Positions 1-53,483 of a stretch of 53,483 nt of DNA are shown here, one piece after another. How positions within the stretch are numbered: the stretch's first letter is position 1; every line of letters starts with the position of its first letter. This DNA comes from an uncultured Clostridia bacterium. Lineage in GTDB: Bacteria; Bacillota; Clostridia; Christensenellales; UBA1242. A program made the position numbers and the translations under genes. The stretch lies in contig CANQAY010000002.1 of NCBI GenBank assembly GCA_947589025.1, forward strand, positions 74,718 through 128,200, in the 5' to 3' direction. The notes under the pieces were generated by a model. That model searched no databases. It was not told where the DNA came from and saw nothing but the letters and a program-made list of their open reading frames with translations.

Positions 1-1063
1 AAATTACTATTAATGTAATAACTATTATAACATTTGTAACCTTCTTTTTCTTAGAAGTTTTGCCGGGTTGCTCTTGAGCGTCCGCAATTTCCGCTGGCAA
101 ACCTTTACATTTAATTGCGTTGGTTGGGCAGCAAGCAACACACTCGCCGCAGTTTATGCACTCGTGGTCACCAACATGGGAGATGTCCATTTTGCACTTT
201 TGTTTGCAACGGTTACAGCCAATACATTTTGATTTATCCAGTTTAATGCCAATTGGTGCAAACTTGTTAAATAGGCCATAAATTGCGCCCAATGGGCAGA
301 AAAAGCGGCAGAAAAATCTAAATATAAACACGCTTGCCGCGCAAAATATAACAAGCACACTAAATTTAAGCAAAAACAATAGCCCCAACGAGCTTAAAAG
401 CGAGGCATTGTTAGGGTGTGCAAGCAAAAATATTGCTCCGCCTAGCGTTCCACCCGGGCATAGGTATTTGCAAAATGCGGGCAAGGTTATTCCTCCGCGA
501 GCAAATATTAGCGGGATGGCAACAACGCACAAAATTAGCACAACATATTTAAAATAGGAAAGCACTTTTGTAAATCTGCTCTTTTTTAATTTTGGTGTTT
601 TAATAGAAAATAAAAGTTCTTGCCCCAAGCCCACTGGGCAAAGCCAGCCGCAGATAGTTCTGCCCAAAAGTATGCCATAAAGCATAATGATGCCAAACAC
701 ATAATAAATATATTTTTTGTTAGAACTGGCAAGTGCGTTTTGCAGCGCGCCAAGCGGGCAAGCGGCAATTGCCCCGGGGCAGGAATAGCAGTTAAGCCCG
801 GGCACACATAAAAGTTTGCTGCTGCCGGTGTAAATTCTGCCAGATATAAAGCCTGAAATGTTAATGTTATATAAAAGTGCTGCGTAAATTTGAATTAAAC
901 GCCTTTTAGTAGGTTTATGTATTTGCCACCATTGCTTAAAGGTGAGTTTTTTGTGTGCGCGTTTTGTTTTAAATAGGCAAAAAATAGCATAGCCAAATGC
1001 TAAAATAACAACCACTATTGCAACAAAAGTTAACACCCAAATAACAATGTCTTGCGTCTGCAT
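1..1063 (-). CDS. Membrane 4Fe-4S protein, NapH/NosR-like (C-terminus beyond window)
   Basis: The frame starts at ATG 1063 and stays open to the window edge (354 codons seen). The N-terminus has a membrane segment (about 8-30), then Cys clusters typical of the NapH/NosR-like family: CVPGLNCYSCPG near 86-96 with ACPLGAL after it, CGWLCPVG near 138-144, CKYLCPGG near 198-204 and CRFFCPLG near 252-258. A two-cluster ferredoxin domain follows (C280-C290 and C302-C312), then a Lys-rich stretch and the start of another membrane segment. Proteins of this type pass electrons at the membrane; the donor and acceptor here are unknown. It starts 9 bases after the 1073-1723 gene, so the two are co-transcribed. 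The family call is firm, the role is not. Confidence 0.85.
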   Translation of the reverse strand, partial: MQTQDIVIWVLTFVAIVVVILAFGYAIFCLFKTKRAHKKLTFKQWWQIHKPTKRRLIQIYAALLYNINISGFISGRIYTGSSKLLCVPGLNCYSCPGAIAACPLGALQNALASSNKKYIYYVFGIIMLYGILLGRTICGWLCPVGLGQELLFSIKTPKLKKSRFTKVLSYFKYVVLILCVVAIPLIFARGGITLPAFCKYLCPGGTLGGAIFLLAHPNNASLLSSLGLLFLLKFSVLVIFCAASVFIFRFFCRFFCPLGAIYGLFNKFAPIGIKLDKSKCIGCNRCKQKCKMDISHVGDHECINCGECVACCPTNAIKCKGLPAEIADAQEQPGKTSKKKKVTNVIIVITLIVI

Positions 1064-1072
1064 ATTTCCCCT

Positions 1073-1723
1073 TTAACCTATTCCAATACACTCCCTACAA
1101 ATTTTAATGGCTTTAGCTAGCACTTCATTTTGCCCGCCGTTTATGATGCCCAAAACAAGCAGCACAATGGCAAGCCCTAAAATAAAAATTCTAACAAAAA
1201 ATATAAATTTTTCACTATCCCAAAACCTTGTTTTTAATTTGTGGTTGGGGAATTTAAATATTGCCACCACAAGCCACAAAACAAAGCATAAAATTATCCA
1301 CGGCGCAAGGCTTTTTAACAGATTTAAAACTTGCACATTTGCACTTTCATCTGTAAGCGAAAATGTGGCAAATTTAACAATGCAAAATATGCTAACGCCT
1401 AGGCAAATTAAGGCACAAATAGATTTTAATATTATTTCTGCAATAAAGCCCAAACTGATGCCGCTAAAATGTTTTTGGGGCTGCGGGCTATACTCGCGCC
1501 TGGCGGGGATAAGGCGGCTAATTAACTCTCCCACAACAATGCACAAAACATAAATTGCAAAAGGAATAATTAAAATAACAAATTTTTGTTGGATGTATTC
1601 AAACGCGTAATCCGCATAATAAATATCCGCACAATCAAAAATAAAAACTGCCGCTAAAAGCAAAGTGAAAAAAAGCATAAAAATTTCATAAGATATGCGT
1701 ATTTTCCAAGAATTTGTTTTCAT
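1073..1723 (-). CDS. Membrane protein ending in a CxxCIGIG motif
   Basis: This 216-residue protein has about five hydrophobic segments (near 10-30, 47-68, 92-116, 138-158 and 175-195) and ends in ICRECIGIG. A GGGGAAG ribosome site precedes ATG 1723. From memory, small clostridial proteins of the CD1871A type (about 45 residues, one membrane segment) end in nearly the same ECIGIG motif and are encoded beside 4Fe-4S NapH-like proteins. Here the motif closes a much longer protein, as if the small domain were fused to a membrane scaffold. The next gene downstream encodes such a 4Fe-4S protein, which supports a joint redox or membrane role. The two cysteines could bind metal or carry electrons; that is inference. 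Confidence 0.7.
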   Translation of the reverse strand: MKTNSWKIRISYEIFMLFFTLLLAAVFIFDCADIYYADYAFEYIQQKFVILIIPFAIYVLCIVVGELISRLIPARREYSPQPQKHFSGISLGFIAEIILKSICALICLGVSIFCIVKFATFSLTDESANVQVLNLLKSLAPWIILCFVLWLVVAIFKFPNHKLKTRFWDSEKFIFFVRIFILGLAIVLLVLGIINGGQNEVLAKAIKICRECIGIG

Positions 1724-1857
1724 GCTTCCCCTTTTAAATAATTTTATATAAAAAAAGTTTTAAGTCAAACAAATGTTGGGCAATGTAACTAGTTTTTATA
1801 TTTTACACTTTTACATTTTTAAAAAAAGTGCTTTTAAGGACAATGTTAGTAACGAAA

Positions 1858-1900
1858 AAACTCGCTAGATGCCCTATAAAATAAGCATTTTAACGAGTTT
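1858..1900 (-). terminator. Terminator after tRNA-Thr
   Basis: On the minus strand AAACTCG pairs with CGAGTTT, with a second inner stem ATGC/GCAT, and a run of T follows. It lies directly after the tRNA-Thr 3' end. Confidence 0.75.
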
Positions 1901-1905
1901 AGCAG

Positions 1906-1980
1906 TGGAGCTACTGGCGGGAATCGGACCCGCGACCCCCACCTTACCAAGGTGGTGCTCTACCCCTGAGCCACAGTAGC
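1906..1980 (-). tRNA. tRNA-Thr (anticodon GGT)
   Basis: The minus strand folds as a full cloverleaf: acceptor GCTACTG with CAGTAGC, anticodon loop TTGGTAA (anticodon GGT), T loop GGTCCGATTCC and an encoded CCA end. A small perfect hairpin (ATAGGC/GCCTAT, 1983-1998) sits directly 5' of it. It reads ACC and ACT Thr codons. Confidence 0.97.
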
Positions 1981-2058
1981 ATATAGGCATACGCCTATTT
2001 CTATTAAATTATTTTTCGCACGCAGCATTTTGCCACGCATTTTAATTAAAGCATAACA

Positions 2059-2087
2059 ATAATAACAATTTGTTTGTAATTTGTCAA
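2059..2087 (-). promoter_or_regulatory. Promoter of tRNA-Thr
   Basis: TTGACA (2082-2087) and TATTAT (2059-2064) are separated by 17 bases on the minus strand. Transcription should start near 2052, leaving a leader of about 70 bases before the tRNA. The box lies immediately past the argS stop codon. Confidence 0.7.
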
Positions 2088-2104
2088 TAGATTTTTTTTA
2101 TTTT

Positions 2105-3772
2105 TTACATTTCCTTTAATGTATCCATGCACATTATGTTAAAGCCGGTTTTAAGTGTGGCTTTAAGCGCCTTAACAAGTTTAATTTTTGCGTTGGTGGT
2201 GGCAGGGTTGCCGTCCAGCACCTTGCAGTTGGTGTAAAAGTGGTTAAATGTTTTGCACATTTCCATAACGCGCTTGCAAACAATGCTAATATCCCGCTTT
2301 TCCAAACTTGTGTGCAGCGTGGCGGAAAAATCGTTAATATATTTTGTAAGCATAAACGCATCGTCATCAAAGCAGGCATAGTCCGGCTTGGCGGAAGTTT
2401 TTGTGTATTTCCTTAAAATACTTTCCAGCCTTGTGTAAGTGTAAAGCATGTAAGGCGCCGTTTCCCCGTCAAAAGAAAAGGCAAGGTCAATGTCAAATAC
2501 GCAATCTTTAATGCGTTCCACTTTAAGCACACTATAATTTAGCACGGCGCGGGCAACAATTTTAACCACTTTATCTGGGTTTTCATGCTCAAAATGCCTA
2601 TCTTTAATAACGTTGCGCGCCTTATCCATAATGTAGGCAATTAAATCGGTTAACACTGCCTGTTTGCCGCGGCGGGAACTAATTTTGCCATCCGGCAGGC
2701 TAAATCTGCCATAAGGCACGTGCTCCATATCCTTATAAAACTTATAGCCCATAAGTTCCATAATTTTGATTAGTTGTTTAAAGTTTAAAATTTGCGCCAC
2801 ATCGGTCACGTAAAGCATTTTATCGAACTTATATTCTTTGTTCCTTTCAATAACCGCGCAAATATCCCGCGTGGTGTAAAGCGATGTGCCGTCATTTTTA
2901 ATAATAACCGAAGGTGTTAAATCATATGGGGTTAAATCCACAATTTTTGCGCCTTCACTTTCTTTTAACAGTTTTTTGCGTTCAAGCTCTTTAACAATTT
3001 TTGGCACAAACTGGTTGTAATACATCTCCCCGCGGAAATCATCAAACTTAACGCCCAAAACTGAAAACATCTGCTTTGCTTCTTTAAGTGCAATTTCAAT
3101 TATCTTTTCATAAATTGGGTAAATTTCACTGTCACGGTTTTCTATCTTTTTAAAAATTTCACGTGCCTCGTCAATAAGTGCGGGGTTCTTTTCAAGCTGG
3201 GCATTAAATTTAACATAATAATTTTGCAACGCCTCATTGCCGTATCTTATAACTTCACTCATGCTGCCATATTTAAACATGCCCGCAATCATCATGCCAA
3301 ATGGAGTGCCGTAATCCCCCGTGTAGCAAAGCCTCTTGGTGTTGTAGCCAAACAAATCGTAAAGGCGTGCCAAACTTTCACCAATAATTATGGTTTTAAG
3401 GTGGCCAATATGCAAATATTTGGCCAAATTTGGGCTGCCATAATCTATAAGCACGGTTTTGTTTGCTCCCTCGCTTGTGGCAAATTTGCCTTTAAATTCC
3501 TTCAAAATTTCCGCACTAATTTTTTCTTTATTCAAAAAGAAATTTACATATCCGGCAACAACTTCAACGCGCTGAATCTCTTTGCCCACAACAACGCTGT
3601 TTGCAACCTCATTTGCAATAGCCATAGGGTTTTGTTTTAGGGTTTTGGCAAGCGCAAAACAAGGCAGGCAATAGTCCCCCTTATCTGCCGAAATGCTTTC
3701 AATAATAAGTTCCTCTAAATTAACGCCCGCATTAAATTTTATGTTGTTTGCAATAAGTTTTTTAATATCCAT
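2105..3772 (-). CDS. argS: Arginyl-tRNA synthetase
   Basis: This 555-residue class I synthetase attaches Arg to tRNA-Arg in the cytoplasm. The HIGH motif is intact (H121-H124) in the context SPNLAKYLHIGHLKT, which is typical of ArgRS. The KMSKS region is replaced by SSRRG, a form common in this family. The N-terminal part matches the ArgRS additional domain and the C-terminal 120 residues the DALR anticodon-binding domain. Length is normal for the family. There is no Shine-Dalgarno sequence, and a -10 box ends six bases before ATG 3772, so the mRNA is probably leaderless. The gene is divergent from the HEXXH gene at 3860, and the two promoters overlap. Confidence 0.96.
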   Translation of the reverse strand: MDIKKLIANNIKFNAGVNLEELIIESISADKGDYCLPCFALAKTLKQNPMAIANEVANSVVVGKEIQRVEVVAGYVNFFLNKEKISAEILKEFKGKFATSEGANKTVLIDYGSPNLAKYLHIGHLKTIIIGESLARLYDLFGYNTKRLCYTGDYGTPFGMMIAGMFKYGSMSEVIRYGNEALQNYYVKFNAQLEKNPALIDEAREIFKKIENRDSEIYPIYEKIIEIALKEAKQMFSVLGVKFDDFRGEMYYNQFVPKIVKELERKKLLKESEGAKIVDLTPYDLTPSVIIKNDGTSLYTTRDICAVIERNKEYKFDKMLYVTDVAQILNFKQLIKIMELMGYKFYKDMEHVPYGRFSLPDGKISSRRGKQAVLTDLIAYIMDKARNVIKDRHFEHENPDKVVKIVARAVLNYSVLKVERIKDCVFDIDLAFSFDGETAPYMLYTYTRLESILRKYTKTSAKPDYACFDDDAFMLTKYINDFSATLHTSLEKRDISIVCKRVMEMCKTFNHFYTNCKVLDGNPATTNAKIKLVKALKATLKTGFNIMCMDTLKEM

Positions 3773-3778
3773 ATTGGC

Positions 3779-3807
3779 ATTTTATAACATTTTAAGTTTT
3801 TTTGCAA
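3779..3807 (-). promoter_or_regulatory. argS promoter, leaderless geometry
   Basis: On the minus strand TTGCAA (3802-3807), a 17-base spacer and TAAAAT (3779-3784) are followed by six bases and the ATG at 3772. Transcription would begin at or next to the start codon. Confidence 0.65.
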
Positions 3808-3824
3808 TTATTTTTAAAAACTTA

Positions 3825-3852
3825 TTGACAAGTTAAAAATTTGTTGTATAAT
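3825..3852 (+). promoter_or_regulatory. Promoter of the HEXXH gene, overlaps first ATG
   Basis: TTGACA (3825-3830), a 16-base spacer and TATAAT (3847-3852). The ATG at 3851 lies inside the -10 box, so it cannot be the translated start from this promoter. The ATG at 3860 falls at the expected first transcribed base. Confidence 0.75.
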
Positions 3853-3859
3853 GAACATC

Positions 3860-4705
3860 ATGAAACACGCACAAAAGATAACCTCACTAAGTGATAATTC
3901 GCTTTTAAATTTAATGAACAATTATTTTAAAACTATCTATAAACACAACTCAATTTCTGCAGACGAAACTAACAACTTTTTGCTACTATATTTAGAGTAT
4001 ATTATGCGCATCAACTCTTTATCTAGTGCCAATTTTGATATTAACATTCATCTTGTTAAAAAACTGCAATATGAAAAAACCGAAGCATATTTGCATTATT
4101 TGGAAAAACACAATAAATTTGACGTTTATTTTATGCGAGACGATTTAAAGCTAAACCGCCACAACAATTTAATATATTCTTTGGCATTCAAAAAGCAATT
4201 TAATGTAAACTATAGCCTAGAAAACGATTTGGCACTGCATTATTTTATTTATAAACTTACAATTTCTGGGCATGAATTTCAACATATTGTGCAAATTATT
4301 TTAAACAAAAGTTTGTATGAAAATTACAAAAAACAAAATTCGCAAATTATAAGCAACTTGCAATATTGCACCAGTAAAGAGAGTTTTAATGTGCTTGCCA
4401 AATCTGCCGCCAAAGAAATTGAAAGCATTGAATTTACCCACCCTATGGAAATTGAAGCCAACATGTTAAGCTTTATTTATATGGATAAATTGCTTAAAGA
4501 AATTGTTGCCAGCGAAACTGACGAAAATTACAAAACATTTTTGCAAAACTTTATTAAATTGGTTAGGCAAGATAGGGAAGATAAAATTGCAGAATATGTT
4601 GGCCAAAATTTAACAAGGCGCAATTTATCTGCCTATGTTGGGTTGGATTATGACCTTGATGTTGAAATTCCAATTGCAAAAAACCAGGGCGGAGTTATAA
4701 TTTAA
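3860..4705 (+). CDS. Unknown protein with HEXXH metallopeptidase-like motif
   Basis: I do not recognise the family. The product (281 residues from ATG 3860; 284 if the ATG at 3851 were used) is mostly helical, with no signal peptide or clear membrane segment. It contains GHEFQH (H138-H142 in this numbering), the HEXXH zinc site of zincin peptidases. About 60 residues later HPMEIEANM offers a Glu that could be the third ligand, as in gluzincins. The rest is rich in Asn, Lys and Leu. The start is set by the -10 box, which covers the upstream ATG, so the mRNA appears leaderless. It is a single gene, divergent from argS, ending in a terminator shared with the YigZ-type gene. Peptidase activity is inferred from the motif only. 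Confidence 0.75.
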   Translation: MKHAQKITSLSDNSLLNLMNNYFKTIYKHNSISADETNNFLLLYLEYIMRINSLSSANFDINIHLVKKLQYEKTEAYLHYLEKHNKFDVYFMRDDLKLNRHNNLIYSLAFKKQFNVNYSLENDLALHYFIYKLTISGHEFQHIVQIILNKSLYENYKKQNSQIISNLQYCTSKESFNVLAKSAAKEIESIEFTHPMEIEANMLSFIYMDKLLKEIVASETDENYKTFLQNFIKLVRQDREDKIAEYVGQNLTRRNLSAYVGLDYDLDVEIPIAKNQGGVII

Positions 4706-4710
4706 AACAA

Positions 4711-4737
4711 AAATTCCACAACTTGTGGAATTTTTTT
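4711..4737. terminator. Bidirectional terminator
   Basis: AAATTCCACAA pairs with TTGTGGAATTT and is flanked by A and T runs, so it can serve both the HEXXH gene (+) and the YigZ-type gene (-). Confidence 0.85.
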
Positions 4738-4741
4738 ACAT

Positions 4742-5089
4742 CTATTGCAAAACGCTGCTTGCGGCTTTTGTGTAGGCACGCGTAAGCCCGCCCGCGCCAA
4801 GTTTTATGCCGCCAAAATATCTAACCACGGCAATAAGTGTGTTTGTTAAGTTTTTCTTTTTAATAACATTTAAAATTGGGTAACCCGCCGTGCCGCCCGG
4901 CTCACCATCGTCAAAACATTTTTCACTAACCACGCCAATGTTAAACACATAGGCATAACAAATGTGGGTTGCTTTTTTGTGCTCCTTTTTTAAATTTGCC
5001 AAATGCGTTTTAACATCATCAAGGCTGTTTAAATTAAATTTATACGCAATAAAGCGAGATTTATTTATAACAATTTCATTTTCGTCCAT
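4742..5089 (-). CDS. YigZ/IMPACT-family protein, N-terminal domain only
   Basis: The 115-residue product matches the N-terminal UPF0029 (IMPACT) domain: ATHICYAYVF, then DDGEPGGTAGYPIL, then VVRYFGGIKLGAGGL, which are the hallmark segments. Bacterial YigZ proteins are usually about 200-215 residues and carry a second ferredoxin-like domain; here the chain stops just after KAASSVLQ, where that domain would start. Downstream bases show a terminator rather than a broken second domain, so this looks like a natural single-domain form. The biochemical role of the family is uncertain (IMPACT links to translation control in eukaryotes). The start has no ribosome site and a leaderless-type promoter. 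Confidence 0.88.
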   Translation of the reverse strand: MDENEIVINKSRFIAYKFNLNSLDDVKTHLANLKKEHKKATHICYAYVFNIGVVSEKCFDDGEPGGTAGYPILNVIKKKNLTNTLIAVVRYFGGIKLGAGGLTRAYTKAASSVLQ

Positions 5090-5095
5090 AAAAAT

Positions 5096-5124
5096 ATTTT
5101 AACACAAAACTAACATTTTGTAAA
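5096..5124 (-). promoter_or_regulatory. Promoter of the YigZ-type gene, leaderless geometry
   Basis: On the minus strand TTTACA (5119-5124), 17 bases, TAAAAT (5096-5101), six bases, then ATG at 5089. No Shine-Dalgarno sequence can fit. Confidence 0.65.
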
Positions 5125-5135
5125 GGGAAATAAAA

Positions 5136-5157
5136 AAAACTAGTTTTTGCTAGTTTT
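5136..5157 (-). terminator. Terminator of the first degV gene
   Basis: AAAACTAG pairs with CTAGTTTT and is followed by a run of A/T. The stop codon of the 5140-6063 gene lies inside the stem. Confidence 0.75.
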
Positions 5158-6063
5158 TTTATTAAAAATGCCAAGCCTATCCACACAATAGCCGCACGCA
5201 AGCGCGCCCGGGCCGGTGTGGCAAACAATAAATAGTGGCAATGGGTCACAGGTGAAAAATGGCAAATCTGGGCAAGCATCTTTAACTTCTTTAATAAAAT
5301 CTTTAAGCTCTTGGCTGTTAAGGTCAGGCTCGCTGTGTGCCATGCCAATGAAAACTTTGCCCTCTTTATATTCTTCTGGAAATTTTTCCATAATCTCTTT
5401 GCGCATGGCCTGAATCATTTTTGCGCGCGCCTGTTTCATGCTCATAACCTTGGCGTAAGCATCTAACTTGCCACCATGAATTTGCAAAATTGGCTTAATG
5501 TTAAGTAGGGTGCCAATTGCTGCGGCAGCCGGGGTAACGCGCCCGCCCTTTTTTAAATATTTTAAAGTGTTAACGGCAATGTAAACACCGCACTCTGACT
5601 TTGTTTTTTCCAAATATTCTTTAATTTCGCTGCCCGATTTGCCTTGATTAATTAAATATCTTGCCTCATAAAATGCCATTTTGTTCATATAGGCAACGCG
5701 CTGATTGTTAGGCACAAAAACCCTGCCTTCAAATTCAGGCTCGTGGCTAGCATTAATTGCTGTGTTGCACGCCTCACTTAACCCGCTAGAAAGCAATATG
5801 TAAACAATTTCGTCATGCGTATTTAAAATTTCACGCCAAGCAGATTTAACCACCTCAATGCTAGGCTGCGAGGTGCTTACATCGGTTTTTTTATCTGCCA
5901 AATAGGCGTAAAATTGTTCATACGACATATTTTCGCCCTCATAATATTCTTCCCCATTAACAATAAATGAAATAGGAATTGTTTTTGCAATGTTTAAATA
6001 TTCTTTTTCGTTTTCATAAACGCAGGCGGAATTATCTACCACCAAAGCAACTTTTTTTGCCAT
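5140..6063 (-). CDS. DegV family fatty-acid-binding protein (copy 1)
   Basis: The 307-residue product matches DegV: DNSACVYENE at the N-terminus, DVSTSQPS (the TSQPS fatty-acid-contact motif), LSSGLSEACNTA, the LKYLKKGGRVTPA segment and a C-terminal VCHTGPGALACGY. DegV/FakB proteins hold a fatty acid for phosphorylation by FakA in Gram-positive bacteria, which feeds exogenous acyl chains into phospholipid; no fakA gene is in this window. A normal AAGGAG site precedes ATG 6063. The gene is divergent from tetR (6216), with about 150 bases between them, so the TetR protein may act here. A second DegV gene lies at 8051. Confidence 0.92.
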   Translation of the reverse strand: MAKKVALVVDNSACVYENEKEYLNIAKTIPISFIVNGEEYYEGENMSYEQFYAYLADKKTDVSTSQPSIEVVKSAWREILNTHDEIVYILLSSGLSEACNTAINASHEPEFEGRVFVPNNQRVAYMNKMAFYEARYLINQGKSGSEIKEYLEKTKSECGVYIAVNTLKYLKKGGRVTPAAAAIGTLLNIKPILQIHGGKLDAYAKVMSMKQARAKMIQAMRKEIMEKFPEEYKEGKVFIGMAHSEPDLNSQELKDFIKEVKDACPDLPFFTCDPLPLFIVCHTGPGALACGYCVDRLGIFNKKTSKN

Positions 6064-6180
6064 AATTTCTCCTTAAATCTTTAGTATATTAAAATTATAA
6101 TAAACCAAGCTTTAATTTACAATGCAACTAAACAAAAAATGCAAATTTTATTTAAAATTTTAAAAAATATTGCACAAAAC

Positions 6181-6209
6181 TTGACAAATCTGTTCACAAT
6201 TTATAAAAT
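6181..6209 (+). promoter_or_regulatory. tetR promoter, leaderless geometry
   Basis: TTGACA (6181-6186), 17 bases, TAAAAT (6204-6209), six bases, ATG at 6216. The AAAGG before the ATG is one base away, too close to act as a ribosome site. Confidence 0.7.
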
Positions 6210-6215
6210 AAAGGC

Positions 6216-6800
6216 ATGAAAACAGAATATAAAAACAGCGTTGCCACCAAAAGGAACATAACCATTGCCTATCTTAACCTTTTAAATGGCAACAAAAAAT
6301 TTTCGGTTACCGATGTGGTTAAACTTGCAAATATTACGCGCGGCACATTTTATTTGCATTTTGAAAATTTAACCGATTTAAATAATCAAATTTTGGCGCA
6401 AATATGCAACAATTTTAAAGAGTTTGAAAACGATTTTAGAATGACCGACATTAGCCTAAACCCCGAAATGATGTTTGAAAAGTTAAACGGAATTTTACTT
6501 AAAGATATTGAATATTATCGCCTTATTGTTAAGTGTGAGGCGCAAATAAATTTTATGGACAAAATAAAATTTTTTATTTTAAAGGGCATTTCTAACAACT
6601 TTGAAATTATGAAATATGTTACCGAGCTAGATTTATTTAAACTTTCCGTGCAATTTATTGTGGGCGGCATTATTGATTGTTATGTTGAGTGGTTTAAGGG
6701 CAACTTGCATTGCACATTGGATGCATTGGGGGCGTTTCTTTCTCGGCTAATTAAAAACGGATTAAAAGGTGTTATTCATTATGGAAACTATAATTTTTGA
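6216..6800 (+). CDS. TetR-family transcriptional regulator
   Basis: The 194-residue product has a TetR-type N-terminal helix-turn-helix: KRNITIAYLNLL, then FSVTDVVKLANITRGTFYLH, where TRGTFYLHF is the recognition helix, followed by FENLTDLNNQI. The C-terminal ligand-binding part is poorly conserved, as usual, and hydrophobic near 140-160. It is divergent from degV copy 1 and overlaps the start of the next gene by 20 bases, so it forms a unit with the rRNA methyltransferase and degV copy 2. Regulation of one or both degV genes is a fair guess. It ends in TGA, the only such stop I found. The start is probably leaderless. Confidence 0.88.
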   Translation: MKTEYKNSVATKRNITIAYLNLLNGNKKFSVTDVVKLANITRGTFYLHFENLTDLNNQILAQICNNFKEFENDFRMTDISLNPEMMFEKLNGILLKDIEYYRLIVKCEAQINFMDKIKFFILKGISNNFEIMKYVTELDLFKLSVQFIVGGIIDCYVEWFKGNLHCTLDALGAFLSRLIKNGLKGVIHYGNYNF

Positions 6801-8049
6801 TTACGGCATGAATGGCGAAGGCGTTGCAAAAATTGATGGCAAAATTGCCTTAATTAACAACTGCCTTGTTGATGAAGTTGTGGATGCCGAAATTGTTTTA
6901 GACAACAAAAACTATTGTTTGGCGCGGACAAACAAAATTGTTAAAAAAAGCAAAAACCGGGTTAACCCGCCCTGCCCTTACTTTTACAGTTGCGGCGGGT
7001 GTGCGTTGCAACACTTTAGTTACGCCGAGCAACTTAAATTTAAAACCGATTTAGTTAAAAAAACGCTTAAAAAAGTGGCGGATATAAATTACGATGTTTC
7101 CGCCTGCGTGGGGGAAGAAACTAAAAGTTTTTATTACAGAAACAAAACCGCCTTTCAAGTTAAAAATAAAATTGGCTTTTACGCAAAACAAACTAACGAT
7201 TTGGTTGAAATTGACAGCTGCATGATTTCTGCCCCAACAATTAATGAAGTGCTAAAAATTTTTAAAACATTTTTGCAAGATAACCCCGCCCGCACTGACA
7301 TAAAAAATTTGGTGGTGCGCACAATTGATAATCAAACGCTAATTGGCGTTGTGGCAAAAAAATTTTTAAATTTAAGCAAATTTTACGCCAATTTAACAAA
7401 AAAATTAAAAAATGTGGGCCTATTTTTAATAATTAACACAAGAAAAGACAATGTTATTTTAACAAACAACCTAACGCACATTGGCGGAATTAAAGAAATT
7501 AAAACGACTTGTTTGGGAATAAATTATGGTGTGGATTTATTAGGTTTTCATCAAACTAATATTGAAATGCAAAACCAAATTTATTTAAAAGTTTTAAATT
7601 TAATTGATGGCTGTGCCAAAAAAGATGTTGTGGTTAATGGGTTTAGCGGAGAGGGGCTTTTAACCGTCCTTATTGCAAAAAAATGCGGCAAGGTTTTTGG
7701 TATTGAAATTGTAAAAGAATCTCATTTTTCTAGCGAAACACTAAAAAAAGACAATAAAATTGCAAATATTACAAATATTTTGGGCGATTTTAATAAAGAA
7801 ATTACTAAACTTAAAAATGTGGATTTTTTGGTTTTAGACCCTTCCAAAAAGGGTGTGGGCAAACAAACCATGCAAAACATTATTGGCATTAAAAATATTA
7901 TTTATATATCGTGCAACCCAATTGCCCTTGCAAAAGACTTGCGCGAAATAAAAAAATTTTATACAATAGAAGATATATCACCATTCGATATGTTTCCGCA
8001 AACCAATAGTGTGGAAACTGTTGTTAAATTAAAATTTAAAGGAGAATAA
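6781..8049 (+). CDS. rlmCD: 23S rRNA (uracil-C5)-methyltransferase, RlmCD type
   Basis: This 422-residue enzyme adds a methyl group from SAM to C5 of uracil in 23S rRNA. The N-terminus is a short TRAM-like domain (YGMNGEGVAKIDGK), followed by the iron-sulfur motif CPYFYSCGGCALQH. The methyltransferase fold has NGFSGEGLLT (SAM-binding loop), LDPSKKGVG (the DPPR-type loop) and YISCNP with the catalytic Cys. I chose ATG 6781 because AAAGGTG lies nine bases upstream; this start overlaps tetR. The next gene begins one base after its stop codon, so tetR, rlmCD and degV form one operon. Which uracil it methylates cannot be read from sequence; RlmCD and RlmD are alike. Confidence 0.9.
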   Translation: METIIFDYGMNGEGVAKIDGKIALINNCLVDEVVDAEIVLDNKNYCLARTNKIVKKSKNRVNPPCPYFYSCGGCALQHFSYAEQLKFKTDLVKKTLKKVADINYDVSACVGEETKSFYYRNKTAFQVKNKIGFYAKQTNDLVEIDSCMISAPTINEVLKIFKTFLQDNPARTDIKNLVVRTIDNQTLIGVVAKKFLNLSKFYANLTKKLKNVGLFLIINTRKDNVILTNNLTHIGGIKEIKTTCLGINYGVDLLGFHQTNIEMQNQIYLKVLNLIDGCAKKDVVVNGFSGEGLLTVLIAKKCGKVFGIEIVKESHFSSETLKKDNKIANITNILGDFNKEITKLKNVDFLVLDPSKKGVGKQTMQNIIGIKNIIYISCNPIALAKDLREIKKFYTIEDISPFDMFPQTNSVETVVKLKFKGE

Positions 8050-8050
8050 A

Positions 8051-8890
8051 ATGATAATAAGCACAGATTCAACTGCAAATTTGCCAAAAGAATATTATAA
8101 AAAATATGATATCCGCATGATACCCATGCAAATTAATTTAAATGACAAAACTTATGACGATTTAAGTGAAGATTTACCACCTAAAGAATATTATCAGCAA
8201 ATGCGTGAGGGTGCAGTGCCAACCACCGCCCAAATTAACGATTTCCGCGCAAAAGAATATTTTGAAAGCCTTTTAAAAGAAAATCAGGATGTGTTACATA
8301 TTGGCTTTAGTTCGGGCTTGAGTGCCAGCACAAACACATTGATGCGCGTGGCGGAAGAACTGAACAAATCGCACAAAAACAAAGTTGTTGTGGTGGATTC
8401 TTTAAACGCCGCTTCGGGCGAAGGGTTGCTTGTTTTAAAGGCAAGGGATTTAATGCTTGAAGGCAAAACCATTGACGAAATTGCTGCCGAAATTGAAAAA
8501 TGTAGGAACAGCGCGTGCAGTTATTTTACTGTGGAAGCACTTAAATATTTGGTGCGTGGCGGCAGGCTTAGCAAAGTTTCGGGCATGCTGGGCACACTGT
8601 TAAAAATTAAGCCAATTTTGCGCGTGGATGAAAATGGCAAACTTGTTGCCTTTAAAAAAGTTATTTCAAGAAAAAAATCTATTGACGCACTTTACAAAAT
8701 TTGTGAAGAAAAAATTGCAGATAAAAAATATCTGTTTATAAACCATGCCGAATGCAAAGCCGATGCCGAAAAATTGGCAGAAATGATATATTATGGCCTG
8801 GGCGTTAAACCCGTTATAACCGATTTAACTCAGGTTATTGGTTGCCACACCGGCCCGGGGCTGCTTGCCGTGTTCTTCTTTGCTAATTAG
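8051..8890 (+). CDS. DegV family fatty-acid-binding protein (copy 2)
   Basis: The 279-residue product has STDSTANLPKEY at the N-terminus, VPTTAQIN (the S/T-x-x lipid motif region), IGFSSGLSASTNT, VEALKYLVRGGRLSK and a C-terminal IGCHTGPGLLAVFF. It is about as divergent from copy 1 as different FakB paralogues are, so the two may favour different acyl chains; that is inference. AAAGGAG precedes the ATG. It is the last gene of the tetR-rlmCD-degV unit. Its final 66 bases overlap, tail to tail, the 3' end of the frameshifted HTH gene on the other strand, and no separate terminator is visible between them. Confidence 0.92.
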   Translation: MIISTDSTANLPKEYYKKYDIRMIPMQINLNDKTYDDLSEDLPPKEYYQQMREGAVPTTAQINDFRAKEYFESLLKENQDVLHIGFSSGLSASTNTLMRVAEELNKSHKNKVVVVDSLNAASGEGLLVLKARDLMLEGKTIDEIAAEIEKCRNSACSYFTVEALKYLVRGGRLSKVSGMLGTLLKIKPILRVDENGKLVAFKKVISRKKSIDALYKICEEKIADKKYLFINHAECKADAEKLAEMIYYGLGVKPVITDLTQVIGCHTGPGLLAVFFFAN

Positions 8891-9101
8891 TGTGCAAACC
8901 ATATCGTTGCATAATTTCATCCAATCATTTCCGGATAACTTTTTAAAGCCCTGCTTTATCTTTTCAAAGGTGGCAGGCTTTATTTTTTTACCATTTAAAA
9001 AATTGATGTAAGTAACCCTAGCAATGCCACACATTTTTGGCAAATTTGTTTTTAGTTATATCGCACGCGGCTAAATATCCTTTTAAATAATATCTACACA
9101 T
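8825..9101 (-). pseudogene. Small XRE-like HTH regulator with a +1 frameshift
   Basis: A good ribosome site (AAAGGAG) precedes ATG 9101, whose frame reads MCRYYLKGYLAACDITKNKF and then stops after 27 codons. One base away, the frame continues MCGIARVTYINFLNGKKIKP and KIKQGFKKLSGNDWMKL. Joined, they read as a compact Cro/CI-type HTH: helix 2 ITKNKFAK, helix 3 GIARVTYINFLNGK. The break is at CCAAAAATG, a run of five A where four would keep the frame. The tail runs antisense through the last 66 bases of degV copy 2. Real mutation, programmed slippage and an assembly error cannot be told apart here. Confidence 0.6.
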
Positions 9102-9126
9102 AAAAACTCCTTTAATGTAGATATAA

Positions 9127-9170
9127 TACATCAAATTATTTAATAATTATTTACATCAACCAAATGGTTG
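9127..9170. promoter_or_regulatory. Candidate operators upstream of the HTH gene
   Basis: TACATCAA occurs twice in the same orientation (9127-9134 and 9152-9159), 25 bases apart, and the perfect palindrome CAACCA-aa-TGGTTG (9157-9170) overlaps the second copy. These lie upstream of the HTH gene (start 9101) and just past the Crp-type gene (end 9182). Binding by either protein is inference. Confidence 0.4.
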
Positions 9171-9181
9171 GAAAAATTTTA

Positions 9182-9853
9182 TTAACCTTTATTATTGCGT
9201 ATTAGCCTATATTCTTTTTTGTCAAAATCTATAATGCCTTCGTTTTTCATTTTTGTTAGTTCGGTGCTCATAGCGCTGCGGTCCACACTCAAATAGTTGG
9301 CAAGCTCGGTTTTGTTAAACGGAATTTCAAAATATTGCGAATTTGTTAACGCCGACATATGAGAAAAATAAGAGAGCAATTTATCCCTTATGCTTTTTTT
9401 AGACATATGGGTCAGTTTGTTTAAAAGTTCGCCATTGCGCACGGCAATCATCTGCATAAGGCTTTTAACCACAAGCTCATGGCGTTTACATTTGTTTTGG
9501 CAGGGGGTTATTAAGCGGTGCTTGTTCATAAACATAACAAGCGTTTTTTCGGTTGCAATAAGGCTGTCATTAAAAAATTCCTGCCCCGCATATGCCGACT
9601 CTATTCCATAAACATCCCCAACATTCATTTGCAGCACAATCGATATGTTGCCCATCTTATCCACGTGCTCCACCATACCTGCACCTTTTAATATAATTGG
9701 CAAGTTTTCAATGGCCTCACCCTGCTCTATTATGCGTTGATTTTTTGAAAAAACTTTAAATTTTGTTTTAAAACAATACATCATTGCTTGGCAATCCAAC
9801 TCGCCAATTTCGGCAAACAATTTAGTGTTAGATAATTCTTTAAAATGTTCCAT
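9182..9853 (-). CDS. Crp/Fnr-family transcriptional regulator
   Basis: I place the start at ATG 9853 (223 residues), because GGAG lies five bases upstream; the longer open frame back to 9883 would run through the operator palindrome. The first 120 residues fit a cyclic-nucleotide-like beta barrel (IIEQGEAIENLPIILKG and VGDVYGIESAY), and the C-terminus has a winged HTH (FNKTELANYLSVDRSAMSTE). There is no N-terminal Fnr-type Cys cluster, but PCQNKCKRH in the middle holds a Cys pair that could sense redox. It is divergent from nrdD-nrdG and probably controls itself, that operon, or both. Confidence 0.88.
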   Translation of the reverse strand: MEHFKELSNTKLFAEIGELDCQAMMYCFKTKFKVFSKNQRIIEQGEAIENLPIILKGAGMVEHVDKMGNISIVLQMNVGDVYGIESAYAGQEFFNDSLIATEKTLVMFMNKHRLITPCQNKCKRHELVVKSLMQMIAVRNGELLNKLTHMSKKSIRDKLLSYFSHMSALTNSQYFEIPFNKTELANYLSVDRSAMSTELTKMKNEGIIDFDKKEYRLIRNNKG

Positions 9854-9865
9854 TTTGGCTCCATT

Positions 9866-9883
9866 TTGTTGTAAAAACAACAA
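9866..9883. promoter_or_regulatory. Perfect palindrome between the Crp-type gene and nrdD
   Basis: TTGTTGT-aaaa-ACAACAA has two perfect 7-base arms with a 4-base centre. It lies 13 bases upstream of the Crp-type start codon. The spacing and symmetry suit a Crp/Fnr dimer, so autoregulation is likely; effect on nrdD (start 9967) is possible. Confidence 0.55.
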
Positions 9884-9966
9884 TATTTACATTTTTATTT
9901 TAGTATAATAGGGTTGTAAAGTCAAATATTTTTAATTGCTTTACTAAAACATTTAGGAGGAAAAAC

Positions 9967-12132
9967 ATGAAAGTTATTAAAAGAGATGGGCAGGAAGTTC
10001 AGTTCTTGTCTGACAAAATTAAAATTGCTGTAACAAAAGCAAATTTATCTGTTGATGATGTTTCTAAAAGGTTAAGCGATGCCCAAATTGACAACATTGT
10101 TAAAACCGTTGTTGCCGAATGTGAAGACATGGGCAGGGCCGTTGGAGTTGAAGAAATTCAAGATAAAGTTGAATTTGCCATTATGAAAGAAGGGGCTTTT
10201 GATGTGGCAAAAAATTACATAACTTATCGTTACAATCGTCAGCTAGCACGTCAGGCAAACACCACCGATAAGCAAATTTTATCTCTTATTGACTGCAATA
10301 ATGAAGAAGTAAAGCAAGAAAATAGCAATAAAAACCCAACCGTAAACAGCGTCCAGCGTGATTACATGGCGGGTGAAGTTAGCAAAGATTTAACCAAACG
10401 TTTTTTGTTGCCAGAGCATATTTGGAAGGCGCACGAGGAAGGCATAATTCATTTTCACGATGCCGATTATTTTGCACAGCGCATGCACAATTGTGATTTG
10501 GTTAATTTGGAAGATATGCTTCAAAATGGCACAGTTATTTCCACCACAATGATTGAAAAACCACATTCTTTCTTAACCGCGTGCAACATTGCAACACAAA
10601 TTGTTGCGCAGGTGGCATCCAGCCAATATGGTGGGCAAAGCATAAGCCTTGCACATTTGGCACCGTTTGTGGATATTTCTAGGCAACGCATCCGCGAAGA
10701 AGTTAAAAAAGAACTTTTAGAGGCTTGCGGCAAAATTGATGAGCAACTTTTGCATAAAATAACCGAACAGCGCGTAAGAAAAGAAATTAAAAGCGGCGTT
10801 CAAACAATTCAATATCAGGTTATAACACTTATGACCACCAACGGCCAAGCGCCTTTTGTAACCGAATTTTTGTATTTGGGTGAAGCCAAAAACGAGCGCG
10901 AGCGTGACGACCTTGCAATGATTATTGAAGAGACATTGCTGCAGCGCTATCAGGGCGTTAAAAACGAAAAGGGTGTGTATATTACGCCTGCCTTCCCAAA
11001 AATTATTTATGTGTTGGAAGAAGATAACATTCACACCGATAGCAAATATTATTATTTAACCCAGCTTGCCGCAAAATGCACGGCAAAACGCTTGGTGCCG
11101 GACTATATTTCGGAAAAGAAAATGAAAGAGTTAAAAGAGGGCAACTGCTTCCCTGTTATGGGTTGCAGAAGTGCTCTTTCGCCTTATAAAGATGAAAACG
11201 GCAAATATAAATTTTATGGCAGATTTAACCAAGGCGTGGTTACAATTAACCTTGTTGATGTGGCACTTTCCAGCGGCGGAGACATGAAAAAGTTTTGGAA
11301 AATTTTTGACGATAGGTTGGACCTTTGCTACGAAGCTTTAATGTGCAGGCACAACAGGCTTAAAGGCACATTGAGTGACGCCGCCCCAATTTTGTGGCAG
11401 CATGGCGCAATTGCAAGGCTTAAACCGGGTGAAAAAATTGATAAACTTTTATACAACGGATATTCCACAATATCGCTTGGTTATGCCGGCCTTTATGAGT
11501 GCACTAAATTTATGACGGGCAAATCTCACACCGACCCTGAAGCAACGCCTTTTGCAATAAAAGTTATGGAATATATGAACGAAAAGTGCGAAAAGTGGAA
11601 AAAAGAAACCACCATCGGCTTTGGCATTTACGGAACTCCGCTTGAAAGCACAACTTATAAATTTGCAAAATGTTTGCAAAAACGCTTTGGCATTATTCCG
11701 GGCGTTACCGATAAAAACTACATAACAAACAGCTATCACGTGCATGTAACCGAGCATATTGACGCCTTTAACAAACTTAAATTTGAAAGCCAATTTCAAG
11801 CGCTTTCCACTGGCGGCGCAATAAGTTATGTTGAAGTGCCAAATATGCAGGATAATATTGAAGCCGTGTTGCAAGTTATGAAATTTATTTACGATAACAT
11901 TATGTATGCCGAACTTAACACGAAATCGGATTACTGCCAAGTTTGTGGTTACGATGGCGAAATTATGATTGAAGACGATAAAGACGGCAAATTAATTTGG
12001 GTTTGCCCAAATTGCGGAAATAAAGACCAAACAAAAATGAACGTTGCAAGGCGAACTTGCGGTTACATTGGCAGCCAGTTCTGGAACCAGGGCCGCACGC
12101 AAGAAATTAGAGACAGAGTGCTGCATCTATAA
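9967..12132 (+). CDS. nrdD: Anaerobic ribonucleoside-triphosphate reductase (class III)
   Basis: This 721-residue glycyl-radical enzyme makes deoxynucleotides from NTPs without oxygen. Residues 1-95 form the ATP-cone (VIKRDGQEVQF at the start), which senses ATP/dATP. The catalytic domain has HFHDADYF and the active-site Cys in FPVMGCRSALSP. At the C-terminus two CxxC pairs (CQVC and CPNC) bind the structural zinc, and TCGYIG (697-702) carries the glycyl radical site. Length and all key residues look intact. A strong AGGAGG site precedes the ATG. The activase gene nrdG follows 20 bases later. I see no clear NrdR box upstream; the divergent Crp-type regulator is the best candidate controller. 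Confidence 0.98.
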   Translation: MKVIKRDGQEVQFLSDKIKIAVTKANLSVDDVSKRLSDAQIDNIVKTVVAECEDMGRAVGVEEIQDKVEFAIMKEGAFDVAKNYITYRYNRQLARQANTTDKQILSLIDCNNEEVKQENSNKNPTVNSVQRDYMAGEVSKDLTKRFLLPEHIWKAHEEGIIHFHDADYFAQRMHNCDLVNLEDMLQNGTVISTTMIEKPHSFLTACNIATQIVAQVASSQYGGQSISLAHLAPFVDISRQRIREEVKKELLEACGKIDEQLLHKITEQRVRKEIKSGVQTIQYQVITLMTTNGQAPFVTEFLYLGEAKNERERDDLAMIIEETLLQRYQGVKNEKGVYITPAFPKIIYVLEEDNIHTDSKYYYLTQLAAKCTAKRLVPDYISEKKMKELKEGNCFPVMGCRSALSPYKDENGKYKFYGRFNQGVVTINLVDVALSSGGDMKKFWKIFDDRLDLCYEALMCRHNRLKGTLSDAAPILWQHGAIARLKPGEKIDKLLYNGYSTISLGYAGLYECTKFMTGKSHTDPEATPFAIKVMEYMNEKCEKWKKETTIGFGIYGTPLESTTYKFAKCLQKRFGIIPGVTDKNYITNSYHVHVTEHIDAFNKLKFESQFQALSTGGAISYVEVPNMQDNIEAVLQVMKFIYDNIMYAELNTKSDYCQVCGYDGEIMIEDDKDGKLIWVCPNCGNKDQTKMNVARRTCGYIGSQFWNQGRTQEIRDRVLHL

Positions 12133-12152
12133 AATTTTTAGAAGGAAAAACT

Positions 12153-12713
12153 ATGAATTACGGCAATATTAAATTTAATGACATTGCAAACGGTGAAGGC
12201 GTTAGAACATCTTTGTTTGTTAGCGGCTGCACCCACCATTGCAAAAATTGCTTTAACCCCGAAACATGGGATTTTAACTATGGCAAGCCTTTTACCCGCG
12301 AGGTGGAAGATAAAATAATAGCTTCCCTTTCCCCCAGCCACATAAATGGCATAACCTTGCTGGGCGGTGAGCCAATGGAAATTGCAAATCAAAATGCGTT
12401 ATTGCCGTTTGTTAAACGCGTTAAAGAAAAATACCCTAACAAAACAATTTGGTGCTATTCCGGTTATTTGTTCGATAGCGAGCTGTTGGGCAACAGCCGG
12501 GCACACGGCCCCAACACGCGGGAGCTTTTAAGTTATATTGATGTGCTGGTTGACGGCGAGTTTAAACAAGATTTAAAAGATATTACATTAAGGTTTAAAG
12601 GCAGCAGCAATCAGCGGGTTATTGATGTTAAGCAAAGCCTTAAACAAAATAAGGTTGTGCTTTCTCCCTACAACGAAAAGCAAAAAGGCATTGAAGATAA
12701 AATGCTTAAATAA
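12153..12713 (+). CDS. nrdG: Anaerobic ribonucleotide reductase activating protein
   Basis: This 186-residue radical-SAM protein makes the glycyl radical on NrdD. The signature Cx3Cx2C is present as SGCTHHCKNCFNPETWDF, and LLGGEPM matches the GGE SAM-binding motif. Length is close to the family norm (about 160-190), with a short Lys-rich tail. AGAAGGA precedes the ATG, 20 bases past the nrdD stop, so both are made from one mRNA. A hairpin terminator follows directly. NrdG needs reduced flavodoxin or ferredoxin in vivo; a two-cluster ferredoxin is encoded at 37205. Confidence 0.97.
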   Translation: MNYGNIKFNDIANGEGVRTSLFVSGCTHHCKNCFNPETWDFNYGKPFTREVEDKIIASLSPSHINGITLLGGEPMEIANQNALLPFVKRVKEKYPNKTIWCYSGYLFDSELLGNSRAHGPNTRELLSYIDVLVDGEFKQDLKDITLRFKGSSNQRVIDVKQSLKQNKVVLSPYNEKQKGIEDKMLK

Positions 12714-12740
12714 AAAAGTTCACTTTATGTGAATTTTTTT
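12712..12740 (+). terminator. Terminator of nrdD-nrdG
   Basis: TTCAC (12719-12723) pairs with GTGAA (12729-12733), helped by flanking A/T pairs, and T7 follows. Confidence 0.8.
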
Positions 12741-12835
12741 AAAAAAATAATTAAATAATCAATAAAATAATTAATAAAAATAAAAAAATTATTAAAAATA
12801 ATAAAAAATAAATTAATTTAATTAAAAAAATATGC
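12741..12835. other. Near-pure A/T tract
   Basis: About 95 bases with almost no G or C, made of A runs, TTAATTAA-like steps and ATT/AAT repeats. It ends at the -10 box of the 55-residue ORF. Such tracts bend and melt easily and can act as UP-elements or protein sites; I see no gene here. Confidence 0.6.
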
Positions 12836-12841
12836 TATAAT
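12836..12841 (+). promoter_or_regulatory. Extended -10 box of the 55-residue ORF
   Basis: TGC-TATAAT is an extended -10; the -35 region is weak. Six bases separate it from ATG 12848, the same leaderless spacing as at tetR. Confidence 0.6.
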
Positions 12842-12847
12842 TATTTT

Positions 12848-13015
12848 ATGAAAAAAATAAAAATTACAAAAAAATTAAAAAAGGGCAAAACAAAATCAAT
12901 AGTTAACAAAAGCGGCAATGTTAAGCCCGCTGCCAACCCGCAAAACGCCTATGCAGAAAAGTATTTGCAGTTTTATGACGACATAAAAACCCCAAGCCGA
13001 AAAAATGATTGGTAA
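12848..13015 (+). CDS. Small basic protein, 55 residues, unknown
   Basis: The ORF encodes a 55-residue protein: a Lys-rich N-terminal half (MKKIKITKKLKKGKTK), a short polar linker with KPAANP, and a C-terminal half AYAEKYLQFYDDIKTP that could form an amphipathic helix. I know no family for it. Evidence that it is real: an extended -10 box at leaderless distance, a terminator right after the stop, and codon use like its neighbours. The charge suggests binding to nucleic acid or ribosome, but this is a guess. It stands alone between nrdG (same strand) and a lipoprotein gene (opposite strand). Confidence 0.6.
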   Translation: MKKIKITKKLKKGKTKSIVNKSGNVKPAANPQNAYAEKYLQFYDDIKTPSRKNDW

Positions 13016-13017
13016 AA

Positions 13018-13047
13018 AAAATTATAATTGATAAAATTATAATTTTT
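13018..13047. terminator. A/T-only bidirectional terminator
   Basis: ATTATAAT occurs on both sides of a short loop with A and T runs outside. It separates the 55-residue ORF (+) from the lipoprotein gene (-). Confidence 0.65.
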
Positions 13048-13062
13048 TTAATTATTTTTTAA

Positions 13063-13902
13063 TTATTCAACTTGTTTTTTCTTTTTTTTATTAATTATTT
13101 TGCAAATTAAAATTAATATTAAACAGGTTAACAAGCTTATGCCAACACAAATTAAAATGCAATTGCCCGCATTTGCAACATTATAATATAAAGTAATTTC
13201 TTTGTCTAAATTATCTTTTTCCACAACCCAAGTGTGATAATATTTGTTGCCAATTTTGTTAACATAATTTGCATCACTATGTTCTCGCCTTAGGTCGGTT
13301 TCAATGGTGTATAAAAGTTGCCCGCTATCTTCATTTATTAAATTAGGATATTTGCTATTAAACTCGTTAAAAATTTTATTGTAAAATTCAGTGCTGCCAT
13401 AATATAACATGGTTGAAGTTATATAAACCTTATCATAAAGAAAATAGCTGTTGCGTTTAAACTCTTGCGTGGTGGAATCATCTATATTATAGACAGTTTT
13501 ATAAATATCCATATCATAAAACTGCAAGCCTATACTAAACACATTGTCTTTCCACTCGCCTTTATAAATATCAAAATATTCGCTTAAAAGTGCACTTGTA
13601 ATTTTAAGTTGTTCATCTTCGTTGCGGCTATTATGCAAGCGCACAGTTAAATTGGCTTTTAAATTGTTTAAAATATTTTCAACTTCTCTTTGCCCGGTCA
13701 AATAAATATCATTTTTTAGCTCTAACAAATCATACCCCGCTTGCATTGCAGCTTGTTCATCTAACGACACGCTTACAAGTTGAATTACATTGCCCTTATC
13801 ATTAACAATGGTCATAACATTTATGCTGCCACACGCAGAAAAACATATTGCCACAAGCAATAACATAATTATTGAAAATATTTTTAATTTTATTTTTTTC
13901 AT
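13063..13902 (-). CDS. Lipoprotein with C-terminal membrane anchor, unknown
   Basis: The 279-residue product has a lipoprotein signal peptide (KKIKLKIFSIIMLLLVAICF then SAC, the lipobox Cys near residue 24). The central 210 residues are polar and Tyr/Asn-rich with no motif I know. A membrane segment (about 246-268) and a Lys-rich tail KIINKKKKKQVE end it. It would be held at the outer face by lipid and by a C-terminal helix, an arrangement seen in some Firmicutes proteins of the LppM/YcdA kind (NDKGNV and V-rich strands at the start of the mature chain are suggestive). The ATG has no ribosome site in a very AT-rich leader; TATTAT ends six bases before it. Confidence 0.75.
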   Translation of the reverse strand: MKKIKLKIFSIIMLLLVAICFSACGSINVMTIVNDKGNVIQLVSVSLDEQAAMQAGYDLLELKNDIYLTGQREVENILNNLKANLTVRLHNSRNEDEQLKITSALLSEYFDIYKGEWKDNVFSIGLQFYDMDIYKTVYNIDDSTTQEFKRNSYFLYDKVYITSTMLYYGSTEFYNKIFNEFNSKYPNLINEDSGQLLYTIETDLRREHSDANYVNKIGNKYYHTWVVEKDNLDKEITLYYNVANAGNCILICVGISLLTCLILILICKIINKKKKKQVE

Positions 13903-14014
13903 TTTTAAATAATATTAATTATATTATTAATAAAAATCAAATAATATTTTATTAATTTTATATTTTTTACATTTTTATTTATATTTTTTATTTTTTATGA
14001 TATTTTTATTTTAA

Positions 14015-14042
14015 AAATTTACTGCGCATTGGCAGTAAATTT
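14015..14042 (-). terminator. Terminator of gyrB-gyrA
   Basis: AAATTTACTGC pairs perfectly with GCAGTAAATTT around a 6-base loop, directly after the gyrA stop codon, and an A/T-rich tract follows. Confidence 0.85.
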
Positions 14043-14044
14043 TG

Positions 14045-16732
14045 TTAGTTGTTTTCTTCATCTTGTGGGGTATTAGTGTTTAATTCAGCTTCGTCAGTTT
14101 GCAAATTATTATTAATTTCTGCCTCGTTTGAATTTTGCAAATTTAATGCATTATTATTATTTTCTAAATTATTTTGTGAATTATTTTCATTTAAATTATT
14201 TTGTAAATTATTTTCATTTAAATTATTATTTTCTAAATTATTTTGCAAATTTTCATTTTCGGCATTTTCAATTTCGTCCACAGGCTCATCTTCATCGCGT
14301 GCCACAACCTCAACGCTAACCACTCTGTCGCTTGCGCTAACTTTCATTAGCCTTACGCCCAAGCTGGTGCGAGATAGTAAACTTATGCTGTCGGCATGAG
14401 TTCTTATCATAACGCCGTCGGCAGAAATTGCAAGAATGTCATTATCTGCACTAACAGGGCGGATTGCCACCACTTTGCCTGTCTTTTCATTAAACACGCC
14501 CGCCTTAACGCCCTTGCCTCGCCTGCCTTGCAAACGGTAATCTTCAATTTTGCTGCGTTTTGCGTAGCCATTTTCGGTAACGGTAATTATATCCAGCTCT
14601 GGGTTAAGCACAATCATATCCACAACGCATTCGCCCTCTTCAATTTTAATTGCCTTAACGCCGTGGGATGCGCGCCCCATTGCCCTTACGCCCTTTTCAT
14701 TAAAGCGCAAGCATTTGCCGTTATCTGCCGCCATTAAAAGTTCATCGTTAGGCTTAATAATTTTTGCACTAACAAGGCTGTCGCCATCTTCCAACTTAAT
14801 TGCAATTTTGCCATTTTTGCGGATGTTTTCATATTCGCTTAATTTAGTTTTCTTAATAAATCCGTTTTTGGTTGCAATAACTAGGCTTGCATCTTCTTCC
14901 TTATTAAACACTTGAATGGTGTTAATTTTTTCATCTGCTTCAAGTGGCAGCAAGTTAATTAATGCCCTGCCCTTGTTTTGCCTGCCCGCCTCAGGAATGT
15001 TGTAAGCGCGCAAAACATAAACTTTGCCCTTGTTGCTAAAGAACATAAGGTCGTCATGGCTGTTGGTAACAAACATATCGGTTACATTGTCTTCTTCCTT
15101 AGTGCGATGTGCATTAACGCCACGCCCACCACGGTTTTGCGTTTTATATTCGCTAACTGGCAAGCGCTTAATGTAGCCCTGTTTGGTTATAGAAATTACA
15201 ACATCGTGCTTTTCAATTAAATCGCCAATATCAATATCCTCATAATCCATAATAATTTCGGTTTTTCTTGGGGTTGGATATTTAGCTTTAATTTCCGTTA
15301 GCTCGGTTTTAATAATTTCGTCAATCTTCTCTTTATTTGCCAAAATGGCTTTTAAATTTTCTATGGTAATTTTAAGTTCGCTAAGTTCGGCGTTCAATTT
15401 TTCCACTTCCAAGCCAGTTAGCCTAGAGAGTTTCATTTCCAAAATAGCGTTGGCTTGCCTTTCGCTAAGTTCAAAGCGCTCTTGCAATTTGGCTTGTGCC
15501 ACGGCTTTGTCGCTGCTCTTTTTAATTATTGAAATAACTTCGTCAATGTTATTTACAGCAATAACCAAACCTTCAATAATGTGCTCGCGCTCCTCTGCCT
15601 TGTTTAAATCATATTTTGTGCGCCTTGTAATAACTTCGCGTTGAAAATCCAAATAATAAAATATCATTTCTTGCAAATTTAAAACTTTAGGGCGGTTGTT
15701 AACCAATGCAAGCATAATAATTCCGCTAGAAAGTTGCAATTGCGTTTGTTTAAACAGCTGATTTAGCACAACATGTGGGTTGGCATCTTTTTTAACTTCA
15801 ACCACAATGCGCATTCCGTCACGGCCGGACTCATCGTTAATATAAGAAATGCCTTCAATCTTTTTATCCTTAACAAGGTTGGCAATTTGCTCAATTAAAC
15901 GCGCCTTGTTAACCTGATAAGGTATTGCCGTTGCCACAATTCTAAAGCGCTTGCCGTTATCAAAAGTTTCAATATCCGTTTTTGCGCGCATAACTACGCC
16001 ACCTTTACCCGTGGTGTATGCCTCGCGAATGGCGGAGTTAGATAAAATTTCTCCCCCAGTTGGAAAATCTGGTGCCGGAATAATGTCAATAAGTTCGTCA
16101 ATGGTAATGTTTGGGTTGTCAATCATTGCCACAACGGCGTCAATAACTTCGTTAAGGTTGTGTGGCGGAATGTTGGTTGCCATGCCCACGGCAATACCAT
16201 CGCTGCCGTTAACCAGCAAGTTAGGGAAGCGGCTTGGCAGCACGGTTGGTTCTAGCGTGGTGTTATCGTAGTTGTTGGTAAAATCAATTGTATCTTTATC
16301 AATATCTCGCAAAAGTTCATCTGCCACCTTGCTAAGGCGCGCCTCGGTGTAACGCATTGCGGCGGCAGGGTCACCATCCACCGAACCAAAGTTGCCCTGG
16401 CCAAACACAAGTGGCTCGTTAATGGTAAAATCTTGTGCCAAGCGCACTAATGCATCGTAAACCGAACTATCGCCATGCGGATGATATTTACCCAAAACAT
16501 CACCCACAATTTTGGCGCATTTTCTGGTTGGCTTATCCGATGTTAAGCCTTGCTCGTTCATGGAATAAAGTATGCGCCTGTGCACTGGTTTTAAGCCATC
16601 CCTCACATCCGGAATTGCACGCGAAACATTAACCGCCATGGCATAGGCAATGAAAGAATCTTTCATTTCATTTTCAAGGTCTATGTTAATGTATCTTGTG
16701 TTGTCTATTTTACTAAAAATTTCGTCTTTCAT
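14045..16732 (-). CDS. gyrA: DNA gyrase subunit A with Asn-rich tail
   Basis: This 895-residue subunit cuts and rejoins DNA during negative supercoiling. The catalytic Tyr is Y128 (AAMRYTEARL). The quinolone region HPHGDSSVYDALV has Ser89 and Asp93 at the two resistance positions, the sensitive form. A GyrA-box-like QNRGGRG opens the C-terminal beta-pinwheel, which favours gyrase over topoisomerase IV. The unusual part is the last 83 residues (from about 813): acidic, about 32 Asn, in repeats such as NNLENNN and NENNLQNNL. Gyrase tails are often acidic but rarely this Asn-rich. It starts 10 bases after gyrB, with its ribosome site overlapping the gyrB stop. Confidence 0.95.
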   Translation of the reverse strand: MKDEIFSKIDNTRYINIDLENEMKDSFIAYAMAVNVSRAIPDVRDGLKPVHRRILYSMNEQGLTSDKPTRKCAKIVGDVLGKYHPHGDSSVYDALVRLAQDFTINEPLVFGQGNFGSVDGDPAAAMRYTEARLSKVADELLRDIDKDTIDFTNNYDNTTLEPTVLPSRFPNLLVNGSDGIAVGMATNIPPHNLNEVIDAVVAMIDNPNITIDELIDIIPAPDFPTGGEILSNSAIREAYTTGKGGVVMRAKTDIETFDNGKRFRIVATAIPYQVNKARLIEQIANLVKDKKIEGISYINDESGRDGMRIVVEVKKDANPHVVLNQLFKQTQLQLSSGIIMLALVNNRPKVLNLQEMIFYYLDFQREVITRRTKYDLNKAEEREHIIEGLVIAVNNIDEVISIIKKSSDKAVAQAKLQERFELSERQANAILEMKLSRLTGLEVEKLNAELSELKITIENLKAILANKEKIDEIIKTELTEIKAKYPTPRKTEIIMDYEDIDIGDLIEKHDVVISITKQGYIKRLPVSEYKTQNRGGRGVNAHRTKEEDNVTDMFVTNSHDDLMFFSNKGKVYVLRAYNIPEAGRQNKGRALINLLPLEADEKINTIQVFNKEEDASLVIATKNGFIKKTKLSEYENIRKNGKIAIKLEDGDSLVSAKIIKPNDELLMAADNGKCLRFNEKGVRAMGRASHGVKAIKIEEGECVVDMIVLNPELDIITVTENGYAKRSKIEDYRLQGRRGKGVKAGVFNEKTGKVVAIRPVSADNDILAISADGVMIRTHADSISLLSRTSLGVRLMKVSASDRVVSVEVVARDEDEPVDEIENAENENLQNNLENNNLNENNLQNNLNENNSQNNLENNNNALNLQNSNEAEINNNLQTDEAELNTNTPQDEENN

Positions 16733-16742
16733 AAATTTTCTC

Positions 16743-18722
16743 CTAAATGTCTAGGTTTTTAATGCGGTCCGCATTCTGTTCAATAAACTCTCGCCTTGCC
16801 TCTGGGCGTTCACCCATAAGCACATCAAACACCTCGTTGCACACAACTTCGTCACTCATCATAACGCGGCGCAAGGTGCGGGTTTCTGGGTTCATGGTGG
16901 TGTCCCAAAGCTGTTCGGCGCTCATTTCACCCAAACCTTTGTAGCGTTGCACGCCTTTATCATTTTCGTTAATGCCGGCGCTTTCTTTTTCCGATTCGCT
17001 ATAATAATAAATTGTTTGTTTGCCGCGTTGCACTTTGTAAAGTGGTGGTTGGGCAACATAAACATGGCCTTGCTCTATTAGTGGGCGCATATATCTAAAG
17101 AAGAATGTTAGCATTAAAATTTGAATATGGCTGCCGTCCACATCCGCATCGGTCATAATAACAATTTTATCGTATCTAAGTTTTGCTGGGTCACAATTTT
17201 CATAAATTCCGCAACCAAAGGCGGTTATCATGGCATTAATTTCGGCATTTTCAAGTGCTTTTGCCAAACGGGTTTTTTCAACGTTTAATATTTTGCCACG
17301 CAAAGGCAAAATTGCCTGATAGCGCCTATCTCTGCCCGATTTTGCCGTGCCGCCCGCACTATCGCCCTCAACAATAAATATTTCACATTCGCTGGCGTTT
17401 TTGCTAGAGCAATCTGCCAATTTGCCCGGCAAGGTGGAACTTTCAAGCGCGTTTTTGCGCCTAGTATCTTCACGGGCGTTGCGCGCTGCCTCCCTTGCGC
17501 GTTGCGATAGCACGCATTTATCAATTAGCTCTTTTGCCTCTTTAGGGTGCTCCTCTAAATAATCTTTAAAAGTTTCTTCCAAGGCGCGGGCGGTAAAGCC
17601 TTTAATTTCGTCCGTGCCAAGCTTAGTTTTGGTTTGACCTTCAAACTGCGGCTCTTCCACCTTAACTGAAATAACTGCCACAATGCCTTCACGCGTATCT
17701 TCGCCTGAAAGTTTGCCTTTAAGTTTATCTTTAATTGGCTTGTTGCTGTCAATATAATCGTTAATAATTTTCATAAGGGCCTGTTTAAAACCCTCTTCGT
17801 GCTTGCCGCCATCCTTGGTGCAAACATTGTTGCAATAACTATGAATATTTTCGGTGTAAGTGTCGGTATACTGAAAACTAAATTCAATTTCGCAAGTGGC
17901 ATCACGGCTTATGCCGTTTTCGTCCTTGCGCTTGTAGTTATAGCGTTTGTCCGCATAAATTGGCAAATATTTGTTATCTGGCCCTTTAAAAATGCACACT
18001 TTGTTTTGGGTTAGGTCGGCAACAAACTCTTGTATGCCACCCATAAATTGAAATGTATCTTCTTGCTCTTTACCCTCGCGGCTATCCTTCAATTCTATGC
18101 GCAAGCCCTTGTTTAAAAAGGCAATTTCACGCAAGCGCGTTCTTAGGCGCTCATATTCAAATTCGGTAACCGGAAAAATTTCGTAGTCCGGCTTAAAGGT
18201 AACCATTGTGCCAGTTTTTTCTGCCGCCACAGGCTCAACAACCGTAAGGCGGTTAACCGGAATGCCGCGGTGATAAATTTGGTGATAATGATTGCCGTTT
18301 TGGTAAATATCCAAAATTAAAGTTTCACTAAGCGCGTTAACAACGGAAAGACCAACCCCGTGCAATCCGCCCGAGATTTTGTATCCGCCACCGCCAAACT
18401 TGCCGCCCGCATGCAACTTGGTTAAAACAAGTTCGGCTGCGCTAATGCCCTCTTTTTCATGTATACCGGTTGGTATGCCACGGCCGTTATCTAAAACACT
18501 AACCGAGCCATCCGCATTAATTTCCACCTTAATTTCGTTACAATAGCCGGCAAGTGCCTCATCGATGGAATTATCCACAATTTCGGTAACAAGGTGATGC
18601 AAGCCGTTTTCGTCCGTACTGCCAATGTACATGCCGGGGCGTTTTCTAACCGGCTCCAATCCCTCCAAAACCTGAATAGCGTCCGCATCATAACTATGCG
18701 TAACTTTTAAATCGTCATCCAT
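16743..18722 (-). CDS. gyrB: DNA gyrase subunit B
   Basis: This 659-residue subunit provides the ATPase and part of the TOPRIM centre of gyrase. Visible motifs: MYIGST and DNSIDEA in the GHKL ATP site, SGGLHGVGLSVVNALS for the ATP lid, EGDSAGGTAK at the start of TOPRIM, TDADVDGSHI for the metal site and YKGLGEM near the C-terminus. Length and order match gyrB of other Firmicutes. AAGGAG precedes ATG 18722. Its stop overlaps the gyrA ribosome site, so the pair is co-transcribed. No recF or dnaN is upstream, unlike the classical origin region; instead a repeat-rich spacer is found. Confidence 0.95.
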   Translation of the reverse strand: MDDDLKVTHSYDADAIQVLEGLEPVRKRPGMYIGSTDENGLHHLVTEIVDNSIDEALAGYCNEIKVEINADGSVSVLDNGRGIPTGIHEKEGISAAELVLTKLHAGGKFGGGGYKISGGLHGVGLSVVNALSETLILDIYQNGNHYHQIYHRGIPVNRLTVVEPVAAEKTGTMVTFKPDYEIFPVTEFEYERLRTRLREIAFLNKGLRIELKDSREGKEQEDTFQFMGGIQEFVADLTQNKVCIFKGPDNKYLPIYADKRYNYKRKDENGISRDATCEIEFSFQYTDTYTENIHSYCNNVCTKDGGKHEEGFKQALMKIINDYIDSNKPIKDKLKGKLSGEDTREGIVAVISVKVEEPQFEGQTKTKLGTDEIKGFTARALEETFKDYLEEHPKEAKELIDKCVLSQRAREAARNAREDTRRKNALESSTLPGKLADCSSKNASECEIFIVEGDSAGGTAKSGRDRRYQAILPLRGKILNVEKTRLAKALENAEINAMITAFGCGIYENCDPAKLRYDKIVIMTDADVDGSHIQILMLTFFFRYMRPLIEQGHVYVAQPPLYKVQRGKQTIYYYSESEKESAGINENDKGVQRYKGLGEMSAEQLWDTTMNPETRTLRRVMMSDEVVCNEVFDVLMGERPEARREFIEQNADRIKNLDI

Positions 18723-18797
18723 AAAAACTCCTTAAAATATATAATATAAATTTTTTCAATACTAGTGGCATTTGATATACTCCAAATTATTATATCA

Positions 18798-18831
18798 TGT
18801 CATTGCGAGGGCTCTGCCCGTGGCAATCTCC
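18798..18831. repeat. REP-like repeat, family A copy 1 (GTCATTGCGA...GGCAATCTC)
   Basis: The ends TGTCATTGCGA and GTGGCAATCTC enclose a small hairpin GGGC-tct-GCCC. The ends themselves pair in part (ATTGC with GCAAT). A second copy with a different inner hairpin is at 21448-21493. Similar sequences occur between genes in many unrelated bacteria. Confidence 0.75.
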
Positions 18832-18871
18832 GGCCCCACTAGACGAATGCTGCCATGAATATATTCGGGGC

Positions 18872-18899
18872 CCCCACAAGAACTAGTTTCACTGTGGGG
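18872..18899. repeat. CCCC...GGGG hairpin, copy 1
   Basis: CCCCACA pairs with TGTGGGG; an inner GAA/TTC pair brackets CTAG. The gyrB-19045 gap (18723-19044, 322 bases) holds this hairpin, the family A repeat, an AT-rich tract and a duplicated terminator block, with no gene. Confidence 0.7.
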
Positions 18900-18932
18900 A
18901 TTATAAATTTTATATTATATATTAATATATAA

Positions 18933-19047
18933 TATAATTTTAGCAAAAAACAAAAAATAAGGCAATTAAAATTGCCTTTAAATTTTGTAAATTTTTAAAC
19001 ATTTATTGGCAAATGTAAAAAATAAAAAACTGCCAGCGGGCAGTTTA
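18933..19047. repeat. Duplicated terminator block, copy 1
   Basis: The block starts TATAATTTTAGCAAAAAAC, holds the hairpin AAGGCAATT/AATTGCCTT, and ends with a second hairpin AACTGCC/GGCAGTT that terminates the 19045 gene. Copy 2 is at 19487-19587. The first 60 bases are almost identical in both; the second hairpins differ in their loops. Confidence 0.75.
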
Positions 19048-19473
19048 AATTGTTATTTTTTGCTCGTAAGGCGGCTCAACAATTTTTTCAAAACGTTTTG
19101 CAAAATAAACGTTGTAAAGCTCCTTATCTTCAATGGCGGATTTAACATCGTCAACTGTAACAAAGGTTACATTTAGTGCTTCCATCATTCTAAGCAAATT
19201 TTTTGCAACTTGCTCGTCATAAATTTTTGCCACCCTAAATTCGTTATAAAGTTGCCAAATTTGTTTAACTAAGGCAGCGTTTTGGGCGGCCGCGGTTTGT
19301 TCATCGGCTGCTGCGGTTTTATTTTTTGTCAAAATGGCTTGCGCGGTTTCATAATCCATTGCGCCATCATAATTTTTTTCTAACTGCCAAGCGGCAATTT
19401 TGTAAAAATAGCAATAGCATTTATATGCATCTTTTTTAATTTGTTCCATTTCTTGTTCTGTAAAATTACTCAT
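19045..19473 (-). CDS. Small acidic helical protein, unknown
   Basis: I choose ATG 19473 because GAGGAG lies six bases upstream; the longer open frame to 19500 would start inside the duplicated terminator block. The 142-residue product (MSNFTEQEMEQIKKDAYKCY...) is helical, rich in Ala, Glu and Lys, with several Tyr residues in the first 40 positions and no membrane segment. I know no family for it. Both flanks carry copies of the same terminator block, so it forms a single transcription unit that may have arisen with that duplication. Confidence 0.65.
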   Translation of the reverse strand: MSNFTEQEMEQIKKDAYKCYCYFYKIAAWQLEKNYDGAMDYETAQAILTKNKTAAADEQTAAAQNAALVKQIWQLYNEFRVAKIYDEQVAKNLLRMMEALNVTFVTVDDVKSAIEDKELYNVYFAKRFEKIVEPPYEQKITI

Positions 19474-19486
19474 AATTCTCCTCAAA

Positions 19487-19587
19487 TATAATTTTAGCAA
19501 AAAACAAAAAATAAGGCAATTAAAATTGCCTTAAAATTTTGTAAATTTTTGTATAATAAGCAATAAAAAAACTGCCGATGTGGCAGT
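19487..19587. repeat. Duplicated terminator block, copy 2
   Basis: Nearly identical to 18933-18998 over its first 60 bases, then the hairpin AACTGCC/GGCAGTT, which terminates the PQ-loop gene. On the minus strand two terminators thus stand in series after each gene. Confidence 0.75.
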
Positions 19588-19856
19588 TATTTGTTTTTTC
19601 TAAATACTATTGCGCATATTAAAATTATTATGCAGAACAGCAGTTCTAATGAAGTTTCAAAAATAAGCATAAAACTTGTTGTGCACAAAATTGCGTACAA
19701 GGTGTAGGCTAGCGAGCTTACTACCCACAAAATCCATGAACCAATGCTTAAATCTGATGCCTTTTTTGTTTTTAATGATTTTACAATTTGCGGGAAATAT
19801 GAAACAAATGTGCAAACGGACACAATACCCAATAAAACATTACCTAAAATTTCCAT
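19587..19856 (-). CDS. PQ-loop (SemiSWEET-like) membrane protein
   Basis: The 89-residue product has three membrane segments and the PQ-loop signature YFPQIVKSLKTKKASDLSIG, followed by SWILWVVSSLAYTLYA. This is the size and pattern of bacterial SemiSWEETs, which act as dimers and let sugars cross the membrane; the related clostridial proteins are mostly unstudied, so the substrate is open. I choose ATG 19856 because AGGTG lies six bases upstream. A GTG at 19865, which abuts the metG stop, is the other option. It is the last gene of the methyltransferase-metG unit. Confidence 0.82.
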   Translation of the reverse strand: MEILGNVLLGIVSVCTFVSYFPQIVKSLKTKKASDLSIGSWILWVVSSLAYTLYAILCTTSFMLIFETSLELLFCIIILICAIVFRKNK

Positions 19857-19865
19857 TAAATTCAC

Positions 19866-21437
19866 CTATGCGTTGGCAATTTTGTTAAGTTCTTCAATCT
19901 CTTTTGCAACATCCAGGCGGGCGTAAAGGTTGGTGCCTTTGGTAACCTGGGTGTTATCCTTAATAAAGCCAAAATTGTTGTATTCATCAAACGAAGTTGG
20001 GGTTTTTAAATTCCAGTTTGCGTAAATTGTTTTTGGCTTATCCGTTAAAAATGGCAAAAGCAGTGTGTTGGTTATCATTATTGCTTCGCTAAGAGTGGTT
20101 AAAACGGTGTTAATGCGCTCCAAATTATTTTCTTTAAACAGCACCCAAGGGGCGGTGTCGTCAATATATTTGTTGCATTTAGAAAACATTTCAAAAATAG
20201 TGTTAATTGCTCCGCTTGGGTTAATATCCTCCATTTGATTAAACACTTCCTCGCGCTTTAACAAAATTTCTTTTCTAAATGCTGTATCCGTTTCTGTTAA
20301 ATTTTTTGCCGTGTGCAAAATGCCATCCAAATATTTTTGCGCCATGCCGCATGTGCGGGAAACAAGGTTGCCATATTCGTTTGCCAAATTGGTGTTAAAC
20401 GCGTTTAAGAAAATTTCCTGGTTATATGGCCCATCCTGCCCAAACACAATTTCCTTTATTAGGAACATCCTAACCGCATCCAGCCCATAGCGCGCAACCA
20501 AAATGCGCGGGTCAATAACCTCTTTTTTGCCTGCCTCCTTAGATTTACTTAACTTATCATTGCCAAAAAGCAGCCAGCCGTGGCCGTAAACTTGCTTTGG
20601 CAAAGGTAAATCCAGCGCCATTAAAATGGCCGGCCAAATTATTGAGTGGAAGCGCACAATTTCCTTGCCCACAACGTGCACATCCGCCGGCCAATATTTT
20701 TTAAAATTGCGGTCATTATCTTGCATAAAGCCCAGCGCGGTTAAATAGTTTGGCAATGCGTCAATCCACACATAAACGGTGTGCTTAGGGTCAAACCCAA
20801 CCGGCACGCCCCATTTAACCGAAGTTCGGCTAACGCACAAATCTTTAAGCCCGGGCTTAATAAAGTTGTTAATCATTTCATTAACGCGTGTGCGTGGGCG
20901 CAAAAAATTGGTGTTTTCAAGCAAATTTAAAATCTTATCCTGATATTTACTAAGGCGGAAAAAGTAGGCTTCCTCCTCCATTGGCTCAACTGGGCGGCCG
21001 CAATCCGGACAATTGCCGTTAATAAGTTGCTCTTCCGTCCAAAAACTTTCACACGGGGTGCAATAAAGCCCCTTGTATGTGGATTTGTAAATTTCCCCCT
21101 TATCGTAAAGCGTTTTAAAAATGCGCTGCACAGCCTTAACATGATAATCATCCGTGGTGCGGATAAATTTGTTGTAAGAAATATCCAACATCTGCCACAA
21201 CTCTTTTGTGTCCGCCACAATTTCGTTAAGATATTCCATTTCGTTTTTATGCTCCGCCGCCGCTTTCTTTTCAATTTTTTGGCCGTGCTCGTCCGTGCCG
21301 GTTAAGTAGAAAACATCCTTGCCCTGCATCCTGTTAAAGCGCGCCAAACAATCACACACAACGGTGGTGTAACAGTTGCCAAGCGTTAACTTATTGCTTG
21401 GATAATAAATTGGTGTTGTAATATAAAATTTATTCAT
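19866..21437 (-). CDS. metG: Methionyl-tRNA synthetase, short form
   Basis: The 523-residue enzyme charges tRNA-Met. It shows FYITTPIYYPS, LTGTDEHGQKIE, two zinc-binding CxxC pairs (CTPC and CPDC) and the KMSKS loop as KLSKSKE. The HIGH motif is unusual: it reads TLGN (18-21), so both histidines are changed. HIGN forms are known to me from clostridial enzymes, but loss of the first His is less common. The C-terminal tRNA-binding (tRBD) domain of many MetRS is absent. ATG 21437 is chosen because AGGAGAG lies four bases upstream; the longer frame to 21509 would read through a REP-like repeat. Confidence 0.93.
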   Translation of the reverse strand: MNKFYITTPIYYPSNKLTLGNCYTTVVCDCLARFNRMQGKDVFYLTGTDEHGQKIEKKAAAEHKNEMEYLNEIVADTKELWQMLDISYNKFIRTTDDYHVKAVQRIFKTLYDKGEIYKSTYKGLYCTPCESFWTEEQLINGNCPDCGRPVEPMEEEAYFFRLSKYQDKILNLLENTNFLRPRTRVNEMINNFIKPGLKDLCVSRTSVKWGVPVGFDPKHTVYVWIDALPNYLTALGFMQDNDRNFKKYWPADVHVVGKEIVRFHSIIWPAILMALDLPLPKQVYGHGWLLFGNDKLSKSKEAGKKEVIDPRILVARYGLDAVRMFLIKEIVFGQDGPYNQEIFLNAFNTNLANEYGNLVSRTCGMAQKYLDGILHTAKNLTETDTAFRKEILLKREEVFNQMEDINPSGAINTIFEMFSKCNKYIDDTAPWVLFKENNLERINTVLTTLSEAIMITNTLLLPFLTDKPKTIYANWNLKTPTSFDEYNNFGFIKDNTQVTKGTNLYARLDVAKEIEELNKIANA

Positions 21438-21447
21438 CTTCTCTCCT

Positions 21448-21493
21448 AGAGATTGCCACAGCATTTTGATGATCAAAATGCTTCGCAATGACA
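21448..21493. repeat. REP-like repeat, family A copy 2
   Basis: On the minus strand it reads TGTCATTGCGA...GTGGCAATCTC, with the inner hairpin AGCATTTTGAT/ATCAAAATGCT in place of the one in copy 1. It fills the gap between the methyltransferase stop and the metG ribosome site. Confidence 0.75.
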
Positions 21494-21498
21494 TATTG

Positions 21499-22089
21499 TT
21501 ATTCAACATTTAAATTTTTTATTAAGTAACCCATATAGTGTTTGCTGTCAAATTCAAGTTTGTATTTGTCGTACTTCACTTTTGGGTAATGCTCTGGGTG
21601 CGGGTTCCTAAACTTGCGTTTTGTTAAAATTTTAAAGCCCTTTTCCTTTAAATATTGTTCAATATATCTAAAATGGACGCAAGGGTCCTCCCAAATATCA
21701 TAAAGCACAAAATATCGCGCCTTAATATCCATAATGCGGTGGAACAGATTTTCAAAACTGTTGCCAAAGTTAAGTGCCTCTCCCAGCGTTAAAAGCGCAA
21801 GGCAAAAATCATACTTTTTCCTTAAACAGGATTTTGTTAAATCCAACTCAACAACACTCAGCCTATCGCTGCCAATTTCATTTTCAAGCGGATTTTTTTT
21901 GCGGTTATCACCGGGGTAAATAACTGCATCCACAGTTGCCGTTTTAAAATATTTAAGCAAAATACTGGCGCTGGTAACCCCGCTGCCCGCGTCCACAACC
22001 TTTTTAATGTTTTCGTATTTCAATTTCCCAATTAAAGTTTTAAACACTCTGTCGTGCACTGTGTGGGATGTATCCACAAACTTTTCCAT
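21499..22089 (-). CDS. SAM-dependent methyltransferase-like protein
   Basis: The 196-residue product has VVDAGSGVTSASILLKYF near 30-48, which matches motif I (the SAM-binding Gly-rich loop) of Rossmann methyltransferases, and LALLTLGEAL where motif IV usually lies. The C-terminus ends with basic and aromatic residues (RKFRNPHPEHYPKVKYDKYK). I cannot name the substrate. The ATG at 22089 lacks a clear ribosome site (TATAGG only). It lies upstream of metG with a REP-like hairpin in between and no terminator, so the two are likely co-transcribed. Confidence 0.6.
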   Translation of the reverse strand: MEKFVDTSHTVHDRVFKTLIGKLKYENIKKVVDAGSGVTSASILLKYFKTATVDAVIYPGDNRKKNPLENEIGSDRLSVVELDLTKSCLRKKYDFCLALLTLGEALNFGNSFENLFHRIMDIKARYFVLYDIWEDPCVHFRYIEQYLKEKGFKILTKRKFRNPHPEHYPKVKYDKYKLEFDSKHYMGYLIKNLNVE

Positions 22090-22128
22090 AAAAATATTAT
22101 ATCCTATAAATAATCTAAACGCAACAAA

Positions 22129-22644
22129 TTAAAGAGTTTTCATAATTTCAATTAGCTTTTTAAACACATTTTCTGCCATAAAATTCAGCTTTTTTGCGCC
22201 AATTTTTTTAATTTCGCTAACCGAAAGCTCCATTTTGGTGTATTTCTTTTCCTTTTTATTAAATTCGCCATCCACACCAAATTGTTTGTAATTGCCATCT
22301 TTAACAAACTCGCAAAGGTAGTAATATTCCACCCTATGGGAAACAAATTTTTTGCCCTCATATTCCATTGGCACATTGTAATATTGCCTGCCCATATATT
22401 TGGTTGCGTTAACCACGGCGTTATATTCTTCCAGCGTTTCCCTAACAGCGGTTTGTTTGGCAGTTTCTCCCTCATCAACGCCGCCACCCGGCAAAAGATA
22501 TCTTGTTTCACTTCCGTCCAGACATTCCGCTTTAATAACAAGCAATTTTTTGTTTTTAATTACAAGTGCGCGGCTTTTTTTAAAAAATTTGTTATTTTTA
22601 GTTAATTCGTAAGACATTTTTGTTTTATTTTGAAAATAATCCAT
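22129..22644 (-). CDS. Nudix hydrolase
   Basis: The Nudix box is complete: GGGVDEGETAKQTAVRETLE, then EYNAVV, which fits Gx5Ex7REUxEExGU except that the usual Gly is Asn. These enzymes split nucleoside diphosphates linked to another group; the substrate cannot be told here. I choose ATG 22644 (171 residues) because GGAGGGG, one of the strongest ribosome sites in the window, lies five bases upstream. The protein is basic with no signal peptide. It stands before the methyltransferase-metG unit with a 39-base gap and may belong to it. Confidence 0.85.
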   Translation of the reverse strand: MDYFQNKTKMSYELTKNNKFFKKSRALVIKNKKLLVIKAECLDGSETRYLLPGGGVDEGETAKQTAVRETLEEYNAVVNATKYMGRQYYNVPMEYEGKKFVSHRVEYYYLCEFVKDGNYKQFGVDGEFNKKEKKYTKMELSVSEIKKIGAKKLNFMAENVFKKLIEIMKTL

Positions 22645-22704
22645 AACACCCCTCCAGTTAAATGATAACAAAATTAACAATTATACACAACAAAATAAAC
22701 AAAA

Positions 22705-22726
22705 AAGGCACGACTGATTGTGCCAA
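22705..22726 (-). terminator. Terminator downstream of dnaB-yqeY
   Basis: GGCAC pairs with GTGCC, and on the minus strand a T6 run follows. It ends transcription from yqeY before the Nudix gene. Confidence 0.75.
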
Positions 22727-22922
22727 ATTCTTATGATTTCCTAGAACGATTTTGCTTTAGCATTTAGTGATAGATAAAAATTTTAAATAAATAAAGCAAT
22801 TAACCCCAGCTTCTCGTAAAAGCAAAACTGCTTGCGTTTGAATTCTTATGTTTTATATTTGTGGGTTTGGTTTGAACGACTTTTTTTAGTGAGAAGCAAA
22901 CCCACAAATAAATAAAACAATT
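22727..22922. repeat. Two tandem units with a long hairpin
   Basis: Each unit starts AATTCTTATG and ends AAATAAATAAARCAATT. In the second unit ATTTGTGGGTTTG (22857-22869) pairs perfectly with CAAACCCACAAAT (22897-22909), 13 bases, around a loop with GAACGAC and TTTAGTGAG. The first unit has the same loop words (GAACGAT, TTTAGTGA) but weak arms. The loop words recur in the array at 49252-49675. Confidence 0.65.
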
Positions 22923-22935
22923 TTAGTGCAACTCG

Positions 22936-23355
22936 TTAACCGCGTGCAATTTTGTTAACCATGCCCATATCCACCTTGCCAGCATAATGCTCTTTAAAGT
23001 GCTTCATTATGGTTGGTATGGTTTTATCTGGCAATGTGTCAATAATTGCCCTAATTTCTGCCTCGCTTAACATTTTTGGCAAAAATCTTGCAATAAGTTC
23101 TTTTTGCTTTTCAATGTTTTCCGCCTCTGTAAGGTTTTTAACTTTAATGTAATTTTCACGCTCTTCAGTTAACTCTTTAATGGTTTTTTGCAAAATTTGA
23201 ATAACGTCATTATCCGTTTGCTCTTTGCCATCCTTTTTAAGTTCAATGCTGTTTAAAAGCACCTTGTTCATAACCACGCCATAAATGGCGCGTGCGGTAG
23301 CGTCATGCTCTTTCATTGCCCGTACATTATCTTTTTTAATTTCGTCAATAATCAT
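22936..23355 (-). CDS. yqeY: GatB/YqeY domain protein
   Basis: The 139-residue product matches YqeY: MIIDEIKKDNVRAMKEHD at the start, RAIYGVVMNKVLL, VIQILQKTIKEL, and an IARFLPKMLSEAEIRAII segment before MGMVNKIA. This is the helical tail domain that GatB uses to bind tRNA; the free-standing form is common next to rpsU or dnaG in Firmicutes, but its task is unclear. AGGAG precedes ATG 23355 and overlaps the dnaB stop region (3-base gap), so it is made together with the replicative helicase, which is an uncommon neighbour. Confidence 0.9.
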   Translation of the reverse strand: MIIDEIKKDNVRAMKEHDATARAIYGVVMNKVLLNSIELKKDGKEQTDNDVIQILQKTIKELTEERENYIKVKNLTEAENIEKQKELIARFLPKMLSEAEIRAIIDTLPDKTIPTIMKHFKEHYAGKVDMGMVNKIARG

Positions 23356-23358
23356 AAT

Positions 23359-24798
23359 TTACTCCTTAAATGCATCGTCAATTTCGCTGCTTTGAGTTGG
23401 GGTTAACACCACATTTTTTTGCACCTTGCTGGTGTTTTTTGTGTAAAGTGTATCCTTGCCGCGCTCGTAAAACTGGGTGTATTCACTCTTCCATTTAATA
23501 GGTATTGTGCCGCGTGGGCCGTTGCGGTGTTTTGCAATAATTAATGAATAGTCCATTGCGCTATCGTTATTGTCCGTTTCCACGCCCTCGGCTGCCGCAT
23601 CAGCAATAAACAGAACAATATCTGCATCCTGCTCTATGCTGCCGCTTTCCCTTAAATCACTTAATTGTGGGGTTTTGTTTGTGCGCTTTTCACTTTCACG
23701 GTTTAACTGGGAAAGTAAAATTATAGGCACATTCAATTCCCTTGCGGCAAGTTTTAAGTTCCTTGTTAAATCTGCCACTTCCTGCTGGCGGCTGTAATCC
23801 TTTTCTTTAGAAGGGTCACCCTTCATAAGTTGAAGATAGTCAATAATAACCATATCCAGCCCGGCCTTAATTTTAAGTTTGCGGCATTTGCTTAAAATGT
23901 CCGCTGGGGTAACGTTGGTTGTGTCGTCAACGTAAATGTTGCTGCCCTCCAAAATCTTTTTGGTTTCAAACAGGGTGGACCACACAGTGTTATCCTTGCT
24001 GCCGCCTTTAACCAAATCCATTGCCACGCGGCCGGTGGAGCAAATAAAGCGCTGCGCCACTTGCAGGGTGGACATTTCCAAATCGAACATTGCAATTGTT
24101 TTGTTATATTTAAGTGCGGCATTAACGGCAAAGTTTACTGCCAAGGTGGTTTTACCAATGCCGGGGCGCGCCGCCACAATAATAAGTTCGCCCGGTTTAA
24201 AGCCATTGGTGTAACTATCTAGGGTTGGGAAGCCAACCTTAATTCCGTTGTTGGAGTTAGGGTCAATAGAAATTTTTTCCATTAAATCAAGCGCCTCATT
24301 AACGCCTTTTTTAATGTGCTCCAAATCCCCATAAGTTTTGGCTTGGCTAATATCAAAAATTGCCTTTTCCGCCTTGGCAAGCACTGTTTCAGCATCACGC
24401 ACCCTAAAAGCCTCGTTAATAACCTGCTGGCAAGCGTCAATAATTTGCCTTAGCACGCTGTTGCCGTAAACAATGTCGTAATACGATTTATAGTTGGCGG
24501 CGGATGGCACATAGTTGGTTAAATCGGTTATATAACTAAGCCCGCCCGCCTCTTCAAGCTGGCCTTTATCTTCAAGCGCCTTGCTAACGGTAATATAGTC
24601 AATTGGCACATCTTTAAAATAATTATCCAACATGGCCTGATAAATTTTTTGATGCGAGCCAGAATAAAAATCACTAGCAACCAGTTGAGAAAAAACATCA
24701 GCACAAGCCGAAGGCGAAATAAATAAACACCCCAACAAGCTTTGTTCTGCCTCCAAACTGTTTGGTAAAATACGTGGTTTTGATTTTTCTTCTGCCAT
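23359..24798 (-). CDS. dnaB: Replicative DNA helicase
   Basis: The 479-residue hexameric helicase (DnaC in Bacillus naming) unwinds DNA at the fork. The N-terminal domain (PNSLEAEQSLLGCLF) binds primase; the RecA-like motor has the Walker A loop AARPGIGKTTLAV, Walker B LDMVIIDYLQLM, and the DnaB-specific RESGSIEQDADIV with its H3/H4 residues and AKHRNGPRGT near the end. Length is a little longer than usual (about 450) because of a polar C-terminal tail. GGAGGG precedes the ATG. yqeY follows in the same operon. Confidence 0.97.
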   Translation of the reverse strand: MAEEKSKPRILPNSLEAEQSLLGCLFISPSACADVFSQLVASDFYSGSHQKIYQAMLDNYFKDVPIDYITVSKALEDKGQLEEAGGLSYITDLTNYVPSAANYKSYYDIVYGNSVLRQIIDACQQVINEAFRVRDAETVLAKAEKAIFDISQAKTYGDLEHIKKGVNEALDLMEKISIDPNSNNGIKVGFPTLDSYTNGFKPGELIIVAARPGIGKTTLAVNFAVNAALKYNKTIAMFDLEMSTLQVAQRFICSTGRVAMDLVKGGSKDNTVWSTLFETKKILEGSNIYVDDTTNVTPADILSKCRKLKIKAGLDMVIIDYLQLMKGDPSKEKDYSRQQEVADLTRNLKLAARELNVPIILLSQLNRESEKRTNKTPQLSDLRESGSIEQDADIVLFIADAAAEGVETDNNDSAMDYSLIIAKHRNGPRGTIPIKWKSEYTQFYERGKDTLYTKNTSKVQKNVVLTPTQSSEIDDAFKE

Positions 24799-24866
24799 AA
24801 AGCGCCCTCCAATTAGTTATATTTTACAACATTTTTGTTAAATTGTAAACTTAAAAAATATATAAA

Positions 24867-24887
24867 AATCACGAATTTATCGTGATT
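24867..24887 (-). terminator. Terminator of the 24893 gene
   Basis: AATCACGA pairs with TCGTGATT around a 5-base loop; T5 follows on the minus strand. Confidence 0.8.
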
Positions 24888-24892
24888 GTAAA

Positions 24893-25318
24893 TTAAACAT
24901 TTGCATTTAAAGAGGTTGACAACTCCTTTGCCTCGGTTTGCCAAACTTTTTTAAGAATTTTTAATTCTTCTTTAGAATAAAATGCCTTTCTGTTTAAATT
25001 AATTAAAACTTCCGTGTTAAAATCTTCAAAAGATTTACCGTCTTTTAAATAAGTTAACATAATTTTAATTAAAGAAGAAACATCCAAGCCCTCAGTTTTG
25101 GCAACAAACCATTCATGCTGCAAATTTTCCATTGCTTGGCGCTGTTTTGTCATGCATTCCAACATAAGCCTTGCCACCAAGTTTTTGGCAGTGTCGGTTT
25201 TAACATCTAAATATGCATCCACCATTTTATCTGGCGTATGTTCAATAAGCTCTTTTAATTCGGCATACGATTTATTATGCCTTTCAATAGTGTAATCGTC
25301 TAAATTCGTTTTACTCAT
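24893..25318 (-). CDS. Helical protein of unknown function
   Basis: The 141-residue product (MSKTNLDDYTIERHNKSY...) is all-helical in look, with no membrane segment and no motif I know. Hydrophobic residues recur every three to four positions, as in a helical bundle. GGAGG precedes the ATG, and a terminator follows the stop. A promoter-like TATTATAATTTTAG lies in the 50-base gap to the 25369 gene, so it may be transcribed alone. Codon use and base composition match its neighbours. Confidence 0.65.
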   Translation of the reverse strand: MSKTNLDDYTIERHNKSYAELKELIEHTPDKMVDAYLDVKTDTAKNLVARLMLECMTKQRQAMENLQHEWFVAKTEGLDVSSLIKIMLTYLKDGKSFEDFNTEVLINLNRKAFYSKEELKILKKVWQTEAKELSTSLNANV

Positions 25319-25368
25319 AAACCCTCCAATATTATAATTTTAGCATATTTATTATAATTTGTCAAGAA

Positions 25369-25626
25369 TTATTTAAACACGTCCTTTTCTTCGGTTAAAA
25401 TTGTTTGCTTTTTCTTTTTAATTCGCCAATGAACAAGCTCTTCAACAAGCACAACCACGCCCATAAACAGCACAAAAATTAAAATTTGAATGGCGCTATT
25501 TGTTATAATTTCTCGGGTTAAATAGCCAAAAACTATAAGCACGGGCAGGCAGCAAAGAACGGTTAACGCAATGCGTTTTGCGTTTTTAAACACCTCCCTA
25601 TAGGCATCTTGTTGTGTTTTTCTCAT
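25369..25626 (-). CDS. Small two-helix membrane protein
   Basis: The 85-residue product has a basic N-terminus (MRKTQQDAYREVFKNAKR), two hydrophobic segments (about 19-37 and 46-65), a short loop and a Lys-rich C-terminus. No family is known to me. It starts 8 bases after the typA stop with the ribosome site AAGGAG overlapping that stop, so it is translated from the typA message. It could be a membrane partner of translation or stress control by TypA, but this rests only on position. Confidence 0.65.
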   Translation of the reverse strand: MRKTQQDAYREVFKNAKRIALTVLCCLPVLIVFGYLTREIITNSAIQILIFVLFMGVVVLVEELVHWRIKKKKQTILTEEKDVFK

Positions 25627-25634
25627 AATTCTCC

Positions 25635-27455
25635 TTATTCACTAACAACGGGTTTGTGCGATTTTGCGCGCAGTTGATGATCCAAAATTGCCTTGCGGAT
25701 TCGTATATTTTGTGGGGTAACTTCAACAAGCTCGTCATCGGCAATAAATTCAAGCGCCTCTTCAAGCGTCATGGTTTGAATTGGGGTTAGTTTAAGTGCC
25801 TCGTCACTTGCGCTGCTGCGGGTGTTGGTAAGTTGCTTTTTCTTACACACGTTAACAACAATATCGTCACCCTTAGGGTTGGCACCAACAACTTGGCCTA
25901 AATAAACCTTTTCCCCGGGGCGGACAAGCAGCCTTCCCCTGCCTTGCGCGTTAAACAGGCCGTAAGTTATGGCCTCGCCCGTTTCATAACTGATTAACGA
26001 GCCAAAATTTCTGCCCGCAATTTCACCTTTGTATGGCTGATAACTATCAAACACGCTGCTCATAACACCCTCACCGCGGGTGTCGGTAAGCATTTGAGAT
26101 TTATACCCAAACAAGCCGCGACTTGGCACCAAAAATTGCAATCTCATGCGGCTGCCAATCGGGCTCATATCCAAAAGTTCGCCCTTCTTAACGCCCATTG
26201 TTTGCATAACTGTGCCAACCGAATCCTCCGGCACGTCTAACACAACTTTATCAATAGGCTCACATTTTACGCCATTAATGTTTTTATATAGCACACGTGG
26301 GCGGCTAACCTGAAATTCATAGCCGTCACGCCTCATGTTTTCAATAAGTATGGAAAGGTGCATTTCCCCCCTGCCGCGCACATTAAATTGGTCCGCCGTG
26401 GCGCCATCAAAAACCTGAAGCGACAAATCTTTAACCGCCTCTTTATAAAGCCTGTCCTTTAAATGGCGGCTGGTAACAAACTTACCCTCTTTGCCCGCAA
26501 ATGGGCTATCGTTAACCATAAAGGTCATTTCCACACTTGGTTCGCTAATTTTAACAAAAGGCAAGGCGGGCATATCCGGTGTTTCGCTTGCCGTATCCCC
26601 AATTGTAATGTCTGGCAAGCCGGCAAGACAAACAATATCCCCCGCTGTGCCAACTTCAACCGGCTCTCGCTTTAGGCCGTTAAAACTGAAAATGTTAACC
26701 ACTTTGCCCGAATATTTTTTGTTTTCGTCAAAATAATTTTTAACGTATATGGTTTGGTTAAGTTTTATTTTGCCCGCTTCCACCTTGCCAATTGCAAGTT
26801 TGCCCAAATAATCGTTTTGTTCGGTGGAAGAAATTAGCATTTGAAAAGGCAAATCCACATCCATTTTAGGGGCAGGAATGTGATTTACAATTGCCTCAAA
26901 AAGTGGTGTCATATCTTGCCCTTTAACACTAGGACTTGTGCTTGCCACCCCCTCACGTGCCGAGCAATAAACAATTGGGCTATCCAATTGCTCGTCGGTG
27001 GCGTTAAGGTCAAGCATAAGTTCAAGCACCTCATCCGGAACGGCGTCTAAGCGGGCGTCTGGGCGGTCTATTTTATTAATAACAATAATAACTTTAAGGT
27101 TAAGTTCAAGCGCCTTTTCAAGCACAAAACGCGTTTGTGGCATAGGGCCTTCAAACGCATCCACCACCAAAAGCACGCCATCCACCATTTTTAAAACGCG
27201 TTCCACCTCGCCGCCAAAATCGGCATGGCCGGGGGTATCCACAATGTTAATTTTGGTGTTTTTATAAAAAGCGGAGCAGTTTTTAGAAAGAATGGTTATC
27301 CCCCTTTCGCGTTCAAGCGCGTTAGAGTCCATAACCCTATCCTGCACCTCTTGATTATCCCTAAAAATGCCGCCTTGCTTTAATAAGGCGTTAACCAAAC
27401 TTGTTTTGCCATGGTCAACATGGGCAATTATTGCAATATTACGAATGTCAGTCAT
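25635..27455 (-). CDS. typA: Translational GTPase TypA/BipA
   Basis: The 606-residue ribosome-associated GTPase is needed in cold or stress in many bacteria. Motifs: G1 [12 protein letters not shown]2 region RERGITI, G3 [13 protein letters not shown]4 NKIDRPDAR and G5 CSAREG. The TypA-specific C-terminus includes [18 protein letters not shown] and [15 protein letters not shown]-like residues ([13 protein letters not shown] here). Length matches the family. AGGTG precedes ATG 27455. A small membrane protein gene follows without a gap. Confidence 0.96.
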
Positions 27456-27679
27456 AATTTCACCTAAATTTAAACCAAATTGGGCAATAAAAAATAGCCT
27501 AAATGTGTTTAATAATACAATTTTCTCCTTTTAACGGACATATAATACCACAAATTAATTATAAAATAAAGCCCTTTTTAACAAAATTTTAAAAAAACTA
27601 GTTAAAAATAGTTGATTTTTAATTTTAGTTTTGCTAGCCTATTTATAGTTGATATATTCAACAAGGAAAAGGAGAAAAT

Positions 27680-27967
27680 ATGAAAACAATTAATGCAGGG
27701 GATTTTACTAAACAAGTAGCAGAAGATACTGGCCTATCTTTAGCACAAGTTAAAAAAGTGCTTGACGCTGCTGGCGCAAGGCTTAAACAAAATGTTAAAG
27801 ACGAAGTTGAAATGCACTTCATTGGCTACTTTAACATTGGCATTAAGGCAAGAAAAGCTGGCGTAAAATTAAATCCTTTTACTGGCCAAAAAGTAAAAGT
27901 TGCTGCTTGCAAAGTGCCAACAATCAAATTAAGTGCTTCTTTCAAACAATTGTTGAAGAAAAAGTAA
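27680..27967 (+). CDS. hup: HU-family DNA-binding protein
   Basis: The 95-residue product resembles HU: helices in residues 1-40 (FTKQVAEDTGLSLAQVKKVL), a beta saddle, and an arm with the DNA-intercalating Pro in LNPFTGQKVKV. AACKVPTIKLSASFKQLL closes the fold. The usual IGFGNF stretch is replaced by IGYFNIGI, and the arm is short of Arg, so it is a divergent HU. AAGGAG precedes the ATG. The spacer 27456-27679 holds an imperfect palindrome (about 27593-27630, AAAACTA.../...TTAGTTTT) and probable -35/-10 boxes (TTGCTA, TATATT). A strong terminator follows. Confidence 0.9.
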   Translation: MKTINAGDFTKQVAEDTGLSLAQVKKVLDAAGARLKQNVKDEVEMHFIGYFNIGIKARKAGVKLNPFTGQKVKVAACKVPTIKLSASFKQLLKKK

Positions 27968-27992
27968 AAAAGGCGGGTTACCCGCTTTTTTT
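27966..27992 (+). terminator. Terminator of the HU gene
   Basis: GCGGG pairs with CCCGC around TTA, followed by T7. Confidence 0.9.
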
Positions 27993-28098
27993 ATTTTAAT
28001 TAAACAAAATTTTTTATTTTATAACAATAATTTATTATTTTTTATTTGTTATTTTTTTTACATTTTGTTATACTAAATTTATATATAGGGGGGTAAAT

Positions 28099-28761
28099 AT
28101 GGCCAATGTTGGTTTATGGGTTGGCATTGCCGGCATAATTGTTTCGGTTTTTGCCGTTATTATTTTATATTTAACAAGGAAAAATATTTTAGATATTTTA
28201 GATAAAGATGTTATTTTGTTTGACCGCAATTTTGAAATTAAAAAATCCGTTTTAGAGCGCGCATTTAATTTGGTGGATAGGCTTGAAGCTGACCCAACAT
28301 TAATTGCCGACGCCAATTTTAAGTTGGATGCCAAAAATTGTTATAACAGCTTGCTGTGTGTTGTGTCCGATTTAAAAGTAGCACGCGCGTTTTACTCTAT
28401 TGCCATTAAAGGTGATGCAACTTTTTCAAACATTGGCTTTAAGTTAATGTGCCGTGCGGATATTGGCCTTGCCAACAAACGCTCTAAAAAAATTAAAAGC
28501 CAAAATAATGAGGGAAATTTAAGGGCGGGCAATTTTGTTAAGCCAGTTTCAAAGCCAAATGAAAATTTAGGACAAGATTATCCCACCAGCCCAATTGTTG
28601 AACAAATAAAAGTTAGCCCGGCTCCCACAATTGAAACTGCCCCAACAAAACAGCCAGAAGAAGTTGTAAAAGTTGAAGTTCCGCCGGTAGTTGAAATTAA
28701 AGAGCCAGTTAAAGAACAGCCCGCTAAAAAATCGGTTGGAAGGCCAAGAAAAACAAAATAA
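28099..28761 (+). CDS. Membrane-anchored protein with AT-hook-like tail
   Basis: The 220-residue product has one N-terminal membrane segment (about 5-27), a conserved-looking soluble part (to about 130, ending RADIGLANKRSKK), then a Pro/Glu/Val-rich linker (150-205), and it ends KKSVGRPRKTK. GRPRK is the core of the AT-hook, which inserts in the minor groove of A/T-rich DNA. With the N-terminus outside or in the membrane the tail would lie in the cytoplasm, so the protein could tie this AT-rich chromosome to the membrane. That is inference; a basic tail may also bind RNA or lipid. The ribosome site is six G. A terminator follows the stop. Confidence 0.65.
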   Translation: MANVGLWVGIAGIIVSVFAVIILYLTRKNILDILDKDVILFDRNFEIKKSVLERAFNLVDRLEADPTLIADANFKLDAKNCYNSLLCVVSDLKVARAFYSIAIKGDATFSNIGFKLMCRADIGLANKRSKKIKSQNNEGNLRAGNFVKPVSKPNENLGQDYPTSPIVEQIKVSPAPTIETAPTKQPEEVVKVEVPPVVEIKEPVKEQPAKKSVGRPRKTK

Positions 28762-28762
28762 A

Positions 28763-28785
28763 AAATTCACCCAAAAGGTGAATTT
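28763..28785. terminator. Bidirectional terminator
   Basis: AAATTCACC pairs with GGTGAATTT around a 5-base loop, between the AT-hook gene (+) and the YcxB-like gene (-), whose stop codon touches the stem. Confidence 0.85.
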
Positions 28786-29320
28786 ATTTTTTTATTGTTT
28801 TTGCAAGTGCCTTGTTTAGCAATGCCTTTAATTTGTTAACATCGCCCGTTAAGTTGGCCTTTCTTATGCACACAAATTCCAGCTTGTTAAACACTAAAAT
28901 TAGGCGGGGGTTATCTTCCAAATAGCTTGTTAGCGTTTTAAGGCTGTGCACATTTTTTGCTTTTTCTTCATTATCTTTAAACATGGTTTCGGTGCAAATG
29001 GAATCGTCAATTTTAATTAAAAGATAATCCATTTCGTCCAACTTTTGTTTTTTGTAAGATTTTTTTTGTGAGCGGGTTAACAGCAACGGAATTAACAAAT
29101 ACATTGCCTCTAACACAACGATTGCAACAATCATAATTACATCTAGCACAACAGAGCGCTGCTTAACAATGTCATAAATAAGCAAAGCAAGCATAATAAC
29201 CAACAAAATTGGAATAAGAAATGCAATAACTTTATCTCTTTTGCGCTTTTGTGATTTATAAATATATTTTGAACAAACTATGCTGTCTTCCAATTCAAAT
29301 TTATATTTGCATTCAAACAT
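28784..29320 (-). CDS. YcxB-like membrane protein
   Basis: The 178-residue product has a polar N-terminus, two close membrane segments (about 31-50 and 57-80), and a C-terminal soluble domain that ends FNKLEFVCIRKANLTGDVNK then LKALL, as YcxB-like domains do. The role of that family is unknown. It starts right after the giant surface protein (GAGAGGA serves as ribosome site and overlaps its last codons), so the order trxB, surface protein, YcxB-like is one operon. It may help the surface protein at the membrane; this rests on position only. Confidence 0.75.
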   Translation of the reverse strand: MFECKYKFELEDSIVCSKYIYKSQKRKRDKVIAFLIPILLVIMLALLIYDIVKQRSVVLDVIMIVAIVVLEAMYLLIPLLLTRSQKKSYKKQKLDEMDYLLIKIDDSICTETMFKDNEEKAKNVHSLKTLTSYLEDNPRLILVFNKLEFVCIRKANLTGDVNKLKALLNKALAKTIKK

Positions 29321-29322
29321 AA

Positions 29323-32300
29323 CTATATCCTCTCATACATTTCATTTTTGCGTTCTTTTTTGCGCTTTATAATTATAATAATTATTATAAACAACACAAT
29401 TAACAACAACAGCAATAATATAATTATTAACAATTGCCACCATTTTAAAAGTGTGCGTTGCACAGTAAAGTAAAATGTGTTTACGCCCATTTCAAGTTGA
29501 GATAAATCTATAATAATATTATCGCCTTCAATGTCGTAATTAATTCTGCCCGTGCTGGTATCCTTTAGGTAAAAGCCGCCCACAAGTTTATCTTGATTAG
29601 GCAAGGATAGGAACAATTCGTTATTTATTTGAATAAATAAATCTCCAATTTTAAAGCCTAAAATGTAGCCAATTTTAAATTCGGTGTTGTTAATAATGTT
29701 TCTTACAATTGTGGAATACATTTGGGCATATTTTGCACTTTCAAATGCCACAATTTCAACCGAAAGTTCTGGCACTGTGCCATTTGCATCGGTTGGAATA
29801 AGGCTGGCTTTTGTTAAGTCGGTTTCGCCCAATTTGTTAAACACAGTAATAGTGCCAACGCCGTCAATTCGCTTTTCCACTTTTGCAGGGTAAATGCCTG
29901 CCCTTAAAGTTATAGGCGCGGCCACATCAATAACATAATTTGCGCTATCTCTGCCCGCCAAAATGTTATAATCTGCCAAAATAATGCTTTTGTTTGTGCC
30001 AATTTGTGCTGCCGTTTGCGCATTGCCCTCATAAACAAATTTTAGCTTGTTAGTATCCACATAAACATCGTCTGTTCTGTTGTTTTGGGTTATAACGTCC
30101 AACTCGCCAAACGACAAATTGTCCGTGTTAACAAATGCGGTGTTAGTTCCGTCATAAAGTTTATCATATGCCTGCAAATTTCTTAAACGAATTGTTTTTT
30201 GCACTATTCTTATGCAACTTCTTAACGAAACCTCGCTGTTGGTTAAATTAAAGTTGCCGTTGTTGGCATAGCTACTCGTTAGGCTTAGGCCCGAAATAAC
30301 AATATCGTAAGGCGAGCTGCTTGCCTGATTTGATGAAATTTTAGCTTGCAATGTGGCATAATTAATTCTTATTTGAACATTGCTTAGGCTGGTGTTTAAC
30401 GGTGAAATTTGCAAAAATCTCATAAGACCGTCAACATCTAAATAGTCGTCAGTTCCGTCATAGGTTTTATCTGGCAAATGAGAATTAACTGCCGCCCTTA
30501 TTTCAATTCTTTTGCTTTCAATTTGCAAATATATTGTGTAAGGCCAAACAATATCTTCAAGCCAAGCAAAATCTCCATCTGTTTCAAACTTTAACCTTGC
30601 GGAATATACGCCTTTGTTAATTGGCTCGTCTTCAAAAATTAGTTTTGCAACGCACTCTTCCCCAACAAAGAACAAATCGTCCATTTCAATGTCGGCATTT
30701 GTGCCAATTTTGCCAATTGAAATTGTTTGCGCAATGCCGTTGCCAAATTCATCACAATCAAATGGCTTAACAAACACTGTGTTTTCATTTTCTTTTAAGC
30801 CCCTAATTATTGGCCTAATTTGTATGGTTATGTTTGAGTTTACAATAAACCTTACATAAATATACAGCCCGTGGTTGCTTCGGTTAACGCCCTCGCTTGA
30901 AGAATATGGAACATATTCGCTAGATATTCCGTAGCGCGCCCAATCGTCAGCGTCAATCAGTTGCCCGCCAATGCGCACATCAATTTTGTTTATGTTAAAG
31001 TTGTTGTATAGGCTAACATCCTTAAACGAGCACCTTAACCTTATGTAAGTTAAAAAGTATTGCTCACTAGCAAGGGTTTTGCCTTCCGCCGTTTTGCTAT
31101 CCACATTAAAATCGGCGCCCGGCACGGCAGAAAGTTCCATGTTAAATTTGTTGTTATAGAATATTTCGTTAGTAATGTTTGTTGTTAAAGAAAGGCTTTT
31201 TCTATCCACCGAATACATGTAATTAAAGGTTAACACGCAATCGTCTTGAATGTAGTTCATAAGTTCGCTAACCCTAATGTTTTCCGACCTATAAACATTG
31301 TTGCCGGTTTTAATAAAGCTATATTGCCTTTGGTTCATGCCAAATATATACAGCAAGTTAACGCCGTTGTATAAATCGAAATTATTGTAAGTTGTTAACG
31401 GATTGTTATCCAAATCAAGGGTGCGCAACCTAATTTCAATTTCCACAATAGAATAATAGTTTAAATTTTGGCCCGGCTGCAAGCTGCCCGTTCGTTCGCC
31501 CGCTTCGTTTAACAAATAAATTGTGTAATCGCTATAATCATTTGCGCTAAGTTGAATATCCCCAATATCAAGCGAATAATTTGTGTTTTCTGCCACATTT
31601 TCAACCCAAATTTTAATTAATGTGTAATTTAAATAAATGTAAATTTCGTTATTAATAATTGCAAAATTGGTTGGGTTAAATTCGTTAACAGTAAAGCGAT
31701 TGTTTCCGCTAAAAATAATCTTTTTATAATAGGTTAAAGAAGGCAAAATTTCGCCATCGTTTAAATTAAAACTGTGGGTGTCGGCATCATAAACATAAAC
31801 TTCGCCCTGCAAATCTTCACCCTGTGCCACGGCAAAATAATAAAGGTTATCAAACATAAAGCCAGAAAGCCTGTTGCCGTTAGAGTCTAACAAAATGCTA
31901 TCGTAAATAGAAATTGTGTTTTTTAAGCGGTTGTTTACATACAAACTTGGCGTTCCTTCAAGTGAAGAATACACTAAATTAATGCTATAAACCACATATT
32001 CAACCTTATAATTAAATTCATAATTGGTTTTTATTTCTGCCAAAGTTATGCTGTTTAGCGAGTCAATTCTGGCAAAGCTTGGCCTTGTTCCTGCCAAATT
32101 TGTAAAGCCGGCGCTAACAGCATATCCAACCGGAAGTTCGTTAGTGTTAACTGTTAAAGTTGCGTTTGTTGCCCCATAAGGGATATCGTAAAATGTTATT
32201 GTTGCGCGAGTGTTATTTGAGTTAAAGTTAACATTTTGCCCATTAAAGGTGTAAGTTAAATTAATGCTTGGGTAAACAATAAAGTTGTCATAATCGTTGC

Positions 32301-35300
32301 CTTTAGGGTTGGTTAGGCCATAATTTACCCTAATGCTAAATGTGTGCACATTATAGCTAATTAAAATTTTTGTAACAAACTGCCCGTCCGTTTCTTCGCC
32401 ATAAAATAGCAGCAAATTAACAATATCGTCATCAGTAAATGAATAGGCAAAATAATTTTCAAAATAGTCGTTATTTTGTGAATTTATTGCGCTGTTTTCA
32501 ACCTGCTCTTCCCCTTTAATGAAATAAAGTTTGCCAACATAATATCCCTCTGGCATATCAAATTTTAATTCGCGCTTAGATATTGTAATAGATTTTAAAT
32601 ATTGCTCTTCCCCGCCAAAATTAACGCGGCTAGCATCCGTTCCGTCCAAATTTGGTGTGCCAGTTTGATAAACCTCAACTTTATATTCAATTTCTTCAAA
32701 ATAGGCATATAAATATCTAATGTTTTCTTGCGAACTTTCAATTTCAATTGTAACACTTTCGCCATTAATTGCTGGGTAATCGCGGTCGTTATAAACAAAT
32801 TTGGCAAGCTTATAGCCAAAAGAAATGTAACTAGAATTTATTGAAATTGTAATAATGTCTCCATCCGTAACTTTAATGCTGTTGTTTCTATCTAGGCTGC
32901 TTGAGGTTGCGCCTTCCACGCGGATTGTGGAGTTATCGTCTTCGTCAAAGAAAGTGTAAGCATCCATGTTGCTTTGCACAATTAAAAGTGCCTCTTGCAT
33001 GGAATAAACCACTTTAACAGGCAAGTTTATTTGCCCAACAGTGTAAACATTATAATATTTTAAAATTCCGTCGCTTCCTTCACCCTCTAAATTGGAATCT
33101 TCAGTTAAAACGGTTAGGCCAGTTTTGTCATTTTGAGTGAACAAGTTAAAGGCGTAATGATAATAATTCCCCTCTCCGTCCTGATTGATGTTAGAAACGG
33201 CGTAAAGCCTAATAACATCATAAAGTTTTAGGTTAGAAATAATAATTTCGTCTCTATCTGGATATTCATTTTTATGCTCTTCCACATTGACGTCGGTTAG
33301 CAATTTATCTACAGAAATGTTTGCCATAACAACTTTATCAAATTGAAATGGGTCGTCTTTCTTTTCAATAAAATAGCGCAACTCGTATGTAACATAATCT
33401 TCGGTTAAATTAATTGTTAAAACATTATCTGAAGTTAGGGCAATAAATTTTTCATCAAATTTAAAAGAATATGTTAACTGTTCAAAATCAATATCTTCGC
33501 CATTTAAAATGCGTGCCTTAACAATTTTAAAGCCGTTATTTAAGGTTACACTAAAGCCAAAGCTGTTAGAAATTTGCAAATTAGAGGTTAAAACAATTTC
33601 GTTTTCTTTAACATTGTTTTCAACAGTTAAATTTTGCCCATTTTGATTGGCTGAAATGTTAGAAATTGGGTAAATATCTTCCCCATTATTTAATTTTTTG
33701 CTGTTTATGCCCGTTAATTTTACAGTGTAATTTATAAGTTCATAAACCAAATAAACGGTTTTGTTGCTAGGCGTTTGTTTGGCAATTGATGTGGTAAAAT
33801 TATCCTTTACAAAATCGTCAATTTGGGTTGCGTTTAAATTCTCAGTATATCCTAAAAAGGTGTAGCCAACATTAGCAGGTGCATCTGTGGCGGAATATGG
33901 TGCGGATGTTTGCCCGCGCGTTAAAGTTATGCTGTCTAGCACTTTAAAGTTGTTTGGCGAAGTTAAAAGGGTGTTATCCAAAAACAGCCTAAATTCAAAA
34001 TTAACAGTGTATTTAACCGAGGCATATTTAATTGTTATGTCAAAATTATCGTTTATTGAAGTGTAAGATTTTGCGTTGCTAACATAACCATCAAGCGAAA
34101 CAAAATTGTAATAATTATACATTTTTCTATCAATCGTTTCGTTAATTTGGGCATTTGCCACAACCCTAAAAAATTGATTGTTATCATCAACTGTTTTAAC
34201 AAAATATTTGCCAAGGTGCTTGTTTTCAAACTTATAAACATAGTTGGAAACTGTTAAATTTTTTAATGCCAAAGCGGTTTCTTCTTCGTCGGCAACATCG
34301 TCATCAAAAACAAAATTTAAATTGGCAACATACAAATTGTCATATTCTAAGCCAACTGCAATTTCATAATTTTTTACAAGTGTAATGTCAAATTTAACTG
34401 CAAAATTTGTTGTTCTTTTGGTTTCGTCCGCGGTTACAACAAACGAATTGTTTTCCAACTCGCTGGTTTTAGCCAATTTGGTTGTTTTGTCCGCAATTAA
34501 ATTTACTGCCAACAAATCTATATTTTTGCTGTTATAAATATCTAAAGCGCCGTCATCATTTAATGTTAAAATGTTAAAATTAAATGTAACAGTTTCGTCC
34601 TGCCTAAACACCCCGTTAGAAATATCAACTTTTGTTTGCGCCCCGCCCTCGGTTGGCTTAACGTGAAGGGTGTAAAAACTTTCGCCTTCTGCATAAATTG
34701 TGCCCAAATAGTAAAAGTTTTCGTCTTTATTTAAAATGGCGTTGTTATATTGCCCGCCCGCCGTGGCGCCATCGTTATAATAATAAATTGTTGCGCCGTT
34801 ATAGTTTGTGGACGAATATGCCGTTTTAACATCAGTTAAATTTATAAACGATGTTACATTAACGTTAGAGTAAATGTAATCAAACACGGCGTTAACTTCA
34901 ATGTTTTCAAACACCCTAGAAACATTAAATTCGCCTTTATCAAAATAATTGTCTTGGTTAGAATCTAAAAATTTAGCGCTAACTAAAATTTCAGTTGCGT
35001 TTTTATCTTGCAAATTTTTTTCAAAATATGTATAACCATTATCGTCAACTTTTGTGTTTAAGGCGGTGTTAATTGAAAGGAATTCGTTGGCTCTATCTTG
35101 CTCTAAATAATTTATTTCAAAGCCCACCAATTTAAAGCCCGATTGCGCCTCGGCAACAATGGTGGTGCTTTCCCCCAAGTTAAATTTGCCATAGCCATAA
35201 ACCGTGCCGGCTGCCTCGTTTAGGTTGGATAAAAACACTTGCTCTTCCCCAGAAGAATTATCTACTAAATATTTAGATTCAATAACATCGTTAACGTCAA

Positions 35301-35406
35301 CAAAATCGGCATAAGAATTAACATTTTTTATGTTAAAAGGAAGCAAAAGAATAAGTGAAAATATCACTAAACAAACAGATATTAAACTTATTCTTTTAAA
35401 TTTCAT
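29323..35406 (-). CDS. Giant surface protein (2027 residues), YDG/Listeria-Bacteroides-type repeats
   Basis: The chain has a signal peptide (about 1-31), a huge outside part of beta-rich, Asn/Tyr-rich repeats, and a C-terminal membrane helix (about 1987-2012) with a KRKKERK tail. A segment near 517 (GYTFLGYTENL) resembles Listeria-Bacteroides InlB-type repeats. KTYDGT near 1647 and LYDGTN near 1750 mark two YDG/MBG-type domains. There is no LPXTG sorting signal, so it is held by its membrane helix. It is probably an adhesin or stalk. It follows trxB after 6 bases, with the GGGGGT of the trxB end as the likely ribosome site, and precedes the YcxB-like gene. The gene takes over 11% of the window. 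Confidence 0.85.
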   Translation of the reverse strand: MKFKRISLISVCLVIFSLILLLPFNIKNVNSYADFVDVNDVIESKYLVDNSSGEEQVFLSNLNEAAGTVYGYGKFNLGESTTIVAEAQSGFKLVGFEINYLEQDRANEFLSINTALNTKVDDNGYTYFEKNLQDKNATEILVSAKFLDSNQDNYFDKGEFNVSRVFENIEVNAVFDYIYSNVNVTSFINLTDVKTAYSSTNYNGATIYYYNDGATAGGQYNNAILNKDENFYYLGTIYAEGESFYTLHVKPTEGGAQTKVDISNGVFRQDETVTFNFNILTLNDDGALDIYNSKNIDLLAVNLIADKTTKLAKTSELENNSFVVTADETKRTTNFAVKFDITLVKNYEIAVGLEYDNLYVANLNFVFDDDVADEEETALALKNLTVSNYVYKFENKHLGKYFVKTVDDNNQFFRVVANAQINETIDRKMYNYYNFVSLDGYVSNAKSYTSINDNFDITIKYASVKYTVNFEFRLFLDNTLLTSPNNFKVLDSITLTRGQTSAPYSATDAPANVGYTFLGYTENLNATQIDDFVKDNFTTSIAKQTPSNKTVYLVYELINYTVKLTGINSKKLNNGEDIYPISNISANQNGQNLTVENNVKENEIVLTSNLQISNSFGFSVTLNNGFKIVKARILNGEDIDFEQLTYSFKFDEKFIALTSDNVLTINLTEDYVTYELRYFIEKKDDPFQFDKVVMANISVDKLLTDVNVEEHKNEYPDRDEIIISNLKLYDVIRLYAVSNINQDGEGNYYHYAFNLFTQNDKTGLTVLTEDSNLEGEGSDGILKYYNVYTVGQINLPVKVVYSMQEALLIVQSNMDAYTFFDEDDNSTIRVEGATSSSLDRNNSIKVTDGDIITISINSSYISFGYKLAKFVYNDRDYPAINGESVTIEIESSQENIRYLYAYFEEIEYKVEVYQTGTPNLDGTDASRVNFGGEEQYLKSITISKRELKFDMPEGYYVGKLYFIKGEEQVENSAINSQNNDYFENYFAYSFTDDDIVNLLLFYGEETDGQFVTKILISYNVHTFSIRVNYGLTNPKGNDYDNFIVYPSINLTYTFNGQNVNFNSNNTRATITFYDIPYGATNATLTVNTNELPVGYAVSAGFTNLAGTRPSFARIDSLNSITLAEIKTNYEFNYKVEYVVYSINLVYSSLEGTPSLYVNNRLKNTISIYDSILLDSNGNRLSGFMFDNLYYFAVAQGEDLQGEVYVYDADTHSFNLNDGEILPSLTYYKKIIFSGNNRFTVNEFNPTNFAIINNEIYIYLNYTLIKIWVENVAENTNYSLDIGDIQLSANDYSDYTIYLLNEAGERTGSLQPGQNLNYYSIVEIEIRLRTLDLDNNPLTTYNNFDLYNGVNLLYIFGMNQRQYSFIKTGNNVYRSENIRVSELMNYIQDDCVLTFNYMYSVDRKSLSLTTNITNEIFYNNKFNMELSAVPGADFNVDSKTAEGKTLASEQYFLTYIRLRCSFKDVSLYNNFNINKIDVRIGGQLIDADDWARYGISSEYVPYSSSEGVNRSNHGLYIYVRFIVNSNITIQIRPIIRGLKENENTVFVKPFDCDEFGNGIAQTISIGKIGTNADIEMDDLFFVGEECVAKLIFEDEPINKGVYSARLKFETDGDFAWLEDIVWPYTIYLQIESKRIEIRAAVNSHLPDKTYDGTDDYLDVDGLMRFLQISPLNTSLSNVQIRINYATLQAKISSNQASSSPYDIVISGLSLTSSYANNGNFNLTNSEVSLRSCIRIVQKTIRLRNLQAYDKLYDGTNTAFVNTDNLSFGELDVITQNNRTDDVYVDTNKLKFVYEGNAQTAAQIGTNKSIILADYNILAGRDSANYVIDVAAPITLRAGIYPAKVEKRIDGVGTITVFNKLGETDLTKASLIPTDANGTVPELSVEIVAFESAKYAQMYSTIVRNIINNTEFKIGYILGFKIGDLFIQINNELFLSLPNQDKLVGGFYLKDTSTGRINYDIEGDNIIIDLSQLEMGVNTFYFTVQRTLLKWWQLLIIILLLLLLIVLFIIIIIIIKRKKERKNEMYERI

Positions 35407-35412
35407 CTATTT

Positions 35413-36306
35413 TTAACCCCCGCAACACGAATTGCCCGCGGTTGCCCCCTCGGCGCAGGCGGTTACAATTTGCCTAAAGTTTTTGCCAATAATATCCCCA
35501 CAGGCAAAAACATTTTGTTCGCTTGTTTGCATTTTTGCATCCACAACAATGTAGCCATATTTATCAAGCTTTAAATCAAACTTAACAAAATCTAAATTTG
35601 GGGTGCTGCCAATTGCAAAGAAAATACCCGCAACATCAATTGTTTTGTTTTTGCCTTTTTTGTTTACAATAATGCTGGTTAGCACATCTTTCCCGTTAAG
35701 TTTAACAACATTGGCGTTGGTTATAATTTCAACATTTTTTAGTTTTTTAAGTTTTTCTATTGCAAACTGGCCCGCTTTAAAAGTTTCGCTTCGGTTAATT
35801 AAATAAACTTTGCTTGCAAGCCGGCTTAAATAGTTAACATCCATAACGGCGGTGTTTCCGCCACCCACAACTACAACCGGTTTGCCTTTAAAAAACCCAC
35901 CGTCACAACTTGCGCAATAACTAACCCCTTTGCCGGTTAGGCGCTTTTCATTTTCCAAATTTAATTTTCGTGTTCTTAACCCGCAGGCAATAATAACTTT
36001 TTCCGCCTGATAGGTTGCCTTATTGGTTTTAACCGAAAAGCCGTTTTTTAATTTTTTAAGCGCAACCACTTCTTCCATTAAAAATTTAACGCCCATATTT
36101 TGCGCCTGATTATGCATTTTTTGAGCCAAATCAAACCCCGAAATTGCTTCAAACCCGGGGTAATTTACAATTTCATACGATAAACTTGCTTGCCCACCAA
36201 ATGCAAGCTTTTCAAAACAAACAACGTTAAGACCTGCCCGGCTGGCAAAAATGCCGGCAGACAAGCCCGCGGGGCCACCCCCTATAATAACCACGCCAAC
36301 TTTCAT
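35413..36306 (-). CDS. trxB: Thioredoxin reductase-like flavoprotein, odd C-terminus
   Basis: The 297-residue protein has the FAD loop IIGGGPAGLSA (7-17), the redox pair C131-A-S-C134 followed by DGGFFKG, a second nucleotide loop VVGGGNTA and CGDIIGKNFRQIVTACAEGA near the end. Two points are odd. The HRRxxxR motif that grips the NADPH phosphate reads NRSETFK, so NADPH may not be the donor. The end is cut short and reads NSCCGG, a vicinal Cys pair. I choose ATG 36306, because a promoter with leaderless spacing lies upstream and the longer frame has no ribosome site. It is the first gene of an operon with the giant surface protein. Confidence 0.85.
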   Translation of the reverse strand: MKVGVVIIGGGPAGLSAGIFASRAGLNVVCFEKLAFGGQASLSYEIVNYPGFEAISGFDLAQKMHNQAQNMGVKFLMEEVVALKKLKNGFSVKTNKATYQAEKVIIACGLRTRKLNLENEKRLTGKGVSYCASCDGGFFKGKPVVVVGGGNTAVMDVNYLSRLASKVYLINRSETFKAGQFAIEKLKKLKNVEIITNANVVKLNGKDVLTSIIVNKKGKNKTIDVAGIFFAIGSTPNLDFVKFDLKLDKYGYIVVDAKMQTSEQNVFACGDIIGKNFRQIVTACAEGATAGNSCCGG

Positions 36307-36312
36307 AATTTT

Positions 36313-36341
36313 ATTATAACCAAAAAAACAATTAATTCCAA
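36313..36341 (-). promoter_or_regulatory. trxB promoter, leaderless geometry
   Basis: On the minus strand TTGGAA (36336-36341), 17 bases, a perfect TATAAT (36313-36318), six bases, then ATG 36306. Confidence 0.75.
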
Positions 36342-36415
36342 ACATTTTGCAATATTTTTACAAATTATTATATTACATATAATAAATAAATTTCGACAAA
36401 TTTTTTTAAACACTA

Positions 36416-36444
36416 TTGACAGCCCACCTCGTGTGTGCTATAAT
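36416..36444 (+). promoter_or_regulatory. Promoter of the 36466 gene
   Basis: TTGACA (36416-36421), 17 bases and TATAAT (36439-36444): a consensus promoter. The ribosome site AAGAGG follows. Confidence 0.85.
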
Positions 36445-36465
36445 TTTTTAAGAAAAGAGGTAAAA

Positions 36466-37089
36466 ATGTTTAAAAATAAACAATTAAATTTAATTTTAAA
36501 CGCAATGCTAAACAATAATCAATGTGCAAAAATTTGTTTTAGCGAATTTATGAGCAGGTTGCCAGATGAAATTTGGGACATTGTTTGTGAGTGCCAAAGT
36601 GTGGAATATTCGGGAGACGACTATGAAGTTTGTGCATATTTTGCGCCAAATTGCGTGCAAATAGAAATTTATTATCATAACTCTTATTTAAGAATTGATA
36701 TGTGCCCAATTCGATCAAGGCAATTAAAGGATATCCCTTTTGACCAGGAGCATGATATTTTTTTGGATGACGAACGCAATTTGGATAGCCCCGCCTTTTT
36801 CGATTTGATTTATAACCCTAATGTGGATTTATATGAAACTTCAATTGAAACACCAGATATTGGGTATTTTATTGTTGAACAGCGCGAAAAGGACGGTTTT
36901 AACGGTTATCATTTAATAAGCCAATCGCTAGACGATGCCGGCATTCACAACACTAAAATTGACATTGAAAATTTTATTTATGACGACCCAAACGAGCAGT
37001 TTGTTAATTCAATTGAAAACGAAGTTGACCCAGTGCAAGAAGCTGTAGTTCACGCTTCAAGGCGGGCGCCACACCCTCGCCACTGTTAA
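36466..37089 (+). CDS. Acidic protein of unknown function
   Basis: I choose ATG 36466 (208 residues), which has a consensus promoter and AAGAGG upstream; an open frame extends back to 36190 but only as the antisense of trxB. The product is strongly acidic with many Tyr, Asp and Asn, has several Cys (about six in the first 90 residues), no signal peptide and no membrane segment. The end is basic (SRRAPHPRHC). I know no family for it. A terminator (37088-37115) follows, so it is a single gene with strong expression signals. Confidence 0.7.
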   Translation: MFKNKQLNLILNAMLNNNQCAKICFSEFMSRLPDEIWDIVCECQSVEYSGDDYEVCAYFAPNCVQIEIYYHNSYLRIDMCPIRSRQLKDIPFDQEHDIFLDDERNLDSPAFFDLIYNPNVDLYETSIETPDIGYFIVEQREKDGFNGYHLISQSLDDAGIHNTKIDIENFIYDDPNEQFVNSIENEVDPVQEAVVHASRRAPHPRHC

Positions 37090-37115
37090 AATTGCCAATA
37101 ACTTGGCAGTTTTTT
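37088..37115 (+). terminator. Terminator of the 36466 gene
   Basis: AAATTGCCAA pairs with TTGGCAGTTT around TAAC, and T6 closes it. Confidence 0.85.
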
Positions 37116-37204
37116 ATTGCCATTTTTTAGAAAAATATTATTATGCTTGACTTAAAATTTTTTGTGTGATAATATCATTTTTATTCAAAAGGAGAAACTA
37201 TTTT

Positions 37205-37396
37205 ATGGTAGATAGAAAAAAATGTATTACTTGCGGCGGATGTGTAAGCATTTGCCCAGTTGGTGCAATTAGCATTGTGGATGGCAAGGCATTTATTGAC
37301 ACAAACAAATGTGTTAAATGTGGCGGATGCATGAACTTTTGCCCAATGCAAGCCATTGACATTAATAAAAAGGAAAAATCAACCAAGAAAAAATAA
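37205..37396 (+). CDS. Two-cluster 4Fe-4S ferredoxin
   Basis: The 63-residue product has two CxxCxxCxxxCP motifs (CITCGGCVSICP and CVKCGGCMNFCP), each for one 4Fe-4S cluster, and a Lys-rich tail. It is a small electron carrier; plausible users are the NrdG activase and other radical-SAM or redox enzymes. AAGGAG precedes ATG 37205, and TTGACT with TAATAT upstream (37147-37175) forms the promoter. Its stop codon lies inside the terminator stem that it shares with recN. Confidence 0.92.
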   Translation: MVDRKKCITCGGCVSICPVGAISIVDGKAFIDTNKCVKCGGCMNFCPMQAIDINKKEKSTKKK

Positions 37397-37413
37397 AGCA
37401 TTGCGCTTTATTT
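37391..37413. terminator. Shared terminator holding two stop codons
   Basis: AAATAAAGC pairs with GCTTTATTT. The ferredoxin stop (37394-37396) and the recN stop (37408-37410) both lie in the stem, one per strand. Confidence 0.88.
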
Positions 37414-39102
37414 TTTTATTTGAGTTTTGTATTCGTTACATTTTTGTTTTAGGTTGGTGCTGGCTTTAATGCCGTCCGCGTTTGTTTCGGCACCCATAAG
37501 GCGGGCAATTTCTTTAACAAGTTCTGTGCCCTCCAACTTAACCGCGCGGGTGTGGGTGGTTAAATTATCACTAAATTTTTCCACCTTAATGTTGTTATCC
37601 GCCATGGCGCAAATTTGCGGCAGGTGGGATACTGCAATAATTTGTTTTTGCACACTTAGTTTTGCCATATATTGTGCAACAGTTAATGCAATTTGCCCGC
37701 TTAGGCCGGTGTCAATTTCGTCAAACACAATGGTGGAAATGTTATCCACCCCGCCCACAACAATTTTGTAGGCAAGCATAACGCGGCTCATTTCCCCACC
37801 CGAAACAACTTTGTTAAGCGGCTTTAATTCGAATCCGCGGTTGGCAGAAAACATAAATTCAACCCTATCCGCGCCCGAGTAAGAAAATGGCTCACTAATT
37901 TGCGAAAATTCAACCGACATTTTTGCATTAGGCATGCCCAAAAATTTAAGTTCTTCCCCAATGCGGGAAGAAAGTTCGTTCGCCGATTTTTTGCGAATTT
38001 CGGTAAGTTTTGCTTGAATTTTTTCAATTTCACCCAGCAATTTTTGTTTTTGTGCGGTGAATTTGGCATGTTTTTCTGCACTATTTATTAAATTATCCAG
38101 CTTTTTGCTTGTGGCGGCATAATATTCTTGCATTTTTTCATAATTTCCGCCATATTTTCTAAACAAACTTTTTATGTAATCCAGCCGCTCGTCAATAAAG
38201 TTAAAGCGCTGCTCATCAAACACATTGTTTGTTAAATCGTCATGCACTGTTTCGGCAATGTCGTCCAGCTCCAAACTTAAACTATTTAGGCGGTTGTAAA
38301 GTTCCAAATAGTGCGGGTTAAGTTCGCTAATTTGCTGCAAATTTTTGCTGGCAGAATAAATTAAATTTTGCGCCGCCTCACCAAAATTGTTTTTGCTTAA
38401 TGCCTCATAACAACTTTTTAAGCAATCGTTAATATGTTCAAACTGCTGCATCTCTTTTTTTTCAGCAGTTAAATTTTCAAACTCGTTTTCCCCAATTTTT
38501 GCATTTTCTATTTCGTTAATTTGATAAGTGTATAAATCAATTAAATTTTGTTTTTCCGCTTCCGTTCCGCCAAGCGTTTTAATTTCGTTTTCAACTGCTT
38601 TTAATTCGTCAATCTTTGCCCCTAAATTTGCCAAAACGCTTTCGGCTGACTTGCTAAATAAATCCACAATTTGCAGCTGATAGTCATTATTTAAAAGCGC
38701 CAAATGTTCGCTTTGCCCGTGCACATCCACCAGCATTAAGCAAATTTTTTTAACAGCCGTTAGCGGCACAAGTTCACCATTAATTTTGCACACATTTTTG
38801 CCCGCACTGTCCAGCTCACGAGATAAAAACAATTCGTCCTCACACGCCACGCCCACTTCGTTTAACACAAACTGCTTTTGCGCGTTTGTGAGCATGGTAA
38901 AAATGGCTTCCACCTTCATTTTGCTTTCGCCCGAGCGAATAAGCCCCCTATCCGCCCTGCCACCAAAAACAAAACTCAATGCATCCAGCATGATGCTTTT
39001 GCCGGCACCAGTTTCGCCACTTATCACATTGAGTTTATTATCAAAATATAGTGTTGCCTTTTCAATAAGTGCAACGTTTTGAATATTAATTGTTTGTATC
39101 AT
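37408..39102 (-). CDS. recN: DNA repair protein RecN
   Basis: The 564-residue SMC-like ATPase acts early in double-strand-break repair. Motifs: the Walker A SGETGAGKSIMLDAL, a long coiled-coil middle (about 150-380), the signature KVVSGGEMSRVMLA and Walker B STIVFDEIDTGLSG, then SHLPQICAMAD. Length is normal. The start ATG 39102 has no clear ribosome site; a TATAAT lies 25 bases upstream, so the leader is short. recA lies just upstream on the same strand with a 75-base gap that holds a REP-like repeat, so repair genes may be read together. Confidence 0.96.
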   Translation of the reverse strand: MIQTINIQNVALIEKATLYFDNKLNVISGETGAGKSIMLDALSFVFGGRADRGLIRSGESKMKVEAIFTMLTNAQKQFVLNEVGVACEDELFLSRELDSAGKNVCKINGELVPLTAVKKICLMLVDVHGQSEHLALLNNDYQLQIVDLFSKSAESVLANLGAKIDELKAVENEIKTLGGTEAEKQNLIDLYTYQINEIENAKIGENEFENLTAEKKEMQQFEHINDCLKSCYEALSKNNFGEAAQNLIYSASKNLQQISELNPHYLELYNRLNSLSLELDDIAETVHDDLTNNVFDEQRFNFIDERLDYIKSLFRKYGGNYEKMQEYYAATSKKLDNLINSAEKHAKFTAQKQKLLGEIEKIQAKLTEIRKKSANELSSRIGEELKFLGMPNAKMSVEFSQISEPFSYSGADRVEFMFSANRGFELKPLNKVVSGGEMSRVMLAYKIVVGGVDNISTIVFDEIDTGLSGQIALTVAQYMAKLSVQKQIIAVSHLPQICAMADNNIKVEKFSDNLTTHTRAVKLEGTELVKEIARLMGAETNADGIKASTNLKQKCNEYKTQIKK

Positions 39103-39144
39103 AAATCAAGTTTTTAAATTGGTAAATATTATACTTCCTCATCC

Positions 39145-39177
39145 AGTCATTTCGAGTGCAGTCGAGATACCTCTTCC
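39145..39177. repeat. REP-like repeat, family B (GTCATTTCGAGTGCAGTCGAGA)
   Basis: TCTCGACT and AGTGCAGTCGAGA form a small hairpin; this sequence type recurs between genes in many unrelated bacteria. One copy is seen, between recA and recN. Confidence 0.6.
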
Positions 39178-40167
39178 TTATTTATTAAATTTTTCGCGCA
39201 CTTTGGCGTTAATTTCGTCTGCAAGTTCTGGGTGGGCGTTTAAATATGCTTTAACATTTTCTTTGCCTTGGCCAATTTTATCGCCATTATAACTAAACCA
39301 AGAACCGCTCTTTTCAATAATGCCCATTTCAATGGCGCTATCAATCAGGCAGCCCAAAACGGAAATGCCCTCGCCATACATAATGTCAAACTCGGCTTGT
39401 TTAAATGGTGGAGCCACCTTATTTTTAACCACTTTAACACGCGTGCGGCTGCCAACAATATCTTGGCCGGATTTAATAGTATCAACCTTTCTAACATCTA
39501 GGCGCACAGAGGCGTAAAATTTAAGCGCCTTGCCGCCCGGAGTGGTTTCCGGATTGCCAAACATAACGCCAACTTTTTCACGCAATTGGTTAATGAAAAT
39601 TACAAGTGTGTTGCTTTTTGAAACAATGCCGGTTAACTTCCTTAATGCTTGGCTCATAAGACGTGCTTGAAGGCCAATAAAACTATCCCCCATTTCGCCT
39701 TCAATTTCTGCCTTTGGGGTAAGGGCGGCAACCGAATCCACAACCACAATGTCCACCCCGCCCGAGCGCACTAGTTGTTCGGCAATTTCAAGGCCCTGCT
39801 CACCAGTATCAGGCTGAGAAACATACATCGCGCCAATATCCACGCCCAGTTTTTGTGCGTAAATTGGGTCCAGCGCGTGCTCTGCATCAATAAATGCAGC
39901 AGTTCCGCCCGCCTTTTGTGCCTCGGCAATAACGTGCAATGCAACCGTGGTTTTACCGCTACTCTCTGGGCCATAAATTTCCACAATTCTGCCCCTAGGC
40001 AAGCCGCCAACGCCTAATGCCATATCTAGTGGCAAACAGCCGGTGGAAATAACATCCACGCCGTCACCATAATTTGTTGCGTCCATTTTAATAATACTAC
40101 CCTTGCCATATTGCTTTTCAATCTGCGCAATGGTGGCTTCTAGGGCTTTTTTCTTATCATCTGTCAT
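39178..40167 (-). CDS. recA: Recombinase A
   Basis: The 329-residue protein coats single-stranded DNA, pairs it with duplex DNA and triggers the SOS response. The Walker A loop is GPESSGKT (66-73), preceded by the hallmark [10 protein letters not shown]; Walker B lies in [12 protein letters not shown]; loops L1 ([17 protein letters not shown]) and L2 ([20 protein letters not shown]) are complete. The C-terminal acidic tail is short. AAGGAG precedes ATG 40167. I looked for an SOS box (GAACNNNNGTTC) upstream: ACATTTGTTCGATA has only half of one. Confidence 0.98.
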
Positions 40168-40247
40168 ACTAACTCCTTAATTCTATTTTATTTTAACAAT
40201 TTTAACGCACATTTGTCAAACATTTGTTCGATAAAATTTGGTTTTAG

Positions 40248-40838
40248 TTAATTTTCTTTTAAGCAGTGGCGGTTTTTAACAAGGTAATTTACGCCCGAAA
40301 TTATTGTTAAAACGGTGGCAAGCCCAATTGAAATGTAACTTAGCCACATAAACGTGCCAACAACCCAGCCCGCAACATTAAACCCGCAGGTTAAAATATA
40401 GCTATAAACGGCACAAATTGGCAGTGCAATCATCTGCACCATGGTTTTTGCCTTGCCCCAAATATCTGCCGCAAGCACCGTGCCGCGCGTGGCAGCCATA
40501 AGCCTTAATGCGCTAACCATAAATTCACGCGAAATTATTATTATTGCAACAATAACACCATAAGGGTTAAAAATTGTGCCATCGGCAACCAGCAACAACA
40601 AAAGCGAAGTGGTTAGCAACTTGTCCGCAATGGGGTCCAAAAACTTACCAAAATTGGTAACCATATTTCTGCTTCGGGCAATTTTGCCATCAACAAAATC
40701 GGTTAAAGCGGCAACAATAAAAATAACAAGCGCCACAAGTTTGCCAATGCCGTAAGGTATAAAAGAAGCTAGGTAAAAAAATATCATAAACGGAATAAGC
40801 ACCATGCGCATTACAGTTAATTTATTTGGTAAATTCAT
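40248..40838 (-). CDS. pgsA: CDP-diacylglycerol-glycerol-3-phosphate 3-phosphatidyltransferase
   Basis: The 196-residue membrane enzyme makes phosphatidylglycerol phosphate from CDP-diacylglycerol. The CDP-alcohol motif is complete: DFVDGKIARSRNMVTNFGKF then LDPIADK, which fits DGxxARx8Gx3Dx3D. About five membrane segments are visible. AAGGAG precedes the ATG. In many Firmicutes pgsA lies beside recA, as here (gap about 80 bases), so they may be co-transcribed. Confidence 0.95.
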   Translation of the reverse strand: MNLPNKLTVMRMVLIPFMIFFYLASFIPYGIGKLVALVIFIVAALTDFVDGKIARSRNMVTNFGKFLDPIADKLLTTSLLLLLVADGTIFNPYGVIVAIIIISREFMVSALRLMAATRGTVLAADIWGKAKTMVQMIALPICAVYSYILTCGFNVAGWVVGTFMWLSYISIGLATVLTIISGVNYLVKNRHCLKEN

Positions 40839-40892
40839 AATTTACTCCTTTTTGTGGGGCCCTTATGTTTAAATTATATCACACAAAACAAA

Positions 40893-40916
40893 AAACACCA
40901 AATAAAATTGGTGTTT
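40893..40916 (-). terminator. Terminator of nfeD-SPFH
   Basis: AAACACCAA pairs with TTGGTGTTT, and T6 follows on the minus strand. It lies between the SPFH gene and pgsA. Confidence 0.88.
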
Positions 40917-40934
40917 AAAGTTTATAAAACAAAG

Positions 40935-41846
40935 TTATTTTTTAGATTTTTTTTCAACATCCGTAACAACTTCTTTAACACTAGCAAGCAAGCCCGCCAC
41001 ATTTTGAATTTCACTTGGCACAATAATTTTTGTGGATTGCCCATCTGCCATTGCTTTTAAAGCCTCATAGCCTTGCAAGGTGACATATGCCGCATTTGGG
41101 GCAGCTTTGTTAACCAACTCAATTGCCTTTGCACTACCTTCCGCCTCGGCAATAAGCCTTGCTTTTTCTGCCTCAGCAGCCAACATAACGCGCTGTTTTT
41201 CTGCCTCTGCTTGCAACACAATGCTTTCCTTTTCACCTTCTGCAATAAGAATTTTACTTTTCTTTTCGCCCTCGGCACGCAAAATGCTTTCACGCCTTTC
41301 ACGTTCAGCACGCATTTGCTTTTCCATGGCCTCTTGAATTTCTTTTGGAGGCATAATATCTTTTAATTCAACACGATTAATTTTAATGCCCCATGGGTCG
41401 GTTGCTTCGTCCAAAATAGTGCGCATTTTTGTGTTAACAGTGTCGCGGCTGGTTAGGGTTTCATCCAACTCCAACTCACCCACAATGTTACGCAAGGTGG
41501 TGGCTGTTAAATTTTCAATGGCGTTAATTGGGCGCTCCACACCATAGGTGAAAAGCTTAGCGTCGGTAACTTGAAAATAAACTACCGTGTCGATATGCAT
41601 GGTAACATTATCTTTTGTAATAACCGCTTGCGGCTCAAAATCTGCCACGCGCTCTTTCATTGAAATTGGTGGCAAAGTGCGGTCAAACAATGGCAAAATG
41701 AAGTGCACGCCGGTATCCAGCGTTCGGTTATACTTGCCAAGGCGTTCAACAATAACTGTGGTTGCCTGCCTAACAACCCTAACACTTGAAACAAGCACCA
41801 AAATTGCCACAACAACCAAAACAATTGCAATAACTAAACCTACCAT
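40935..41846 (-). CDS. SPFH/stomatin (band 7) membrane protein
   Basis: The 303-residue product has an N-terminal membrane segment (about 2-24) and a complete SPFH domain (VRVVRQATTVIVERLGKYNR, then LPPISMKERVADFEPQAVIT and VDTVVYFQVTD). A long helix rich in Ala, Glu and Arg (170-260) forms the coiled coil for ring assembly. It is of the QmcA/HflK-like type that makes large membrane rings. It lies 2 bases after nfeD, the usual partner. Ribosome site AAGGAG. Confidence 0.94.
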   Translation of the reverse strand: MVGLVIAIVLVVVAILVLVSSVRVVRQATTVIVERLGKYNRTLDTGVHFILPLFDRTLPPISMKERVADFEPQAVITKDNVTMHIDTVVYFQVTDAKLFTYGVERPINAIENLTATTLRNIVGELELDETLTSRDTVNTKMRTILDEATDPWGIKINRVELKDIMPPKEIQEAMEKQMRAERERRESILRAEGEKKSKILIAEGEKESIVLQAEAEKQRVMLAAEAEKARLIAEAEGSAKAIELVNKAAPNAAYVTLQGYEALKAMADGQSTKIIVPSEIQNVAGLLASVKEVVTDVEKKSKK

Positions 41847-41848
41847 AA

Positions 41849-42301
41849 TTACTTTTTCTCCTTTTTATAAACAACAACTTTGTTGCCAACAAATTTTTTA
41901 AGGCAAACCTCATCGTTAGGCTCAAACGTATCCGTTTCATTTTCGCCAATAGCGGTGTAAGTTATGCCGTTAATTTTAACGGTTGCCATAGTTTTATCTT
42001 CATTAACGGAAAGAACTTTAAAGCTTTTATCCACAAACCTATCCATATTAGTTTTTTCGTTATTTTTGTATAAAACTTTTAGCGCAATTTTCCTTAAAAA
42101 TATTAATGCCAGCGCGGTAACAACACCAAAAACAACCACTTGGGCGGTTATGTAAAATGGGTTGTTTGTTCGCCAAATGCTCATTAAAAACGGAATAACT
42201 GCACCAACCGAAAACCACACACTAACCAGCGTGCCGGCATCCACCACTTCAACAATTAAGCCAAGCGCAATAACGGCAAGCCAAATCCAAATCATGAACA
42301 T
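41849..42301 (-). CDS. NfeD-family membrane protein
   Basis: The 150-residue product has three to four membrane segments in residues 1-85, then a soluble beta barrel (VNEDKTMATVKINGITYTAI and DEVCLKKFVGNKVVVY), the OB-fold of NfeD. It is the short form without the protease domain. NfeD proteins work with SPFH ring proteins; the SPFH gene follows after 2 bases. AAGGAG precedes ATG 42301. Confidence 0.92.
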   Translation of the reverse strand: MFMIWIWLAVIALGLIVEVVDAGTLVSVWFSVGAVIPFLMSIWRTNNPFYITAQVVVFGVVTALALIFLRKIALKVLYKNNEKTNMDRFVDKSFKVLSVNEDKTMATVKINGITYTAIGENETDTFEPNDEVCLKKFVGNKVVVYKKEKK

Positions 42302-42390
42302 AAACTGCTCCTTTTATAGTTTAATAAATAAACAAAAATTTATTTACATTAATATATTATAATTTTTGCGCGCATATGTCAAACAAAAAA

Positions 42391-42456
42391 GGGGCTTTTC
42401 AAAACAAAGTTTTGCGGGGGCGGCCGCCCCCGTGCGCTAACGCGCACCAAAGCCCC
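42391..42456. repeat. Cloverleaf element, copy 1
   Basis: The outer stem GGGGCTTT (42391-42398) pairs with AAAGCCCC (42449-42456). Inside are three hairpins in a row: CAAAAC-aaa-GTTTTG (42400-42414), CGGGGGCGGCCGCCCCCG (42415-42432, a perfect palindrome) and TGCGC-taac-GCGCA (42433-42446). Few bases stay unpaired. On the minus strand a T6 run follows the outer stem, so it can also end the nucleoside hydrolase message. Copy 2 is at 50075. Confidence 0.85.
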
Positions 42457-43409
42457 TAGTTTTTATAAAACTTAAATTTGCCCAATTTTTGAACAGCATT
42501 AAAATAAAATTTGTGCAATTTTTTTCGGTTAACCTTATAGGCATAATTAACATTGCCAAGTGCATTAAATTCCACCATGGTTTTGCCCGGCATATCCCCC
42601 GTATCCACCATAAAAAAGCACTTTTTTGTTTTAAAATATTTTGGTGTACGTAGTGCAAGCACGGCGCAAGTGTCGTTAGTGGCAATGCGCCTATCTTCAT
42701 AACCATGCTCCCAATATCCGCTATACATCTCAGAAATAAAGCGGCCGGCATCGTTAATTTTTCCAATTTCATAAACCTCTTGCTCGGTAAAATTGGCAAG
42801 TTCTCTGCCCATGCGGGAAGGAATTATTGTAATAGGAATGCCACTTTCCATAACCAATTTAAACGCTTCTGGGTCGCTAGAAACATTAAACGAAACATAA
42901 TTAATCCATTTGCCGCCCTCAGTTTCAAGCCCAAAAGGTGCGCACCCCTCACAATAAATGTGGCTTATCATATATTTAACATCTGGGTGTTTTTCAATTA
43001 AATTGCCCATGTTGGTGTGCGGGCCAAGAAGAATAACACAAATATCATTTTTGTGCTGTTTAATAACTTCATACATAGCCTCAACGGCGTCATCCCCTGC
43101 CGGCTGGGTGCTAACGGTTTTGGGCGGAATATACCCTCCCATGCCCTCGGCCTGATGAATAAAAGTTGCATCCGGGCTAACCCGTTTCATGGCCTTGGTG
43201 GCGCCCTTAAAAACGGGGATGTCCGTTCGGTTAAATTTTTCTAAAAGATGAAGCACATTTCTAGTAACTTTTTCTAGCCCCAAATTGCCATTAACTGTGG
43301 TAATAAGTTTAATATCTAAAACCTCGTCGTACAAAGAAAGGGCAATAGCTGCGCTATCGTCCACCCCGGGGTCGGTGTCAATAATACAATTAATTTTTTT
43401 GTTTCTCAT
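42456..43409 (-). CDS. Nucleoside hydrolase (IunH family)
   Basis: The 317-residue enzyme would split the base from a ribonucleoside. The Ca-binding signature is IIDTDPGVDDSAAIALSL at the N-terminus; a second acid site is NDTCAVLAL near 240. Substrate (purine or pyrimidine nucleosides) cannot be read. AAAGGA precedes ATG 43409. The stop codon touches the cloverleaf element, which replaces a simple terminator. It stands alone, between the SPFH-nfeD unit and the ABC exporter. Confidence 0.92.
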   Translation of the reverse strand: MRNKKINCIIDTDPGVDDSAAIALSLYDEVLDIKLITTVNGNLGLEKVTRNVLHLLEKFNRTDIPVFKGATKAMKRVSPDATFIHQAEGMGGYIPPKTVSTQPAGDDAVEAMYEVIKQHKNDICVILLGPHTNMGNLIEKHPDVKYMISHIYCEGCAPFGLETEGGKWINYVSFNVSSDPEAFKLVMESGIPITIIPSRMGRELANFTEQEVYEIGKINDAGRFISEMYSGYWEHGYEDRRIATNDTCAVLALRTPKYFKTKKCFFMVDTGDMPGKTMVEFNALGNVNYAYKVNRKKLHKFYFNAVQKLGKFKFYKN

Positions 43410-43475
43410 AGCATCCTTTTAAAGTGTAAATATTATATTAAATTTTAATAAAATTTTCAACTAAAATGCGTTAAT

Positions 43476-45266
43476 TTAGCCCAAATTTGCAAATTGGCTG
43501 TTATAAAGTTCGGCATAAAAGCCGTTTTTTTGTAACAATTGCTTATGATTGCCCTGCTCTACAATGTCGCCATCTTTTAACACCAAAATTAAATCGGCAT
43601 TGCGAATGGTGCTTAAACGGTGCGCAATAATAAACGATGTTCTGCCATTAGTAAGTTTATCCATGGCTTGCTGAATGGTTTGCTCGGTGCGGGTATCCAC
43701 ATTGCTGGTGGCTTCATCCAAAATTAAAAGCGGGCTGTTTTTAATCATGGCGCGGGCAATGGTTAGCTGTTGCTTTTGCCCCTCACTTAGCGAGCCAACA
43801 TCGTTAAGCATTGTGTCATAGCCGTTTGGCAAGGTTTGAACAAAATGGTTAAGCCCCACCGCGTTGCACACTTCGTTTAACTGCTGTGTGCTAATGTTTT
43901 GCTTGTTGTAAATTAAGTTTTCTTTAACCGTGCCAGAAAATAGCCAAGTATCTTGCAAAATCATGTCAAAAAGGTCGTGCACATTTTCACGCGTTAAATC
44001 TTTAATTGAAACATCGTCAATTAAAATATCGCCCGAATCTATTTCATAAAAGCGCATAAGCAAGTTAACAATGGTGGTTTTGCCCGCACCCGTTGGGCCA
44101 ACAATTGCAATTTTTTGGCCGGGAAAAATGCTGGCAGAAAAATTTTTAATAATCAATTTATTTTTGTCATAGCCAAATTTAACATTTTTAAATTCAACTT
44201 TGCCCTTTATGTTGGTTAATTTAGCAGTTTTTTCAGTTTCGCTATCAAGTTCGTCCGCGTCAAGCAATTCAAACACGCGTTTGCCCGCCGCACTGGCTTG
44301 CTGCACGGATGTCATGTTTTGGGCAAGTGTGGTTAACGGCTGGGTGAAAAGTTGGGCATAAATTATAAACGCAGTAAGTGTGCCAAGCGTTACCCCGTGC
44401 CCGCCATTTAGCGCAATTGAAACGCCCACGGCAAAAATAAGCACAAACGAAAGGTTGCCAACAAATGCCATAATTGGTTGCATCATGCTGGAAAGAAATT
44501 GCGCTTTCCAACCAACCGAATATAGGTTTTTGTTGTGGCAAACAAACTTTTCAGTTTCGTTATCCACCGCGTTGTAAGATTTAACCACCTGATAGTTAGA
44601 ATACGCCTCTTCAATGTGGCCGTTAAGGTCGCCAACATAGGTTTGCACCTTGTTAAAATATTTTTGCGAGCACTTTAAAATTATTGCCATAAACATAAAG
44701 CCAAAAAGCGAAACAAAAATTGTTACAAGCGACAAAATCCAGTTAGTTTTAAACATCATAATAACCACGCCAACAAAAAGCACCAAGGCGCTAACCAAAT
44801 TTGCAACCGAGCTGCCAAGCGTTTGTGCAATTGTGTCCACATCGTTGGTTACGCGGCTTAAAATGTCGCCTTTTGTGGTTGTATCGAAATATTTAAGCGG
44901 AAGTTTGTTAATTTTTTTGTCAATATCAGTGCGCAGGCTTTTAGAAGTTTTTTGCGTTACATTTGCCATAACAAATTGCTGAATATAGTTAAACAGCGCA
45001 CCCGCAACATAAATTGTGGCAAGCGTGGCGGCAATGCGCACAAACTCTGCCATATCCACGCCCGAAATTATGCCTTTAATAATTATGTTAATTAAATCGC
45101 TAATTCTTTCTGGTCCAATAATTGTGGTTACGCTGCCCACAATGGCACAAAAAAGGCTTATTATAATTAGCGGCAAATGTGGTTTGCAATATAAAACAAT
45201 TTTCTTTAAACTTGCGGCGTCAAACTTTTCCCGCCCGCCGCGGGCACGCATAAATGGTCCGGGCAT
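43476..45266 (-). CDS. ABC exporter, catalytic half
   Basis: The 596-residue product has six membrane segments and an ATPase domain with Walker A GPTGAGKTTIVN, signature SLSEGQKQQLTIARAM and Walker B LLILDEATSNVD with the catalytic Glu, then AHRLSTI. It starts directly at the stop of the 45267 gene (TAGATG), with AAGGAGGA as ribosome site, so the two are translated together. With the partner it forms a heterodimeric exporter like LmrCD or BmrCD for drugs, lipids or peptides. Confidence 0.94.
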   Translation of the reverse strand: MPGPFMRARGGREKFDAASLKKIVLYCKPHLPLIIISLFCAIVGSVTTIIGPERISDLINIIIKGIISGVDMAEFVRIAATLATIYVAGALFNYIQQFVMANVTQKTSKSLRTDIDKKINKLPLKYFDTTTKGDILSRVTNDVDTIAQTLGSSVANLVSALVLFVGVVIMMFKTNWILSLVTIFVSLFGFMFMAIILKCSQKYFNKVQTYVGDLNGHIEEAYSNYQVVKSYNAVDNETEKFVCHNKNLYSVGWKAQFLSSMMQPIMAFVGNLSFVLIFAVGVSIALNGGHGVTLGTLTAFIIYAQLFTQPLTTLAQNMTSVQQASAAGKRVFELLDADELDSETEKTAKLTNIKGKVEFKNVKFGYDKNKLIIKNFSASIFPGQKIAIVGPTGAGKTTIVNLLMRFYEIDSGDILIDDVSIKDLTRENVHDLFDMILQDTWLFSGTVKENLIYNKQNISTQQLNEVCNAVGLNHFVQTLPNGYDTMLNDVGSLSEGQKQQLTIARAMIKNSPLLILDEATSNVDTRTEQTIQQAMDKLTNGRTSFIIAHRLSTIRNADLILVLKDGDIVEQGNHKQLLQKNGFYAELYNSQFANLG

Positions 45267-47015
45267 CTACAGTTCCTCCTTGTTTAATTGCGATAGCGCA
45301 ATTTCTTTATACACTGGGCAGTTTTTAATAAGCTGGTCATGTTTGCCCATTCCAACAAGTTTGCCCTCGTCCAGCACCAAAATTTTATCGGCGTTTCTAA
45401 TTGTGCCAATGCGCTGGGCAATTATAATTATTGTTTTGTCTTTTAAATTATTTTTAATGTTTTTTCTAACAAGCATGTCGGTTTTATAATCTAGGGCGGA
45501 AAAACTATCGTCAAAAATAATAATTTCCGCATCCTTAAACAGCGCCCGCGCAATGTTTAGCCTTTGCTTTTGCCCGCCCGAAAAATTTGTGCCACCCTGC
45601 GCCACTGGGCTTAAAACACCATCTGCCATGTCAAACACAAAGTTGGCTTCTGCCAATTTTAAGGCGTTAATAATGCGAATATCATCGTCGACAACTTGCT
45701 CGTTGCTGCCAAACACAATGTTATCTTTAATTGTGCCCTTAAATAGGCATGCTTTTTGCGAAATTAACGCAATTTTGTTGTTAAGGTCTTGCTGCCTATA
45801 GTCTTTAACGTTTAGCCCGTCCACCAGCACTTCACCCGCACTAACATCACAAAAACGCGGAATAAGGTCTATTAAAGTGGTTTTGCCCGAGCCAGTTGCA
45901 CCAATAATTGCCACCGTTTCGCCTTTGCTTGCTTTAAATGAAATGTCTTTAATTGCCTCATGTGCGCCGTCAAAATATTTAAAACTAACATTTTTAAATT
46001 CAACTTCGCCCACAATACTGTCATCTGGCTGTTTATCGCCATCAATTATGCTTGGTTTTGTTTGCATAATTTCGTTTATTCGCTTGGCAGAAACCATTGC
46101 CCTAGGCAACAAAATAAACACGGCAATAAGCATAATAAACGCCATAACCGCACGCATTGCAAGTTGGGTAAATTCGTTCATCATGCCAATAAGGTCGGCA
46201 CGCTGCCAAAGTTGGGCGTTGTTAATTAATAGGGCACCAATCCAATATATTGCAAGGGTCAGCCCGTTCATGCACACCGTCATAACCGGCATAAGCAGGC
46301 CCATTGTTCGGGTGGTAAACAACTGATTTTTTGTAAGCGCAATGTTGGCTTTTTCAAATTTTTGCTCTTGAAAACTTTCCGCATTAAACGCGCGCACCAC
46401 TCTCACGCCCGAAACATTTTCACGCATGGCGCCGTTTAGGTTGTCTATAAGCTTTTGTGCCCGCCTTAATTTTGGCAAAACTAACGCCACAATTATGCCA
46501 ACAAAGGCAACAATTATGCCCACTGCCACGGCGGTTGCCACCGTCCACTCTATTGAAGAGGCAGATATTGTGCTTATGCTCCAAATTGCCTGCACGGGCG
46601 CTTTTAACAACATTTGCAGCCCAACCGAAATAAACATTTGCACATGCAAAACATCGTTTGTGGTGCGCGTAAGTAGGCTTGCGGTGGAAAAACTTTTCAT
46701 TTCAGTTGAAGAAAAGCTTGAAATTTTTGCATTCATTTCGTTCCTTAAATTAAAAGCAAACGAATTTGCCAAACGCACACAAAAAAAACTGCAAACAAAC
46801 GAACTTATCATGCTGCCCGTTGCACACAACAACATAAAGCCGCCGTTAACAAACACATCGTGCATGGTTATAACGTTGGTTGCCAACAAACTGGTTAGCG
46901 GCCGGGTGTATTCTAGCATTTTAATTTCTAACCACACTTGCAACACAACAAAAATGGCAATAATTAAAACGGACGCCCAATCCCGCTTGCGCATATATTT
47001 TAAAAGCTTAAACAT
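45267..47015 (-). CDS. ABC exporter, degenerate half
   Basis: The 582-residue partner has six membrane segments, Walker A GATGSGKTTLID and signature NFSGGQKQRLNIARAL, but its Walker B ends in FDDSFSALD, with Asp in place of the catalytic Glu. This is the known pattern of heterodimeric exporters in which one ATP site is slow. The start ATG 47015 is chosen because AGGAG lies six bases upstream; an ATG at 47030 has no such site. Confidence 0.93.
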   Translation of the reverse strand: MFKLLKYMRKRDWASVLIIAIFVVLQVWLEIKMLEYTRPLTSLLATNVITMHDVFVNGGFMLLCATGSMISSFVCSFFCVRLANSFAFNLRNEMNAKISSFSSTEMKSFSTASLLTRTTNDVLHVQMFISVGLQMLLKAPVQAIWSISTISASSIEWTVATAVAVGIIVAFVGIIVALVLPKLRRAQKLIDNLNGAMRENVSGVRVVRAFNAESFQEQKFEKANIALTKNQLFTTRTMGLLMPVMTVCMNGLTLAIYWIGALLINNAQLWQRADLIGMMNEFTQLAMRAVMAFIMLIAVFILLPRAMVSAKRINEIMQTKPSIIDGDKQPDDSIVGEVEFKNVSFKYFDGAHEAIKDISFKASKGETVAIIGATGSGKTTLIDLIPRFCDVSAGEVLVDGLNVKDYRQQDLNNKIALISQKACLFKGTIKDNIVFGSNEQVVDDDIRIINALKLAEANFVFDMADGVLSPVAQGGTNFSGGQKQRLNIARALFKDAEIIIFDDSFSALDYKTDMLVRKNIKNNLKDKTIIIIAQRIGTIRNADKILVLDEGKLVGMGKHDQLIKNCPVYKEIALSQLNKEEL

Positions 47016-47174
47016 AATTTCTCCTAACAAATTTATCTATGCCAATATTTTATTAAAGTTCCGCCAAAATTTAGCTAATTTTAATTAAACAACAAAATTA
47101 TATCACATTTTAAACAAAAAGCAAAAATAAATGCGCAAGCGCAAGCATTTTAATTAAATATTTAATTAGTTGGG

Positions 47175-47203
47175 TTGACAAATAATTTTTAATGCTATAT
47201 AAT
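47175..47203 (+). promoter_or_regulatory. Promoter of tRNA-Leu
   Basis: TTGACA (47175-47180), 17 bases, TATAAT (47198-47203): full consensus. Start is expected near 47210. Confidence 0.88.
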
Positions 47204-47224
47204 ATAAACACAGTTTAAAAACAT

Positions 47225-47311
47225 GCGGCTATGGCGGAATTGGCAGACGCGCAAGACTAAGGATCTTGTGAGGTAACACTCTTGCAGGTTCAAATCCTGT
47301 TAGCCGCACCA
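47225..47311 (+). tRNA. tRNA-Leu with anticodon AAG
   Basis: The acceptor GCGGCTA pairs with TAGCCGC, a long variable arm marks a class II tRNA, and CCA is encoded. The anticodon arm is CAAGA-CTAAGGA-TCTTG, so the anticodon is AAG. To read CUU, CUC and CUA it needs A34 changed to inosine. Bacteria mostly use GAG or TAG here, and A34 is normally found only in tRNA-Arg. Confidence 0.93.
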
Positions 47312-47384
47312 TCGTCGCAGCACGCTATTAAGCTAAATTTTTTGCAAACAAAAAATTGTAAGCCTTTAAGCGGCTGCTCCTCTA

Positions 47385-47610
47385 CTTTTAACGAGCACTA
47401 CGTTAACTCGTTAAAAGTTATTACAAAAACTGCGTTTTTGCTAGTTTGCAAAGTGTTGAAACAAAGCCTAGGTTTGTTCGTTCCTCTTACTGCTGCGAAC
47501 AAATTCTTGTTCTTGCAGTTAGCCCACTGCGCAATAAGTTCTCATGGGGACCCCTTATTTTTGAGCACTTTGTTTACTCGTTAAAAGTTATTACTAAAAC
47601 TGCGTTTTTG
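47385..47610. repeat. Pair of 48-base repeats after tRNA-Leu
   Basis: The gap 47312-47634 (323 bases) holds no gene. Two 48-base copies (47393-47440 and 47563-47610) share GAGCACT..GTT.ACTCG and then 35 bases identical but one. In copy 1 CTTTTAACGAG (47385-47395) pairs perfectly with CTCGTTAAAAG (47407-47417). Between the copies lie GTTCG...CGAAC and AATAAG...CTTATT arms and the palindrome GGGGACCCC. Confidence 0.75.
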
Positions 47611-47634
47611 ATTTTATTGCGTGGCGTGTATTCA

Positions 47635-48660
47635 TTAACTGGCGGGCTTTGCCCGTGATTTTTTTATTTTGTTTGCAATTTTATAAATTAATTTAACCAT
47701 TAGGCGGCGCAAAATGTCAACAGCAACACAAATAACAAACACCCCAATTGTTGCAAATATTAAATATAATGGGAAGTAGGCTTTCGCACTCATTTCAGTT
47801 ATATTAAAAATTTGCTGAAACAAAACAATTCTGGCATGCCTATTATCATGGATGAGATAAACACTAAAAGTTGAGGCGGCAACGAAGTTGATAAATTTAG
47901 ATTGAAAATTTAATTTTTCAAAAAACAAAAATAAACATAACGCAGATAAAACAGCCCAAATATCGTTATTGCTTACATTGCCTTTTATTGAATTAAAAGC
48001 ATAAAACACAAAAAATGCCAATAAATAAAGCCATTTGTTAACTTTGTTTTTATCTTTAATTCTTGCAATAAAAGCACCGATAAAATAATAACAAACAAAC
48101 CAATCAAATGTGCTTAAATAAAAGCTATTATTAAATATTAAAGGAAAAACCACACAAAACAAGCCAAACAAAATGCAAGCATAAAAATGTTGTTTTTCGC
48201 TAATATTTTTAATTATTATGTTTAAAAACGGCGCCAGCAAATATATAAGGCAATAAACGGTAACAAACCAATAGCCATCAAATATTAATGGGAAAAACCC
48301 AGCCATTGCCAAATTAAAATTGCCATTTTGCCCACAAATTAAAGACAATAAATATATTGCAGCACCATAAAATGTAACTAATAATATCAATTTTAACAAT
48401 TTTTTAAAACTAAATTTTTTTGCCTTAGAAAGGAAATATCCGGTAATTAAAACATAAATAACAACTCCCGTTTTGCCGGCCGCCATTGCAATGGCACGCA
48501 TAACAGAATCGAAATTAGAATTTGCGGGGGCAAGCCCACCATGATAAACCAAATGAAAAAACACAATCATAAGCATTGCAACAATTCTTAAAAGTTCAAA
48601 ATTAGATTGCCTTATGTTGGTAAAGTGTACCCCCCCCCCAAGCACTTTTTCATTTTTCAT
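47635..48660 (-). CDS. Acyltransferase 3 family protein with N-terminal G tract
   Basis: The 341-residue product has about ten membrane segments and starts its conserved domain with RQSNFELLRIVAMLMIVFFH, the mark of acyltransferase 3 (OafA/WecH-like) proteins that O-acetylate surface sugars. I choose ATG 48660 because AAAGGTG lies five bases upstream; it is 16 bases past the GNAT stop. Codons 6-9 (LGGGV) contain ten G in a row, before the first catalytic residue, so a gain or loss of one G would stop the protein early. The frame is open (ON) in this sequence. Confidence 0.9.
   Translation of the reverse strand: MKNEKVLGGGVHFTNIRQSNFELLRIVAMLMIVFFHLVYHGGLAPANSNFDSVMRAIAMAAGKTGVVIYVLITGYFLSKAKKFSFKKLLKLILLVTFYGAAIYLLSLICGQNGNFNLAMAGFFPLIFDGYWFVTVYCLIYLLAPFLNIIIKNISEKQHFYACILFGLFCVVFPLIFNNSFYLSTFDWFVCYYFIGAFIARIKDKNKVNKWLYLLAFFVFYAFNSIKGNVSNNDIWAVLSALCLFLFFEKLNFQSKFINFVAASTFSVYLIHDNRHARIVLFQQIFNITEMSAKAYFPLYLIFATIGVFVICVAVDILRRLMVKLIYKIANKIKKSRAKPAS
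48630..48639 (-). repeat. Ten-base G tract (slippage site)
   Basis: Ten C on the plus strand, ten G in the coding strand of the acyltransferase, near codon 8. By far the longest G/C run in this AT-rich window. Confidence 0.9.
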
Positions 48661-48676
48661 GTGTTCACCTTTATAT

Positions 48677-49150
48677 CTATTTTTTATTAAATTTTTCCAA
48701 ATAAACTTCACCATATTGGCAAATTAGTTCACCATTTTTGTGCCTGTACCCCATGTGATAATAAAAAGGAACGGCGTTAAGGCTGGACGGACATTCAATT
48801 CGTTTTGCGCGCGTAAAATATTCATCCTGTTCAAGCGCTTCCATAATTGCCCTGCCATAGCCTTTGCCTTGATAGTCTGGGTCTACATAAATTGAAAACA
48901 AATTTGCCTCATTTTTGTTCCCATAATAATCGCCCCCAATTGCCCCGCAAGCACGAATTTTGTCCCTTTCTTTTAACACATAAAAGTGCAAACTTTTTTG
49001 TTTTTGCGCCAATCTTTCAATTGTTTGATGCGAAATGGTATCTTCAATCCATGCAGTGGGATAATAGCCAACAAAAGATTTTTGCATAACTTTTTTAATC
49101 ATTTTTTGAAGTTCAGGTATGTCCTGCTCTTTCAATAATTCTATTTTCAT
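48677..49150 (-). CDS. GNAT-family N-acetyltransferase
   Basis: The 157-residue product has the acetyl-CoA motif NLFSIYVDPDYQGKGYGRAI (Q/RxxGxG/A as QGKGYG) and a C-terminal FYYHMGYRHK, normal for GNAT. The target cannot be told; many small GNATs acetylate a drug, a protein N-terminus or an amine. A clear start ATG 49150 follows AGGAG-like AAAGGAGTAAT. The acyltransferase gene follows 16 bases later, so they form an operon. Confidence 0.9.
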   Translation of the reverse strand: MKIELLKEQDIPELQKMIKKVMQKSFVGYYPTAWIEDTISHQTIERLAQKQKSLHFYVLKERDKIRACGAIGGDYYGNKNEANLFSIYVDPDYQGKGYGRAIMEALEQDEYFTRAKRIECPSSLNAVPFYYHMGYRHKNGELICQYGEVYLEKFNKK

Positions 49151-49196
49151 ATTACTCCTTTAAAATAATATATCAAAAAACATAAAATTTTCAAAC

Positions 49197-49222
49197 AAAA
49201 AAGTGGCACTTTGCCACTTTTT
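49197..49222. terminator. Bidirectional terminator
   Basis: GTGGCA pairs with TGCCAC, with A6 and T7 outside. It shields the GNAT gene from transcription through the repeat array. Confidence 0.88.
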
Positions 49223-49251
49223 TTATTTTCATTTCCGCTTTCCTTAAGAGC

Positions 49252-49675
49252 TAATTTGATTAAAGTGCTATTGAAAACTTTTCTATTCATTAACCCTATT
49301 TATCATGGGAGCAGGCTTGATTAAAAAAATTTTCTTTAACACCGTTATAAATATCTCGGGGCCCCCGTTAAAAACTTGCTTTTTAATGGGGCGCAGCGAC
49401 TTAGCGCCAGCGTTTAGTGAGCAAAATAGTGTTATTGAAAATTTTACTAACTATAACCTTTTATCCTAAGAGCAGGCTTGATTAATTAAATTTCATTGTG
49501 TTGGTGTTTGTGAGCGGCTTAGCGCCAGCGTTTAGCGAACAAATTTCAACACCTTGACAACTTCCTCTTTCCCTGGGAGCAGGCTTGATTAAAAAAATTT
49601 TCTTTAACACCGTTTTGTAAACGTTTTAGCAATAGCGTTTAGTGAGCAAAATGGTGTTATTGAAAATTTAATTAA
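49252..49675. repeat. Tandem array of long-armed hairpin units
   Basis: GAGCAGGCTTGATTAA recurs at about 49309, 49469 and 49577. Each is followed by an arm with AACACC, a loop with AGCG and CGTTTAGTGAGC or similar, then an opposite arm with GGTGTTATTGAAAAT. In the third unit AACACCGTTTTG pairs with CAAAATGGTGTT and the outer bases continue to pair. The first unit carries a CCCC...GGGG hairpin as an insert (49363-49391); a partial unit starts the array. No gene lies in 49151-49675 (525 bases). Confidence 0.75.
49363..49391. repeat. CCCC...GGGG hairpin, copy 2 (nested)
   Basis: CCCCGTTAAAAA pairs with TTTTTAATGGGG (one G-T pair) around CTTGC. It lies inside the first unit of the tandem array. 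Confidence 0.8.
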
Positions 49676-49936
49676 CTAACCGCGGATGCCCAATTTGGTT
49701 TTAATTGCACGTGCGCGGTTAATATCCACTTTTGTTAAATAATCCAACAATTTTTTGCGTGTGGAAACCATTTTGTTAAGCCCGCGGGTTGAGTGTAAAT
49801 CTTGCTTATTCTTTTTAAGGTGTTCGGTTAAATTTTTAATTCTTTCCGTTAAAAGTGCAATTTGAACTTCAACACTGCCGGTATCGGTTTCATTTTTGCC
49901 GTAGGTTTTAACAATTTCTGCCTTATTAATTTTCAT
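49676..49936 (-). CDS. rpsO: 30S ribosomal protein S15
   Basis: The 86-residue product matches S15: [20 protein letters not shown], then [20 protein letters not shown], which is the rRNA-binding part. It binds the three-way junction of 16S rRNA and is an early assembly protein. AAGGAG precedes ATG 49936. An 80-base leader with two hairpins lies upstream, and the tandem hairpin array follows downstream; pnp, the usual neighbour, is absent. Confidence 0.97.
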
Positions 49937-49959
49937 AACTCTCTCCTTTTAATAAAATT

Positions 49960-50045
49960 CGCCTTAAACGGAGTTGGCGTTGGAGTTATCGCCCAACTTT
50001 GTTTAGGTACATTGCATATTTTACACAAAAAATGTAATTTGTCAA
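49960..50045 (-). promoter_or_regulatory. rpsO promoter and structured leader
   Basis: TTGACA (50040-50045) and TAAAAT (50018-50023), 16 bases apart. The leader has two adjacent hairpins, GTTGG/CCAAC (49979-49997) and CGCC/GGCG (49960-49979), just before the ribosome site. S15 represses its own mRNA in many bacteria through such leaders; that it does so here is inference. Confidence 0.6.
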
Positions 50046-50074
50046 GCAGATTTTAAAAATTTTTTGTGAATTGG

Positions 50075-50153
50075 GGGGCTTTAACTTTTGCCGCAAGGCA
50101 AAAGGCAAGGGGCGTGCCGCCCCCTTGTGCGCGCTGCGCGCGCTTAAAGCCCC
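50075..50153. repeat. Cloverleaf element, copy 2
   Basis: The outer stem GGGGCTTTAA (50075-50084) pairs with TTAAAGCCCC (50144-50153). Inside: CTTTTGCC-gcaa-GGCAAAAG (50085-50104), CAAGGGGCG/CGCCCCCTTG (50106-50127, one bulge) and GCGCGC-tgc-GCGCGC (50129-50143). The first loop is a GNRA tetraloop. Order, outer stem and the G/C hairpin match copy 1, while the first hairpin has fully different bases but still pairs. It lies between the divergent rpsO and spoIVB genes. Confidence 0.85.
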
Positions 50154-50223
50154 GCCCCGCATCCTTCCCCCACTGCAATACATAAAAACCCAAAATTTTC
50201 ACACACTAGCAAAAGAGGATTTT

Positions 50224-51444
50224 ATGAAAAAGACATTTTTTGTTTCGTTAGCCATCATATTTGTAATGGTAATATCTGCTTTTTTGCTGCCCAACATTAA
50301 GAAGGTTAGTGCCCTGCCTGATAACATGGTGGTTACCTACAGCGACATTGAAGAGGCAAACAACAGCAAAGAATTTTCCCCGTTAATTAACCTAGAATTG
50401 CCCAAAAACATAGATGTTTCCACCGATGGCGACCTAACCGACACCGTTTTAAAAATAAAATTATTCAACCTTTTTACAATAAAAAAAGTTAACATTCGCC
50501 TGCTTTCTGACACCGACGTTTACGTTGGCGGCGAAACGGTTGGTTTTAACCTTTTTAGTGAGGGCGTAATTTGTGTTGGCAGCAACGCAATTGTAACTGC
50601 CGATGGCGCGCAAGAGCCAATTAAAACCAGCGGCTTAATGGACGGTGACGCAATTTTAAAAATTGAGGATATTGAAATTGAAAATATTCAGGATATTGAC
50701 CGCATAATCAACCTGCCCGCCTTTGCCGGCAAACCGCTAATCCTAACAATAAGGCGCAACGGGGAGGAAATAAAAACCAAAATAACCCCCGCCTTTGACC
50801 TATTAAACCAAAAGTATAAACTAGGCCTTTGGGTGCGCAACAATGCCAGCGGCGTTGGCACACTAACCTATGTTAAGAAAAACGATTTCCGCTTTGGCGC
50901 AGTTGGCCACCCAATTGTGGATAGCAGCCTGGCAGACAATTTTTCGGTTGATAGCGGCAACATATATAAATGCCGCCTGCTTGGAATAAAAAAGGGCGAA
51001 CGCAACAACCCGGGGGAAATCCGCAGCACAATAAACTTAAGCGATGACTCAATCGGCCTGGCAGACACCAACTGCAAATATGGCGTTTATGGCAACATTT
51101 TAAATAAAGGCATTGTGGACGCCGACCGCACAGCAATTTTGGGCGGCAGATTGTCGGTTAAACTTGGGGATGCCAAAATTTATTGTTCACTGGATAACGA
51201 GGGCGTAAAGGCGTATGATATTAAAATTATAAAGGCAAACAAACAAAACACTGCCGATGATAAAAGCATGATAATAAAAATTACGGATAAAGAATTGCTT
51301 GAAAAAACTGGCGGAATAATACAAGGCATGAGCGGCAGCCCAATTGTGCAAAACGGCAAGATAGTCGGCGCAGTAACCCACGTTTTTGTTAACGACCCCA
51401 CCCGTGGCTACGGCGTTTATGTCGACTGGATGATTGACAACTAG
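50224..51444 (+). CDS. spoIVB: SpoIVB peptidase (S55 family)
   Basis: The 406-residue product has a signal anchor (about 4-24), a PDZ domain (about 108-190, with LMDGDAILKI) and an S55 peptidase domain. The expected catalytic set is H229 (AVGHPI), D355 (ITDKEL) and S370 in GMSGSPIV, with spacings like those of Bacillus SpoIVB. That enzyme is made in the forespore and triggers SigK activation. I choose ATG 50224, because AGAGGA lies six bases upstream; the frame back to 50071 only runs through the cloverleaf. GCATC and CATAAAA, 17 bases apart (50159-50187), may form a SigG-type promoter. No spo0A gene, the usual neighbour, is seen. Confidence 0.93.
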   Translation: MKKTFFVSLAIIFVMVISAFLLPNIKKVSALPDNMVVTYSDIEEANNSKEFSPLINLELPKNIDVSTDGDLTDTVLKIKLFNLFTIKKVNIRLLSDTDVYVGGETVGFNLFSEGVICVGSNAIVTADGAQEPIKTSGLMDGDAILKIEDIEIENIQDIDRIINLPAFAGKPLILTIRRNGEEIKTKITPAFDLLNQKYKLGLWVRNNASGVGTLTYVKKNDFRFGAVGHPIVDSSLADNFSVDSGNIYKCRLLGIKKGERNNPGEIRSTINLSDDSIGLADTNCKYGVYGNILNKGIVDADRTAILGGRLSVKLGDAKIYCSLDNEGVKAYDIKIIKANKQNTADDKSMIIKITDKELLEKTGGIIQGMSGSPIVQNGKIVGAVTHVFVNDPTRGYGVYVDWMIDN

Positions 51445-51584
51445 GCGAGCAATGTTTGTGCTTGCACAAAAACATGTGCGAGCGAAGGCAGTCAATACGA
51501 AGTATAATAACTGAGCAAGATATGTCACCCTGAGCGGACCCCGTAAAAATCTAATTTTTAATGGGGTGAAAGTCGAAGGGTCTC
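51445..51584. repeat. Hairpin cluster with family C repeat
   Basis: After spoIVB come GTTTGTGC/GCACAAAAAC and CAGT..ATAC-gaa-GTAT..ACTG hairpins (51444-51515), then GTCACCCTGAGC...GTCGAAGGGTCTC (51524-51584). The last is a REP-like repeat known in many bacteria; a CCCC...GGGG hairpin (51538-51567) sits inside its loop. Confidence 0.7.
51538..51567. repeat. CCCC...GGGG hairpin, copy 3 (nested)
   Basis: ACCCC pairs with GGGGT and TAAAAAT with ATTTTTA around CTA. It interrupts the family C repeat between GAGCG and AAGTCGAAG. Confidence 0.75.
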
Positions 51585-51614
51585 TATTTCGCAAAATGCT
51601 ATACTTATTTAATA

Positions 51615-51644
51615 AAAAATTACACGGCGTCGTGTGTAATTTTT
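51615..51644 (-). terminator. Terminator of the Mrr-like gene
   Basis: AAAAATTACAC pairs with GTGTAATTTTT, 11 bases, around an 8-base loop. It lies just past the stop codon on the minus strand. Confidence 0.8.
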
Positions 51645-51673
51645 AAAATTCATGTTTTTATAAAAATAATAAT

Positions 51674-52651
51674 TTATCTTGGAATGTAAACCATCTCCAA
51701 CTTTATACTTTGTTTAAACTCATCACTCATTTTATCATAAAATTTTAAAATAAGTTCAACAAATTCTTCACCATTGATTGCTTTTATTCTAGGATTGTCC
51801 TCAATATATTTTTTTGCATTTTTTGTGTAATCGCTAAGTGTAACAAACAAACCATAATCACCGGTTTTAAGAACACCACCAAGTTTGTTTAAATCCGCTT
51901 CTGCAATGTCTCCATTTTTGCTTTTAACTTGAACAACAACACGCGGAGGAAGTTCATCCTTGTATGCAATCACATCAACCCCGTGATCTCCACTTATTGG
52001 TGTTCTCTTTGCATCATAACCCATTGCTCTAAGCAAATCAGTAACAACATCTTCCAACTTCCCACCCTTATGTAAGCGATATAACTCTTTAAGAATATAG
52101 TCCTTTGTGGCTTGCTTTGTGTTAATTGTTGCCTCTTGTATAGATTCATCGTGCTGTAAATAAACATTCGTTGAGTTCTTTTCCAATGCATTAATAACTT
52201 CGTCTGCATATTGGCTTATTTGAAAAACGCTTAAAAAAGACCCAAATTCATATAATGCTCCTTGACTAAACATAGTTCTAGGCAAATGCTTAAGCCACTT
52301 CACTTTCCTTAAATTTGCATATTCATATTGATTTTCATCATAGTAATAATCGCTTTCTATAACACCAATGTTTATCTCTCTATTGGTTTTTGAAGGAAAT
52401 ACAACCAAATCTCCAATTTTCATTTCAACACAAAATTTGTATAATTGGCTGGCACTTCCCGCAACAGATGACTTTGTAGCTTCAGGATAAACTTTTGAAT
52501 ATTTTTCTTTAAAGGATTCCCTATCTTTTTTAATTTGAGATAAATCCCCCATTTTCTTCCAGCCTATTGCAATCACTGGATTTTTTGCATCCAATAAAAG
52601 ATTATCCGCTTGTGAATGAATCCCCCAAATTGTTTTTTCAGTGGTTTTCAT
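51674..52651 (-). CDS. Mrr-like restriction endonuclease
   Basis: The 325-residue product ends in an Mrr-type nuclease domain: LEDVVTDLLRAMGYDAKRTP, then GDHGVDVIAY and VVVQVKSKNG, which give the D...QxK catalytic set of PD-(D/E)XK enzymes. The N-terminal 150 residues (WGIHSQADN, IAIGWKKMGD, IGDLVVFPSK) look like an EVE/PUA-type fold that may read modified bases. Such proteins act as type IV restriction, cutting foreign modified DNA. AGGAGGA precedes ATG 52651. It is a single gene with a tRNA cluster on one side and repeats on the other, a common place for acquired defence genes. No partner methylase is seen. Confidence 0.85.
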   Translation of the reverse strand: MKTTEKTIWGIHSQADNLLLDAKNPVIAIGWKKMGDLSQIKKDRESFKEKYSKVYPEATKSSVAGSASQLYKFCVEMKIGDLVVFPSKTNREINIGVIESDYYYDENQYEYANLRKVKWLKHLPRTMFSQGALYEFGSFLSVFQISQYADEVINALEKNSTNVYLQHDESIQEATINTKQATKDYILKELYRLHKGGKLEDVVTDLLRAMGYDAKRTPISGDHGVDVIAYKDELPPRVVVQVKSKNGDIAEADLNKLGGVLKTGDYGLFVTLSDYTKNAKKYIEDNPRIKAINGEEFVELILKFYDKMSDEFKQSIKLEMVYIPR

Positions 52652-52671
52652 TTATCCTCCTAAAATAAAAA

Positions 52672-52691
52672 TTTTACCCGTTAAGGTAAAA
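52672..52691 (-). terminator. Terminator of the tRNA-Met/tRNA-Glu unit
   Basis: TTTTACC pairs with GGTAAAA, and a T5 run follows on the minus strand. Confidence 0.85.
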
Positions 52692-52695
52692 CTTT

Positions 52696-52770
52696 TGGTG
52701 ATCCCTACGGGATTCGAACCCATATTACCACCGTGAAAGGGTGGTGTCCTAACCATTAGACGAAGGGACC
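52696..52770 (-). tRNA. tRNA-Glu (anticodon TTC)
   Basis: The acceptor GGTCCCT pairs with AGGGATC, the anticodon loop is CTTTCAC (TTC), the T loop GGGTTCGAATCCC is standard and CCA is encoded. It is the second gene of the unit that starts with tRNA-Met. Confidence 0.97.
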
Positions 52771-52911
52771 TCATGCCGATTATCTGCTCTTTTATCGTTT
52801 TGCTAATCGCAAAACTTCATTTATGCCGAAATCGGCACTTCTATGAAGGGACAACCCGCAAGCGGTTTTCCCTCATTACTCCTTTTCCCATATGGATAAG
52901 GATTAAATGTG
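52771..52911. repeat. Hairpin-rich spacer between tRNA-Met and tRNA-Glu
   Basis: Three hairpins lie in a row: GTTTTGC-taatc-GCAAAAC, TGCCGA-aa-TCGGCA and AACCCGC-aa-GCGGTTTT, the last closed further by GAAGGGA/TCCCTCA. No gene is present; an ORF here is the translated tRNA. Confidence 0.6.
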
Positions 52912-52987
52912 TGGTGGCGGTGGGTGGAATCGAACCACCGACCTATCGGGTATGAACCGATCGCTCTAACCGCTGAGCCACACCGCC
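52912..52987 (-). tRNA. tRNA-Met (anticodon CAT)
   Basis: The acceptor GGCGGTG pairs with CACCGCC; the anticodon loop is TTCATAC; CCA is encoded. The first base pair is G-C and the anticodon stem lacks the three G-C pairs of the initiator, so it is the elongator tRNA. A tRNA-Ile2 (modified CAT) is less likely. Confidence 0.93.
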
Positions 52988-53006
52988 ATACCTAATATGC
53001 GAGTTA

Positions 53007-53035
53007 AGAATAGCAAAAATTTTGCGTTTTGTCAA
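53007..53035 (-). promoter_or_regulatory. Promoter of tRNA-Met/tRNA-Glu
   Basis: On the minus strand TTGACA (53030-53035), 17 bases and TATTCT (53007-53012), 20 bases before the tRNA-Met 5' end. Confidence 0.8.
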
Positions 53036-53072
53036 CAGTTTTTTAAAATTTCTTAATAAAAATAAAAATAAG

Positions 53073-53101
53073 TTGCAAAAATCCTAAAAATGTGCTAATA
53101 T
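53073..53101 (+). promoter_or_regulatory. Promoter of the tRNA-Gly leader
   Basis: TTGCAA (53073-53078), 17 bases and TAATAT (53096-53101) with a TGC extension. Start near 53108 would give a leader of about 300 bases before tRNA-Gly. Confidence 0.6.
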
Positions 53102-53107
53102 AAAAAA

Positions 53108-53409
53108 GCAACAAACGAAAAGTTTATCGTTTGCGCCGTGCAACAAGCAAACTAACATAAATGCAGCAATAAAAAACTTTTAAAAAGTTAACGCAATGCT
53201 CTAAAATTTAACGGGGTCCCCACAAGAACTTGCTTCGCAGTGGGGAGCGCAGCCCGCAAGTGCCAATCGAACAAGGGCAGATACTTCTGCACGGTGAGAT
53301 ATTAACTTGCAAGGGCGAGCATGTCCCTCATAATAGCGGTGCAAACAAATAACAGGTTAACGTTTGCGCCGTGCAACAAGCAAACTAACATAAATGCAGT
53401 TTGCACCGC
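53108..53409 (+). other. Long structured leader of tRNA-Gly
   Basis: Two 39-base copies (53128-53166 and 53361-53399) each hold GTTTGC-12-GCAAAC. The second is enclosed by the perfect 11-base arms GCGGTGCAAAC (53336-53346) and GTTTGCACCGC (53399-53409), which end at the first tRNA base. Between the copies lies a CCCC...GGGG hairpin and a G/C-rich tract without a gene. The same six-base words (GTTTGC, GCAAAC) could pair in several ways, so alternative folds are possible. No known RNA family was recognised. Confidence 0.6.
53218..53245. repeat. CCCC...GGGG hairpin, copy 4
   Basis: CCCCAC pairs with GTGGGG; inside, GAA and TTC bracket CTTGC as in copy 2. GGGGT precedes it. Confidence 0.75.
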
Positions 53410-53483
53410 GCGGGTGTAGTACATCGGTAGTACGCGGGCTTCCCAAGCCTGTGAGGTGGGTTCGACTCCCATCACCCGCTCCA
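53410..53483 (+). tRNA. tRNA-Gly (anticodon CCC)
   Basis: The acceptor GCGGGTG pairs with CACCCGC, the anticodon loop is TTCCCAA (CCC) and CCA is encoded, at the last window base. It reads GGG codons. Confidence 0.96.

Follow-up and report, generated by a model that had tools for sequence, protein, structure and literature searches.

Does a run of ten guanines near the start of an acyltransferase-3 (AT3) gene act as a switch that turns the gene on and off? The question arises in a 53,483-nucleotide stretch of DNA, hereafter the window, from an uncultured gut bacterium, a relative of Candidatus Onthoplasma (Christensenellales), whose genome measures ~0.96 Mb (962 kb) and is 99% complete. Onthoplasma belongs to the family UBA1242 and has genomes smaller than 1 Mb (PMC12306168). 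One genome of the same genus, G010, includes contig DVMB01000044.1 of Candidatus Onthoplasma faecigallinarum, which the NCBI taxonomy assigns to Christensenellales. An earlier reading of the letters alone (the sequence-only reading) had proposed that the tract makes the AT3 gene phase-variable.

The AT3 gene occupies positions 47635..48660 on the minus strand and encodes, in the ON frame, a membrane protein of 341 residues (341 codons). The protein matches PF01757 (Acyl_transf_3) with E=1.4e-29 and 103.6 bits, the curated cut-off being 31, while an NCBIfam search of the same protein returned no name. The 5′ end of the gene reads ATGAAAAATGAAAAAGTGCTTGGGGGGGGGGTACAC, with AAAGGTG, the likely ribosome-binding site (48666..48672, minus strand), 5 bases before the ATG at 48660. 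The R-X10-H motif is absolutely conserved in the AT3 family (PMC9833829, which defines the motif), and it is present in the first transmembrane helix as RIVAMLMIVFFH, at residues 25-36 (48553..48588, minus strand). By inspection, the RXXR sequence was not found at the cytoplasmic face of the third transmembrane helix, where the protein carries lysines (KKFSFKKLLK). Since RXXR is highly, not absolutely, conserved in AT3 proteins and is no criterion of family membership, its absence makes the activity less certain and leaves the Pfam assignment unaffected. The Pfam search revealed no C-terminal SGNH domain in the 341-residue protein, which thus consists of the AT3 domain alone.

The tract lies exactly where it had been reported, at 48630..48639, as C10 on the plus strand and G10 on the gene strand. 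Its assignment to codons 6-9 needs correction: counted from the start at 48660, it covers nucleotides 22-31 and codons 8-11 of the gene. It does precede the catalytic domain, as proposed, since both the Acyl_transf_3 match and, after 14 codons, R-X10-H follow it. We tested tract lengths from 7 to 13 and found the frame open at 7, 10 and 13 G only, so that the gene is ON here. With G8, G9, G11 or G12 the product ends after 15-19 residues, which bears out the claim that slippage by one base stops translation. A longer alternative reading frame from 48714 is in the same frame and likewise begins upstream of the tract; the choice between the two starts is therefore immaterial. We rejected a start downstream of the tract, the finding that the sequence-only reading had named against itself. 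No in-frame start was found between the tract and R-X10-H before residue 29, and the next in-frame ATG, codon 29, lies past the motif arginine and inside the first membrane helix.

Directly upstream of the AT3 gene, the ORF list and the Pfam search place a GNAT-family acetyltransferase gene (48677..49150, minus strand), which is probably co-transcribed with it and is unaffected by the G10 tract. A tentative promoter-like site, TTGAAA-16-TATATT with TG before the second hexamer (49167..49194, minus strand), may serve both genes; this region holds 5 promoter-like sites where 3.5 are expected. Further upstream lies rpsO, encoding ribosomal protein uS15 (49676..49936, minus strand), which in two congeneric species is likewise the neighbour of the AT3 orthologue. 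An Rfam search around the AT3 gene returned one tRNA near the gene and nothing else.

How unusual is such a tract? This genome has few long G runs, as had been claimed: counting them throughout the 962 kb gave 15 of G6, none of G7, 1 of G8 and 5 of at least nine. On the window alone, a first-order Markov null gave a G or C run of at least ten in 12 of 300 simulated windows. The excess over this null is only modest, and the case therefore rests on comparative data, namely the counts across the genus and the recurrence among homologues. Across 34 congeneric genomes, one per species, the summed per-genome counts at exact lengths were 236 for G6, 14 for G7, 27 for G8 and 161 for G9 or longer. This distribution is bimodal, and its rise at G9+ is not the product of a steadily decaying null.

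Within the window-bearing genome the long tracts are few, which we counted against a switch, and the idea that each of these five is a switch was rejected. Two of them form a G9-TACTACGACAATAA-C9 hairpin (G000:C14; L051 4274-4305) near a Rep_OBD gene on a 5.7-kb contig, likely the double-strand origin of a rolling-circle plasmid. Another, a G9 (G000:C11:6073-6081; L050 2502-2510), abuts a tRNA-Ser gene, forming a T9G9 junction near its 3′ end; junctions of a T run with G9 that resemble it also occur in L085, L127 and L187. Loss of mismatch repair was likewise rejected as the reason why the genus is rich in tracts, mutS being present in 34/34 genomes and mutL in 33/34. The presence of MutS and MutL was itself counted against a switch, as it may hold the slippage rate down.

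Searching the genus by protein similarity and with Pfam gave 8 close AT3 homologues, including the window gene, and 13 other AT3 genes. A G10-G11 tract was present in 5/8 of the close homologues and in 0/13 of the others (Fisher p=0.003). If the background is taken as 161 tracts among 34 x 900 genes, the binomial probability of this recurrence is 2e-10. The tracts do not share one site: they lie at codons 8-11 in the window gene, at about codon 17 in G007, about 60 in G012, about 106 in G014, and just past the motif histidine in G001, where the tract is 11 bp from a contig end. These are at least four different positions among five genes, which indicates repeated gain and led us to reject a single ancestral tract. 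In the G012 homologue the tract is G11 and the gene is OFF, its frame breaking at the tract, with one open frame before it and a different one after it. In G010 and G020 the AT3 gene adjoins rpsO as in the window, which makes it a positional orthologue, and has no tract; this too was counted against a switch, and it shows that the AT3 protein does not need the tract. In these two orthologues (L009, L010) Asn replaces the His of R-X10-H.

Tract length also differs between paralogues in the same genome. Paralogues with near-identical 66-bp flanks carry G10, G11 or G12, and in several sets nothing else in the region varies as much as the tract. The lengths are 10/11/10 and 10/11/11/11/12/10/11 in two G014 sets and 10/11/11/13 in a G005 set. 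In G003, three surface-protein paralogues (L162, L163 and L164; the first two of BspA-LRR type) have, at the same site, G9 (OFF), G11 (ON) and G10. Together with the G012 homologue, the G003 and G009 paralogues provide both ON and OFF states among relatives.

Coding sequences hold only part of the genus tracts. We retrieved ~140 regions around them and asked of 145 tracts whether they lie in a promoter spacer, flanked by -35 and -10 hexamers that together show no more than two mismatches. This was so for 61/145 (G strand, 53; C strand, 8), compared with 1.6% per orientation at random positions. G14-G28 runs at contig ends of G007 (C1 and C98; L169, L181) are probably sequencing artefacts and were excluded from these statistics. 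The spacers of the tract-bearing promoters cluster at 18-19 bp, and most of these promoters stand upstream of lipoproteins and BspA-type surface proteins. One example comes from the window-bearing genome itself (G000:C1:138591-138600; L049 3001-3010), where TTGACA-aaagtttta-G10-TATAAT has a 19-bp spacer and is followed by AAGGAGG and a 532-residue lipoprotein-like gene; from its sequence, we consider it a putative promoter-type switch. The remaining tracts are partly within coding sequences, some ON and some OFF. The tract-bearing genes encode BspA-type LRR surface proteins, lipoproteins, GT2, GtrII, PMT_2 and bacterial sugar transferases, as well as a capsule synthesis protein and a two-domain HsdS in the OFF state. 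This HsdS (G026:C3; L168), with its two Methylase_S domains split by G9, is a probable phase-variable specificity subunit of a type I restriction system. In a third placement, seen in L122, L126, L128, L155, L157, L166 and L188, the tract ends 1-12 bases upstream of where a surface-protein gene starts, in the region of the ribosome site.

Beyond the genus, the strict pattern TTGACA...G9+...TATAAT occurred in 51/396 Christensenellales genomes and in 2/372 other Clostridia, the latter being the search set minus its 19 Christensenellales (Fisher 3e-13). The reversed pattern, used as a control, was found in none of the 396 Christensenellales genomes. By a simple heuristic rather than a trained predictor, an N-terminal hydrophobic stretch with a lipobox-like site was present in 20/29 ORFs downstream of the loci from the order-wide search, in 16/51 behind the genus promoters and in 0/31 control ORFs from the window. 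The window tract thus looks like one locus of a seemingly genus- and order-wide system.

Three other explanations of the AT3 tract have to be weighed against these data. It could be a chance run, a neutral G10 in a tolerant N-terminal extension with no regulatory role. The simulated windows above leave room for this, and the extension does vary between AT3 homologues; however, chance does not readily give a genus in which G7 and G8 are almost absent while G9+ is common, in which tracts recur at differing positions in AT3 homologues, and in which they concentrate in promoter spacers and surface genes. We therefore regard a chance origin as improbable. The tract could instead make RNA polymerase or ribosomes slip, so that a single genotype would give a fixed mix of complete and truncated product, without a heritable switch. 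Homopolymers can give transcript slippage, and the position near the 5′ end of the gene would suit such a role. Yet the promoter-spacer tracts, the largest class, are untranslated, and homologues and paralogues include OFF genotypes, which makes this explanation slightly less probable still.

An artefact of assembly or sequencing, with a true tract of another length or a poly-G read artefact, is in our view the least probable of the three, although artefacts of this kind do exist in the data. Clear ones (G14, G18 and G28) stand at G007 contig ends, and short-read homopolymer errors are possible for the exact length of the AT3 tract. Moreover, 10 tracts, counted by hand, lie within 60 bp of contig ends where 0.9 are expected, the contig numbers being rounded values; such an excess would also be expected from repeated promoter flanks or from real heterogeneity. 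Against an artefact, the AT3 tract lies 4.8 kb deep in a 128-kb contig, the coding sequence being in frame on both sides of it, and other tracts have exact promoter hexamers at their flanks.

Thus, we consider it very likely that the AT3 G10 tract is a simple-sequence contingency locus, an ON/OFF switch driven by slippage. The homopolymer exceeds background, gain or loss of one unit throws the gene out of frame and cuts its product short, and relatives occur in both ON and OFF states. The original proposal of a phase-variable switch therefore gains support from the early stops, the lack of an in-frame start before R-X10-H, the recurrence of the tract at differing positions and the OFF homologue. 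In our model, the tract would gain or lose a G during replication; at 7, 10 or 13 G the AT3 gene would be in frame and ON, and at the lengths between it would be OFF, its product stopping within 15-19 residues. The population would consequently be a mix of cells with and without a modification of the presumed acyl acceptor, a surface or exported glycan, while the upstream GNAT gene would stay on whatever the state of the tract. We hypothesize that the same principle operates across the genus and the order, where a tract in the -35/-10 spacer of lipoprotein and LRR surface-protein promoters would set promoter strength through its length.

The mechanism has precedents. The Haemophilus influenzae oafA gene is a phase-variable AT3 gene whose product O-acetylates a lipooligosaccharide heptose, and it is switched ON and OFF by slippage of tetranucleotide repeats (PMC9558356). 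The likeness to OafA drawn by the sequence-only reading stands as far as an AT3 gene under repeat slippage is concerned; it fails for the protein, which here is AT3-only and has no SGNH domain, and for the repeat, which in oafA is tetranucleotide rather than poly-G (PMC9558356). The setting differs too, with the lipooligosaccharide of a Gram-negative pathogen on one side and a reduced Clostridia genome on the other.

The best-known cases of poly-G phase variation are those of Gram-negative pathogens. In Neisseria and Campylobacter, poly-G contingency loci lie in the 5′ part of genes for surface glycans and surface proteins. The AT3 tract shares this placement, whereas the phylum is unrelated and Christensenellales also have the large promoter-spacer class. 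The Neisseria meningitidis porA promoter has poly-G between its -35 and -10, a layout shared by the promoter-spacer tracts, such as TTGACA-19-TATAAT with G10 before the lipoprotein-like gene of G000:C1. In contrast to porA, the loci here number dozens and are spread over many species of a single Clostridia order, most of them before lipoproteins and LRR surface proteins. A further parallel is offered by the invertible promoters of the PhaseFinder survey (cited in PMC11868660), through which gut commensals switch surface genes heritably; in our loci, the change is in homopolymer length and involves neither inverted repeats nor a recombinase. For prokaryotes, homopolymeric tracts in coding genes have been surveyed earlier (PMC2831843). 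In the open-licence literature we found no paper on phase variation in Christensenellales, and a wider literature search for poly-G in Clostridia returned nothing relevant. Consequently, with the mechanism already known from oafA and porA, the lineage and the emphasis on lipoprotein promoters appear unreported within the open-licence literature, and it is the lineage and the scale that are surprising.

Taken as a whole, these data make it probable that the Christensenellales, mostly uncultured gut Clostridia, run a poly-G phase-variation repertoire. Its largest class would act through promoter-spacer length before lipoproteins and BspA-type surface proteins, accompanied by frame switches in AT3 genes, glycosyltransferases and at least one HsdS, so that reduced genomes of ~1 Mb would keep a large switchable surface. 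If this is true, the surface state of these uncultured commensals, and perhaps their phage sensitivity and host recognition, would be stochastic. That state would be readable from tract lengths in existing metagenomes, and the surface heterogeneity of these organisms would become testable without culture.
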